DNA of 46,928 bases from Chloroflexota bacterium (GTDB taxonomy: Bacteria > Chloroflexota > Anaerolineae > J102), in NCBI GenBank assembly GCA_013151415.1, contig JAADII010000187.1:1-46928 (forward strand), read 5' to 3'. Below, one piece after another: positions 1 to 46,928 of the stretch. Position 1 is the stretch's first letter. Every line of letters begins with the position of its first letter. The notes beneath the pieces were generated by a model that was given only the letters and a program-made list of their open reading frames with translations, did no database searches and was not told the DNA's origin. Both the position numbers and the translations under genes were made by a program.

Positions 1-379
1 GATGACGAAAATCGGCTTCACTTCCTTCTTGCCTGTTGGTTGAGAATACGATGCTTCTATCATACATCCTCAACCAAATTAATCATATAAGGACGATGGG
101 GTTAGGTTCGGCCATGGTCCCATCGTCCCTTTCATGGGTGTCGGCGGGTTGCCGCCCGTGAAGCCTGTTTAGAGCAAAGCCCTTTTGTTGAGCACGATTG
201 GAGGTGAAGAGAGCGCGATAAAGAGCCGGCAAAGATTTGACGATGATGAAACAGGGTCGTCGTTTCTGTTCTTACGACGCTGGGCAATGAACGCGCGGGA
301 CGGACCGCCTCGATTTTTACCATGAATCGACCAAATTTGCATAACCGCAGTTTAGCCAGAACCGCAAAGCCCTTGTACA
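1..379. other. Gene-free start of the window with a hairpin
   Basis: I see no convincing gene here. An inverted repeat at 91-100 (GGACGATGGG) and 119-128 (CCCATCGTCC) can form a 10-bp hairpin followed by CTTTC, so it may terminate a gene lying left of the window. Just before the MoxR gene there is a possible promoter, TTAGCC (352-357), an 18-base spacer and TACAAT (376-381). The short reading frames on the minus strand here overlap the MoxR gene and look accidental. Confidence 0.5.
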
Positions 380-1315
<936 letters not shown>

Positions 1316-1377
1316 CGGGCGTTCGCGGCTTTTGCACGAACCGTCGTTCCGACTTCAGACCTTGCTTGTTGCAGATC

Positions 1378-2565
1378 ATGTCCTATTTTGTCGCCAACCT
1401 GGTGCGCTTTGGCCGATTGTTGCGAGCCGCGGGTGTTCCCGTCACTCCGGCGCAGATCGGTGATCTGGCTCAAGCCCTGACGCACATCGACCTGAGCCGT
1501 CGCGACGATGTAAAAAGCGCCGCGCGGGCCGTTCTGGTGAGCCGTCGCGAACAATTGCCCCTTTTCGAGCATGCGTTCGAGCTATTTTGGCGGTCGCTTG
1601 GGCGGGATGCGTCGGATGTCTTGGAGCGCATGCATCTCGAACAGGAAATCCGCTCGAAGCACTCCCTGACTGCGATCGCGTCCCGAGGCGCGCGCCAGGC
1701 CAAAGAGCCGCCAGAAGAAACAATCCTCGCCACATATAGCGCCGTGGAAATCCTGCGCTACAAGCCTTTTGCTCAACTTACGCCCGAAGAGATGGAAGCG
1801 GTGAAGCGCCTGCTGTGCGAGATGCCTTGGAGCCTGGGCGAACGCCGGACGCGACGCATGAAGAGGGCCAGGCGCGGCGAGCGTCTCGATTGGCGGGCCA
1901 TACTGCGCCAAAGTTGGCGTTATGGTGGCGAGCCGCTGCAATTGTCGCGGCGTATGCGGAAAATCAAGCCTCGTCCCTTGGTCGTCTTGTGTGATGTGAG
2001 CGGCTCTATGTCGCGCTACACTCGCTTGTTGCTCCAGTTTATCTATGCGTTGGAGCGCGGTTTGGAGCATGTGGAGGCCTTTCTGTTTAGTACGAAACTC
2101 CATCGCATCACCCCTTATCTTCGCCAGCGCTCGGTCGATGCGGCTTTGGCCGAGATCAGCTTCCGGGTTCAGGAGATGGGCGGAGGCACGCAGATCGGCC
2201 GGGCGTTGAAGACGTTCAATGTGGTTTGGGCGCGGCGGGTGCTGGGACGCGGGGCCATTGTCATTCTGGTTAGTGATGGCTGGGATCGGGGCGAGCCTGA
2301 AGAGATCCGGCGGCAGATGGAGCGTTTGCAACTCAGCGCGTCGCGTTTGATCTGGCTCAATCCTTGGCTTGGCATTCCCGGCTATAAACCCTTGACGCGG
2401 GGCATGCAGGCCGCGTTGCCCTATATCGATGATTTTCTTCCCATTCACAATCTCTACAGTCTTGAACAACTGGCCGCTTTGTTGGCCTCCACTCCATCGA
2501 ACAAATCATGTCCGCCATTGTCGAATCTGTCCCCAACTTTTCCGAAGGTCGCCGTCAAGACGTGA
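1378..2565 (+). CDS. VWA domain protein, CoxE-like
   Basis: A 395-residue protein of the CoxE-like VWA family. The N-terminal half (about 1-190) is the family's helical region. The VWA domain follows, with the MIDAS metal site DVSGS at 206-210, a Thr in GGGT (271) and an Asp in VSDGWD (300). A metal-ion-dependent VWA protein beside a MoxR ATPase normally forms a chaperone pair that works on a third protein, and I infer the same role here. The start at ATG 1378 is chosen because family similarity begins there; an upstream TTG at 1312 would add 22 unlike residues and overlap the MoxR stop. The last 19 codons or so overlap the start of the formimidoyltransferase gene by 58 bases, and that tail looks unlike the rest of the domain. 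Confidence 0.9.
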   Translation: MSYFVANLVRFGRLLRAAGVPVTPAQIGDLAQALTHIDLSRRDDVKSAARAVLVSRREQLPLFEHAFELFWRSLGRDASDVLERMHLEQEIRSKHSLTAIASRGARQAKEPPEETILATYSAVEILRYKPFAQLTPEEMEAVKRLLCEMPWSLGERRTRRMKRARRGERLDWRAILRQSWRYGGEPLQLSRRMRKIKPRPLVVLCDVSGSMSRYTRLLLQFIYALERGLEHVEAFLFSTKLHRITPYLRQRSVDAALAEISFRVQEMGGGTQIGRALKTFNVVWARRVLGRGAIVILVSDGWDRGEPEEIRRQMERLQLSASRLIWLNPWLGIPGYKPLTRGMQAALPYIDDFLPIHNLYSLEQLAALLASTPSNKSCPPLSNLSPTFPKVAVKT

Positions 2566-3407
2566 TCGAGGCCATTGTCGACGCTTATGATAGCGTCGAA
2601 GGCGCTCGCGTCATTGATTACTCATCTGATCCCGACCATAATCGCACTGTGGTCACCCTGATTGGTTCGCCCCAGGCGGTGAGCGAAGCGCTGTTTCGCG
2701 GCATCGCGAAGGCGGCCGAGCTCATCGACATGAACGAACAGCATGGTGAGCATCCTCGCATTGGCGCCACCGATGTGGTCCCCTTTGTGCCGATTCGCGA
2801 GATCAACCTGGAGGAATGCGCGGCTCTCGCTCGAGCGCTCGCCCAACGCGTGAGCGAAGAATTGGGCATTCCCACCTATCTCTACGCCCACGCGGCTACG
2901 CGGCCCGACCGAAAGGTTCTGGCCAACATCCGCAAAGGCGAGTTTGAAGGGCTCAAAGCGGCTTTGGAAGCCGGTGATCCGAATCGCGCCCCAGATTTTG
3001 GCCCTTCGCGATTGGGCTCGGCCGGGGCCACTGTTATCGGCGCGCGACCGCCGCTCATCGCTTACAATATTTATCTCACCACCGAGGATGTATCCATCGC
3101 CAAAAAGATCGCCAAGGCCGTGCGGCATTCATCGGGCGGTTTGCGTTTTGTTCAGGCTATGGGCGTGTTGGTTGAGGGGCGAGCTCAGGTGTCCATGAAT
3201 TTGTTGGATTACACGCGCACGCCTCTTCATCGCGTGACCGAGCTGGTGCGACGCGAGGCCGCCCGCTACGGCGTAAACATCCATAGCGCCGAACTCATCG
3301 GCCTCATCCCCGAACAAGCGCTTATTGACGCGGCCCAATGGTATTTGCAATTGGACAATCTCAAGCCCGAAAGCATTCTCGAGTGGCGGATTGTTCAATC
3401 TGCCTGA
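2508..3407 (+). CDS. ftcD: Glutamate formimidoyltransferase
   Basis: A full-length 299-residue formimidoyltransferase of the FTCD N-terminal type. It moves the formimino group from formiminoglutamate to tetrahydrofolate, a late step of one histidine degradation route, in the cytoplasm. The N-terminal SVPNFSEG motif (7-14), the D-H-N-R segment (43-46) and the EHPRIGATD segment (81-89), which contains the family's catalytic His at residue 82, are all present. The cyclodeaminase domain found in the mammalian bifunctional enzyme is absent, as is usual in bacteria. Its start overlaps the 3' end of the VWA gene by 58 bases, so translation may be coupled. No other histidine degradation gene (hutH, hutU, hutI) is seen nearby. 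Confidence 0.95.
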   Translation: MSAIVESVPNFSEGRRQDVIEAIVDAYDSVEGARVIDYSSDPDHNRTVVTLIGSPQAVSEALFRGIAKAAELIDMNEQHGEHPRIGATDVVPFVPIREINLEECAALARALAQRVSEELGIPTYLYAHAATRPDRKVLANIRKGEFEGLKAALEAGDPNRAPDFGPSRLGSAGATVIGARPPLIAYNIYLTTEDVSIAKKIAKAVRHSSGGLRFVQAMGVLVEGRAQVSMNLLDYTRTPLHRVTELVRREAARYGVNIHSAELIGLIPEQALIDAAQWYLQLDNLKPESILEWRIVQSA

Positions 3408-3481
3408 TTCGCCTTAGGCTCTTCTCGCGAGCGCAAGACTGCGCCGCGTCCATCAGGCGCGTTTCTCGTTAGCGAACGTTT

Positions 3482-3982
3482 ATGTACCTGATCGATGGTC
3501 ACAATCTTATTGGAAGCAACGCGATTCCTGGCATCCGCCTAGACCAGGAGGATGACGAGGCGCGATTGGTGGACTGGTTGCGCGCTCGCCAGCCGCGATT
3601 GGGGCAATCGGTTGTGGTGGTGTTCGATAGCGGGATTCCGGGCGGAATTTCGCATGCGTTGTCGGGCGGAGGCGTGACAGCCATTTTCGCGGCGCAGCAG
3701 CGCCATCGCGCGGACGCCGTCATCCTCAAGCGGGTTCAGGGGGAGTTGTTGCGCGGTCATGTGACTGTGGTGACCAATGATCGCGTGTTGAGCGAGGCCG
3801 TGCGCGGATTGGGGGCGCGTGTGATGCGCGCACAGGAGTTTGTGCGCATCGCGGAAAAGCGTCGCGTAAAGGGGCGCAAGAGAAGGTCCGCTTCTCGCCC
3901 CAAGCCCGAACCCAAGCCTTCGAAGCGGGAGATCGAGGAGTGGTTGGCCCTGTTTCAACAGGGAAAACGCGAACCGGATTAG
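3482..3982 (+). CDS. NYN/PIN-domain nuclease, YacP-like
   Basis: A 166-residue protein of the YacP-like NYN family, predicted metal-dependent ribonucleases with a PIN-like fold. The N-terminal DGHN motif (5-8) and acidic residues D49, D78 and D100 (in VTND) are placed as expected for the active site. The C-terminal 40 residues are Lys/Arg/Pro-rich (KGRKRRSASRPKPEPKPSKR) and probably bind RNA non-specifically. YacP-type proteins have been linked to rRNA maturation or mRNA decay in Firmicutes and plants; the exact substrate here is unknown. Its stop codon overlaps the stop of the convergent ribokinase gene by four bases (TTAG). Confidence 0.88.
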   Translation: MYLIDGHNLIGSNAIPGIRLDQEDDEARLVDWLRARQPRLGQSVVVVFDSGIPGGISHALSGGGVTAIFAAQQRHRADAVILKRVQGELLRGHVTVVTNDRVLSEAVRGLGARVMRAQEFVRIAEKRRVKGRKRRSASRPKPEPKPSKREIEEWLALFQQGKREPD

Positions 3983-4890
3983 AGCAATTTTTCCAGCTCG
4001 CTGCGAGTGGGTAGTGAAGGCTGAGCGCCAAAACGGGTGGTCGCGAGCGCGCCTGCGGCCGAGCCCCAACGCACCGCTTCGGCAAATGTCTCCCCCTCAG
4101 CCAGAGCGACTGCAAATCCGCCCACGAACGCGTCACCGGCCGCGGTGGTGTCCACTGGGGTGACTTCGAAAGCGGGCGCGCGACGCACATCGCCCGGCCG
4201 CGAAATGAGCGCGCCCCGTTTGCCCAAAGTGACGATGACCGCGCCAACGCCCAAGTCTCGCAAAGCCCGCGCGGCCTCCTCCCATTCGCTCTCCGTCGTT
4301 GGGGTCATGCCTGTGAGCATGGCGGTCTCGGTTTCATTGGGTATAAGAATATCGACCAACTTGAACAGCTCGACGGGCAAAGCGCGAGCCGGGGCCGGAT
4401 TCAAGATAACGGTGACCCCATGTTTGCGTCCCAGTTGAGCGGCTCGAATCACGCTTTCCAGAGGGCTTTCCAGTTGGAGGAGCAACACCTCGGATTGGGC
4501 GATGAGCGACTCGGCCGTTTCCACATCTTGAGGTGAAAGTTGGTTGTTAGCCCCCGAAAGCACCACAATGCTGTTTTCGCCCGAATCATCCACCACAATG
4601 ATAGCCACGCCCGTCGCGGCCGCGTCGGCGCGACGCACAAAACGATGATCCACGCGATTGGCGGAAAGGTTTTCGAGCAGGGCGTCGCCAAACGCATCTT
4701 GCCCCACGCATCCCACCATGCTCACGCGGCCGCCCAATCGAGCCGCGGCCACGGCCTGGTTGGCGCCTTTGCCGCCGGGCGCAGTGCGAAATTCGCGCCC
4801 GATGATGGTTTCGCCGGGCGTTGGAATACGCGGCGAACGCGCCACCAGGTCCATGTTTAGGCTACCGATAACGGTGATTCGAGTTGTCAT
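3979..4890 (-). CDS. rbsK: Ribokinase (PfkB family)
   Basis: A 303-residue PfkB-family carbohydrate kinase closest to ribokinase, which phosphorylates D-ribose at O5 with ATP. The N-terminal sugar-binding strand (GSLNMD, 9-14), the GGKGANQA motif (39-46) and the C-terminal DTTAAGDAF motif with catalytic D253 are all intact. The length matches ribokinases. I start at ATG 4890 because family similarity begins within a few residues; an upstream in-frame ATG at 4950 would add 20 unrelated residues. No ribose transporter or rbsD is adjacent, so nucleoside or another pentose salvage is possible. The gene is convergent with the NYN nuclease gene. Confidence 0.92.
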   Translation of the reverse strand: MTTRITVIGSLNMDLVARSPRIPTPGETIIGREFRTAPGGKGANQAVAAARLGGRVSMVGCVGQDAFGDALLENLSANRVDHRFVRRADAAATGVAIIVVDDSGENSIVVLSGANNQLSPQDVETAESLIAQSEVLLLQLESPLESVIRAAQLGRKHGVTVILNPAPARALPVELFKLVDILIPNETETAMLTGMTPTTESEWEEAARALRDLGVGAVIVTLGKRGALISRPGDVRRAPAFEVTPVDTTAAGDAFVGGFAVALAEGETFAEAVRWGSAAGALATTRFGAQPSLPTRSELEKLL

Positions 4891-5011
4891 AATATATTGT
4901 CCGATGGGTTGTGTGTATGAACGAGGAATAAAAGAAACAGGACGAAGCATACACGATGCTTCGCCCTGTTTTCAAATTTGCAAGGGGAAAAGTGATGAGG
5001 AAGTCAACCCG

Positions 5012-7162
5012 TTAGGGCGTCAGGGAGAGGGCCTGTCCCGAGGCGTTGGTGAGAATGGGCTGAACCAGGCTCAGATCGTCGGTCGCCGGCACTTGCAGCC
5101 ACGCCAGGATTCCAGAACCGCTGGCCGTAGAGCCGCCAAAGCAATAAGCGCCAACGCTGTTGCCCTCTTGCAGCGTGCTGCACACGGCATCCACTTGCAA
5201 GAATTCGCCCAATTGCACATCCTCGATAACAACGGCCTCACCGTCGCCATCCACCAAGTCGAACTGGAAGGCGGCAATGTCGCGGCCCGAGGCCATAACA
5301 GGAACCAGCATGTCGCCGTCATCCTGGCGCTGCGCCTCACCCAGCCAAATTCGATTCACGACCGGGGTCTTGCCAAAGAGGCCGGCGCGATCTTCGCCGC
5401 TTGCATCATCTTCGACGGCTGCGCTGTTGGGCGACTGGCAAGTCGCGCCCCAGTTGCCGGCCACCGCCATAATATCGACCACATCGATGCGTCCGTTGCT
5501 ATCCATATCCGCGGCGCTATCGTAGTTGGGGTCGCCGATCTGAGCGCCCCAAAGACCGGCCACGACCATGATGTCTGTCACGTTGACCATGCAATCGTTG
5601 TTGAGGTCGCCCGCCAGAGCCGCGCTGATGGAAATGGTGGTGTTGCGAACGCTAAGATTGATGGCCACGCCTTGCGTATTGGTGGCCAGCGCGTTTTCGA
5701 AGGTGATGGGGCTGGCGCCTGTCGCGACGGGCGTGAATGTGATGGTGGCCAAGACGCCGCTGCCATTTGCGCCGGGAGCGCTACCGAAGGTGAAGGCGCC
5801 GAATGACACGCGACCGGCTCCGTTGTCGATGTTGGGGCCAAGCAGGCTCGCTGTGCGACCGCTGCTGCTCAAAAAGTCGCCCAGGGTCACCGAGTTGACC
5901 TGCACAATGGTGGCGTCGAAGGCCAGAGAGACTTCAAAACTGGCCATGTCGGTTACGTCTTGGATCATCAGATCCACCGAGATATCGCCGCCGCTCATCG
6001 ACCCGCTGGCCGGCTCCGGGCTGAGGTGCATCAGGCCGCTGCCTGCACTGGGAGGAGGCGTGGGTGTGGGCGTTGTGGGCGTGGGCGTGGGCGTCACGGG
6101 AGTGGGCGTCGGCGTGACAGGGGTGGGCGTCACCGGCGTGGGCGTGGGCGTGGCGTTTTCGGTCTCGATTTTGGTGGCGATGCGATTTCCAGAGGCGTCG
6201 TAGTATCCCTCGGCGTGGACATAAGCGCCAACCTGAAGAGGACCATGCTGTTGCTCGAAGTAAGTGCTGGCTGTGGCCTGTACGCTCTGACCATTGATGA
6301 CCCAGGCGCCAATGAAACCGCCCGCAGGCATGGCGTCCACATTGCCGTAGATTTCCCATTTCTGACCACTGTCATCGCCGCCACCGCTGTTCTTCGCCTC
6401 TAACTTGGTGGCGATGAGGACGCCGCCCTGCCAATAGCCTTCGGCCTCGACATAACCGCCGACATAGAAAGATCCATGTTCTTGCTCGAAGCGGGTGCTG
6501 GCGGTGGTGCGCACTTGCTGGCCGCTAATGACCCAGTCGCCAACAAGGCCGCCTGAAGGCATGGACTCGACCACGCCATAGACCTTGCTTTCACCGCTGC
6601 TGTCGTCACCGCTTCCGCCTTTGGTTTCCAGCTCGGTGGCGATGAACACGCCGCCCTGCCAATAGCCCTCGGCCTCGACATAACCGCCGACGCGGAAGGA
6701 GCCGTGTTCTTGCTTGAAGCGGGTGCTGGCGGTGGTGCGCACTTGCTGGCCGCCAATGACCCAATTGCCAACAAGGCCGCCTGAAGGCATGGACTCGACC
6801 ACGCCATAGAGCTTGCTTTCACCATCGTTGTCGTCATCGTTTCCGTTCTTGGTTTCCAGCTCGGTGGCGATGAGGACGCCGCCCTGCCAATAGCCTTCGG
6901 CCTCGACATAACCGCCGACGCGGAAGGAGCCGTGTTCTTGTTTGAAGCGGGTGCTGGCGGTGGTGCGCACTTGCTGGCCGCCAATGACCCAGTCGCCAAC
7001 AAGGCCGCCTGAAGGCATGGATTGCACTACGCCATAAACTTTACTCTCGCCGTCGTCATCATCCGCCTGGATTGTGGCGACCGGCGTCAATGCCAATATA
7101 AGAGCGAATGCAAAGATGAGCCATCGGCTCCAGGTGCGCAGTTGAAGGGTTTTCAGGAACAT
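5012..7162 (-). CDS. Secreted DUF5666 x4 / cohesin / dockerin protein
   Basis: A 716-residue exported protein. A signal peptide (1-33, ending near I-Q-A) is followed by four DUF5666-like beta repeats at about 41-105, 117-181, 193-257 and 270-334, separated by acidic linkers. Next come a Pro-Thr linker (338-371), a cohesin module (about 377-514), a type I dockerin (517-574) with two calcium-loop repeats starting GDLNND and ADMDSN, and a shorter C-terminal cohesin-like segment (about 600-716). Cohesins bind dockerins, so self-assembly or docking to other cell-surface proteins is plausible. The start is fixed by a strong AAAGGAGG ribosome binding site eight bases before ATG 7162; the in-frame ATG at 7216 lies upstream of it. 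The first three repeats are almost identical in DNA, pointing to recent internal duplication. Ligand unknown. Confidence 0.87.
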   Translation of the reverse strand: MFLKTLQLRTWSRWLIFAFALILALTPVATIQADDDDGESKVYGVVQSMPSGGLVGDWVIGGQQVRTTASTRFKQEHGSFRVGGYVEAEGYWQGGVLIATELETKNGNDDDNDGESKLYGVVESMPSGGLVGNWVIGGQQVRTTASTRFKQEHGSFRVGGYVEAEGYWQGGVFIATELETKGGSGDDSSGESKVYGVVESMPSGGLVGDWVISGQQVRTTASTRFEQEHGSFYVGGYVEAEGYWQGGVLIATKLEAKNSGGGDDSGQKWEIYGNVDAMPAGGFIGAWVINGQSVQATASTYFEQQHGPLQVGAYVHAEGYYDASGNRIATKIETENATPTPTPVTPTPVTPTPTPVTPTPTPTTPTPTPPPSAGSGLMHLSPEPASGSMSGGDISVDLMIQDVTDMASFEVSLAFDATIVQVNSVTLGDFLSSSGRTASLLGPNIDNGAGRVSFGAFTFGSAPGANGSGVLATITFTPVATGASPITFENALATNTQGVAINLSVRNTTISISAALAGDLNNDCMVNVTDIMVVAGLWGAQIGDPNYDSAADMDSNGRIDVVDIMAVAGNWGATCQSPNSAAVEDDASGEDRAGLFGKTPVVNRIWLGEAQRQDDGDMLVPVMASGRDIAAFQFDLVDGDGEAVVIEDVQLGEFLQVDAVCSTLQEGNSVGAYCFGGSTASGSGILAWLQVPATDDLSLVQPILTNASGQALSLTP
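6356..7042 (-). repeat. Three near-identical 228-bp tandem repeats
   Basis: Inside the DUF5666/cohesin gene, three consecutive copies of about 228 bp (7042-6815, 6814-6587 and 6586-6356) encode nearly identical 76-residue units. Most differences are confined to the acidic linker. A fourth, clearly diverged unit follows at 6355-6161. The close identity suggests recent duplication or gene conversion, and short-read assembly could miscount the copies. Confidence 0.85.
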
Positions 7163-7576
7163 CGTTTTGGGACCTCCTTTCAGATATGGTCTTGAGAGTT
7201 GAGATTGAAATAGCATTCAGGAGTTGGATTCCGAAGTTTCATGACCAACCATAACCGTTTTTTCGATGATTGTGGTTAATGGACGGTCATCCAAACTTTA
7301 AGTGTATGTTAAGCGCATTTTTTCGAGATATGGAGTGGAGTGTCGGTCGCGTATTGCCATATTCTCCCTAAATCAACGCACCAACGCGGTTTTGGATACG
7401 GCTATTCGTCAAAAAAGTGGAGCCAATCTCTAATTTCGTACGCGAATTTAGAGCGAGACAAGGGCTTTTGGTAGGAGCACTTACGGAGCGAATGGGTTGA
7501 GTTTGCCACAATGGATGGCGGATTCGCCTTTGTTGCGCCCCATCAGGGCGCTCAGCCCATCTCACAGGAGCCCGCC
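7163..7576. other. Intergenic region between two divergent exported-protein genes
   Basis: This 414-base A+T-richer stretch holds no gene that I can support. It separates two divergent genes, so it should carry both promoters, but no clear -35/-10 pair stands out. An inverted repeat at 7428-7453 (CTCTAA-T-TTCG-TACG-CGAA-T-TTAGAG) makes an 11-position stem with one T-T mismatch, and could be an operator or an RNA hairpin ahead of the selenoprotein gene. A ribosome binding site ACAGGAG (7564-7570) precedes the selenoprotein start. Confidence 0.5.
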
Positions 7577-8731
7577 ATGACCCGCTCTTATTTATTGACA
7601 TGGCCGGTCGCGTGGTTGGCCTTTGCGTTTGTTCTCACCGCTTGTTATGCGAACGAACCGGCCTTTGTAGAGCCGTCTCCCACGCCCAAACCGGCCCAGC
7701 CGCAATCCACGGTCGTCGCGACCGAACCATCGACCGTTTCGCCCTCCACCTCGACTCCGGCGCCCACTCCCACGCCCGAATTCACCATCGTGCCTCTTCT
7801 TCCTTTCGACGCCATCCCCTCTATCGATGACCCCGAGTTTCTCTCGCCAGATGTTGCAGATACAGAATACAATGAAGAAGAGTTGGTGTTGGGCATTGAA
7901 ATCAATGGCGATGCGCGTGCTTACTCCATTCCATTCTTAAGCAGTCATGAAATCGTCAACGATGTTGTTGGCGGCAAGCCCGTCGCGGTGACGTGGTGAC
8001 CTCTCTGCTTTACGGGCATCGTGTATGCTCGAGAAGTGGACGAGTTTCCCGAGCCTTTAACCTTTGGCGTCAGTGGTCGCCTGATTATGAACGCGTTGGT
8101 GATGTATGACCGTGAGACCGAAACCTTGTGGAGCCAGATATTGGGGCGCGCGGTCGAGGGCGAATTGTTGGGCGCCCGCCTGACGCCTCTGGCCGCGCTG
8201 CAAACTACATGGGGACAATGGAAGCGACTGCATCCAGATTCATTGGCTTTGCGCAAGGGTTATAGTGGTCTTTATGATCCCTACGATGACTATTACCTTA
8301 GCGAGCGCGCGGGCGTGCTGGGGCGAGAAAATCGCGATGAACGGTTGCCTACGAAGGCGCGGGGTTTAGGGCTGGCGCTCAATGGTCAGGCCGCTTATTT
8401 TCCCTTTCAACATCTGTTGCAAAATCCCATTGTAAATGCCGAGGTGGCCGGAACGCCCGTCTTGGTGGTCTATCATCCCGCCACATCCACGGCGTTGGCT
8501 TTCAAGCGCTCGCTCGGCGATGACGTTTTGACCTTCGAATTGGATCCCGAAAGTGACGAAGCGGCGCCGGTGATGATCGATGCAGAGACCGGGAGTCGAT
8601 GGCGCATGTTTTATGGCGCGGCTTTCGAAGGCGCTTTGGCCGGGCAATCGTTGGAGCGGATCCCCGCCACCACCGCTTTCTGGTTTGGTTGGTCTGATTT
8701 TTATCCAGACACCTATCTGTACGCGCCGTAG
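7577..8731 (+). CDS. DUF3179 lipoprotein with in-frame TGA (predicted selenoprotein)
   Basis: Read through the TGA at 7997-7999 as selenocysteine (residue 141), this is one 384-residue DUF3179 protein. A lipoprotein signal peptide ends in the lipobox LTAC (C23), then comes a Pro/Thr/Ser linker to about residue 68 and the DUF3179 domain to the end. The parts on either side of the TGA are in the same frame and together make one complete domain; neither is complete alone. The stretch V-T-W-U-P-L-C places Sec where, as I recall, the family has Cys in a C-P-L-C/T motif. Cys144 is kept, so a U-x-x-C redox pair is possible. The domain's function is unknown; an extracytoplasmic thiol or metal role is inference. 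The start at ATG 7577 has an ACAGGAG ribosome binding site. A SECIS-like hairpin follows the TGA and a tRNA-Sec gene lies 5 kb away. An assembly error or pseudogene is the alternative reading. Confidence 0.85.
8004..8040 (+). promoter_or_regulatory. SECIS-like hairpin after the in-frame TGA
   Basis: The mRNA just after the TGA (7997-7999) can pair 8004-8019 with 8025-8040: 15 of 16 positions pair, four of the pairs being G-U, with one A-A mismatch (8012/8032). The apical loop is CGUGU (8020-8024). The loop begins 21 bases after the TGA and has a G at its second position. These properties agree with the bacterial SECIS model as I know it, which needs a G in the first two loop positions and a loop about 16-37 bases from the UGA. 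SelB would bind here. The pairing was found by eye. Confidence 0.7.
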
Positions 8732-8918
8732 TTTTCGTATGGAATTAAGGATGTGTAAAAGCGATTAGTGAACGTTTGACGCGCGCTGAAATGGGCGTTT
8801 TTTGAGCATCTTTTACACCGATATCATGTAAGCAATCATCCCTAGACGTTCGATGTGGCTTGCGATGGGATCAACAACAGGTTACAATGGCGCTATTCCC
8901 CCTTGACAAAACGCGTCT
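8732..8918. other. Intergenic with long inverted repeat
   Basis: GTGTAAAAG (8753-8761) and CTTTTACAC (8810-8818) are perfect 9-base inverted repeats around a 48-base loop ending in GCGTTTTTTGA. This may help stop transcription after the selenoprotein gene. The histidine kinase promoter lies to its right. Confidence 0.4.
8860..8888 (+). promoter_or_regulatory. Sigma70-like promoter of the histidine kinase gene
   Basis: TTGCGA (8860-8865), a 17-base spacer and TACAAT (8883-8888). Transcription would start about 25 bases before the kinase ATG at 8919. Confidence 0.6.
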
Positions 8919-10499
8919 ATGACCCTTTCTCTGTTTACATCCCACCGTCAGCGTCAACTCGAAGCTCTGCTCGCCATCAGTCGCGCGCTTACTTCGCGAT
9001 TGGAGCTGCCCTCGCTTTTACGAACCATTTTGGCCTATGCGGCCGAGATGGTGCAGGCCGAGGCGGGATTCGTGGCTCTCACCACGCGCGATGGGCGTTT
9101 GCGGCTGGCAGTGGGGTATGGTTTGCCCTCACGGGTGTTCGAAGCGTTGGCCCCTTATTTGGCTCAGATCGATGTGCGGGAAAACCTGTGGAATGAAGCG
9201 GAATTGCGCAAGCAATTGGAGATCGCCTCAGAGGGCTCGCAATATCCTCTGAATCAGGTTATTGCTTTGCCCTTGATGTTGGAGGACGAAGAGGTTGTCG
9301 GCGGGATATTCTTGTTTCGTTCAGGCTCGCGTGGCTTCACAGCCGGAGACCGCACATTGTTGCGCGATTTTGCCGATCAGGCCGCTATCGCGGTGCGCAA
9401 TGCGCGGCAGGTTGAACAACTGCGCGAGGCCAAGGCCCGGGTTGAGGCCATCATCGAAAACAGTCCCAATGGCGTGATGATCCTCGATCCACACCTGCGC
9501 GTCGAGACCATTAACCGCGCCCTCTCCGATTTGGTGGGCGTTTCTCCAGAAGAGGCGCGTGGAAAGCGTTGCTCGGAAGTGCTCAAACTGGAAAACGTGA
9601 CGGGCGAGCATCTTTGTCTGGAGCAAGGCTCGCCGCCGCCGCCCACTGGCATTTGGTATGGCGAAGGCGATATTGTGCGGCCAGGCCATAAACGCGTCAC
9701 CGTGGGAGCCACCTATTCGCCATTGTTCGATCGTTACGGCAATCTGGCTAATATTATCGTCACTCTCACCGACATCACCCGTTATCGCGAAGCCGAGGAG
9801 CTGAAATCGACCTTCATCTCCGTTATATCCCACGAATTGAAAACGCCCGTTAGTCTGATCAAAGGCTATGCCAGCACGTTGGCGCGTGAAGATGCGCCAC
9901 TGAATAAAGAGCTGGTGCGAGAAAGCGCGCGCATCATCGAAGAGGAGAGCGATCGGCTTAATGAGCTCATCAACAATTTGTTGGATGCATCTCGTATTCA
10001 GGCCGGCGCGCTGACTCTGGACATGGAGCCCATCTCCATTGTGCGCGTGGCGCGAACAGCTATCGAGCGTTATCGCACCCAGACAGACAAGCACCGGTTT
10101 CTCCTCGACTTTCCACCCGACCTGCCCCTGGTTTTAGGCGATGAGAAGCGCCTGCGCCAGGTGTTCGATAATCTCATTCATAATGCCATCAAATATTCCC
10201 CCAACGGCGGCGTCATTCGCGTGGGGGCGCGCAAAGAGGACGATTCGGTCGTCGTTTTTGTAAGCGATGAGGGCATTGGCATTCCATTGGAAGAGCAAGA
10301 GAATATTTTCGAGCGCTTTTATCGCATCGATTCAAGCTTGCGACGCAGCGCTCAGGGCGCGGGTTTGGGGTTGTTTTTGGTCAAAGCCATTATCGAAGCT
10401 CATGGCGGTCGCATTTGGCTCGATAGCGAACCAGACCAGGGAACGACATTTTATTTCTCCCTGCCAATCGACGACAAGGCGCCGCCTGCATCCTCTTGA
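8919..10499 (+). CDS. GAF-PAS sensor histidine kinase
   Basis: A 526-residue soluble histidine kinase without membrane segments. Order of domains: GAF (about 12-162), PAS (about 172-290), HisKA with phospho-acceptor H305 in SHELKTP, and HATPase with the N box (HNAIKYSP, 421-428), G1 box DEGIGIP (450-456) and G2 box GAGLGL (480-485). It should autophosphorylate on H305 and pass the phosphate to a response regulator. None is encoded nearby, so it is an orphan in this window. The GAF and PAS domains suggest sensing of a cytoplasmic small molecule or redox signal, but the ligand cannot be read from the sequence. A promoter with TACAAT at 8883-8888 lies directly upstream. Confidence 0.93.
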   Translation: MTLSLFTSHRQRQLEALLAISRALTSRLELPSLLRTILAYAAEMVQAEAGFVALTTRDGRLRLAVGYGLPSRVFEALAPYLAQIDVRENLWNEAELRKQLEIASEGSQYPLNQVIALPLMLEDEEVVGGIFLFRSGSRGFTAGDRTLLRDFADQAAIAVRNARQVEQLREAKARVEAIIENSPNGVMILDPHLRVETINRALSDLVGVSPEEARGKRCSEVLKLENVTGEHLCLEQGSPPPPTGIWYGEGDIVRPGHKRVTVGATYSPLFDRYGNLANIIVTLTDITRYREAEELKSTFISVISHELKTPVSLIKGYASTLAREDAPLNKELVRESARIIEEESDRLNELINNLLDASRIQAGALTLDMEPISIVRVARTAIERYRTQTDKHRFLLDFPPDLPLVLGDEKRLRQVFDNLIHNAIKYSPNGGVIRVGARKEDDSVVVFVSDEGIGIPLEEQENIFERFYRIDSSLRRSAQGAGLGLFLVKAIIEAHGGRIWLDSEPDQGTTFYFSLPIDDKAPPASS

Positions 10500-10524
10500 A
10501 AGCGATGTTCAACACGGAACGCGC

Positions 10525-12081
10525 TCAGCGGTTGAGCAATGGCAAATAGAGTCGGTTGGGCGTTGGGGTGCTATTGGGGTCGATGACGGTGAGCAAGAGA
10601 GGCGCTGAAAGGGTTTGCCAGTGGGCTGCGTCAAACGCGCGCGCGGTCAGTTCGCTCGTGCCGGCGGGCAGCGTGAGCACCGCACTGAAATCGGGCGCAA
10701 CGCGCACGGCGACTGGCTCGCCATCCACCAAATACTCCACTGTGGTGGGTCCCACGTTATCGGTGACGGCTACAGTGACGGTGATGGGCGCATGAACGAA
10801 AAGGGGCTCATTGCCTGTGGGTGAGAGAATGGTTATTTGTGGGGGGATCATGTCCGCGCCCGCGCCGATGCTCTTGGCGGGATCGTCGGCCAGCGCGATG
10901 CCATAGCGAAGCGCATCGCGATTGCGAGCGGTTTCCGCGGGGATCACGTCATCGGGAGGATAAAACCCCGGATCAAAAGTTGGGGGGTAAAGCTCCCATG
11001 TCAAGGCGTAAACCCCGCGCTCGGCGTACAGCCAGTCGTCTGAATCTCCATCCACAATATACAACGAACTGGCTTGTTCGGCCTGGTAACCATTGCGTTG
11101 GGACAGTCCATCGGACATGGCCTTGAAGATGGCCAGATCCGTCGGGTCCATATCGGGCGGTAGATCATCCCTGGTGTAACCATAGGGATAGAGAATAAGC
11201 TCGCCAAACGTGTGCAGCGAGAAACTGATGGTCAGATCGGGATGTTGGTTGGCGAAATTGCGAATGACTTGCGTTTCTGGTTCGGAGAAGGGCGCTGGGC
11301 CGCGGTAGGTCTCGCCGCCGCTATAGCTTTCGCTCCCGCCGCAACAACCCCATTTGTAGCTGAAGTTGCGGTTGAGATCCACGCCCCAGGTCCCATTCAT
11401 GTTGTTGCGTCGATTCTTTCGCCACATGGGCGGGTCCATCGGGTTTTCCCACGAGCGAATGTCATACTCGGTCCCGTCAGGGTTCAAATTGGGAATGATC
11501 CAAATGTCGCGTTGATTGACCAGGTTCGTCACCTCACCTTCTACGCCGTAGTTTTCGAGAAGATCGCGAATGAGATAGAGCGCCTGCTCAAGGGTGAGAT
11601 GCTCCCGTGCATGCATGTTGGCGAAGATGAGAATGGTTTTTTCATCGGGTTCATTTTCGTCGGGCCTGTCGGTGATGCGCATGGCCCAAATCTCCCGTCC
11701 CTCATGCGAGCGTCCCAGGCTTTGCAATCGGGCGATCTGGGGGTTCTCGGCCGCAAGCGCTTTCAATTCAGACGTCATCTCGGCGTAGTCGTGATAACCG
11801 CTGAAATCGGGCGGTGGCGCCAGGGGCTGAATCCGAGGCGGTGGCGAGTAATCGAGGGCGCGTATCTCCTCCGACGTCATGATAAATGTGATGTCGTTTA
11901 GTGTTGCGCCCCACAATGCATACCCGCGAGTCATGAGCGCCGTGCGTTCAATGGGATCTTGGGTGCGAAAAGTGACCAGAAACCGGTTTGGTTCAGGGCC
12001 TTGGGCGCTGGAGATCGCGAGGGGAGCGAGCAGACCAAGTAGAAGAAAAAAGATGAACGATTTTGACATTCTGAGGATCAT
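10525..12081 (-). CDS. Secreted M14 zinc carboxypeptidase
   Basis: A 518-residue exported M14-family metallocarboxypeptidase. After the signal peptide (1-26, S-A-Q-G) and an N-terminal segment to about 90, the catalytic domain (about 95-400) shows zinc ligands H157 and E160 (HARE) and H290 (SLHTFGE), substrate-binding N-x-x-P-D-G-x-E-Y (198-206) and catalytic E363 (TWELYPP). An Ig-like beta domain (about 415-500) follows. The protein ends in NRLYLPLLNR, a hydrophobic tail that I recall on many Chloroflexota secreted proteins and that may be a surface-retention or sorting signal. It should trim C-terminal residues from extracellular peptides. Either ATG 12081 or ATG 12069 could be the start; both give a working signal peptide. 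Confidence 0.92.
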   Translation of the reverse strand: MILRMSKSFIFFLLLGLLAPLAISSAQGPEPNRFLVTFRTQDPIERTALMTRGYALWGATLNDITFIMTSEEIRALDYSPPPRIQPLAPPPDFSGYHDYAEMTSELKALAAENPQIARLQSLGRSHEGREIWAMRITDRPDENEPDEKTILIFANMHAREHLTLEQALYLIRDLLENYGVEGEVTNLVNQRDIWIIPNLNPDGTEYDIRSWENPMDPPMWRKNRRNNMNGTWGVDLNRNFSYKWGCCGGSESYSGGETYRGPAPFSEPETQVIRNFANQHPDLTISFSLHTFGELILYPYGYTRDDLPPDMDPTDLAIFKAMSDGLSQRNGYQAEQASSLYIVDGDSDDWLYAERGVYALTWELYPPTFDPGFYPPDDVIPAETARNRDALRYGIALADDPAKSIGAGADMIPPQITILSPTGNEPLFVHAPITVTVAVTDNVGPTTVEYLVDGEPVAVRVAPDFSAVLTLPAGTSELTARAFDAAHWQTLSAPLLLTVIDPNSTPTPNRLYLPLLNR

Positions 12082-12190
12082 GTGTGCCTTGCCCGTAACT
12101 TTTAGGTGAATATTTCCATCATAAGAGACGAGGTGCGTTTCGTCAACGCGCCCGACTCTTAACTCTTAAGACGGAGACCGGAGACAATTC

Positions 12191-12613
12191 ATGACAAGCA
12201 TTCTCAAGAAACTATTCGGAAAGGACGCAGCGCACAAAAAAGATGTCGCGTCAACTCAAGCGCGCGCGGCCGCAACGCCAGGACGGAAACGGGCCGAGCC
12301 CATCCATGTGACCGATGCAGATTTCGACAAAGTGGTGCTCGAGGCCGGAAAATTGGCCATCGTAGACCTCTGGGCCGAATGGTGCGCTCCCTGTCACATG
12401 TTGGCTCCCACCATTGAAGAGTTGGCCGATGAATATGATGGCCAGCTTTTGGTTGCCAAGTTGAACGTGGATGACAATCCCGTCACCGCAGCCCGGTTCC
12501 GCATTATGGGCATTCCCACCGTGCTCTTCTTCAAAGATGGCCAGGAGATTGATCGCATTGTGGGCGTGCAGAGTTATGCGGCCTTCGCCAACAAGATCGA
12601 ACGGTATTTGTAA
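12191..12613 (+). CDS. Thioredoxin with N-terminal extension
   Basis: A 140-residue thioredoxin with the redox motif W-C-A-P-C (64-68), where E. coli TrxA has W-C-G-P-C, and the cis-proline at P109 (MGIPT). The thioredoxin fold begins near residue 38. The first 35 or so residues form a basic, Ala/Lys-rich extension beginning MTSILKKLFGKD, possibly an amphipathic membrane-associating helix, since it has no clear signal peptide. The protein would reduce disulfides in the cytoplasm. No thioredoxin reductase gene is adjacent. The gene stands alone between the divergent carboxypeptidase gene and a strong terminator. Confidence 0.93.
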   Translation: MTSILKKLFGKDAAHKKDVASTQARAAATPGRKRAEPIHVTDADFDKVVLEAGKLAIVDLWAEWCAPCHMLAPTIEELADEYDGQLLVAKLNVDDNPVTAARFRIMGIPTVLFFKDGQEIDRIVGVQSYAAFANKIERYL

Positions 12614-12640
12614 CTCCATTCACCGCCAACACCCCATACA

Positions 12641-12680
12641 AAATAGCCGTTTCCTGGCTCCAAAAGGAAACGGCTATTTT
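12641..12680 (+). terminator. Rho-independent terminator after thioredoxin gene
   Basis: A 14-base inverted repeat, AAATAGCCGTTTCC (12641-12654) and GGAAACGGCTATTT (12666-12679), around an 11-base loop and followed by a short T run. The A/T symmetry means it can work in both directions, serving the thioredoxin gene and the tRNA-Arg gene transcribed towards it. Confidence 0.9.
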
Positions 12681-12718
12681 TCGTGAGCGCGGGTTCATTG
12701 AAAATGGCTTCCACACAG

Positions 12719-12791
12719 TACCCACGGCAGGATTCGAACCTGCGACACCCTGCTCCGGAGGCAGGTGCTCTATCCCCTGAGCTACGTGGGC
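12719..12791 (-). tRNA. tRNA-Arg (anticodon CCG)
   Basis: A 73-nt cloverleaf on the minus strand. The acceptor stem GCCCACG pairs with CGTGGGT (one G-U), the anticodon stem is CCTGC/GCAGG with loop CTCCGGA giving anticodon CCG, and the T arm contains GGTTCGAATCC. The discriminator base is A and CCA is not encoded. It reads CGG arginine codons. Confidence 0.95.
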
Positions 12792-12853
12792 GAACCGCGC
12801 TTATTTTAACACAATGCCGCCGCACCGACCAAGTTGAGTCGTGGAGAACAGCC

Positions 12854-12882
12854 TTGCTCGCTCTTCTCTCACATAGTACAAT
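12854..12882 (+). promoter_or_regulatory. Sigma70-like promoter of the metallo-beta-lactamase gene
   Basis: TTGCTC (12854-12859), a 17-base spacer and TACAAT (12877-12882), about 47 bases before ATG 12930. Confidence 0.55.
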
Positions 12883-12929
12883 CGATTTCGTGGAATCTGT
12901 TTAGCCCTTCCGACCATTGGAGAAAAGCT

Positions 12930-13715
12930 ATGACCGAACTCATTTTTCTAGGCGTCGGCGCCATACGACCGGACCGTCCGGGGGAGCATACCGCGTTTCT
13001 TCTTCGTTATGGCAAAGCCAATGTGCTTATTGACGCCGGCCCAGCCGTGATGATGCAACTCGACCGCGTGGGCGTGAAACCGGAGGAGATCACCCATATT
13101 TACCTGAGCCATCAACATGGCGATCATGTGTTGGGCAGCCCGGTGTTTCTTTTCTACCACGCTCCACGTTATTTGCTGGCCGCACATCAGGTGATCGAGG
13201 CCTGGCAAGCCATGGTCGACGCAGTGTACCCTCACATTATGGATATTCTCAACACCGAGTTGGAGCTGCATCCGCTGCCCTCTCATCAGCCGCACATGTG
13301 GCCCAATTTGCCCGGCGTTTGCGCCCGCCTGGCCCTGGTGCATCATGCCAATTTGCCCGCTTATGCGTTGCGGCTCGATTTTCCCGCCACCACGGGCGAA
13401 AACGCCCGCAGCGCTTTTAGCTTGGTTTACTCTGGCGATACATCACCCACCGAAAGCGTGACCGAGCTGGCCAAAGACGCCGATTTGCTCATTCATGAAG
13501 CCACCTATTTGGAGACCGAACACCCGCAGGGCGATGGCATTCATTCCAGCGCGGAACAGGCCGGCGCCATCGCCAAAGCGGCCGGCGTCAAAAAACTGGC
13601 CTTGGTGCATCGTTCGGCGGGCGACCCCGCCGCCTGGATCGAACGCGCATCGAGGGCGTTCGATGGCGAGATCATCGCGCCGTCGCCCGGCGACCGTCTT
13701 TCTTTGCCTATTTGA
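12930..13715 (+). CDS. MBL-fold hydrolase, ribonuclease Z-like
   Basis: A 261-residue metallo-beta-lactamase-fold protein with the metal motif H-Q-H-G-D-H (61-66), a later Asp in YSGDT and a final His in LVHRS. The overall shape resembles ribonuclease Z/arylsulfatase-type hydrolases. RNase Z cuts the 3' trailer from tRNA precursors, and this gene sits between two tRNA genes that lack an encoded CCA, but that placement may be chance. The characteristic RNase Z exosite arm is not obvious, so another phosphodiesterase or sulfatase activity is equally possible. The start at ATG 12930 is preceded by GGAG at 12919-12922. Confidence 0.85.
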   Translation: MTELIFLGVGAIRPDRPGEHTAFLLRYGKANVLIDAGPAVMMQLDRVGVKPEEITHIYLSHQHGDHVLGSPVFLFYHAPRYLLAAHQVIEAWQAMVDAVYPHIMDILNTELELHPLPSHQPHMWPNLPGVCARLALVHHANLPAYALRLDFPATTGENARSAFSLVYSGDTSPTESVTELAKDADLLIHEATYLETEHPQGDGIHSSAEQAGAIAKAAGVKKLALVHRSAGDPAAWIERASRAFDGEIIAPSPGDRLSLPI

Positions 13716-13806
13716 GCGCTTCCCTCCCTTTGCAGCGTTGTGGATGGCGGCGCGGCGACGCCGAATGACAAGAGAATGGGACGATAAAGAGGATGAACCA
13801 TAAGGC

Positions 13807-13835
13807 TTGACCTATTTCTCCGCTTCGGTTAGGAT
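13807..13835 (+). promoter_or_regulatory. Sigma70-like promoter of the tRNA-Sec gene
   Basis: TTGACC (13807-13812), a 17-base spacer and TAGGAT (13830-13835). The expected start of transcription is about 8-10 bases before the tRNA 5' end, so selC probably has its own transcript. Confidence 0.7.
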
Positions 13836-13850
13836 CGTCTCACCCATGAT

Positions 13851-13946
13851 GGGGGTGGATGCGTCCCGGTGGGCGCCCCGGTCTTCAAAACCGGTGGCGG
13901 GCGCTGCGTAGGCGTCCGCGGTGGGTTCGACTCCCATCCATCCCCG
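13851..13946 (+). tRNA. selC: tRNA-Sec (selenocysteine, anticodon TCA)
   Basis: A 96-nt tRNA with every hallmark of bacterial tRNA-Sec: an 8-bp acceptor stem (GGGGGTGG with CCATCCCC, one G-U), a 6-bp D stem (GCGTCC/GGGCGC) closed by a short CGGT loop, anticodon TCA in the loop CTTCAAA, a long extra arm (about 13894-13920) and a T arm with GGTTCGACTCC. The discriminator is G and CCA is not encoded. It lets the cell insert selenocysteine at programmed UGA codons. SelA, SelB and SelD must be encoded elsewhere. A predicted selenoprotein gene lies about 5 kb upstream. Confidence 0.96.
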
Positions 13947-14017
13947 TGTCTCTATTTTGTTAGTGCGGCGGCCGTTGGCCGAAAAAGTGCATCCATCGCG
14001 CCCCAAAGACGTTTCTC

Positions 14018-14389
14018 ATGACGACTTGTCGCATCCCACTTTCCCCTTCCACCTTTGATCCACCCAAGCCCGAGACCGAACCTCCGCGTATCGAGCGTTT
14101 GGCGGTTCACCCCTATCCCGATCTCAAACGATTGTGGGTGAGGGTGCAACTCACATATTTTCAGCGTTATCCCAATGTGCGCCTTCTTTGTCTGGATGAA
14201 CGCGGGCGGGAGGTGGGGGAAATGTTGCTGGTGGAGTGGCGAGATCCCTACATTTCTCTGACAATGCATTTGCGCCGTTTTGAGCCGGGCGCAAACTATC
14301 TTATGCGCGTGGAAGTGGCGCGCGATAACCAGCTTCTCGATGTGCAAGAACATCCTTTTCAGCTGGTTTTCAATGAAGTGACGGAGTGA
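14018..14389 (+). CDS. Conserved hypothetical protein
   Basis: A 123-residue soluble protein that I do not recognise. The first 20 residues are Pro-rich, and the rest (about 24-120) alternates in a pattern typical of a small all-beta domain. There is no signal peptide, membrane segment or metal motif. It sits between tRNA-Sec and the YbdK-like ligase gene, with a 91-base gap to the latter, so it may or may not be cotranscribed. Coding support is its uninterrupted frame with codon use like its neighbours. Confidence 0.6.
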   Translation: MTTCRIPLSPSTFDPPKPETEPPRIERLAVHPYPDLKRLWVRVQLTYFQRYPNVRLLCLDERGREVGEMLLVEWRDPYISLTMHLRRFEPGANYLMRVEVARDNQLLDVQEHPFQLVFNEVTE

Positions 14390-14480
14390 ACCCCGCTCCT
14401 TTCTTCGCGTCGAAGAGCGTTTGCATGCCACGCGCTGAAGTCGCCAATTAGATAGTGCACCAACCAAAGGGGGTCGCAAC

Positions 14481-15599
14481 ATGGCCAAACAAAAACCGTC
14501 TCTCACTTTAGGGATCGAGGAGGAATATCAGATAATCGATCCAGAGACCCGTGAACTGACTTCTTACATTACGCAGTTTTTGGATGAGGGGGTGATGGTC
14601 GAGCGGGAATTGAAGCCCGAGTTACATCAATCGCAGGTGGAGCTGGGCACCTCGGTTTGCAGCTCGGTAAGCGAATTATACGAAGAACTGGCGCGACAGC
14701 GCGGCAGCATCTGTCATCTGGCCGAACAGAGAGGGTTAAAGATCGCGTCCGCGGGCACGCACCCCTTTTCACACTGGCTCGCCCAAGAGGTGACCCCGCG
14801 CGAACGGTATTACGGCGTGCTTGAAGAGATGCAAATCCTGGCCCGGCGCTTGCTCATCTTTGGCATGCATGTTCATATTGGCATCGAGGATCGCGATTTT
14901 GCCATCGACTGCATGAACGTGATGCGCTATATGGTTCCTCATATCATGGCGCTTTCCACCTCTTCGCCGTTTTGGAATGGGCGCAAAACAGGTCTCAAAT
15001 CCTATCGCGCCGTGCTCTTCACCGATTTTCCGCGTACGGGGCTGCCCGACTTCTTTCGCGATTGGGCCGCGTTTGAGCGCTTCGTGAACAGCCTTGTCAA
15101 CGCCGGATGCATTCCTGACGGCAGCAAGATCTGGTGGGATGTGCGGCCGCATTTCAAGTTTCCCACACTCGAATTCCGTATGTGCGACGCCTGCACAACC
15201 ATTGACGAAGCCATTGCCATCGCCGCGCTTTTGCAAGCCGTAGTCGCATGGCTTTGGGACCTGCGCCAACGAAACATGACCTTTCGGATTTACCGTCGCG
15301 ATCTCATCGAGGAGAATCGTTGGCGCGCGGTGCGTTATGGCATCGATGGCGAATTGATCGATTGGGGTAAAGAAGAATCGTTGCCCGCGCGCTGGCTGAT
15401 TCGCGAGTTGCTGCGTTTGGTGGACCCCTATGTCGAGGAATTGGGCAGCCGGCGCTATATCGAAAAAATATACACTATTCTCGAACACGGCACCAGCGCC
15501 GACCGGCAATTACGCGTATATGAAGAAAGCGGCGGCGACATGAAAGCGGTTGTAGACCACCTCATTCAGGAAACCGAGCACAATGTCATTTTGCCCTGA
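14481..15599 (+). CDS. Glutamate-cysteine ligase family protein (YbdK-like)
   Basis: A 372-residue member of the GCS2 (carboxylate-amine ligase YbdK) family. The N-terminal GIEEEYQ motif (11-17), the HVHIG motif in the middle and the W-W-D-V-R-P segment are characteristic. YbdK from E. coli shows weak gamma-glutamylcysteine synthetase activity; other members are ATP-dependent carboxylate-amine ligases of unknown substrate. No glutathione synthetase gene is nearby, so a role in a different low-molecular-weight thiol or amide is open. A purine-rich AAGGGGGT ribosome binding site lies a few bases before ATG 14481. It converges on holA with a 4-base gap and no visible terminator. Confidence 0.9.
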
Positions 15600-15603
15600 G
15601 GGC

Positions 15604-16608
15604 TTAAAGCCGCGCCAGCTCCACCACCAACAAGTCCAACGCCAGATTCGCGTCCATCTGTCCGGTTTTTATGCTCACATCCGTTTCCAACAAACGATCG
15701 TAGATGCGGTTTAACTGTGCTGGCGTGTATCGCCGGGCTTGAGCCATGGCCTTTCCTGTGGGGTAGGGATGCAATCCCAGGGTCGATGCGATCGCGTTTT
15801 TGTCCAATCCCTGACTCATAAGCTCTTTCACCTGCAAGAGTATGCGATGTTGCCGCACGATCATGGTCAGCAAATAGAGCGGATGCGCGCCCTCTTTGCG
15901 CAATCGAGCTAGTAGGCGGAACGCCTCCCTTGTTTTGCGGTGTCCCAGCGCATCCACCATGTCGAAAATATTCGCCTGCTGCGCGTAAGGAACCAGCAAT
16001 CGCACATCTTCGCGGGTGACCACGCGTCCAGAGGCATACACAGCCAGTTTTTCGAGCTCGCTGTCGATCAGGCGTAGATCTGGCCCAATGAAAGCGGCCA
16101 GGTCTTGCGCCACGCCCGCTCCCAACTTCACTCCGCGGCGAGTCGCTCGACGGCCAATCCATCGCGGCAGCTCATCCCCGCGCGGGGAAGGCGCGTCGAA
16201 TCGCTCCACTCGAGCGTCGTCGCCCAATGCGGCCGCCGCTTTGAGCAGCGGATGTCGCGCGGGCAGTCTATCCTCTTCGAGGAACGCCAGTTTCGTTGTT
16301 TCAGGCACATGAGGAAGATAAGCCAGCAAATGTTCCGCGTCTGCTGTTTGCGCACCGGAGCCTCGCGCGCGCCGGCCTGACTTGCCGGCTCCTCGGCTGA
16401 AAAAATTCTCCACCACCACCAGACGATATTCGCCGAGAAACGGGGGCGTGTCACAATGATGCCGGATCTCATTCCAATTTGTCTCACGTCCATCCAGCAC
16501 CGTAACATTGAGCCCGATCAACGAAGGGTCGTCGCTCACGCCCGCGCGCAATTCGGCCAGGCGTTCGCTCTTTTCGAATTCTTCCTCACCATGCAACACG
16601 TAGACCAT
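15604..16608 (-). CDS. holA: DNA polymerase III delta subunit
   Basis: A 334-residue HolA. The clamp-loader delta subunit opens the beta clamp at the replication fork. The N-terminal L-H-G-E-E-E-F segment, the following FLGEYRLVVVENFF stretch and the helical C-terminal collar region (about 205-334, with QHRILLQVK and HPYPTGKAMAQARR) match the family. The delta subunit has no functional Walker motif, as is normal. The gene is followed upstream on the same strand by the DUF6391 gene, 10 bases away, so the two may be cotranscribed. Confidence 0.93.
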   Translation of the reverse strand: MVYVLHGEEEFEKSERLAELRAGVSDDPSLIGLNVTVLDGRETNWNEIRHHCDTPPFLGEYRLVVVENFFSRGAGKSGRRARGSGAQTADAEHLLAYLPHVPETTKLAFLEEDRLPARHPLLKAAAALGDDARVERFDAPSPRGDELPRWIGRRATRRGVKLGAGVAQDLAAFIGPDLRLIDSELEKLAVYASGRVVTREDVRLLVPYAQQANIFDMVDALGHRKTREAFRLLARLRKEGAHPLYLLTMIVRQHRILLQVKELMSQGLDKNAIASTLGLHPYPTGKAMAQARRYTPAQLNRIYDRLLETDVSIKTGQMDANLALDLLVVELARL

Positions 16609-16618
16609 GGCGTTGGGC

Positions 16619-17143
16619 CTAAGATGAGACAGTGTGGTGCTCCAGGCGCACTCGGTGCATCACGCGATTGCCGATCTGTTTTCGCTCGACTCCGAGCAGA
16701 TCCACCTGATCCAACTGGGCGCATGTCGTCAGGCGCTGCTGAAGCGACGCGCCCAGAAATTGGCCCAGAAAGACGCCCGCCAGCGCGCCGAGAACGCCCG
16801 CGGGAATCCGGTCGAGCAGATGGCGTCGGCGCCCGGCGGTGGCCAACATGGTGGCGGCGGCGGTCAGCACGGCCGTGGTGACCATATTGGTGCCGCAATT
16901 GGGATGAATGGCGAGATGGGTTTCGCCGTTGCGAATGCGCTCAATGGCCTCCAACACCGCATCGCGAATGGCCTCGGCGCTGATATCCCCGTAAATCACG
17001 AAACCGCGGCTGTTGGACCGTCCCGCCATGCTGACCGACGGCAATCGGTTCGTGAGAATGTGAATCGTCGCGTGTTCAATGGCGTGATTGCGACGCGTGG
17101 CCCCAACGGGGCCAAAATCAAGGATGCTCATTCTTGTCCTCAT
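16619..17143 (-). CDS. DUF6391 family membrane-associated protein
   Basis: A 174-residue protein matching DUF6391, a family of unknown function. It contains N-H-A-I-E-H-A-T-I-H (residues 19-28) and a HPNCGTN motif, which together might bind a metal. Two hydrophobic segments (about 87-103 and 113-130) are probably membrane-spanning and flank a short Arg-rich loop. ATG 17128 (MSILDF) is an alternative start. It lies 10 bases upstream of holA on the same strand. Function cannot be inferred. Confidence 0.8.
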   Translation of the reverse strand: MRTRMSILDFGPVGATRRNHAIEHATIHILTNRLPSVSMAGRSNSRGFVIYGDISAEAIRDAVLEAIERIRNGETHLAIHPNCGTNMVTTAVLTAAATMLATAGRRRHLLDRIPAGVLGALAGVFLGQFLGASLQQRLTTCAQLDQVDLLGVERKQIGNRVMHRVRLEHHTVSS

Positions 17144-17248
17144 TCGTTCCTTGGTTGCCAGGGTTTTTCCTGGCTTTATTCTACCACAAGACCGTTTTCC
17201 TTGACATATTTTTGCCGAAGTAGGGCCGGGCGTCGCTCATGCGCCCGC

Positions 17249-17650
17249 TCAAAATCGCAGGCCGGCTTCGTCGTCTGCATCCAAGACATCCGAAAGTTCG
17301 CACCCCATCACTCGAAAACGCCGCGGTTGCGATGTCGCGGGCGGAGGGATAAAGCCGGCGGCAAGCTGGCTTCTTGGCTCAAGCGATTGAACCGGAGGGA
17401 CTGGAGGATGGCCGCCGCTTACAATAATGATGGGTGGTTGATGATTGGCGTGAAGACCGGCCACGCGTGATGGCTCATCTGTTCGACGACGGGTCATCAG
17501 CGCCAACACGGCCAGGGCCGGCCCAAGCGCCAACAACCCGAGAAAAACCCCGATGATAAGGGCGAGAGCATCGGAGCTGAGACGATAGACGACTACGCCG
17601 GCGACGACCGACGACGCGAAAAGGACAGAAAGACCGAAAAAGAGTTTCAT
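17249..17650 (-). CDS. Small membrane protein of unknown function
   Basis: A 133-residue protein with two predicted membrane helices (about 4-22 and 29-52) followed by a short basic stretch (RRR) and a Pro-rich, probably disordered cytoplasmic tail ending in an acidic segment (DVLDADDEAG). I do not recognise the family. It is transcribed in the same direction as the FtsK-like gene (85 bases between them), whose product may share its location, but nothing proves a link. Confidence 0.6.
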   Translation of the reverse strand: MKLFFGLSVLFASSVVAGVVVYRLSSDALALIIGVFLGLLALGPALAVLALMTRRRTDEPSRVAGLHANHQPPIIIVSGGHPPVPPVQSLEPRSQLAAGFIPPPATSQPRRFRVMGCELSDVLDADDEAGLRF

Positions 17651-17735
17651 GATATGGCTCCCTCAATCGACATGAACGTGGAAAAGAAGCTTTGAGTGAA
17701 ATTGGTTTTTCGAGGTGAGGCCCTTCTCTCAGGGC

Positions 17736-18746
17736 TCAGGGTTGCATCGAGGCGATGGCCTCGCGGATCTCCTTTTCAGAGGCGTAGGCCGTCTGAAATC
17801 GAATTTGTTCGCCGCGAGCGATCAGAAGAAAATCTCCGCGACCTCGAAGGCGCTCCGCTCCGGTGCCGGCCAGGCCGGTGGCCACTTTGGCGTCTTCAGG
17901 ACTGCTCACCGTACCCACCAAGCGCACAGGTAAATTGGCTTTGATCAGCCCTCCCACCACCGTGGCCGCCGGGCGTTGCGTCGCCACGATAACATGGATG
18001 CCGGCTTCGCGACCGCGCTGCGTCAATCGCGTTAGGGCGTCCTCCAGGCGCTTGCCGGCCACCATGCGCAGGTCGGCCAACTCGTCGATGATGATCACCA
18101 ACGCGGGGGTGCTGATTTTTTCGCGATCCCGACGCACCATCTCGGCCGCCAGTCCTTCAAGTAGGCGGACGGCCAGTTCTGGCTCCTCCACCACCGGACG
18201 TATGAGATGGGGCGTTTTGGCCAGAGGGCCAAACCCGCGCCCTTTGGGGTCAATGAGCGCCAGCTGCAGCCGGCGTTGCGGGTTATGCAGCGCCAGAGAA
18301 AGCGCCATGGTCCGTAGCAAAGCCGTCTTGCCCGAGCCGGTGGCGCCGGCCACCAGCACGTGCGCCACATCTGGGCTGGGCAAACGCAGCAATAAAGGCG
18401 CGCCATCGCCATCCACGCCGAGCACTGCGGTGAGCGGAGGAATGCGCGGCAACGACCGGCACAACGGCAAAAGCCGTACGGTTGCGGGTCTGGCTCGCGG
18501 CACTTCCACTCGTATGGCCCCCTCCTCGCGGTAAAGACGAATTTCGGGCACGCCAAGCGAGAGCGCAATCTCATCCTTGAGGGCCAACACCTTTTGCACG
18601 CGCGTGCCCACCGCGGCCGTGACATCATATCGGATGAATCTGGGGGTGACGGTGCCGCCCCACACGCGGCCCTGAATTTTGTGCGCGGCCAAAACGGCTT
18701 CGATGACGTCGGCTTGCCGTTCGAGTGTATGACGCTTCAGACTCAT
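17736..18746 (-). CDS. Soluble FtsK/SpoIIIE-like DNA translocase ATPase
   Basis: A 336-residue protein made of the FtsK motor alone. A short alpha-like region (about 1-110) is followed by the RecA-like ATPase with Walker A GATGSGKT (134-141), Walker B VIIIDE (217-222) and the QRGREAGIHVIVATQRP segment. It lacks the N-terminal membrane helices, the long linker and the C-terminal winged-helix gamma domain of chromosomal FtsK, which is usually more than twice this length. It could be a DNA pump in a repair or DNA-processing system. A perfect LexA-type box (18767-18778) lies 20 bases before the start, pointing to SOS control. An AAGGTGA ribosome binding site precedes ATG 18746. Confidence 0.88.
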   Translation of the reverse strand: MSLKRHTLERQADVIEAVLAAHKIQGRVWGGTVTPRFIRYDVTAAVGTRVQKVLALKDEIALSLGVPEIRLYREEGAIRVEVPRARPATVRLLPLCRSLPRIPPLTAVLGVDGDGAPLLLRLPSPDVAHVLVAGATGSGKTALLRTMALSLALHNPQRRLQLALIDPKGRGFGPLAKTPHLIRPVVEEPELAVRLLEGLAAEMVRRDREKISTPALVIIIDELADLRMVAGKRLEDALTRLTQRGREAGIHVIVATQRPAATVVGGLIKANLPVRLVGTVSSPEDAKVATGLAGTGAERLRGRGDFLLIARGEQIRFQTAYASEKEIREAIASMQP

Positions 18747-18766
18747 GATTCACCTTTTTGGTGGGG

Positions 18767-18778
18767 AACATATGTTCT
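18767..18778. promoter_or_regulatory. LexA (SOS) box before the FtsK-like gene
   Basis: GAACATATGTTC is a perfect 12-base palindrome that fits the Gram-positive LexA/DinR core GAACRNRYGTTY. It lies between a minus-strand TTGACA (18807-18802) and the ATG at 18746, where bound LexA would block RNA polymerase. I infer SOS induction of the FtsK-like gene. Confidence 0.65.
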
Positions 18779-19068
18779 ATTTTTGCACGGAAACTGCAAT
18801 TTGTCAAGCCCTAGCGCGTGTGAGGACGCGTTTTAAAATGGGGGGCGCGTTCATAAACGGCATGGCGAGTAACGCCACAGCGCCAATCGGCGCTGCTCAA
18901 ACAGGAAGAAACGGTAAGTTTCTTCGCAGGCCGTAGGCCGAACCAATCCCCGACGTCCATTTAACCGCCGCTATGAGCGTTGGCGATGGATTCGGGGCTG
19001 ACGCCCCTATGCAATGACGTGCAACTTTTTGCTCCGAAATCGAAACGCACCCCGCGCATGACCTCACG

Positions 19069-19098
19069 TTGACGATTCGTTGTTTTCTCGCTTAGAAT
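19069..19098 (+). promoter_or_regulatory. Sigma70-like promoter of molybdopterin oxidoreductase operon
   Basis: TTGACG (19069-19074), an 18-base spacer and TAGAAT (19093-19098). The leader would be about 33 bases, containing the AAGGAG ribosome binding site at 19125-19130. Confidence 0.65.
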
Positions 19099-19137
19099 GG
19101 GAATCCGTTAGCATTTTGGCGTTTAAGGAGAGCACAC

Positions 19138-19773
19138 ATGCGGATCGAGTCACCAATCAAGCGAATTGAACGTCTGAAAAAGGCGTCGCGGCCTTCCCGA
19201 GATCGCGACGAGCGAGTTCCGCCTGGACAGTTCGTCACCGACAGGTTTCCGGTGTTGCATCATGGGCCGGTCCCGCACATTGATCTCGAGACCTGGTCGT
19301 TCCGCGTCTTTGGCCGGGTCGCCGCACCTCTCACCCTCGATTGGCCCCGGTTCCGCAGCCTGCCCGAAACCACATTGACGCGTGATATTCATTGTGTGAC
19401 GCGCTGGAGCAAACTGGACACGACCTGGTCGGGCGCGCTCTGGCGCGATTTTTTGCGCGAGCTAGAAATCGAGCCTTTAGAGGACGCCACTCATGTGATG
19501 TTTCATTGCGTGGGCGGCTACGCGACCAACGTGGCTCTGGCCGATTTGAACGCCGACGACGCGGCCATGTTCGCCTGGGCTTATGAGGGCAAGCCCCTCA
19601 CCCCCGAACACGGCTGGCCCTTGCGTTTGGTGATCCCCACCCTCTATTTCTGGAAGAGCGCCAAATGGGTCAATGGCGTTGAGTTTATGAGCGGCGACCG
19701 ACCCGGCTTTTGGGAAACCTACGGTTACCATATGCGCGGCGATCCCTGGCGCGAGGAGCGTTTTGGCGTATGA
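19138..19773 (+). CDS. Sulfite oxidase-like molybdopterin oxidoreductase
   Basis: A 211-residue protein of the sulfite oxidase/MsrP (YedY) molybdopterin-binding fold. The cofactor-binding HCVTRWSK motif holds Cys86, the expected molybdenum ligand, and downstream segments [15 protein letters not shown] and WVNGVEF are typical. It lacks a Tat signal and the C-terminal dimerisation domain of true sulfite oxidases, so it is probably a small cytoplasmic enzyme. The substrate is unknown; sulfite or a sulfoxide is a guess. It starts 7 bases after an AAGGAG ribosome binding site, and its stop overlaps the NnrE start (ATGA). Confidence 0.9.
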
Positions 19774-20513
19774 CTCCGCCTTTGCCCACCGCGTCGATCG
19801 TCGAAATGCCCGCGCTCACCGTCGAGCAAATGCGAGACGTGGATCGGCGCATGGTGGAGGAATTCTCCATTACGCTTCCGCAGATGATGGAAAACGCCGC
19901 GCGCAACCTGGCCGACCTGGTTCAGCACATGTTGGGCGGTCTGGTCATGGATCGGCCTATCCTGGTGTTGGCCGGACGAGGCGCGAATGGCGGCGGCGGC
20001 CTGGCGGCCGCTCGGCACCTGGCCAACCGAGGGGCCGAGGTGCAGGCGTTGATCGCGCATCCGTTCGACGCCTTTTCCGGCGTTTCGGCGCAACAACTGG
20101 ACGCCCTGTTGGCCATGGGCGTGTCGGTTTCCACTCCCGATTCAGGCTGGGAGTTGCCCGACGCGGAGCTGGTTGTGGACGCGCTCATTGGTTATGGACT
20201 TCGCGGCGAGCCTCAGTTCATATCGGCCAATTTGATCCGCCTGGCCAATAGTCATCCGGCCCCTATTCTCGCCCTCGACGCGCCCTCGGGATTGGACGCC
20301 GCCAGTGGCCGCATATGCGAGCCCTGCATTCGCGCCGCGGCCACCCTGGCGCTTGCGTTGCCGAAAACCGGGCTGATCAAGGCCCCGCGCGGTGTTGTGG
20401 GCGATATTTATCTGGCCGATATTGGGGTCCCGCCCGTGTTATATGAAGACATGGGTCTCGAACCGCCTCCGATTTTTTCACACGCGCCCCTTCTTCGTCT
20501 GACCCGGAGCTAA
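19770..20513 (+). CDS. nnrE: NAD(P)H-hydrate epimerase
   Basis: A 247-residue YjeF N-terminal domain protein. It interconverts the R and S forms of damaged NAD(P)H hydrates so that the ADP/ATP-dependent dehydratase can repair them. The G-R-G-x-N-G-G-G-G motif, the [11 protein letters not shown] segment and D-A-P-S-G-L-D are present. The C-terminal dehydratase (NnrD) domain found in fused bacterial proteins is missing, so it must be encoded elsewhere or absent. Its ATG overlaps the stop of the molybdopterin oxidoreductase gene by four bases, indicating one operon; a further start at ATG 19807 is possible. Confidence 0.9.
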
Positions 20514-20574
20514 TGCTTGCGGTGCAAGACGTCGCGGTCTCGATGCGCATTTCTGAATCTGCTTTGTCAGGCTT

Positions 20575-21060
20575 ATGCAACAAACCGTTCAACTCATCGC
20601 TTATGTGGGCATGGCCATAGGCCTTGTGGGCGTGATATTGCCCCTGATTCCCGGCGCCGCCCTTATTTGGCTCAGTGCATTGCTTTGGGCGTGGGCCGAT
20701 GGTTTCGAGCGCGTGGGTTGGGCGACTCTGGTGGTGCTGGCCTTTCTCGTGATCGCAGCGGAAATCGCCGATGTGCTGCTGGCATCCTATGGCGCGCGGC
20801 GCGGGGGCGCATCTTGGCGCGGCCTGTTTTTTGCCGGTTTGGGCGCAGTGATCGGCTTTTTGCTCCTGAACCTGTTGGGCGCGCTGGTTGGGGCCGCAGT
20901 TGGCATGGTGGCCTGGGAGGCGTTTCGTCGCAACTGGGATTGGGGCATGGCCTGGCGGGCGAGTCGCGGCCTGCTGTTTGGTTACATGCTTTCCATGATC
21001 GTCAAGTTTTCCATGGCCGCGCTCATGCTGGCCATTTTCATCTGGCAAGCGTTTTTCTGA
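20575..21060 (+). CDS. DUF456 membrane protein
   Basis: A 161-residue integral membrane protein with the features of DUF456: very hydrophobic, Gly/Ala/Leu-rich helices at about 8-40, 48-68, 84-116 and 136-160, with a Gly-rich GAALIW-type segment near the N-terminus and a repeated Gly-Ala pattern in the third block. The family's function is unknown. It lies 62 bases after nnrE and 10 bases before the pyrophosphatase gene, so it is probably part of the same transcript as the latter. Confidence 0.87.
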   Translation: MQQTVQLIAYVGMAIGLVGVILPLIPGAALIWLSALLWAWADGFERVGWATLVVLAFLVIAAEIADVLLASYGARRGGASWRGLFFAGLGAVIGFLLLNLLGALVGAAVGMVAWEAFRRNWDWGMAWRASRGLLFGYMLSMIVKFSMAALMLAIFIWQAFF

Positions 21061-21070
21061 CTTTTTGGCA

Positions 21071-22420
21071 ATGAACCCTCACGCACTTTATGTCATTGGC
21101 CACACCAACCCCGATACGGACGCCATCGCCTCGGCCGTTGGCTACGCTTGGCTGCTGCAAAACATCCGGGAAGAGGATGTCATTCCCGCGCGCGCGGGCC
21201 AACTCAACCGCCAAACCACCTGGGTGCTCCAGCGATTGGAAATGGAGCCGCCTTTGTTGCTGCCCGACGCGTCCCCGCGTTTTGCCAGCATCACTCATCG
21301 GTTGAACACAACCCTGCCCGATCGCCCGCTGCGCGAGGCGTGGGTCATCGCCAATCGCACGGGCGGCATCGCGCCTCTGGTCGATCCCGACGGCGCGCCA
21401 TATGGCTTGGTCACTGTGCTGAGTCTGTTCAAGTTCCTCAGTCAGCAGGTGGGCTCGCATCCGCGTCGCGAAGACATTCGCATAGGCGATCTTTTGGCTC
21501 GTCCTTGCCGCGATGCATGCGACACCGATGTGCCTCGCTTTCTCATTAGCAGTCGCATTCGCGATGCGCTGCCATTGATCCTGCGCGAAGAACGGAGCGT
21601 TTTTTGGGTGGTGGATGAACAGGGCGCGTACGCGGGCGTGTGTCGTCAACGAGACGCGCTCAATCCGCCGCGTTTGCAACTGGTCCTGGTGGATCATAAT
21701 GAGGCCGGACAGGCGTTGGGCGCTTTGGATGAGGCCGATATTGTGGAAATTCTAGACCATCATCGTCTTGGCAACCCACCGACGCGCGCGCCGATTCGCT
21801 TCACGGTGGACGTGGTGGGGAGCACGAGCACGCTGGTTTCAGAGCGCATCGAAGAGGAAGGCTTGAGCGCGCCGCCTCATATCGCGGGGCTTTTGCTGGC
21901 GGGTCTTATCTCCGACACCTTGATCTTAACTTCGCCCACCACCACCGAACGCGACCAACGAGCCGCCGACCGTCTTGCCCGTTGGGCGTTTATTGGCGGC
22001 TCGCCTTTGGCCGGAGAGACGGTCGATTCCTTTGGCGAAGCATTGCTTCAGGCGGGCGCGAATTTTGCCGCGCGCGACCCTGAAGACATCGTCACCGCGG
22101 ATCTGAAACTCTATGAGGCCGGCGGAATGCACTTTGGCATTGCACAGACCGAGGTCACCAGCTTCGCTCAGTTGGAAGAATATCGCCAGCCGCTTTTGGC
22201 TGCGTTGCAAGACCTGCAGAAACAGAAGAATCTCGACTTCGCGATTCTCATGATCACCAACGTCGTCAGTCGCTCGAGTCGTCTTCTCTTTTCCAATGAT
22301 GTGCCCATCTTGCGCATCCTGCCTTATCCGCGGCGGGAGGATGGTCTGCTCGATGCTCGCGATGTGGTTTCTCGCAAGAAACAGTTGTTGCCCGCCGTTC
22401 TGAGCGCGCTCGAATCATGA
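21071..22420 (+). CDS. Manganese-dependent (family II) inorganic pyrophosphatase with CBS domains
   Basis: A 449-residue DHH-family phosphoesterase. The N-terminal metal motif H-T-N-P-D-T-D (11-17), the VDHNE motif and the DHH motif (ILDHHRLG) are those of family II pyrophosphatases, and the C-terminal half is the DHHA2-type domain. A regulatory region with paired CBS-like segments (about 65-220) is inserted between the first metal motif and the DHHA part, as in the nucleotide-regulated subgroup. It hydrolyses pyrophosphate to phosphate in the cytoplasm, and adenine nucleotides probably control it through the CBS pair. I start at ATG 21071; a TTG two codons earlier is possible. Confidence 0.9.
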   Translation: MNPHALYVIGHTNPDTDAIASAVGYAWLLQNIREEDVIPARAGQLNRQTTWVLQRLEMEPPLLLPDASPRFASITHRLNTTLPDRPLREAWVIANRTGGIAPLVDPDGAPYGLVTVLSLFKFLSQQVGSHPRREDIRIGDLLARPCRDACDTDVPRFLISSRIRDALPLILREERSVFWVVDEQGAYAGVCRQRDALNPPRLQLVLVDHNEAGQALGALDEADIVEILDHHRLGNPPTRAPIRFTVDVVGSTSTLVSERIEEEGLSAPPHIAGLLLAGLISDTLILTSPTTTERDQRAADRLARWAFIGGSPLAGETVDSFGEALLQAGANFAARDPEDIVTADLKLYEAGGMHFGIAQTEVTSFAQLEEYRQPLLAALQDLQKQKNLDFAILMITNVVSRSSRLLFSNDVPILRILPYPRREDGLLDARDVVSRKKQLLPAVLSALES

Positions 22421-22448
22421 AAAGCGTTTCAAATCCCGAATTTTCATC

Positions 22449-23831
22449 ATGGTCAACATGACTGAGCCGATTGTCATATGCGGCGCAGGCATCGCCGGCA
22501 TTGCCGCGGCCTACCATCTCACGGTGCATCATGGATGGCGAGATGTCGTCCTGGTGGATGAACGCGCCCCGCTTTCGCTCACGTCGGACAAATCAACCGA
22601 GGCGTATCGCAACTGGTGGCCCGGGCCCGACAACGCCATGATTGCGCTCATGAATCGCAGCATCGATCTCCTCGAAGAGATGGCCGATGTCTGCGACAAT
22701 TGTTTTTTGATGAATCGGCGCGGTTATCTTTATATAACGGCCGACCCGGCGCGCGTGAAGAGCCTGGTGCAAATGGCCGAGCGGGCCGAACAACAAGGCG
22801 CGGGACCGGTTCGGCGTCATGAAGGCCGCGTGGATGAGGCGCCTTACCAGCCTTCGCCCTCGCATGGTTATGATCGCGAGTTCATCGGGGCCGACTTGAT
22901 TCTCGATCCCGATTTGCTTCACCATCATTATCCTTACCTTGCCGAGGATGCCGTCGCGGCTTTGCATGCGCGGCGATGCGGTTGGTTCAGCGGTCAGGTT
23001 TTCGGACAGTGGCTGTTGGAGCAGGCGCGGCGCGCGGGCGCGCGGGTTGTGACCGGTCGCGTAACGGGCGTGGATCTCGTGGGAGGCCGCGTGACCGGCG
23101 TGCAGGTGAGCGGGGCGGGTTATCGTGAAACCATCGCCGCTGGTCGCTTTGTAAACGCCGCCGGCCCTTTCGCCCACCATGTTGCAAACATGATGGGTCT
23201 CGAACTCCCCCTGTTTCACGAGCTGCATCTGAAGCTCAACTTCACCGATCATCTCGGCGTCATCCCTCGCGACGCGCCCATGATTATTTGGGCCGATCCT
23301 CAACATCTGCTTTGGTCGGATGAAGAGAGGGCGTTTCTGGCCCAAAGCGAGGAAACGCGTTGGCTGGTGGACGAATTTCCGGCCGGCATCCATTGTCGTC
23401 CTGAAGGCGGCCGCGACAGTCCCATCGCGCTTATGCTCTGGCCTTATCATACAGAGCCGGTCAAGCCCATCTTCCCCATTCCCGAGGATCCTGAATATCC
23501 TGAAGTGGTGTTGCGCGGCATGGCGCGCGTGATTCCGGCGCTTTCGGCCTATCTCGAGCACATGCCCAAGCCCTTTGTGGATGGCGGATATTATACAAAA
23601 ACGCCCGAAAATCGTCCTCTTATTGGCCCGCTGCCGGTGGAGGGCGCGTATGTTATGGCCGCTTTTTCCGGTTTTGGCCTGATGGCGGCCGCGGCCGCGG
23701 CCGAATTGCTCGCGGCTCACATTACGGAAGCGCCTTTGCCATCTTATGCGGCCTCCTTCCATCCGGCTCGTTACGACGATATCGATTATGTGACTCGCTT
23801 CAAGCATTGGACAGATGAAACGGAGTTATGA
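22449..23831 (+). CDS. FAD-dependent oxidoreductase (DAO family)
   Basis: A 460-residue DAO-family flavoenzyme. The dinucleotide-binding GAGIAGIAAAYHL motif begins near residue 12 and the C-terminal FAD contact (RPLIGPLPVEGAYVMAAFSG) is intact. Relatives oxidise amino acids or N-methyl amines such as glycine, sarcosine or dimethylglycine, but the substrate cannot be told from the sequence. There is a His-rich stretch (LLHHHYPYL) in the middle. Its stop overlaps the start of the DUF166 gene by four bases (ATGA), so the two are translationally coupled and may act together. Confidence 0.9.
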   Translation: MVNMTEPIVICGAGIAGIAAAYHLTVHHGWRDVVLVDERAPLSLTSDKSTEAYRNWWPGPDNAMIALMNRSIDLLEEMADVCDNCFLMNRRGYLYITADPARVKSLVQMAERAEQQGAGPVRRHEGRVDEAPYQPSPSHGYDREFIGADLILDPDLLHHHYPYLAEDAVAALHARRCGWFSGQVFGQWLLEQARRAGARVVTGRVTGVDLVGGRVTGVQVSGAGYRETIAAGRFVNAAGPFAHHVANMMGLELPLFHELHLKLNFTDHLGVIPRDAPMIIWADPQHLLWSDEERAFLAQSEETRWLVDEFPAGIHCRPEGGRDSPIALMLWPYHTEPVKPIFPIPEDPEYPEVVLRGMARVIPALSAYLEHMPKPFVDGGYYTKTPENRPLIGPLPVEGAYVMAAFSGFGLMAAAAAAELLAAHITEAPLPSYAASFHPARYDDIDYVTRFKHWTDETEL

Positions 23832-24592
23832 TGCGGATTCTATCCATTATTTCCGGTGATTACGGCCAGCGACACGTGGACAATATACGCGCGTATGGGC
23901 CGCGAAGCTGGCATGTCGAGGTGTGGCGAGCGCCTTCGGTGTTGCCGCCTGTCATCGATTATCCTGAAGATTACTTGCCCGACGCCCTGCCCCAGTCGGA
24001 CCTCATCCTCTCTTTTGCCGAGCATCGCGGCGTGGCCGAACTGCTGCCCGATATTGTTCAAATGACGGGCGCTCGGGCTGTGGTTGCAGCCATAGACAAC
24101 GAAGCCTGGCTCCCACGCGGACTGGCCCGACAATTGCGCGGCTGGCTGCGCGATATGGGGGTGGCCTGCGTCACGCCCAAGCCGCTTTGCTCTCTCACCG
24201 AAATGTATTATGATCAGGGTCGAGGACGTCGCGTGGCGTATCACGACCCATACATCGTCGAGTTCGCCCGCCATTTCGGTCGTCCCGCCTTTGATATTCG
24301 CGTCGACCCGGATACGCGCGCGATCGCAGCCATTGAAGTGAAACGAGACGCGGTGTGCGGCTGCGCGCGTTATGTGGCCGAAAATTTATTGGGCGTGGAG
24401 GCCGACGACGCGGAAGAAGCGGCGGGATTGTTGCATCATCACTTTCCTTGTCTGGCCAGCATGGGCATCGACGCGGACTATGGCGACACGCTCATGCATG
24501 TTTCGGGCAACGCCATGCGCGACGCGGTGGCCGAACAAGTCAAGCCCTATAAACGCACGCCCACCATCACGCCTGGCAATCGCGTGGCCTAG
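23828..24592 (+). CDS. DUF166 family protein
   Basis: A 254-residue protein resembling DUF166 (COG1810), a family mostly known from archaea and some anaerobic bacteria and loosely annotated there as a thymidylate synthase, which I regard as unproven. It has five Cys, at 114, 121, 177, 179 and 208, the last three in V-C-G-C-A and H-F-P-C, plus a HHH triplet (203-205); this arrangement could bind an iron-sulfur cluster or another metal. It is coupled by a four-base overlap to the upstream flavoenzyme gene. Function unknown. Confidence 0.75.
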   Translation: MMRILSIISGDYGQRHVDNIRAYGPRSWHVEVWRAPSVLPPVIDYPEDYLPDALPQSDLILSFAEHRGVAELLPDIVQMTGARAVVAAIDNEAWLPRGLARQLRGWLRDMGVACVTPKPLCSLTEMYYDQGRGRRVAYHDPYIVEFARHFGRPAFDIRVDPDTRAIAAIEVKRDAVCGCARYVAENLLGVEADDAEEAAGLLHHHFPCLASMGIDADYGDTLMHVSGNAMRDAVAEQVKPYKRTPTITPGNRVA

Positions 24593-24708
24593 ATCGACAA
24601 CGGCTTGCGCCGACCAAAGCGGACCAAAATGAACCACGCGATATCGGCCCATCGTTCATCCTCCACTGGCCAACCAATCGATCTCGGACGATTGCCAAAG
24701 CATTTCTC

Positions 24709-25125
24709 ATGCCAATCCTCACCAGAGTATTTGTCAAGACTGCGCTTGTTTATCTCATTGCCGCGCTGGTCGCGGGCATGTTGCTGGCCGCGCGCGCTGT
24801 GTTTGATCTCGCCGATTCGCTGGTTGCATTGACGCCGGTCTATTTCCACCTTTTCATGGTGGGATGGGTGCTGCAACTCATCTTCGGCATGATCTATTGG
24901 ATGTTTCCCAAATACTCGCGCGAACGGCCGCGGGGTAACGACGCCATCACCTGGATGGTGTATTATCTCTTGAATGCGGGATTGCTTTTGCGCGTCATTG
25001 GCGAGCCTTTGCAGGCTGCGGCCGGCGATGTCTGGGGCTGGTTGTTGCCCGCGTCGGCCTTGTTGCAATGGTTGGCGGGCGCGCTCTTCGTCATCAACAC
25101 CTGGCCGCGGGTGAAGGAGCGCTAA
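24709..25125 (+). CDS. Four-helix haem-copper-oxidase-like membrane protein (copy 1)
   Basis: A 138-residue integral membrane protein with four predicted helices (about 8-30, 42-64, 80-98 and 108-128). Helix 2 carries H47 in a P-x-x-F-H-x-x-x-x-G-W-x-x-Q-L-x-x-G pattern, followed by W-M-F-P, which resembles a helix of cbb3-type oxidase subunit I. It is far too short to be a complete oxidase subunit. The next gene, one base further on, is a paralogue, so they may form a heterodimer that binds haem. Function not known. Confidence 0.75.
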   Translation: MPILTRVFVKTALVYLIAALVAGMLLAARAVFDLADSLVALTPVYFHLFMVGWVLQLIFGMIYWMFPKYSRERPRGNDAITWMVYYLLNAGLLLRVIGEPLQAAAGDVWGWLLPASALLQWLAGALFVINTWPRVKER

Positions 25126-25126
25126 C

Positions 25127-25585
25127 ATGCCTCGACTGAGCGTTTGGTTCATTCGCGCCTCATTCGTCCACCTCATCATTAGCTTCACCTTCGGCGCGCT
25201 CATGCTTAGCAACAAGGGCGCGCCTTATTATCCGCCATTGTGGCGCTTACTGCCTGCGCACATCGAGCTCGTTTTGTTTGGCTGGACGGTGCAACTCGCG
25301 CTCGGCGTGGCCTTTTGGATTTTGCCCCGTTTTGGCGGCTCGCGCGGGGATGAACGTCCGGTGGCGGTCGCGTTTTGGGTGTTCAATGCTGGGGTTTTGT
25401 TGGCGGGGTTTGGGCCAGTGTTGGCCGCGCCGCCGGCCATCATATTGGTCGGCCGAGCGGCCGAGACGCTCGCCATCCTGCTCTTTTTCATAAATGCGTG
25501 GCCGCGCATTAAGCCCCTAATGACAAAACAATCGAAAGCCGCATCCCAGGCCCCCTCTCGCGGCTGGCGGGTTTTTCGTCGTTAG
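25127..25585 (+). CDS. Four-helix haem-copper-oxidase-like membrane protein (copy 2)
   Basis: A 152-residue paralogue of the preceding protein. It has the same four-helix plan and the same helix 2 pattern with H45 (P-A-H-I-E-L-V-L-F-G-W-T-V-Q-L) followed by W-I-L-P-R, plus an extra H15 in helix 1 that copy 1 lacks. A basic tail follows helix 4. The one-base spacing from copy 1 makes cotranscription and a joint complex likely. Two half-size proteins with different His content suggest division of labour in haem or quinone binding; this is inference. The stop codon overlaps that of the convergent USP-DUF389 gene by four bases. Confidence 0.75.
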   Translation: MPRLSVWFIRASFVHLIISFTFGALMLSNKGAPYYPPLWRLLPAHIELVLFGWTVQLALGVAFWILPRFGGSRGDERPVAVAFWVFNAGVLLAGFGPVLAAPPAIILVGRAAETLAILLFFINAWPRIKPLMTKQSKAASQAPSRGWRVFRR

Positions 25586-27435
25586 GGCGGTTTTGGCTCC
25601 AAACGAATAGTGGGGTTTATATCGAGGATCAATTCCACAGGACGGTTCAGCATTTGGGCAAGATCGCCCTGCATGGCTTCGGCGCGGGTTTCATCGATGG
25701 TTTCGGGGGTTTCGATTCGCACCTGGATAATGATCCTATCCTGCAAACTGGCGTCATATTCATACTCGCGTAGCCGCGCATGCGGAAGCTCATTCACGGC
25801 TTGGACGATGGCGGTTTCGATCTGCGTCTGCAATCGCGCATCGGCAATGCTGCGCGCGGTGACCGCGCTGAGAATGACGACAATCAGCACCATAAGCAGG
25901 CTTAGGCCCCGCCATCCGCGTGAGAACCAGCGAATACGGTCTCTGCGTCGCGGGTCGGGCTGAAACCCCAAGAGCAAGAAGACCACCCCGCCCACCGCGG
26001 CAATGGCCACCAGATTGGTGAGAAACAACAGGCTTGCGCCCGCGGCCAAGCCGATTTCGGCCTGAGCCAGAGCCAACCCAACCGTGGCCAGCGGGGGAAC
26101 CAAGGCTACGGCAATGGCCACGCCGGGAAGCGCGCTGGACAATTGTCGTCGGCAGAGGGCGTAAGCGGCGGCTGCGCCGGCGAATACGGCCACGCCTAAG
26201 TCCAGTAAACCGGGCGAGCCCCGCGCCTGCATTTCGTCGGTGACGCCCTCAAAGCGCACCATCGATCCCAACAAAACGCTCAGAATGAGACCCAAGGCGA
26301 TCCCTTTGGCCAGGCTGGTGACGGAAGTTTTCAACAAGCGGGCGTCTCCCTGCACTACGCCCAGCCCCAAAGCCACCACGGCCGACATCAGCGGCGCCAC
26401 AAGCATGGCGCCAATAACCACGGCCGGGCTATCGAGCAACAAACCCAAGCCGGCGATGAGGGTGGACAAGCCCATCATTGTAAGAAAGTCGGTGTTCGCT
26501 CGAGCGCTGCGTCGCAATTCGCGATATGCATCCACCTTTTCGGCTTCGGTGAGGGTGGGTGTGTGATTGACAAACGCGTCGAGAACGCGACGCCCCACGG
26601 TCACGCGGCGAGGCGGCGGCCGTTTGGTCACCAACACGGGGATCTGCGCTTCCCGCGCGACGCGGTCGGGAATTTGGCCAAACAACATGCGCGCGACAAT
26701 ATGCTCGCGCGAGGCCCCGATCATGAGTAGATCAAAATGTTCTGGCCTGGCGGCCTGCAAGATGCCCTGAGCCGGCGAACGGGCCCGGATCACTTGGATG
26801 TGCATGTGCGCGGCGCGCGGCCCCAATTTCTCGCTGAGGCTTTTCTGTAAATGGGCCCGGGTTTGCTCGACTTTGGCGTCATCGGCCTGGACGGGAAGCA
26901 CCGAAAGCCAGGTGATCGACCCGTGATAACTCGCGGCCAGGTCTTCGGCGAAGCTCATGGCCAATTCCGCGTTGGGCCCGCCTGCACTGGGCAGCAATAT
27001 CCGCCGCGGTTCTGGAATGTCGTAAGACCCGCGCCACACCACCGAATCGCACGGAACGTCGAGCAGCAGCTCGTGCATTTCGAGATCACGCGCATCCAAT
27101 ACGTCGTGGGGCGTGCGACGCCAACTCAGCATCAATAGATCGGGTTGTAGCTGCTCGGCCACTTCGCGAACAACGCCAACCATGCTGTGGCCGGGCCGTA
27201 TCATGGTTTCGGCCGCGACGCCCTCCTCCTCGAATTTTCTGGCCAAAGTCTTTAGCCAGGCGTCCGCGCCTTTCCCCGCGAGGTCGTTGCGCCCATCGGG
27301 CCAAATTTGTACATGAAGCAAAATGACCCGCGCCCTTCGCTTTTTGGCGATGGGCAACGCCACAGGCAGCAACTTTTCCACCTGTTGCAGAGAAGATGCT
27401 GGCAACAAAAGGAGGAATTCACTGTTTTCGGCCAT
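25582..27435 (-). CDS. Tandem universal stress protein-DUF389 membrane fusion
   Basis: A 617-residue fusion. Two UspA-like domains occupy about 1-135 and 143-275; the second ends in a G-A-S-R-E-H-x-x-x-R-x-L-F-G-type nucleotide loop (LMIGASREH...). The DUF389 membrane domain follows (about 310-560), with motifs such as S-P-A-V-V-I-G-A-M-L-V-A-P-L-M and a set of hydrophobic helices, and then a soluble C-terminal tail. Both halves are known separately; DUF389 proteins are membrane proteins of unproven role. Nucleotide binding by the Usp part may regulate the membrane part, which is inference. It is divergent from the lipoamide dehydrogenase gene. Confidence 0.88.
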   Translation of the reverse strand: MAENSEFLLLLPASSLQQVEKLLPVALPIAKKRRARVILLHVQIWPDGRNDLAGKGADAWLKTLARKFEEEGVAAETMIRPGHSMVGVVREVAEQLQPDLLMLSWRRTPHDVLDARDLEMHELLLDVPCDSVVWRGSYDIPEPRRILLPSAGGPNAELAMSFAEDLAASYHGSITWLSVLPVQADDAKVEQTRAHLQKSLSEKLGPRAAHMHIQVIRARSPAQGILQAARPEHFDLLMIGASREHIVARMLFGQIPDRVAREAQIPVLVTKRPPPRRVTVGRRVLDAFVNHTPTLTEAEKVDAYRELRRSARANTDFLTMMGLSTLIAGLGLLLDSPAVVIGAMLVAPLMSAVVALGLGVVQGDARLLKTSVTSLAKGIALGLILSVLLGSMVRFEGVTDEMQARGSPGLLDLGVAVFAGAAAAYALCRRQLSSALPGVAIAVALVPPLATVGLALAQAEIGLAAGASLLFLTNLVAIAAVGGVVFLLLGFQPDPRRRDRIRWFSRGWRGLSLLMVLIVVILSAVTARSIADARLQTQIETAIVQAVNELPHARLREYEYDASLQDRIIIQVRIETPETIDETRAEAMQGDLAQMLNRPVELILDINPTIRLEPKPP

Positions 27436-27490
27436 GACGCCATTATCCTAGCACAGCCATCCTCGCAATGCGAAGCGCGTGAGCGTGTGG

Positions 27491-27496
27491 TATAAT
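27491..27496 (+). promoter_or_regulatory. -10 element before the dihydrolipoyl dehydrogenase gene
   Basis: A perfect TATAAT. No good -35 is visible 16-18 bases upstream (TGCGAA at best). The ATG follows at 27569. Confidence 0.4.
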
Positions 27497-27568
27497 GCCG
27501 AAGTCAACCGTTTCTCTCCCTGACATCAAATCTCCATTCCATCCAACACTGTCTTGGTTCAGAACAAC

Positions 27569-28963
27569 ATGTCAACACAATACGACTACGACGTCATGGT
27601 ATTGGGCGGCGGACCGGGCGGTTATGTGGCCGCGATCCGAGCCGCGCAGTTGGGTTTAAAGACGGCCGTCGTCGAGAAAGAGCATCTCGGCGGCGTATGT
27701 TTGAATTGGGGGTGCATTCCCAGTAAAGCGCTGATTCGCAACGCCGAGATCGCCAATCTGCTCAAGCGCAGCAAGGAATTTGGGTTTCACTTCGAAAACC
27801 TCAGCATGGATTATGGCGCGGCCATCAAGCGCAGCCGCCAGGTGGTCAATCGTCTGGTCAAGGGCGTTGGCGCGCTAATGCGCAAGAACAAAATTGATGT
27901 GATCAAGGGTTTCGGCGCGCTGGAGGGCGCGCACGCGATTCGCGTGGACGACCGCACTTTCACCGCGGCCAACATCATTTTATCGACGGGCGGTCGGCCC
28001 AATAGCCTGCCCGGCGTTGAATTCGATGGCGAACGCGTGCTCAACTATCGGCAAGCCATTGTGCAAACGGCTCTTCCCCCCACCTTTGCCATTGTGGGCG
28101 CGGGGCCAATTGGCATGGAATTCGCCTACGTTTATCGTTCATATGGCGTGGAGGTGACCGTCATTGAGATGTTGCCTCACATCTTACCAAACGAAGACCC
28201 CGAGGTGGCCGCTGTGGTGGCCAAGGCTTTTCGTAAGGCGGGCGTGCGCTTGCTTGAGGGCGCGCGCACCGAACAGGTGGAGGTGGGTGAAAAGGGAGTG
28301 GTTCTCCATGTGAAACATCTTGAAAGCGGCGAGACCGAGCGCATCGAAGCGAGCCAGGCGCTCATCGCCATAGGCATTCGCCCCAATAGCGAAGGGATTG
28401 GGTTGGAGAAGGCGGGCGTTGTCACACAGCGCGGCTGGGTCCAGATAGATGAGGTTATGCGCACCAACGTCCCCAATATCTACGCCATTGGAGATCTCAC
28501 GGGTAAAATGCCGCTCGCCCATGTGGCCAGCGCCCAGGGTCTTGTCGCGGCCGAAACCATCGCAGGCGTCGAAACGCTGCCGATTGAGGATTATCAGGCC
28601 ATGCCTCGTTGCACATATTGTTCGCCGCAGGTGGCCAGCCTGGGTCTCACCGAGGCGCAGGCTCGTGAGCAAGGCTATGACGTGACGGTTGGTCAATTTC
28701 CCTTCCAGGCCAATGGCAAAGCGTTGGGATTGGCCGAGCGCGAAGGCTTTGTGAAGCTGGTGGTCGACGCCAAATACGGCGAAATCTTAGGCGTGCATAT
28801 GGTTGGGCCCGAAGTGACCGAACTGTTGCCTGAACTGAGTCTGGCCAAGTTTATGGAGCTGACCCCCGCGGAGATAGCTCGCAACATACACGCTCATCCC
28901 ACTCTTTCAGAAGTGGTGATGGAAGCCGCACACGCCGCATTGGGCCATGCGATTCATATGTGA
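27569..28963 (+). CDS. lpdA: Dihydrolipoyl dehydrogenase
   Basis: A 464-residue flavoprotein disulfide reductase. It reoxidises dihydrolipoamide in 2-oxoacid dehydrogenase or glycine cleavage complexes. The FAD motif GGGPGGYVAA, the redox pair G-V-C-L-N-W-G-C (C44 and C49), the NAD motif G-A-G-P-I-G-M-E-F and the C-terminal H-A-H-P-T-L-S-E dyad region are present. I start at ATG 27569; a TTG five codons earlier is less likely. No E1 or E2 subunit is adjacent, but lipoyl synthase is encoded two genes downstream, so the region supports lipoate-dependent metabolism. Confidence 0.96.
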   Translation: MSTQYDYDVMVLGGGPGGYVAAIRAAQLGLKTAVVEKEHLGGVCLNWGCIPSKALIRNAEIANLLKRSKEFGFHFENLSMDYGAAIKRSRQVVNRLVKGVGALMRKNKIDVIKGFGALEGAHAIRVDDRTFTAANIILSTGGRPNSLPGVEFDGERVLNYRQAIVQTALPPTFAIVGAGPIGMEFAYVYRSYGVEVTVIEMLPHILPNEDPEVAAVVAKAFRKAGVRLLEGARTEQVEVGEKGVVLHVKHLESGETERIEASQALIAIGIRPNSEGIGLEKAGVVTQRGWVQIDEVMRTNVPNIYAIGDLTGKMPLAHVASAQGLVAAETIAGVETLPIEDYQAMPRCTYCSPQVASLGLTEAQAREQGYDVTVGQFPFQANGKALGLAEREGFVKLVVDAKYGEILGVHMVGPEVTELLPELSLAKFMELTPAEIARNIHAHPTLSEVVMEAAHAALGHAIHM

Positions 28964-29031
28964 AATTCGAGGCGTATTGGCGTCCGACGCATGATTTCGC
29001 CCAATTTTCTTGCCAAACGCGTGATATAATC

Positions 29032-30024
29032 ATGATCCCTGTTATTCATTTCGGACTCGGCCCCATTGGCCGAACCATTGGAAAAGTGGTGGCTGAAGAG
29101 GGTCGTTTGCAATCCGCGGCCGCGGTCGATGTCGATCCGGCCATTGTTGGTCGCCGTTTAGATGAGATCTGCGACGCGGACCTGCCGCCCCTGGTGGTGG
29201 TGGATAGCCTGGACGCGGTGGCTGTTCCGGCCGGAGCGGTGCTCTTGCAGGCCACCGTGTCCCAGATGACGGCCGCGCGCGAACAGCTTTTAGAAGCCAT
29301 TGAGCGCGGTTTCCATGTTGTGTCTACGTGTGAAGAGCTGGTTTGGCCCTGGGATGATCATCCCAGGCTTGCAGATGAGATCGACGCGGCCGCTCGCAAC
29401 GCAGGCGTGACCGTGCTCGGCGTGGGCGTGAATCCAGGTTTTGTGATGGACCTGTTGCCCGCGTTGGCCGCGCGCGCGACCATCGAGATCGAAGCGGTGC
29501 ATATTTCGCGCTATGTTGATCTGCGCGAGCGACGGCTGGCTTTGCGTCAGAAGATGGGCGTGGGCCGAGATCCGGCCTGGGTTCAGCGCATGGTCGATGA
29601 GGAGCGCATGGGTCATGTGGGATTAGCGCTCAGCGCGCATATGTTGGCTGCAAGTTTGGGTTGGCGGCTCGATGTGGTGGATATCGAAAATAGGGCCATT
29701 GCAGCCACGGACTCGACCGTAGTGGAAATGGATGAAGTGCTGCCGGGCCAATGCATTGGCGTGTGGCAAAAAGTGACGGGCATCGTGCGCGGCATGCCGC
29801 GCATCTTTCTCACCTTGATAATGCAGCTCGACGTGGAAGGCGGTTCGCGCGATGAGATCCTCATCGATGGTGAACAGTGTTTGCGTCTGCGCATCGATGG
29901 GTTGCACGGCGATCGGGCGACCGCGGCCCTCGTGGTGAACCAAGCCTTGCATGTTCGAAATATGCCGCCCGGATTGCAAACCATGCTCACCGCGCCGCTT
30001 CTGCCGCGAGCGTCGAAACCATGA
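29032..30024 (+). CDS. DapB-like dehydrogenase (possible 2,4-diaminopentanoate dehydrogenase)
   Basis: A 330-residue NAD(P)-dependent dehydrogenase of the dihydrodipicolinate reductase-like family. The Rossmann motif GLGPIGRTIG opens the protein (8-17) and the G-V-G-V-N-P-G-F-V-M-D-L-L segment is typical of the group that includes 2,4-diaminopentanoate dehydrogenase of ornithine fermentation. No other ornithine or lysine fermentation gene is visible, so the substrate is open. It lacks the basic SGTTGK-type segment of true DapB. It lies between lpdA and lipA. The start is fixed by the Rossmann strand. Confidence 0.75.
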   Translation: MIPVIHFGLGPIGRTIGKVVAEEGRLQSAAAVDVDPAIVGRRLDEICDADLPPLVVVDSLDAVAVPAGAVLLQATVSQMTAAREQLLEAIERGFHVVSTCEELVWPWDDHPRLADEIDAAARNAGVTVLGVGVNPGFVMDLLPALAARATIEIEAVHISRYVDLRERRLALRQKMGVGRDPAWVQRMVDEERMGHVGLALSAHMLAASLGWRLDVVDIENRAIAATDSTVVEMDEVLPGQCIGVWQKVTGIVRGMPRIFLTLIMQLDVEGGSRDEILIDGEQCLRLRIDGLHGDRATAALVVNQALHVRNMPPGLQTMLTAPLLPRASKP

Positions 30025-30125
30025 GATGATGGCGCTCAAGAAGATATCGCTTCGTCGTCTCTGGATCCCACGGCCTTATCGTTCATCCTCTCATTAACGG
30101 CGACATCCACGCTAACGCATCAGCA

Positions 30126-30175
30126 CCCAATACCCAATATCCAATATCCAATATCCTGCTACCCAATACCCGATA
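30126..30175 (+). repeat. Short heptad repeat tract (YCCAATA)
   Basis: Four adjacent heptads, CCCAATA, CCCAATA, TCCAATA and TCCAATA (30126-30153), and after an 8-base break CCCAATA and CCCGATA (30162-30175). The tract ends 21 bases before lipA. It resembles the short tandemly repeated heptamers known from cyanobacterial intergenic DNA. Effect on the gene unknown. Confidence 0.75.
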
Positions 30176-30196
30176 TTCACCATCCAACACCCTCCC

Positions 30197-31147
30197 ATGT
30201 CCACACCCATCGAACTGGATCCCAACCCCCCTCGTCATAATTGGCGCGAACCGCAACTGACCCGCGGCCGTCGGCCCGATTGGCTGCGCGTGCGTCCCGC
30301 CGATGGCCCCAACTATCGCCATTTACACGAGCTTATGCGAAGCCACCACTTGCATACGGTGTGTGAAGAGGCTGGTTGTCCCAACATTGGCGAGTGCTGG
30401 GGTCGCGGCACGGCCACTTTTTTGCTTTTGGGTGAAATATGCACCCGTTCTTGCGGCTTTTGTAAGATCGTCACCGGTCGTCCCACCAAAGTGGACGTGT
30501 TAGAACCGCTTCGCGTGGCCCGCACCATACAAAAGATGAAGCTTCGTCATGCTGTGCTTACATCGGTCAATCGCGATGAATTGCCTGATGGGGGCGCGTT
30601 CATCTTTGCGGCCACCATCCGTAAGATTCGTGAATTGGTTCCTGGCTGCACCATTGAAGTGCTCATTCCCGATTTTATGGGCGACGCCGACGCACTTTAC
30701 ACGGTCATGCGCGAGCGTCCCGAGATACTCAATCACAATGTGGAGACGGTTCCGCGGCTCTATCGTCGCGTGCGTCCTCAGGCCAAGTATCCTCGTTCGT
30801 TGCAAGTGTTGCAACGGGCCAAAGAAATGGATCCCGAAGCGCTGACCAAATCGGGCTTGATGGTGGGTTTGGGAGAGCGATGGGAGGAAGTGGTGCAAGT
30901 GCTCGAAGACCTGCGAGCGGTCGATGTCGATATTGTCACCATTGGCCAATATCTCCAACCGAGCCGTTTTCATTTACCTATCGAACGCTATTACACGCCG
31001 GATGAGTTTCGAGACCTGCGACGCATTGGCGAGAAAATGGGCTTTAAATGGGTGGAATCCGGCCCTTTGGTCCGCTCCTCTTACCACGCCGATGGCCAGG
31101 CCCGGCTGACCCCGCGCGGGCAAGCTATGGAGGCCGCGTCGATTTGA
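30197..31147 (+). CDS. lipA: Lipoyl synthase
   Basis: A 316-residue radical SAM enzyme that inserts two sulfurs into protein-bound octanoyl groups to make lipoyl cofactor. Both iron-sulfur motifs are intact: the auxiliary cluster C-x4-C-x5-C at C56, C61 and C67, and the radical SAM cluster C-x3-C-x2-C at C82, C86 and C89. The C-terminal R-S-S-Y-H-A motif (293-298) supplies the conserved Ser ligand. lipB is not adjacent. With lpdA nearby, it points to lipoate-dependent complexes. The start ATG 30197 lacks a strong ribosome binding site and follows the heptad repeat tract. Confidence 0.97.
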
Positions 31148-31239
31148 CATATGGCGAACCTTTGAGTACTATGCCCCGCGTTTTTTGGTCACGACTTCAC
31201 CTCCCTTTCCGGCATTGTTGCGGCCCAACAACAATGCTG

Positions 31240-31294
31240 AAAGAGGACGGACCGAACCGCTTTCCTCGTGCGCGGTTCCTGTCCGTCCTCTTTT
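31240..31294 (+). terminator. Rho-independent terminator after lipA
   Basis: A long inverted repeat: AAAGAGGACGGAC (31240-31252) plus GAACCGC pairs with GCGGTTC plus GTCCGTCCTCTTTT (31272-31294), ending in a T run. A smaller hairpin, CATTGTTG/CAACAATG, lies just upstream (from 31213). Confidence 0.85.
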
Positions 31295-31319
31295 CATTTT
31301 AAGGAGAGAAACATCCTTT

Positions 31320-32504
31320 ATGATTGATTTTCTAAATCAGGCCAAATCACTGGCTGAAAACCTGCGTCAATGGCGGCGAGATTTTCATCGTCATCCCGAA
31401 TTGGGGTTTCAAGAAGTGCGCACGGCGGGAATCGTGGCCGAGCATCTACGCGCTCTTGGCGTGGAGATCACCACAGGCGTAGGTCGGACCGGCGTGGTTG
31501 GTTTGATCGAAGGCGCGCGGCCAGGGCGCACGGTGTTGTTGCGCTTCGACATGGATGCTCTGCCCATTCATGAAGAGACGGGTTTGCCTTTCGCCAGCCA
31601 GAATCCCGGCGTTATGCATGCGTGCGGGCACGATGGTCATACGGCCATTGGCATGGCCGTAGCCCAGCTTTTGGTGGAGACGGCCCACCAATGGCCCGGC
31701 AAGGTGAAGCTGCTTTTCCAGCCCGCAGAAGAAGGTTTGGGCGGCGCACTGGCCACCATCGAGGATGGCGCACTCGATGATCCCACGCCAGACGCGGCTT
31801 TTGCCCTGCATTTATGGAGCCAATTGCCTGCCGGACAAGTGGTCATCCAACCAGGCCCTCTTCTGGCCGCGGCCGATCATTTCGAGATAACCCTACGCGG
31901 ACGCGGCGGACACGGCGCTCAGCCTCACACCACCATCGACGCCATTCTTGTGGCTGTGCAGGCAGCCAATGCGCTCTACAGCATTGTGGGGCGCAATATT
32001 CCGCCTTCAGAAATGGCCGTGCTCAGTATCGGAACTTTTCATGCCGGGAAAGCGTTCAATGTGATAGCCGAAGAGGTCGCGCTTTCGGGCACGCTTCGCA
32101 CTTTCAACGCCGATGTGCGCGAAATCCTTATTCAGCGCATGGATGCCATTTTGTCTGGCGTAACACAGGCTCATGGCGCAGATTACCAGCTGATATTTCA
32201 TGAGCATACGCCCGCTGTGCACAACGATCCCCACATGACCGAAATCGCCAAGAAAGCCGCTCGCGGTTTGGTGCGAGAGTCGGACATTGTTCAAACTACG
32301 CCGATCATGGCGGCTGAGGATATGGCCGAGATCATGAATCGCGCGCCTGGATGTTACATCTTTTTGGGCGCTGCGCCTCCACAAAGCGCGCCCGAGCCGC
32401 ATCACAGCCCTCGTTTTGATATCGATGAAAGCCAGCTTCCGCTCGCGGCCGCGCTTATGGCGGCCATGGCGGTGACCTTTCTCGAAGAGAAGACGTCAGG
32501 ATGA
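31320..32504 (+). CDS. M20 family amidohydrolase
   Basis: A 394-residue M20 zinc amidohydrolase of the hippurate hydrolase/N-acyl-amino acid hydrolase type. Metal-binding motifs HACGHDGH, P-A-E-E-G and the dimerisation segment G-R-G-G-H-G-A-Q-P-H are present. It removes acyl groups from N-acylated amino acids or related amides in the cytoplasm. AAGGAGAG (31301-31308) lies before ATG 31320. It overlaps panE by four bases (ATGA), so the two form an operon. Confidence 0.92.
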   Translation: MIDFLNQAKSLAENLRQWRRDFHRHPELGFQEVRTAGIVAEHLRALGVEITTGVGRTGVVGLIEGARPGRTVLLRFDMDALPIHEETGLPFASQNPGVMHACGHDGHTAIGMAVAQLLVETAHQWPGKVKLLFQPAEEGLGGALATIEDGALDDPTPDAAFALHLWSQLPAGQVVIQPGPLLAAADHFEITLRGRGGHGAQPHTTIDAILVAVQAANALYSIVGRNIPPSEMAVLSIGTFHAGKAFNVIAEEVALSGTLRTFNADVREILIQRMDAILSGVTQAHGADYQLIFHEHTPAVHNDPHMTEIAKKAARGLVRESDIVQTTPIMAAEDMAEIMNRAPGCYIFLGAAPPQSAPEPHHSPRFDIDESQLPLAAALMAAMAVTFLEEKTSG

Positions 32505-33466
32505 AAGTTGTCATTTTAGGCGCGGGCGCGTTGGGTTCGGTTTATGGCGGCCATCTGGCCCGCGCCGGGTTTGACGTCACCCTTATCGGCCGCGATCCGC
32601 ATATTCGCGCGGTGCGGACGAAGGGTCTGCGCGTCTCGGGCGCTCGCGAATTCGTGGTTCATCCAACTGCGACCACCGATGCGCGCACGGTGAAGGAGGC
32701 CGATTTGCTATTGGTGTGCGTGCGAGCGATCGATACCGAACAGGCCTTAAGCGATGTGGCGCATCTTCGCCCCGACATGGTCGTTTCTTTTCAGAATGGC
32801 ATTTACAAGGATGACGCACTCATTGCTCGCTTTGGCCCCGGCCCAGTGATGGGCGCCAGCAGCATTGTGGCCACCCATATGGTCGAGCCGGGACATGTTC
32901 GTTGCGCGCTGCTGGCGCACACCTGGTTTGGCGAACTGGACAACCACCGCACCCCGCGATTGCAGGGTCTGATAAGCATGTGGCGCCGAGCCGAAATGCC
33001 GGCGGACATACCCGATAGCATCCAGGTTTGCGAGTGGTCCAAGCTGGCTTACCTGTTGCCAGTGTCGGCCCTGAGCGCGTTAACCCGTTTGCCCTATCAT
33101 CTCATGCTGCAAAGTCCTGATCTGGCCTATCTTTTTGTGCAGATGGTCCGCGAGGCTTATAAGATCGCCCGCGCATATAATTTACGTTTGAGCGATTATC
33201 CAGGCATCCCTGTGCGCACCCTGGCCGAGAATCTCTTTGAACAAAGCGTGCGGTGGCTCATCGCGCGCGGCAAGGCGCTGGAGAGTTCGGGTCAGACGGA
33301 CATCACCGCCAATATGCTGCACGATGTTGTGATGAAGCGTCGGACCGAGATCGAAAGCATCGCCGGCGATCTCATCAAGCTGGCTCAGGATGCTGGGCTG
33401 AGCATTCCATCCATCCACTTTGCCTATCGGGCAATCCGCGGCATTGATCATTGGGCTTCGAGGTGA
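32501..33466 (+). CDS. panE: 2-dehydropantoate 2-reductase family protein
   Basis: A 321-residue ketopantoate reductase (PanE/ApbA) family protein. The NADP-binding G-A-G-A-L-G-S-V-Y-G-G motif begins at residue 7 and the C-terminal helical domain carries E-W-x-K-L-A-Y and the final Y-R-A-I-R-G segment. PanE reduces ketopantoate to pantoate in coenzyme A synthesis. Many ApbA paralogues act on other 2-oxo acids, and no panB, panC or panD is nearby, so the gene name is probable rather than certain. It is coupled to the M20 gene. Confidence 0.85.
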   Translation: MKVVILGAGALGSVYGGHLARAGFDVTLIGRDPHIRAVRTKGLRVSGAREFVVHPTATTDARTVKEADLLLVCVRAIDTEQALSDVAHLRPDMVVSFQNGIYKDDALIARFGPGPVMGASSIVATHMVEPGHVRCALLAHTWFGELDNHRTPRLQGLISMWRRAEMPADIPDSIQVCEWSKLAYLLPVSALSALTRLPYHLMLQSPDLAYLFVQMVREAYKIARAYNLRLSDYPGIPVRTLAENLFEQSVRWLIARGKALESSGQTDITANMLHDVVMKRRTEIESIAGDLIKLAQDAGLSIPSIHFAYRAIRGIDHWASR

Positions 33467-33471
33467 GAGAT

Positions 33472-34644
33472 ATGACCTGGTTCATCATTGATGAGAATGG
33501 TTATCGCTATCCCGTCACCGCGCCGGGCCTGAGTTTGGGCCGAGCCGGAGACAATGATGTGGTTCTGAACGATGAGAAAGTCTCGCGGCGACACGCTTCA
33601 ATTCAAGTGCGCCATGATCGACTTTGGTTGTACGATCGCGGCAGTTCAAACGGCACGTTTGTCAATGATGAGCGCGTGAGCGTGGAGGAGCCGCGTTTGT
33701 TGCAATCGGGTGATGTCATTCGCCTGGGCCAGAGCCAATTGCGGGTGGAGCAAATGATTTCGCCGCGGACGAGCAAGCCGCGAGAGCCCGAAATGGCCGC
33801 ATCTCCGTCCGCGAGCGTGCGGCCCGTCGAAGGTCTGACGTCGGCTCAGATCTGGCAAGCCGCGCTTGCCGGCGCGATCTTGGGCCTGGCCGGTTTGGCC
33901 ATTGTGGCGCTGATGGTTGTGCGGCCCTTGGTGCAAAGCGCTCAGTCCACGCCTACGCCGTCGAACTCCCAGGCCCCATTGGGCCCAGCTATGAGCGCCA
34001 CGGCTTTTGTGCTTGCCCCCATTGAAGATACGCCCACGGCCAGTGGCGGCACTGCGTTGGTGGTGGCCGAGCAGGGGCGGCTACTGACGGCTTATCGCGT
34101 GGTTTACGATCCCAACACGGGGCGACCGTACAATCGCAAAAGCCAGGTGTTGGTGCGCCTTCCGGCTACGAATAATGAACCCGAACGTTGGTACCAGGCC
34201 AGGGTGGTGCGCGCAGACCGGGCGCGAGACCTGGCCGTCTTACAAATATTTGCTCTGGATGACGGGTCGCCTTTGCCCAATAGCTTTCGCGTGCGGCCCG
34301 CGCCCTTGGGTGGCGCAGCGGTGCTGCAACCGGCCGCAGCCCTTTCTGTAATCAGTTATCCGGTGGAAATCAGCGGTCAGGCCGATGCGCAAATCGGACG
34401 AACGTTGGCGTTGGGATCCGGCTATTTGCTCGCGATCTTACCTGACCAGAGTTTAGGCGAAGAAGTGGGTTGGTTACAGACCAATATTCCTCTCAGTTAT
34501 GGCAACATTGGCGGCGTGGCGTTGGATGAACAAGGTCGCGTGGTGGGTCTCTACACAGGGGCGGAGCCACCCGAGGCCGCGGCCGAAGGAGGCGTCTTGC
34601 GGCCTATCGAGATGGCCGCGCCTCTGCTCGCAGGCTCGTTCTAA
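33472..34644 (+). CDS. FHA domain-TM-HtrA-like pseudo-protease
   Basis: A 390-residue protein. A phosphothreonine-binding FHA domain (about 1-95) has G-R (23-24), S-R-R-H (38-41) and S-N-G-T (59-62). A single membrane helix (about 128-150) and a Pro/Ser/Thr linker precede a trypsin-fold region (about 190-380) that follows HtrA order: L-L-T-A-Y-R-V-V, A-R-D-L-A-V-L-Q-I, then S-Y-G-N-I-G-G-V. The catalytic His position is Arg209 and the nucleophile Ser is Ile346; Asp253 remains. So it is probably a non-catalytic binding protein outside the cell, linked to cytoplasmic phosphorylation signals. Start ATG 33472 lies five bases after the panE stop. Confidence 0.82.
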   Translation: MTWFIIDENGYRYPVTAPGLSLGRAGDNDVVLNDEKVSRRHASIQVRHDRLWLYDRGSSNGTFVNDERVSVEEPRLLQSGDVIRLGQSQLRVEQMISPRTSKPREPEMAASPSASVRPVEGLTSAQIWQAALAGAILGLAGLAIVALMVVRPLVQSAQSTPTPSNSQAPLGPAMSATAFVLAPIEDTPTASGGTALVVAEQGRLLTAYRVVYDPNTGRPYNRKSQVLVRLPATNNEPERWYQARVVRADRARDLAVLQIFALDDGSPLPNSFRVRPAPLGGAAVLQPAAALSVISYPVEISGQADAQIGRTLALGSGYLLAILPDQSLGEEVGWLQTNIPLSYGNIGGVALDEQGRVVGLYTGAEPPEAAAEGGVLRPIEMAAPLLAGSF

Positions 34645-34658
34645 AATAAGGGCCTTAC

Positions 34659-35999
34659 TTACGCATTGCCGAGCGCGCGTCGCACATCATCCAGGTTTGG
34701 TTCGATGGCTTGCGCTCGCGCGCCGGCCCGTTCCGCCGCTTTCATCGCGTTGGCCACGTCTTTCAAACCGTTGCCGGTATTGATCACGACGACGCGCTCA
34801 TCGGGCGAGATGAGACGCGCATCGGCGGCAGCGAAGAGCCCCGCCGTGGCCGCGGCCGCGGCCGGCTCGGCAAACACGCCTGTGGTTTGGGCCAGACGCT
34901 GCATAGCCTCGAGGATGGCTTCGTCTGAAATCTCGATGAATGCGCCGCCGCTCTCGCGGACCGCGCGCATGGCTTTGCGCGCATCGCGCGGCCAGTCTAC
35001 GCTGATGGAGTCGGCCAGGGTGGCGGCCTGAATCCGGGACACGCGCTCGAACCCGTTGGCCCACGCCCGAGCCAATGCATTGGAACGTTCGCTCTGCACG
35101 CCAATGATACGCGGCATGCGCTCGATCCATCCTAGAGCGAGCGCATCGTGCAAGCCTTTATACACCCCGCCAATAATGCTGCCATCGCCCACCGGCACCA
35201 GGATAACGTCGGGCGCCAGCCAAACCCCTGTTTCGCCGCTTCGCTCTTGTTTGGCCAATGCTTCACAGATTTCGAAACTGACCGTTTTCTTGCCTTCGGA
35301 GGTGAAGGGGTTGTAACCGGTGTTGCGATTATACCAACCAAACACGTTGCTGGCCGTGATGCAAAGGTCAAATGCATCATCGTAGCCGCCTCGCACGGCC
35401 AAAACCTGGGCCCCATAAATGAGCAGTTGGGCGATCTTGGCTTGAGGCGCGGTTTCGGGCACGAAGATCACAGCGCGCCCTTCGGGCCAGGCTGCGACCT
35501 GTCCGGCCAATGCGGCCGCGGCGTTGCCTGTGCTGGCCGTCGCGACCGTGGTGACGCCAAGCTCGCGCGCCCGCGCGACCACAACAGCGCTGGCGCGGTC
35601 TTTAAGGCTGGCCGTGGGGTTGCGACCATCATCTTTCACCCATACGCGCTTTAGGCCCACGGCTTTGGCCAGGCGCGGCGCAGGCGCAAGAGGCGTGTCT
35701 CCCACGGCTAATGCAGGCAACGACTCGCGGCGCGCCAGGGGGAGCAAAGCATGATATCGCCCGATGGACCGGTCGGGATCTGCTGCGATGGCCGCGGGGC
35801 TCGTTTGCGCCGCGATAGCCTCGTAATCGTAGGCGATGTCAAGGGTCGCATAGGGCAGGCCCGAGGCTTCGGCGCGACCGGGCGCAAGTTCAGGATGTTC
35901 TGGACAAAGATAGGGCGCGGCGTTTAGGTCGTGCATTTTGCCGCAGACCATGCACCGCGCTCCGATCACGTGGCCCAGGGCAGAGAAAGAAGGTGTCAT
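34659..35999 (-). CDS. thrC: Threonine synthase
   Basis: A 446-residue PLP enzyme that converts O-phosphohomoserine to threonine. The N-terminus has a small zinc-ribbon-like segment (C16, C19, C32, H35) seen in one branch of threonine synthases, and the PLP lysine is K133 in S-L-K-D-R. The Gly-rich phosphate loop (V-V-I-N-T-G-N-G-L-K) lies near the C-terminus. It converges on the FHA gene with a 14-base gap. Upstream, between it and the cyclase gene, lies a strong hairpin that may terminate or regulate transcription. Confidence 0.94.
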   Translation of the reverse strand: MTPSFSALGHVIGARCMVCGKMHDLNAAPYLCPEHPELAPGRAEASGLPYATLDIAYDYEAIAAQTSPAAIAADPDRSIGRYHALLPLARRESLPALAVGDTPLAPAPRLAKAVGLKRVWVKDDGRNPTASLKDRASAVVVARARELGVTTVATASTGNAAAALAGQVAAWPEGRAVIFVPETAPQAKIAQLLIYGAQVLAVRGGYDDAFDLCITASNVFGWYNRNTGYNPFTSEGKKTVSFEICEALAKQERSGETGVWLAPDVILVPVGDGSIIGGVYKGLHDALALGWIERMPRIIGVQSERSNALARAWANGFERVSRIQAATLADSISVDWPRDARKAMRAVRESGGAFIEISDEAILEAMQRLAQTTGVFAEPAAAAATAGLFAAADARLISPDERVVVINTGNGLKDVANAMKAAERAGARAQAIEPNLDDVRRALGNA

Positions 36000-36029
36000 T
36001 GAAAACGCTCAAATGAAAAGTGATGATAG

Positions 36030-36092
36030 GGACGATGAGACAATGCGGGTCGCGACCAAACGTCGCCCTGGCGATCCATCGCCTCATCGTCC
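36030..36092 (-). promoter_or_regulatory. Hairpin in the thrC leader
   Basis: GGACGATGAG (36030-36039) and CTCATCGTCC (36083-36092) are perfect 10-base inverted repeats around a 43-base loop that has its own inverted repeat (GGCGA/TCGCC at 36070-36083). It lies 31 bases before thrC and could be an attenuator-like element or a terminator of the cyclase gene. Confidence 0.45.
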
Positions 36093-36126
36093 AAACGACC
36101 GATCGCAAACTTCAAATGATTGTTTT

Positions 36127-36972
36127 TCAAAGCAATGCGATCACTCGGCTGGGGCCGCCGGTCGCTCCTTGAATGGTGGGGCTGCCGGCCACCATAATGG
36201 CTCCTTTGGGCGGTAATTGGCCCAGGTTGGCCACGTTTTCCATGCCCCAACGGTTTTGTGGCAGCCAGGCGTAATGAGTGGCAAAGTCAGTGCTGGGGCC
36301 GTAGTCCAGGCTAAGCGTGTCAACGGCAATGCCTACGATATCTCGCTCCTCCAACAAAAACAACACAGCCTCTTCATGAAACCCGGGAAAATGCATGACG
36401 CCGTTTTCATCGGCATTGCGAAACTTGTCTGAATTGACGAATTCCTCCCATCCGCTATACATGGCCACGATGCCCTTTTCCGGCAAAGGTCCGTGTTCGG
36501 CCTCCCAGGCTTTGATGTCATCTGGCGTGAGTTGGGCGTCCGCGTTTTCGGCCGCTTTGGCGCGAATATCGATAATGGCCAGGGGGCCGAGCAACTTTTC
36601 CACTGGAATTTGCTCCGCGCTCCAGCCATCGGCCGAGAAGTGAAAAGGCGTATCGATATGGGTTCCTGTGTGCTCCACCAACGACCAACGTTTCATGTTG
36701 AAGCCATCTTTTTCAAAGGTGAAGAGCACTTCCTCTTCGTAGTTTTGGCCGCCGCCAAAGGTGGGAAAAGTGGGCCAAAGCGTGTGGGTGAGATCGACGA
36801 CTTGAGAAAAGGAGAATTTGGCCTCATTGGGCTGAGAGGGTTTGGCCACCGGGGGCGGTGGCGGCGCACAAGCCGAGACGCCGGCCGCAAGACCGACGCC
36901 GCCTGCAAACTTCAGGAAGTCGCGTCGCGATAGCCGACGCAGCACCGATTCTTGCACACGAGGCGCGCACAT
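36127..36972 (-). CDS. Tat-exported cyclase/kynurenine formamidase-like protein
   Basis: A 281-residue exported member of the PF04199 cyclase family. The Tat motif S-R-R-D-F-L-K-F (residues 15-22) sits in a signal peptide ending V-S-A-C, so it may be a Tat-exported lipoprotein. The metal motif H-T-G-T-H-I-D-T-P-F-H-F is intact; the family includes kynurenine formamidases and other metal-dependent amidases. Substrate unknown. The start is fixed by a strong AAGGAGGTGAC ribosome binding site just before ATG 36972; an extended frame further upstream is not supported. It lies upstream of thrC on the same strand. Confidence 0.9.
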   Translation of the reverse strand: MCAPRVQESVLRRLSRRDFLKFAGGVGLAAGVSACAPPPPPVAKPSQPNEAKFSFSQVVDLTHTLWPTFPTFGGGQNYEEEVLFTFEKDGFNMKRWSLVEHTGTHIDTPFHFSADGWSAEQIPVEKLLGPLAIIDIRAKAAENADAQLTPDDIKAWEAEHGPLPEKGIVAMYSGWEEFVNSDKFRNADENGVMHFPGFHEEAVLFLLEERDIVGIAVDTLSLDYGPSTDFATHYAWLPQNRWGMENVANLGQLPPKGAIMVAGSPTIQGATGGPSRVIALL

Positions 36973-37309
36973 AATGTCACCTCCTTCAGAGTGAGACGCA
37001 ATGAGAACTGAGATCCATGATGCGCCGCATGCTCCGCCGATTTCAACCCTCAGGGCCGATCTCATGCGGCGCTGAGAATTGGCCAGCATTATACCAGTCG
37101 CGTGGCGAAAGTCCAATGCAAGATGCAAGATAAGAGCCAGCCGGCCCTCGCGAGGTTGTTTGGCGCGGCCCGTGCGCAACCGATTTTGAGTCGCAGAATG
37201 ATTTTCAAAGCCATTGCATGTGAGATTTGACCAAGGCGAAGACCGGATAGTATTATCAGCGCGGATTTCACCTCTTTCACGCGACATTCTCATTTTTGGA
37301 TAGGTTATC
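36973..37309. other. Divergent intergenic region, cyclase / PaaK-like
   Basis: This 337-base gap holds no gene that I can support. It carries the ribosome binding site of the cyclase gene at its left end and a promoter for the PaaK-like gene near its right end. Confidence 0.5.
37227..37256 (+). promoter_or_regulatory. Sigma70-like promoter of the PaaK-like gene
   Basis: TTGACC (37227-37232), an 18-base spacer and TATTAT (37251-37256), about 53 bases before ATG 37310. Confidence 0.6.
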
Positions 37310-38539
37310 ATGAGCACACAAACTTTTGCCGTAGAAGAGCGTCTGCGCCAACTCATCGCCCACGCCTACGCGCATTCACCCGCGACGCGACGCCGCTTCG
37401 AGGAGGCCGATCTGACGCCCGATGACATCCAGGGTCTGGCCGATCTCGAGAAGATCCCGGTGCTGCCCAAAGATGACGTGGTGGCCATGCAGCAGGCCGA
37501 TCCACCGTTTGGCGGTTTGCTGGCCGCGCCCATGAGCGAGGTGCGGCATATCTTCCTATCGCCCGGCCCCATCTACGAGCCGGACGCGGGGGACGATGAC
37601 TCGAAGCTGCTCATGGCCAAGTTGGCCCTGGAGAAGAGCGGCTTCACGCCCGATGACGTGGTGCTGAACACTCTTTCTTATCATCTGGTCCCGGCCGGGC
37701 TCATGTTGGATGAGGCCCTGGTGAGCCTGGGGTGCACGGTGGTTCCCGGTGGGGTTGGGAACAGCGATTTGCAGGTGAAGATGATGATGGATTTGAGCGT
37801 CACCGGTTATGTGGGCGCGCCCAGTTTTCTTATGGCCCTGATCCGCAAAGCCGAAGAGATGGGCATCGACGCCAAAAACGCGCTCAAGGTGAATAAGGCG
37901 CTGGTCACGGCCGAACCGCTGCCCGCGAGCTTGCGCGAGACCTTGGTTAATGAATATGGCATTGCCATCGGTAACGCCTACGCCACGGCCGAGCTGGGCT
38001 TCATGGCTCTGAACACCACCGGCGGCCTGCAAATGCAACTCTTCCCCATGCCCATTGTGCAGATCGTCGATCCCGATACCGGAAAGAGCGTGGGCGCGGG
38101 CGAGGCCGGCGAGATCGTGGTCACCAGCCTGGACCCGGCCTATCCGCTCATTCGCCTGGGCACGGGCGACATGGCCGTGAACGTGGACCCCAAGCCCGGC
38201 CAGAGCAAGCAGGAGGAGCGCGGCATCATCCTGGTGGGCCGCAGCGGCGACGCGGTGAAGGTGCGCGGCATGTTCGTGCACCCCAATCAGCTTCGCTTTG
38301 CGGTGGCGCAGGTGTTGCAGGCCTCGGCCGTGCAGGGCGTGGTCACCCGGCCCGATTTGCGCGACTATTTCCAGGTGCGCGTGGTTCCCGCGGCCGAGGC
38401 GCCCGATGCGGAAGCTGTGGCCGAGCAGATCAAGGCCGCGGTGCGCCAGGTTTGCCGCGTGCGCGTGGACGAAGTGATATTCGTGGACAGCCTGCCCGAA
38501 GGCGCGCGCGGCATGGTGGACGAACGGTCTTGGGATTGA
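37310..38539 (+). CDS. PaaK-like adenylate-forming protein lacking canonical motifs
   Basis: A 409-residue protein aligned over its length with phenylacetate-CoA ligases (PaaK) of the ANL superfamily. It retains the N-terminal helical region, Y-A-T-A-E-L-G-F (224-231) at the adenylate motif and G-T-G-D (284-287). The canonical P-loop S-S-G-T-T-G-x-P is replaced by L-S-P-G-P-I-Y-E-P (83-91), and the C-terminal catalytic Lys motif G-K-A is replaced by E-G-A-R-G-M-V-D-E-R. It may therefore catalyse only part of the reaction, bind an acyl-adenylate, or have a different substrate. It has its own promoter and is followed by a small unrelated protein gene. Confidence 0.85.
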   Translation: MSTQTFAVEERLRQLIAHAYAHSPATRRRFEEADLTPDDIQGLADLEKIPVLPKDDVVAMQQADPPFGGLLAAPMSEVRHIFLSPGPIYEPDAGDDDSKLLMAKLALEKSGFTPDDVVLNTLSYHLVPAGLMLDEALVSLGCTVVPGGVGNSDLQVKMMMDLSVTGYVGAPSFLMALIRKAEEMGIDAKNALKVNKALVTAEPLPASLRETLVNEYGIAIGNAYATAELGFMALNTTGGLQMQLFPMPIVQIVDPDTGKSVGAGEAGEIVVTSLDPAYPLIRLGTGDMAVNVDPKPGQSKQEERGIILVGRSGDAVKVRGMFVHPNQLRFAVAQVLQASAVQGVVTRPDLRDYFQVRVVPAAEAPDAEAVAEQIKAAVRQVCRVRVDEVIFVDSLPEGARGMVDERSWD

Positions 38540-38605
38540 CCCATCTTGCATCATGTACGCCCGTGTGGAGATTGAACGTCGCAGGATTGATGGTGGAGAC
38601 GAACC

Positions 38606-39016
38606 ATGGCCCATTCGCGAATCGCCCCTAAAACCGACGCTTTGCTCGATGAGGTGCTTCACGAGATTTCGGATTTGGATACGCCGCACTTGGAAGAGTT
38701 CCTGCCGGAAGTGAGTTTGCTGCTTGCGCAACGCAAGGCCGCGCGATTGTCGAAACGAGAATCGGAGCTGCTGATTAAAATCAATCAGGGATTGCCCGTG
38801 GAGATGCAAGAGCGTTACGACGAACTGATGGACAAATTGCGAAATGGTGATATAAGTGCATCAGAACACCAAGAACTGCTCCGGCTCGTCGATCAGATAG
38901 AACAAGCGGACGCAGAACGACTTCAATACCTGATCGAGCTCGCTCGATTGCGAAACATATCGGTCGATGAACTGATGGCGCAATTGGGTATTCATCCTCC
39001 CGCGGTCTATGCCTAA
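38606..39016 (+). CDS. Small helical protein paired with HNH endonucleases
   Basis: A 136-residue mostly helical, acidic protein with the segment E-L-L-I-K-I-N-Q-G-L-P (51-61) and a second E-H-Q-E-L-L-R-L-V-D-Q-I-E segment. I recall similar small proteins directly upstream of HNH endonuclease genes in cyanobacteria and Chloroflexota. Here it overlaps by eight bases a 23-codon fragment that looks like the start of such an endonuclease. Whether it is a regulator or an antitoxin is not known. Confidence 0.7.
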   Translation: MAHSRIAPKTDALLDEVLHEISDLDTPHLEEFLPEVSLLLAQRKAARLSKRESELLIKINQGLPVEMQERYDELMDKLRNGDISASEHQELLRLVDQIEQADAERLQYLIELARLRNISVDELMAQLGIHPPAVYA

Positions 39017-39080
39017 GCGTCCACATATTCCGCGCGCATTACGAAAATTCGTCATCGAGCGAGCGCGTCACCGATGCTAA
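39009..39080 (+). pseudogene. HNH endonuclease remnant (N-terminal fragment)
   Basis: ATG 39009 opens a 23-codon frame (MPKRPHIPRALRKFVIERAR then HRC) that stops at TAA 39078-39080. This matches the N-terminal signature I recall for small HNH endonucleases, which begin with I-P-x-x-L-R and continue R-A-x-x-x-C to a C-x-x-C zinc motif. The remainder of the endonuclease, including the HNH motif, is missing. It overlaps the previous gene by eight bases and ends ten bases before the GNAT gene. Confidence 0.6.
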
Positions 39081-39089
39081 CTGCGTAAA

Positions 39090-40280
39090 TTGCCGCGTAG
39101 AGAAGATATTCGTGCAATTCATATCCGCGAAGCGCGGGAGGAGGATGTGCCCGCGATTCGCGAGTTGTTTCGCGTCATCTACGGCGACGCATACCCCGAC
39201 CCCAAGTTCTACGATGAGGCGCGATTGCGCGAGGCCATGTTTGGGGGCGGATACTATTTCCTCGTGGCCGAGATGGAGGGCGAGGTGGTGGGCGCGGCCG
39301 CACTCTATTATGAAGCGGGCCTGCACACCGACTTGCTGTGCGAGTTCGGGCGGTTGGTGGTGCATCCCAAAGCGCGCGGCATGGGCGTGGGAACGAGATT
39401 GCTGGAAGAGCGGCTACGCGTGGCCCGCACGCGTTTTCATGTGGGGTTTGTCGAGGCCCGCACCGCGCATCCCATCTCCCAACGCATCGCCTTCAGGCAC
39501 GGTTTCCAACCCGTGGGGTTTCTCCCCCTCCAGACCACCTTCGATCTGACGCGGCGAGAGAGTTTGCTCGTGTTGGAGCAATTATTCGGTCGCGCTCGCG
39601 AGTTGCGCCGACCCCGGCCGCGCATCATTCCCGAAATTCATCCTCTGGCGCGAAAGGCCCTGGCCCATCTCGGTTTCGAGGATGACTGCGAGATCGTGCA
39701 CCAAGCCTCGCCTTGCCCGGATGATGCGACTTACACCCTCACCTCGCTCACCGAAGACCGGTTGCCCCACTTGTTGCGCATGGAACGCGCGGGCGAAAAA
39801 CCGCGCGTGGTTTTTGGCAATCACATTCTCACCGACGAATTCGTGCATTTGCCCGGCATCGAGGCGCGCTATCTGGTGGCCGAACGCGAGGGCGAGGTGG
39901 TGGGCGGCGTCGGCTACACCTACGACCGCATCGACGGCCGCGTGAACATCATCGATCTTATCGAGACCGAGCCGAACATTCGCGGCGCGCTCCTGCGAGA
40001 AATGGAGCGCCTGACCGCCAGCGAAGAGGGCGTGGCCTATGTAGAGATCGGCGTCAGCGCCTACGAACCGACCATCCAGCGCACGCTATACGACCTGGGA
40101 TTCCGCGCCGCGGCCTATTGCCCCGCCTGGATGCTGGAAGCGGGACGGCGTCCTGATGTGGTGCGCATGGCCAGGCTTTATGTTCCGCTGGACCTGGGCG
40201 AGATGGCGCTGATTCCCGAACCTCGCGTCCTCGATATCGTCGATGCGGTTTTGAGCGGATTTGATCATCCGGGAGTGTGA
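39090..40280 (+). CDS. Double-domain GNAT N-acetyltransferase
   Basis: A 396-residue protein with two GNAT-fold halves. The first (about 10-160) has the acetyl-CoA pyrophosphate loop V-H-P-K-A-R-G-M-G-V-G and is probably active. The second (about 205-370) keeps the fold pattern but not a clear Gly-rich loop and may only help binding. Substrate unknown. The start is a TTG at 39090 with no visible ribosome binding site; the first conserved strand (IHIREA) begins nine residues later, so no later ATG fits. The upstream HNH deletion may have brought this start to its present position. Confidence 0.8.
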   Translation: MPRREDIRAIHIREAREEDVPAIRELFRVIYGDAYPDPKFYDEARLREAMFGGGYYFLVAEMEGEVVGAAALYYEAGLHTDLLCEFGRLVVHPKARGMGVGTRLLEERLRVARTRFHVGFVEARTAHPISQRIAFRHGFQPVGFLPLQTTFDLTRRESLLVLEQLFGRARELRRPRPRIIPEIHPLARKALAHLGFEDDCEIVHQASPCPDDATYTLTSLTEDRLPHLLRMERAGEKPRVVFGNHILTDEFVHLPGIEARYLVAEREGEVVGGVGYTYDRIDGRVNIIDLIETEPNIRGALLREMERLTASEEGVAYVEIGVSAYEPTIQRTLYDLGFRAAAYCPAWMLEAGRRPDVVRMARLYVPLDLGEMALIPEPRVLDIVDAVLSGFDHPGV

Positions 40281-40587
40281 GAGCCTCGATGCATCTGAGC
40301 CAGGCCCTTGCACGTCACTCACTTCCCAAGATGTGCGCGCCTATTGCAAGGAGGGCCTTGCCCGGTATAAGAACCCCGCATATATCCATTTTGTCGAGGA
40401 TGTTTAGATGAAATTATGTTGGAATGATGCATGAGAGAGGATGGCGCGACAGCGCCGCTTGTCATAAAACGGTCGATTTTTCCCAGAAAGATTGTTTTCC
40501 GAAGATGGATTGACGGTGAGTGTCATAAAGTATACAATGATGCATGGCGCTGCTGCGACGCTTTTCTCAATCGATTTGGTGCATGCC
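40281..40587. other. Intergenic with hairpin and promoter
   Basis: A hairpin with 7-bp core CCTTGCA/TGCAAGG (40306-40312 and 40345-40351) has a 32-base loop and no T run. A strong promoter lies at 40510-40538. I see no gene. Confidence 0.5.
40510..40538 (+). promoter_or_regulatory. Sigma70-like promoter of the two-helix membrane protein gene
   Basis: TTGACG (40510-40515), a 17-base spacer and TACAAT (40533-40538). It lies downstream of the longest possible start (40492), so the true start is probably ATG 40588. Confidence 0.75.
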
Positions 40588-41175
40588 ATGAATCTACAAC
40601 GTTTTCTCGACAACAACGTCCTCTTGGCCCTCCTGACCATTGTTGTGTTGGCTATGGGATACCTCTTTTTGCGCAGCGCCTATTATGCCGCCGCTGTGAA
40701 TCCCTATGTTCAGGAATTCGTGTTGGTGGTGCTGGGCTCGCTGATCACGGTAATGATTACGGCCATGCTGCTGAATAAGCAGACCGAAGTGGAGTTGAAG
40801 AAGGAGGGTGATATCAAATTTCTGGATCTGAAGCGGGATATTTACATGGAGCTCATCGACCATCTCGAGGATGTTGTGTTGTCGGGCCGGACTTCAGATG
40901 AAGATGTGGTGAAACTTCGGTTTCTCAGCCAAAAATTGGCTGTGGTGGCCAGCCCCGAGGTGTTGGTGCAGTTCGAAAAGTTCATTCAGACCTTCCTTCG
41001 CGTGTCGGAAGATGAGGATCTGGAGAATCGCGAAGCCGAAGATTTGATGGATGCGCTTTCGGTTCTCACCATTACCATTCGCGCGGATCTGGTCGGCGGC
41101 GCGTATCGCGATCATCCCTTTGGCCCCACGCAAATCGCGCGTCAGATTGTGCGCAATAATGATCTCTTTGATTGA
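40588..41175 (+). CDS. Membrane protein of unknown function
   Basis: A 195-residue protein with two membrane helices near the N-terminus (about 10-30 and 42-63) and a soluble, charged, mostly helical C-terminal part (about 65-190). I do not recognise the family. I chose ATG 40588 because a strong promoter has its -10 at 40533-40538; an earlier in-frame ATG at 40492 lies upstream of that promoter. The next gene starts at the end of this one, so they are probably cotranscribed. Confidence 0.7.
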   Translation: MNLQRFLDNNVLLALLTIVVLAMGYLFLRSAYYAAAVNPYVQEFVLVVLGSLITVMITAMLLNKQTEVELKKEGDIKFLDLKRDIYMELIDHLEDVVLSGRTSDEDVVKLRFLSQKLAVVASPEVLVQFEKFIQTFLRVSEDEDLENREAEDLMDALSVLTITIRADLVGGAYRDHPFGPTQIARQIVRNNDLFD

Positions 41176-41184
41176 GTGACGCTC

Positions 41185-41943
41185 ATGGAATTGTCTCCGG
41201 GTCGCCCCACATATCGCTCTTCTCATCCCGACGACGCCTGGACGCCCGTGTTGGTGGCTGTCGTCAATAATGAGGCCGATTTTGTACGCGCCCGCGATGA
41301 GCATTGGTATCGCATTCCGGTTAAGCGCGCGCCGCGACAAATCGCGGCCGAATATCTGGCCCTTTATCAGACCGCGAAATTTGGTGCGAGCGGACGACGC
41401 ATCAACTTTTATGCGCCCATTTTGCGCTATCACCTCGTCACCCGCGCAGAGCTCCTACCTGATCAGTCCGACCATCCTCGCGCTGGCGATCAGTATTTCA
41501 AGCTCGAGCTGGGCGAATTGCAGTCCCTGGAAAAACCCATTCTCAACGAACGCCAACCTCGTCTCACATTCATTTACACGACATTAGAGCGCCTTTTTCA
41601 AGCGCGAGATGTGGCCGATTTGTGGCTACGCGGCGCGGCGAGACAAAAGCTTTATACGGCCATTCGCGAACGGGGCTTGGCTGTCGAATGCTGGTATCCT
41701 GTGGATATGGATGATCGGCCCGAAGCCGATTTAGCGTTGTTTGGGCCGCGCGGCCGTCTCACGTTATACATCGACGAGCCGTTTTGGGATGAATCGGATG
41801 AGCCCGAGCCGGAATATGCGCCCCAATCAGCGGAGGAAGTGGTGCATCTCAACGCGTTCGATGTGCTTCGCGACGCAGACGGCCTTCTCGATAGATTGTT
41901 TGGGAAACAACGTCCGCGGCCAACGTTCAAACATCGGCCTTGA
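41185..41943 (+). CDS. Conserved protein of unknown function, possible nuclease fold
   Basis: A 252-residue soluble protein. Its N-terminal part has a conserved-looking pattern, V-V-N-N-E-A-D-F, W-Y-R-I-P-V, Y-Q-T-A-K-F-G and R-A-E-L-L-P, that I associate with a family of Chloroflexota and cyanobacterial proteins of unknown function. The C-terminal region looks like a restriction-endonuclease-type alpha/beta segment, but I cannot identify a full active site. A GTG at 41176 is an alternative start. It ends 17 bases into the convergent SDR gene. Confidence 0.65.
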   Translation: MELSPGRPTYRSSHPDDAWTPVLVAVVNNEADFVRARDEHWYRIPVKRAPRQIAAEYLALYQTAKFGASGRRINFYAPILRYHLVTRAELLPDQSDHPRAGDQYFKLELGELQSLEKPILNERQPRLTFIYTTLERLFQARDVADLWLRGAARQKLYTAIRERGLAVECWYPVDMDDRPEADLALFGPRGRLTLYIDEPFWDESDEPEPEYAPQSAEEVVHLNAFDVLRDADGLLDRLFGKQRPRPTFKHRP

Positions 41944-42667
41944 GATGGGCGCCGCCGTCCAGGCGCACGATCTCGCCGGTGATGAAGTCGTTGCGCAACA
42001 AGAAAAGCATGGTCTGGGCGATGACATCCACGCCCCCCGCGCGGCGCAAGGGCAATTGGGCCGCGCGGGCTTCAAGATAATCCGCTCCTTTGCCCGGCGG
42101 CGGCAACATAGGGCCAAGCGCGATGGCGTTCACGCGCACGCGCGGTGCCAAGGAAATGGCCGCGGCGCGGGTGAATGCGTCCAACGCGCCTTTGGCCACC
42201 GAATAACTAAAATGGTCGGGATAAGGGCGTTCCGCTCGCCAATCGCTGATATTGATCACCGCGCCGCGTTCGTTGGCGGGCAGATGGCGCACAAACGCCT
42301 GGGTGAGAAACACGGGCGAACGCAGGTTGACGCGAAAGGTGCGGCTCCACGCCTCGATCGTGACATCCATGATTGTATCCTCGGGGAAGATGGCCGCGCT
42401 GTTGATGAGAATTTGGGCGGAGCCAAGCTGACGCGCCACCTCTTCGACCAGGCGAACAGCCTCTTCGACATAGGTCAAGTCGGCCTGGATGATGGCCGCA
42501 TTCACGCCAAGCGCTCGCGCCTCGGCCGCGGTCTGTTGAGCGGGATCGACCGAATGATTATAATGAATGGCGACATGACAGCCGGCCTCGGCCAGGGCCA
42601 GCGTTAACGCTCGTCCCACTCGTTTTGAGCCGCCCGTTACAATGGCGATTTTGTCTTTGAGGTTCAT
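41927..42667 (-). CDS. SDR oxidoreductase, pteridine reductase-like
   Basis: A 246-residue short-chain dehydrogenase. The cofactor loop is T-G-G-S-K-R-V-G (11-18), the Arg-containing form typical of FolM/pteridine reductases that prefer NADPH. The catalytic triad is S141, Y155 and K159. It may reduce dihydropteridines or quinonoid substrates, but 3-oxoacyl or sugar substrates are not excluded. Its stop overlaps the end of the preceding gene, with which it converges. Confidence 0.88.
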   Translation of the reverse strand: MNLKDKIAIVTGGSKRVGRALTLALAEAGCHVAIHYNHSVDPAQQTAAEARALGVNAAIIQADLTYVEEAVRLVEEVARQLGSAQILINSAAIFPEDTIMDVTIEAWSRTFRVNLRSPVFLTQAFVRHLPANERGAVINISDWRAERPYPDHFSYSVAKGALDAFTRAAAISLAPRVRVNAIALGPMLPPPGKGADYLEARAAQLPLRRAGGVDVIAQTMLFLLRNDFITGEIVRLDGGAHLKADV

Positions 42668-42789
42668 GCAATCAAAACTCCGCTACAATTATCTTGACAG
42701 GGTTGTTTTTTTATAGAAAACGGCACCGTAAGTAGACGCAAGAGGCAAGCATATATCAAAACGACTCATTCGCTCTTTACGTTCGATTT

Positions 42790-43059
42790 ATGGAAGAAAA
42801 GCGCAGCAAATGCCAAATTCGAATTCAAGATCGTCTTGTGGAATGGTGGATCGAGCCTTCGAGCCCGACGCGGATTTCCTCGCCTTGGGGTCAACTGTGG
42901 TTGGGGGCGTCTCGCGGCCAGGGTCAGGAAGTGTGGGTGGAGGCGCAAGACGCGTTCGACATGATCTTGCATTATGAGGGCGTCTCCTTCTTCGAGCGAG
43001 CCTCTCGCGGCCGGCATCGATTCTTGCTTACGGTGTTGGATCGCACCGACGTCGCATGA
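42790..43059 (+). CDS. Small hypothetical protein
   Basis: An 89-residue soluble protein with a Trp-rich segment (V-E-W-W-I-E) near the start and a beta-strand pattern. I do not recognise it. It stands alone between the divergent SDR gene and the convergent anti-sigma factor gene, about 80 bases from the latter. Evidence for coding is an open frame of fair length with typical codon use. Confidence 0.5.
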   Translation: MEEKRSKCQIRIQDRLVEWWIEPSSPTRISSPWGQLWLGASRGQGQEVWVEAQDAFDMILHYEGVSFFERASRGRHRFLLTVLDRTDVA

Positions 43060-43138
43060 CATGGTGAAAAGCCCATTTGTTGGTGCGCACCGGTCTGAAT
43101 TCGGAACGCGGCGATTCTAGAGGCGAGTTTTTCGTCTG

Positions 43139-43402
43139 TCAAGCATCGCCATTCATCCCGATGACGCGGCGCAAGGCCCGGTATTCTTCTGCGCATTCCG
43201 GGCAAATTCGCAGATGCTGAGTCACGCCGGGAAAGAGTTGTTGCACGCTTTCGCCCGCTTGCTCCAGTTCAGCGTAGTAATCGGTGAGCTGGCTCACCTC
43301 CTCGCAAGTTAGCTCGCGTTCTTCGGTGAGTGCGAGAATATGCAGCAAGCGTTCGAGTGGAGAGGAGCCGGTTTGTCGAACCGAGGTTGGGTGATTGCTC
43401 AT
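43139..43402 (-). CDS. Zinc-binding anti-sigma factor (predicted)
   Basis: An 87-residue soluble protein with the H-x3-C-x2-C motif H63, C67 and C70 (QHLRICPEC) of zinc-containing anti-sigma factors. There is no membrane helix. It lies directly downstream of an ECF sigma factor gene on the same strand (42 bases between them), the usual arrangement. It should bind and hold that sigma factor, and oxidation of the zinc site might release it; this is inference from the family. Confidence 0.78.
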   Translation of the reverse strand: MSNHPTSVRQTGSSPLERLLHILALTEERELTCEEVSQLTDYYAELEQAGESVQQLFPGVTQHLRICPECAEEYRALRRVIGMNGDA

Positions 43403-43444
43403 TTGCCGTTCTGATGACGCGCTGGTCAGCTTTCTTACCTAATT

Positions 43445-44089
43445 TTAATCTTTGAATGTGGCCAACACGTCTTCTGGACTAAGGCCGCGTTCGATGAGGC
43501 GATGTTTCAGCCGTTTGCGGGCGTCGTGAATCAGTTTGTATAAGGCGTTGGGGTTGCTGTTCATTTGTTCGGCGAGCATGTCGATGGGGACTCCTAGCAC
43601 CAAACGGGCGTATAAGGCTTGCTGCTGGCGTTCACTCAATTCATGTTGCATAACTTCCATAACAGTGGCGATGACCGCGTTTTGCACTGCTTGCGTTTCG
43701 GGCGTGGGTTGCATCCCTTGTGATAAGAAGTGGGGTTCGAACGCGCCTTCGGCCGTCAATTCATCTAGCGAGAGGTCTCGCCAGCGCGCGCGGCGAAGCT
43801 CCCCCAATGCCTGATGCACCGCGATTTTCGCGGCCCAAGTGGTGAACCTGCTTCGTCCCTGAAATTGCCCCTTTTTCTCCAAAATGATGAGCGCGCTTTC
43901 TTGAGCAAAGTCCGCAGCCATTTGCTTGATTTCATCTTCATTCAATCGATTTAGGTCACTGCGTTCGCGCAAATAGAAAAAGAGCCGTCGTTCCAACCAG
44001 GCGAGAAGATCGCGGAGCGCGTTGTCTCGCGTCGGTCCATCGGCGTTCAAATCGTTCAACCAGGCCTCGTTGCTGCGTTCGGTGCTCAT
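43445..44089 (-). CDS. ECF-type RNA polymerase sigma factor
   Basis: A 214-residue sigma factor of the extracytoplasmic function class. Region 2 (about 25-95) contains F-A-Q-E-S-A-L-I-I-L-E-K and F-T-T-W-A-A-K-I-A; region 4 (about 140-205) contains L-S-E-R-Q-Q-Q-A-L-Y and a helix-turn-helix ending K-L-I-H-D-A-R-K-R-L. Region 2 carries an R-S-R-F-T-T-W segment typical of ECF factors. It directs RNA polymerase to a small regulon, probably under control of the downstream zinc protein. Confidence 0.92.
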   Translation of the reverse strand: MSTERSNEAWLNDLNADGPTRDNALRDLLAWLERRLFFYLRERSDLNRLNEDEIKQMAADFAQESALIILEKKGQFQGRSRFTTWAAKIAVHQALGELRRARWRDLSLDELTAEGAFEPHFLSQGMQPTPETQAVQNAVIATVMEVMQHELSERQQQALYARLVLGVPIDMLAEQMNSNPNALYKLIHDARKRLKHRLIERGLSPEDVLATFKD

Positions 44090-44147
44090 AACGTTATGTG
44101 TGTGTGGAAATGCCCCGCATTATAACAACCCGCATGCAAAGTGACAA

Positions 44148-44372
44148 TCAGGGCAGCAATCGTCGCAGCAAATTGAACAATAAGCTCAAGCCAATGGAGA
44201 GCAGCAACATTGACGTGATGGGAATATACACCCTTACATTTTCGCGCTCGATGCGAATATCGCCGGGCAAGCGCCCAAACCAGGAAAACCCGCCAGCCCA
44301 CACCAGCAGGCCCAACAGGATCAAAGCCGCGCCGACGCCAATAATGAGCAAACCGATCTGCTGAGAATTCAT
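44148..44372 (-). CDS. DUF2905 small membrane protein
   Basis: A 74-residue protein with the DUF2905 plan: an N-terminal helix, the G-R-L-P-G-D-I-R-I-E-R-E-N motif and a second helix, F-Y-Y-P-type strand replaced here by V-R-V-Y-I-P-I. The family is of unknown function. ATG 44372 is chosen because the family starts there; an in-frame ATG at 44399 would overlap the yjbQ end. Confidence 0.85.
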   Translation of the reverse strand: MNSQQIGLLIIGVGAALILLGLLVWAGGFSWFGRLPGDIRIERENVRVYIPITSMLLLSIGLSLLFNLLRRLLP

Positions 44373-44411
44373 ATGCGCTCTATAGCTAATGCATTTCACC
44401 GAAAATGGTGA

Positions 44412-44816
44412 TCACCAATCGCCGACCGCGGGCTCGATTGCGGTGTTCGCACAAATAGACGCCTTGCCAGGTTTTCCCAGGTTGAAACGACCGTCGGTAA
44501 TGGGAATCGTGACCGAACTGCCCAGCAAAGAAGCTTTGATGTGCGCGGGCATATCGTCCGATCCTTCATATGTGTGGATAAAATAGGCCGCATTTTCGGG
44601 GATCATATGGTTGAAATGAGATTCCATATCCGCGCGTACGGTGGGATCCGCATTTTCGTTGAGGGTGAGCGAGGCCGAAGTGTGCTTGATGAAGATGTGC
44701 GCCAACCCCACGCGAAATCGACTCACTTCGGGAACGCATTGCAATATCTCGCGGGTCACCAGATGAAACCCGCGCGACTTGGGCGAAAGTTGGAGCTCCT
44801 TCTGAAACCAGTTCAT
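44412..44816 (-). CDS. yjbQ: YjbQ family protein with an apparent frameshift
   Basis: YjbQ (UPF0047) proteins are about 135-140 residues and have been described as having weak thiamine phosphate synthase activity. The reading frame as given (134 residues) follows the family to about residue 112 (D-G-R-F-N-L-G-K) and then continues with an unrelated tail. In the -1 frame the expected ending appears: T-W-Q-G-V-Y-L-C-E-H-R-N-R ... V-I-T-I-F-G-E and a stop at 44386-44388. The break lies at the run GGGAAAA (plus strand 44472-44478). It is either a one-base loss in the A run, real or from sequencing, or a programmed -1 shift. The start overlaps the kinase gene by four bases. Confidence 0.85.
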   Translation of the reverse strand: MNWFQKELQLSPKSRGFHLVTREILQCVPEVSRFRVGLAHIFIKHTSASLTLNENADPTVRADMESHFNHMIPENAAYFIHTYEGSDDMPAHIKASLLGSSVTIPITDGRFNLGKPGKASICANTAIEPAVGDW

Positions 44817-45466
44817 GGTTCGTCTAGTTTTTCAAAATCGAGATACTCTCGACCGGCCAGACGATCCTGGATGCGTTGAATGACGATGTCGAGATGCTGT
44901 GGTTTGTGCACGAAGTCCAGGTCTTGCGATGAAATGGTGAGCACCGGGCACAAATCGAACGTGGCCAGCCACTCGTCGTAAAAGGATTCCAGCAAGGCCA
45001 GATATTCATCCGTGATGCCGCTTTCGATATCCCTTCCCCGGCGGCGGATGCGCTCCATGAGCACCGGAACCGGCGCTTGCAAATAGAGCAACAGGTCCGG
45101 TTTGGGCAATCCGCTGACCACCAGATCATATACGCGGCGATAGGCCAGATAGTCCCGCTCGCTGAGATTGCCCAACTCGTAGAGCGCGCGGGCGAAGATA
45201 TGCGCATCTTCGTAGATGCTGCGGTCTGCGATAGCCGATTGGGGACTGCTGGCCAGGGCCAGGTGCTGCTCGGCGCGATGGCCCAAAAAGAATATCTGCA
45301 AATGAAAGGACCACTGGCGCATGTCTGCGTAGAAATCGGCCAGATAGGGATTGTCGGACACCGACTCGAAGCTGGTTTGCCAGCCCAGCCGCGCGCCGAT
45401 GCGTTCGGTGATGGAGGTTTTTCCGCTGCCGATATTGCCGGCCACAAGCACCAATCGTTTGGTCAT
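44813..45466 (-). CDS. Deoxynucleoside kinase
   Basis: A 217-residue deoxynucleoside kinase of the deoxyadenosine/deoxyguanosine kinase type. The P-loop GNIGSGKT is at 10-17, a D-R-S motif (D-R-S-I-Y-E-D) supplies the catalytic region, and the Arg-rich lid M-E-R-I-R-R-R-G-R follows. It phosphorylates deoxynucleosides for salvage using ATP. It overlaps yjbQ by four bases and is transcribed with it. The exact base preference cannot be read reliably. Confidence 0.92.
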   Translation of the reverse strand: MTKRLVLVAGNIGSGKTSITERIGARLGWQTSFESVSDNPYLADFYADMRQWSFHLQIFFLGHRAEQHLALASSPQSAIADRSIYEDAHIFARALYELGNLSERDYLAYRRVYDLVVSGLPKPDLLLYLQAPVPVLMERIRRRGRDIESGITDEYLALLESFYDEWLATFDLCPVLTISSQDLDFVHKPQHLDIVIQRIQDRLAGREYLDFEKLDEP

Positions 45467-45481
45467 CGATATCGTTCCCTC

Positions 45482-45871
45482 TTACGCGAGCCAGTCATTC
45501 AACATCAATCCGGGTATACGCCTAAAATGACGCTGATTGTGCGTGAATAATTCGATCTGATGCAGGAGAGCGATGCTGGCAATCTGTAAATCGATATCAG
45601 GCAAACGCTCTCCTTTACGCTCCAATCCGGCCTTCAGTTGTCCGAAATGATATGCGGCGCCCTCATCGAACGGCAAGATAACCATACCGGCCAATAGTAC
45701 TTCGAGTTTTAGCAAATTCTCCGCCGCGCGTGAGGATTTCAACGCGCCATGCATCAGTTCACCGACGCTAACACTTGTAACGGCCAATGCCTCCGCAGGC
45801 GAGATATGATCGCTCAATTGAATTCGCCCGCGAAGAATTGCAATGCAGTGGTCGGTGTCAAGAATCTTCAT
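45482..45871 (-). CDS. PIN-domain ribonuclease toxin (VapC-like)
   Basis: A 129-residue PIN-domain protein with the acidic active-site residues D5 (ILDTD), E38 (GELMHG), D92 or D94 (LPDIDLQIA) and N112 in a position typical of VapC toxins. VapC proteins cut specific tRNAs or rRNA when not held by the antitoxin. It overlaps the antitoxin gene by four bases (ATGA), the classic type II order with antitoxin first. Confidence 0.9.
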   Translation of the reverse strand: MKILDTDHCIAILRGRIQLSDHISPAEALAVTSVSVGELMHGALKSSRAAENLLKLEVLLAGMVILPFDEGAAYHFGQLKAGLERKGERLPDIDLQIASIALLHQIELFTHNQRHFRRIPGLMLNDWLA

Positions 45872-46209
45872 AAATCAAACGAACGGCCTACTTGTCTTTC
45901 GCGGTTGGCGATGATTTCGTCCTCAAGGTCGTCCAGTTCCGAATCGTTGGCCCAAAGACCGGAGGCCGCCATAACAGGATGCAATTCGCCGCGTTCGATT
46001 TGTTCGAGTAATTCTGGGCTTTGACCAAGCGCCAGGGCCAGTTTTCGCCCTAAAGCCGCGGTGCGCTCCAGTTGCTCGAACTCATCCACGCCAATGAGCA
46101 CGGCCAATGGTCGCTCACGTCGCTGGATGAGGATATGTTCACCTCCGGCCGCGCGTGAAACCATCTCCGAAAACCGACTTTTCGCCTGAGCCATATTGAG
46201 CCGTAACAT
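45868..46209 (-). CDS. Phd/YefM-family antitoxin
   Basis: A 113-residue protein with the Phd/YefM DNA-binding domain at the N-terminus (N-M-A-Q-A-K-S-R-F-S-E-M-V, then the H-I-L-I-Q-R-R-E-R-P-L-A-V-L-I strand). The C-terminal half is a variable toxin-binding segment rich in acidic residues. It probably binds its own operator, represses the pair and neutralises the downstream PIN toxin. It is longer than most (80-90 residues) because of the tail. Confidence 0.88.
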   Translation of the reverse strand: MLRLNMAQAKSRFSEMVSRAAGGEHILIQRRERPLAVLIGVDEFEQLERTAALGRKLALALGQSPELLEQIERGELHPVMAASGLWANDSELDDLEDEIIANRERQVGRSFDL

Positions 46210-46323
46210 AGCAGCCCTCCAGAAGATGAGTCATGATGACCTGTTCGCTTGGCTTCATTCTATCATCTTCTGGACCAACGACAAAAACGAACCGTGCGGA
46301 CGAACAACGGAAACGATTCCCGC

Positions 46324-46928
46324 TCACCACTCCAACACCGCGCCTTTGGAGCCACTGGTGACCATGCTGGCGTATTTGCTCAGGTAGCGGGGCAAGTTCT
46401 CGCGCACCAGGGGCTTCCAGTTGGCCTTGCGTCGCGCCAGCTCCTCATCATCCACGTGCAGTTCCAGGCGGCGGTTGGGGATGTCCACCGTGATGAGGTC
46501 GCCCGGCTCGATGAGCGCGATGGGGCCGCCGGCCGCGGCCTCGGGGCTGACATGACCCACGCAAGCCCCGCGCGTGCCGCCACTGAAACGACCATCGGTG
46601 ATCAAGGCCACGCTGTTGCCCAGGCCCTGGCCCATGATCAGGCTGGTGGGTGAGAGCATCTCCTGCATGCCCGGCCCGCCTTTGGGCCCCTCGTAACGAA
46701 TGACCACCACCTCGCCCGGTTGCACCTCTCCGGCCATGATGCCCTCGACCGCCTCATCCTGGCTCTCGTAAATGCGCGCGGGCCCGGTGTGCGTCATCAT
46801 TTCCGGCTTGACGCCGGCCGTCTTCACCACCGCGCCTTCGGGCGCGAGATTGCCGAACAAAATGGCCAGTCCGCCATCCGGGCTATAGGCGTTGTCGATG
46901 GTGCGAATGCAGTCGGGGTCTTTGGTGG
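46324..46928 (-). CDS. ilvD: Dihydroxy-acid dehydratase, 3' part (cut by window end)
   Basis: The C-terminal about 200 residues of IlvD, which dehydrates 2,3-dihydroxy-acids in valine, leucine and isoleucine synthesis. Present are [11 protein letters not shown] near the start, [25 protein letters not shown] and the G-H-V-S-P-E-A segment. The iron-sulfur ligands of the N-terminal domain lie beyond the window. The frame is open to the last base. Confidence 0.95.

Follow-up and report, generated by a model that had tools for sequence, protein, structure and literature searches.

A DUF3179 gene of a Chloroflexota bacterium with an in-frame UGA codon very probably decoded as selenocysteine

The window analysed in this work was the whole 46,928 nt of contig JAADII010000187.1 (GenBank assembly GCA_013151415.1) from a Chloroflexota bacterium of the class Anaerolineae. 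On its forward strand lies a gene of the DUF3179 family in which a TGA codon, the only one in frame, occurs well before the TAG that closes the frame (Table 1). An AGGAG motif is present about 9 nt upstream of the ATG. The sequence-only reading of this DNA had joined the two open stretches on either side of the TGA into one complete DUF3179 lipoprotein, and the Pfam comparison agrees: the read-through product was aligned to positions 2-292 of the 292 positions of the PF11376 model (cut-off 27 bits, E 7e-84), as expected for one full-length DUF3179 protein. A signal peptide followed by a lipobox was recognised by eye at the N-terminus, and the protein is probably lipid-anchored and extracytoplasmic. 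Among close relatives of the selenocysteine (Sec) type, a crude scan gave a lipobox-like motif in only 13 of 58, the start sites of these relatives being uncertain. In NCBIfam the product had no match above threshold; residues 13-67 gave a sub-threshold match to an unrelated selenolipoprotein model. We also scanned the window for other UxxC or CxxU frames and obtained three more, all implausible by context. The divergent upstream gene (5012-7216, reverse strand) encodes a secreted protein; judged by eye, it has three or four repeats, near-identical and each about 70 residues long, and after them stretches that resemble cohesin and dockerin.

Table 1. Coordinates in the window of the DUF3179 gene, its parts and the tRNA-Sec gene
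Feature	Position	Strand	Remarks
Predicted DUF3179 selenoprotein gene	7577..8731	+	384 residues if UGA is Sec; TAG stop 8729-8731; PF11376 282 bits
Lipobox L-T-A-C, putative lipidated Cys23	7634..7645	+	
DUF3179 domain (PF11376)	7808..8713	+	Pfam match
N-terminal repeat half, with UxxC motif	7868..8236	+	hhalign of N against C half: probability 99.9, E 3.4e-34
UGA codon, predicted Sec141	7997..7999	+	82 homologues share the TGA in this column; 55 have Cys
TGC, putative resolving Cys144 of U141-P-L-C144	8006..8008	+	Conserved as Cys: TGA forms 81/82, Cys forms 55/55
SECIS hairpin	8013..8031	+	Stem 8013-8019 / 8025-8031, loop CGUGU 8020-8024
C-terminal repeat half, UxxC replaced by Y-H-P-A-T	8342..8704	+	hhalign of halves
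tRNA-Sec (anticodon UCA)	13851..13946	+	ARAGORN; Rfam RF01852 77 bits, cut-off 47

Homologues were collected by PF11376 searches of 61 relatives and of 400 genomes of the phylum, and by a scan of GTDB contigs with peptide patterns that avoided the UxxC site. The codon aligned with that of Sec141 could be mapped in 138 homologues, which are to be read as sequences and not as independent events, because a few loci contain the same gene twice. In this column, besides the TGA forms, 36 sequences had TGC, 19 had TGT and a single one, on a truncated contig (L142), had CGA. Hence the statement of the sequence-only reading that family members carry Cys at the position of the TGA was borne out by the alignment, as was the U-x-x-C arrangement of U141 and C144, given the conservation of the partner Cys (Table 1). 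The 54 relatives found by the off-site peptide patterns had TGA nearly throughout in the same column, and the TGA persisted in relatives with as little as about 30% identity. In divergent subgroups (L071, L081, L140, L089, L075, L080) the predicted Sec was found in the contexts Y-U-T-L-C-G, Y-U-V-V-C-S and Y-U-A-A-C-R, and the Sec-using diversity of the family would therefore be wider than W-U-P-L-C. Several genomes (that of L079, and G301 and G343, which are behind L073-L078) contained two or three Sec-type copies, which in L079 stand back to back on opposite strands.

Immediately downstream of the UGA the RNA can fold into a hairpin whose 7-bp stem begins 16 nt past the first base of the UGA and whose 5-nt loop lies 20 nt after it. 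In most Sec forms the loop is CGUGU, CGGGU or CGUGC, with a G within the first two bases. Of 74 distinct Sec sequences, 52 had every pair of the stem, against 0 of 48 Cys sequences. When the genes were recoded synonymously, each with its own codon usage, the number of fully paired stems averaged 1.4 and never exceeded 6 in 300 trials, and sliding of the stem partners gave 0. Compensatory changes among the Sec forms included G-C/C-G at offsets 19-31, G-C/U-A/C-G at 17-33 and C-G/A-U/U-A at 20-30. For the window gene considered alone, 6% of its synonymous versions also form a 7-bp stem, so the proof of the SECIS element rests on the family and not on the single gene. The exact 7-bp stem was absent from divergent Sec subclades (L071, L081, L083 group). 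Judged on the aligned family, a conserved and covarying SECIS hairpin is present directly 3′ of the UGA, in the TGA forms only.

The tRNA-Sec gene noticed earlier in the window was recovered by both ARAGORN and Rfam (Table 1), and the search of the host genome for selA, selB and selD found all three (558 bits, 331 bits with neighbouring segments, and 364 bits, respectively). Since the three genes are encoded in the same genome, an absence of the pathway no longer counts against decoding as Sec. The selD gene (L010, C192:8086-9021) itself has one in-frame TGA near the N-terminus, in the context A-G-U-A-S-K. UxxK is the active-site motif given for selenophosphate synthetase (PMC13188914); the context of the selD TGA fits it, and at least two selenoprotein genes are therefore predicted in this organism. 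We had also considered the presence of selB as a discriminator between genomes with Sec and with Cys forms. With a strict threshold, selB was found in 14 of 16 Sec-carrying MAGs and in 29 of 33 genomes that had shown Cys forms only; as most of the latter also have selB, the co-occurrence is not discriminating and was dropped.

Two other explanations of the in-frame TGA were weighed against decoding as Sec. One is that a nonsense mutation, or a sequencing error, broke an ordinary Cys-type DUF3179 gene. It would be in keeping with ORF calling under table 11, which gives two ORFs at the locus, 7511-7999 and 8021-8731. However, the same TGA recurs in the homologues across many independent assemblies and genera, and conservation of the hairpin is confined to the TGA forms. 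Moreover, comparison of the window gene with its nearest relative gave differences at codon positions 1, 2 and 3 of 0.18, 0.14 and 0.62 upstream of the TGA, and of 0.17, 0.12 and 0.40 downstream of it. The excess at third positions (about 2.4 to 4.4 times positions 1 and 2) on both sides of the TGA indicates purifying selection at the protein level on both halves, and we consider a broken gene highly improbable. The other explanation is that UGA is read genome-wide as Trp or another amino acid, to which the read-through of one in-frame TGA would lend itself. Against it, the aligned residue was Cys in 55 of the 56 non-TGA forms and never Trp; the TGA forms, read over the whole domain (about 275-315 codons), have this single TGA in frame and no other; and the Sec pathway of the genome is complete. 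An alternative code thus has very little to recommend it.

We therefore favour decoding of this UGA as Sec, with a probability of about 0.96, because Cys homologues exist, the TGA is conserved, the SECIS hairpin is confined to the Sec forms, and selA, selB, selD and tRNA-Sec occur in the same genome. Under the proposed mechanism, SelB, guided by the hairpin, would bring Sec-tRNA-Sec to the UGA, and ribosomes would place Sec141 there rather than terminate.

A maximum-likelihood tree of 101 domains required 3 changes between Sec and Cys, compared with 32 when the labels were shuffled. In this tree the Cys forms made up a supported clade of 39, and the rest consisted of Sec forms, including those of SAR202-cluster and Dehalococcoidia MAGs, together with two Cys rows whose placement was uncertain. 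Going by these sequences, the Sec-type proteins form within Chloroflexota a large group that is almost entirely Sec. The Cys-type proteins (C-P-L-C-N-[ST]-A) share with the window protein the domain, the column and the partner Cys, and the aligned ones mostly show about 35-43% identity to it; they differ in having TGC or TGT instead of TGA, in lacking the conserved hairpin and in their separate clade.

The sequence-only reading had hinted that DUF3179 was an unpublished selenoprotein family, and on this point it was wrong. DUF3179 (PF11376), with the motif UxxC/T, is listed in the selenoprotein family tables of two reviews (PMC9312934, PMC13188914), in which it is credited to Zhang and Gladyshev 2007 (NAR 35:4952) and to the deltaproteobacterial symbiont of Olavius algarvensis. 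As the family has been on the published list since 2007, no new selenoprotein family is involved; the window gene is very probably a new, well-supported member of a known one, and its U141-P-L-C144 matches the listed motif. Like the published cases it belongs to the same Pfam family, has the Sec in the same UxxC motif and has Cys homologues in abundance, whereas it differs in coming from Chloroflexota, from a large and nearly all-Sec group, and in carrying a lipobox. A literature search found no paper tying SAR202 to selenoproteins and seldom a mention of DUF3179 itself.

Comparison of the two halves of the domain by hhalign (Table 1) indicates an internal duplication of DUF3179, with the UxxC/CxxC motif kept in the N half only. 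An AlphaFold2 model built from 44 aligned sequences had a pLDDT of 96.8; the N half folded alone was poor (pLDDT 49) and was left out. In a VIA search both halves of the model were aligned to Rieske domains, the best Z being 8.8 over 94 residues (2qpz), and the 50 matches listed were all Rieske proteins or Rieske-containing oxygenases or complexes. Foldseek gave a best E of 0.04. Sequence searches were negative: Rieske PF00355 did not match the DUF3179 product at E up to 1, hhalign against Rieske profiles, also with a profile of the combined halves, gave no significant match (probability at most 10%), and a PDB sequence search found no relative (best E 0.22). In a weak and insecure hhalign register, Rieske motif II (C-x-x-H) falls over Asp108 (44/44) and Thr111 (43/44) of the model, which would make a Rieske cluster in DUF3179 unlikely. 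The UxxC site maps to the hairpin before Rieske motif I, according to the structural ranges and the same weak register. From sequence spacing CPLC had been a candidate for Rieske motif II (C-P-x-H), which was dropped because the VIA ranges and the hhalign register put it before motif I. In the predicted model, hence, the fold resembles two Rieske-like domains, such as those of 2qpz and 3c0d, apparently without the cluster ligands; from such domains DUF3179 differs in having no Rieske Pfam match, in the apparent replacement of the ligand positions, and in being duplicated and equipped with a UxxC motif.

Regarding function, Sec141 and Cys144 of the U-P-L-C motif would be a redox pair, located in the N half of the duplicated beta fold, and the protein would act on a substrate outside the cytoplasm. 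We propose a putative extracytoplasmic selenol/thiol oxidoreductase as its most likely identity, on the grounds of the U/C-x-x-C motif and of what Sec proteins generally do, a redox role of the two residues being likely. It is also conceivable, if rather improbable, that Sec is inserted but that the pair binds a metal or makes a structural disulfide or selenylsulfide instead of taking part in redox catalysis. DUF3179 is a family without assigned function, its predicted fold is like that of metal-cluster domains of the Rieske type, and 32 of 44 sequences retain the model's His54, which lies 17 residues ahead of the site. All this would suit such a use. On the other hand, His54 is replaced by Arg in 10 of the 44 and so is no constant ligand, published families mostly have their Sec at a redox site, and UxxC is named as a redox motif (PMC13188914).

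Across 53 Sec loci we found no conserved neighbours beyond DUF3179 fragments and a reading frame overlapping DUF3179, and neighbours local to a lineage occurred at 10 or fewer of the 53. On a plasmid of Thiothrix subterranea (L176), an annotated, uninterrupted DUF3179 gene adjoins genes for a GDCCVxC (seleno)protein, a DUF4395 protein and a thioredoxin-domain protein, which is a thiol-redox setting.

A practical consequence is that standard gene calling yields two fragments for the window gene, and likewise for its TGA-type relatives. For the family, the predicted duplicated Rieske-like fold offers a first structural handle. To a wider proposal, taken as a whole, we give even odds: DUF3179 would be a Rieske-like fold in duplicate whose Fe-S ligands were lost and which gained, on another hairpin, a new redox site of the U/C-x-x-C type, and the Sec form of Chloroflexota (SAR202, Anaerolineae and relatives, marine and other) would be an ancient lineage close to fixation, not an occasional substitution for Cys. 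The many Sec- and Cys-type sequences provide a clear example of an abundant bacterial phylum in which Sec is used stably.
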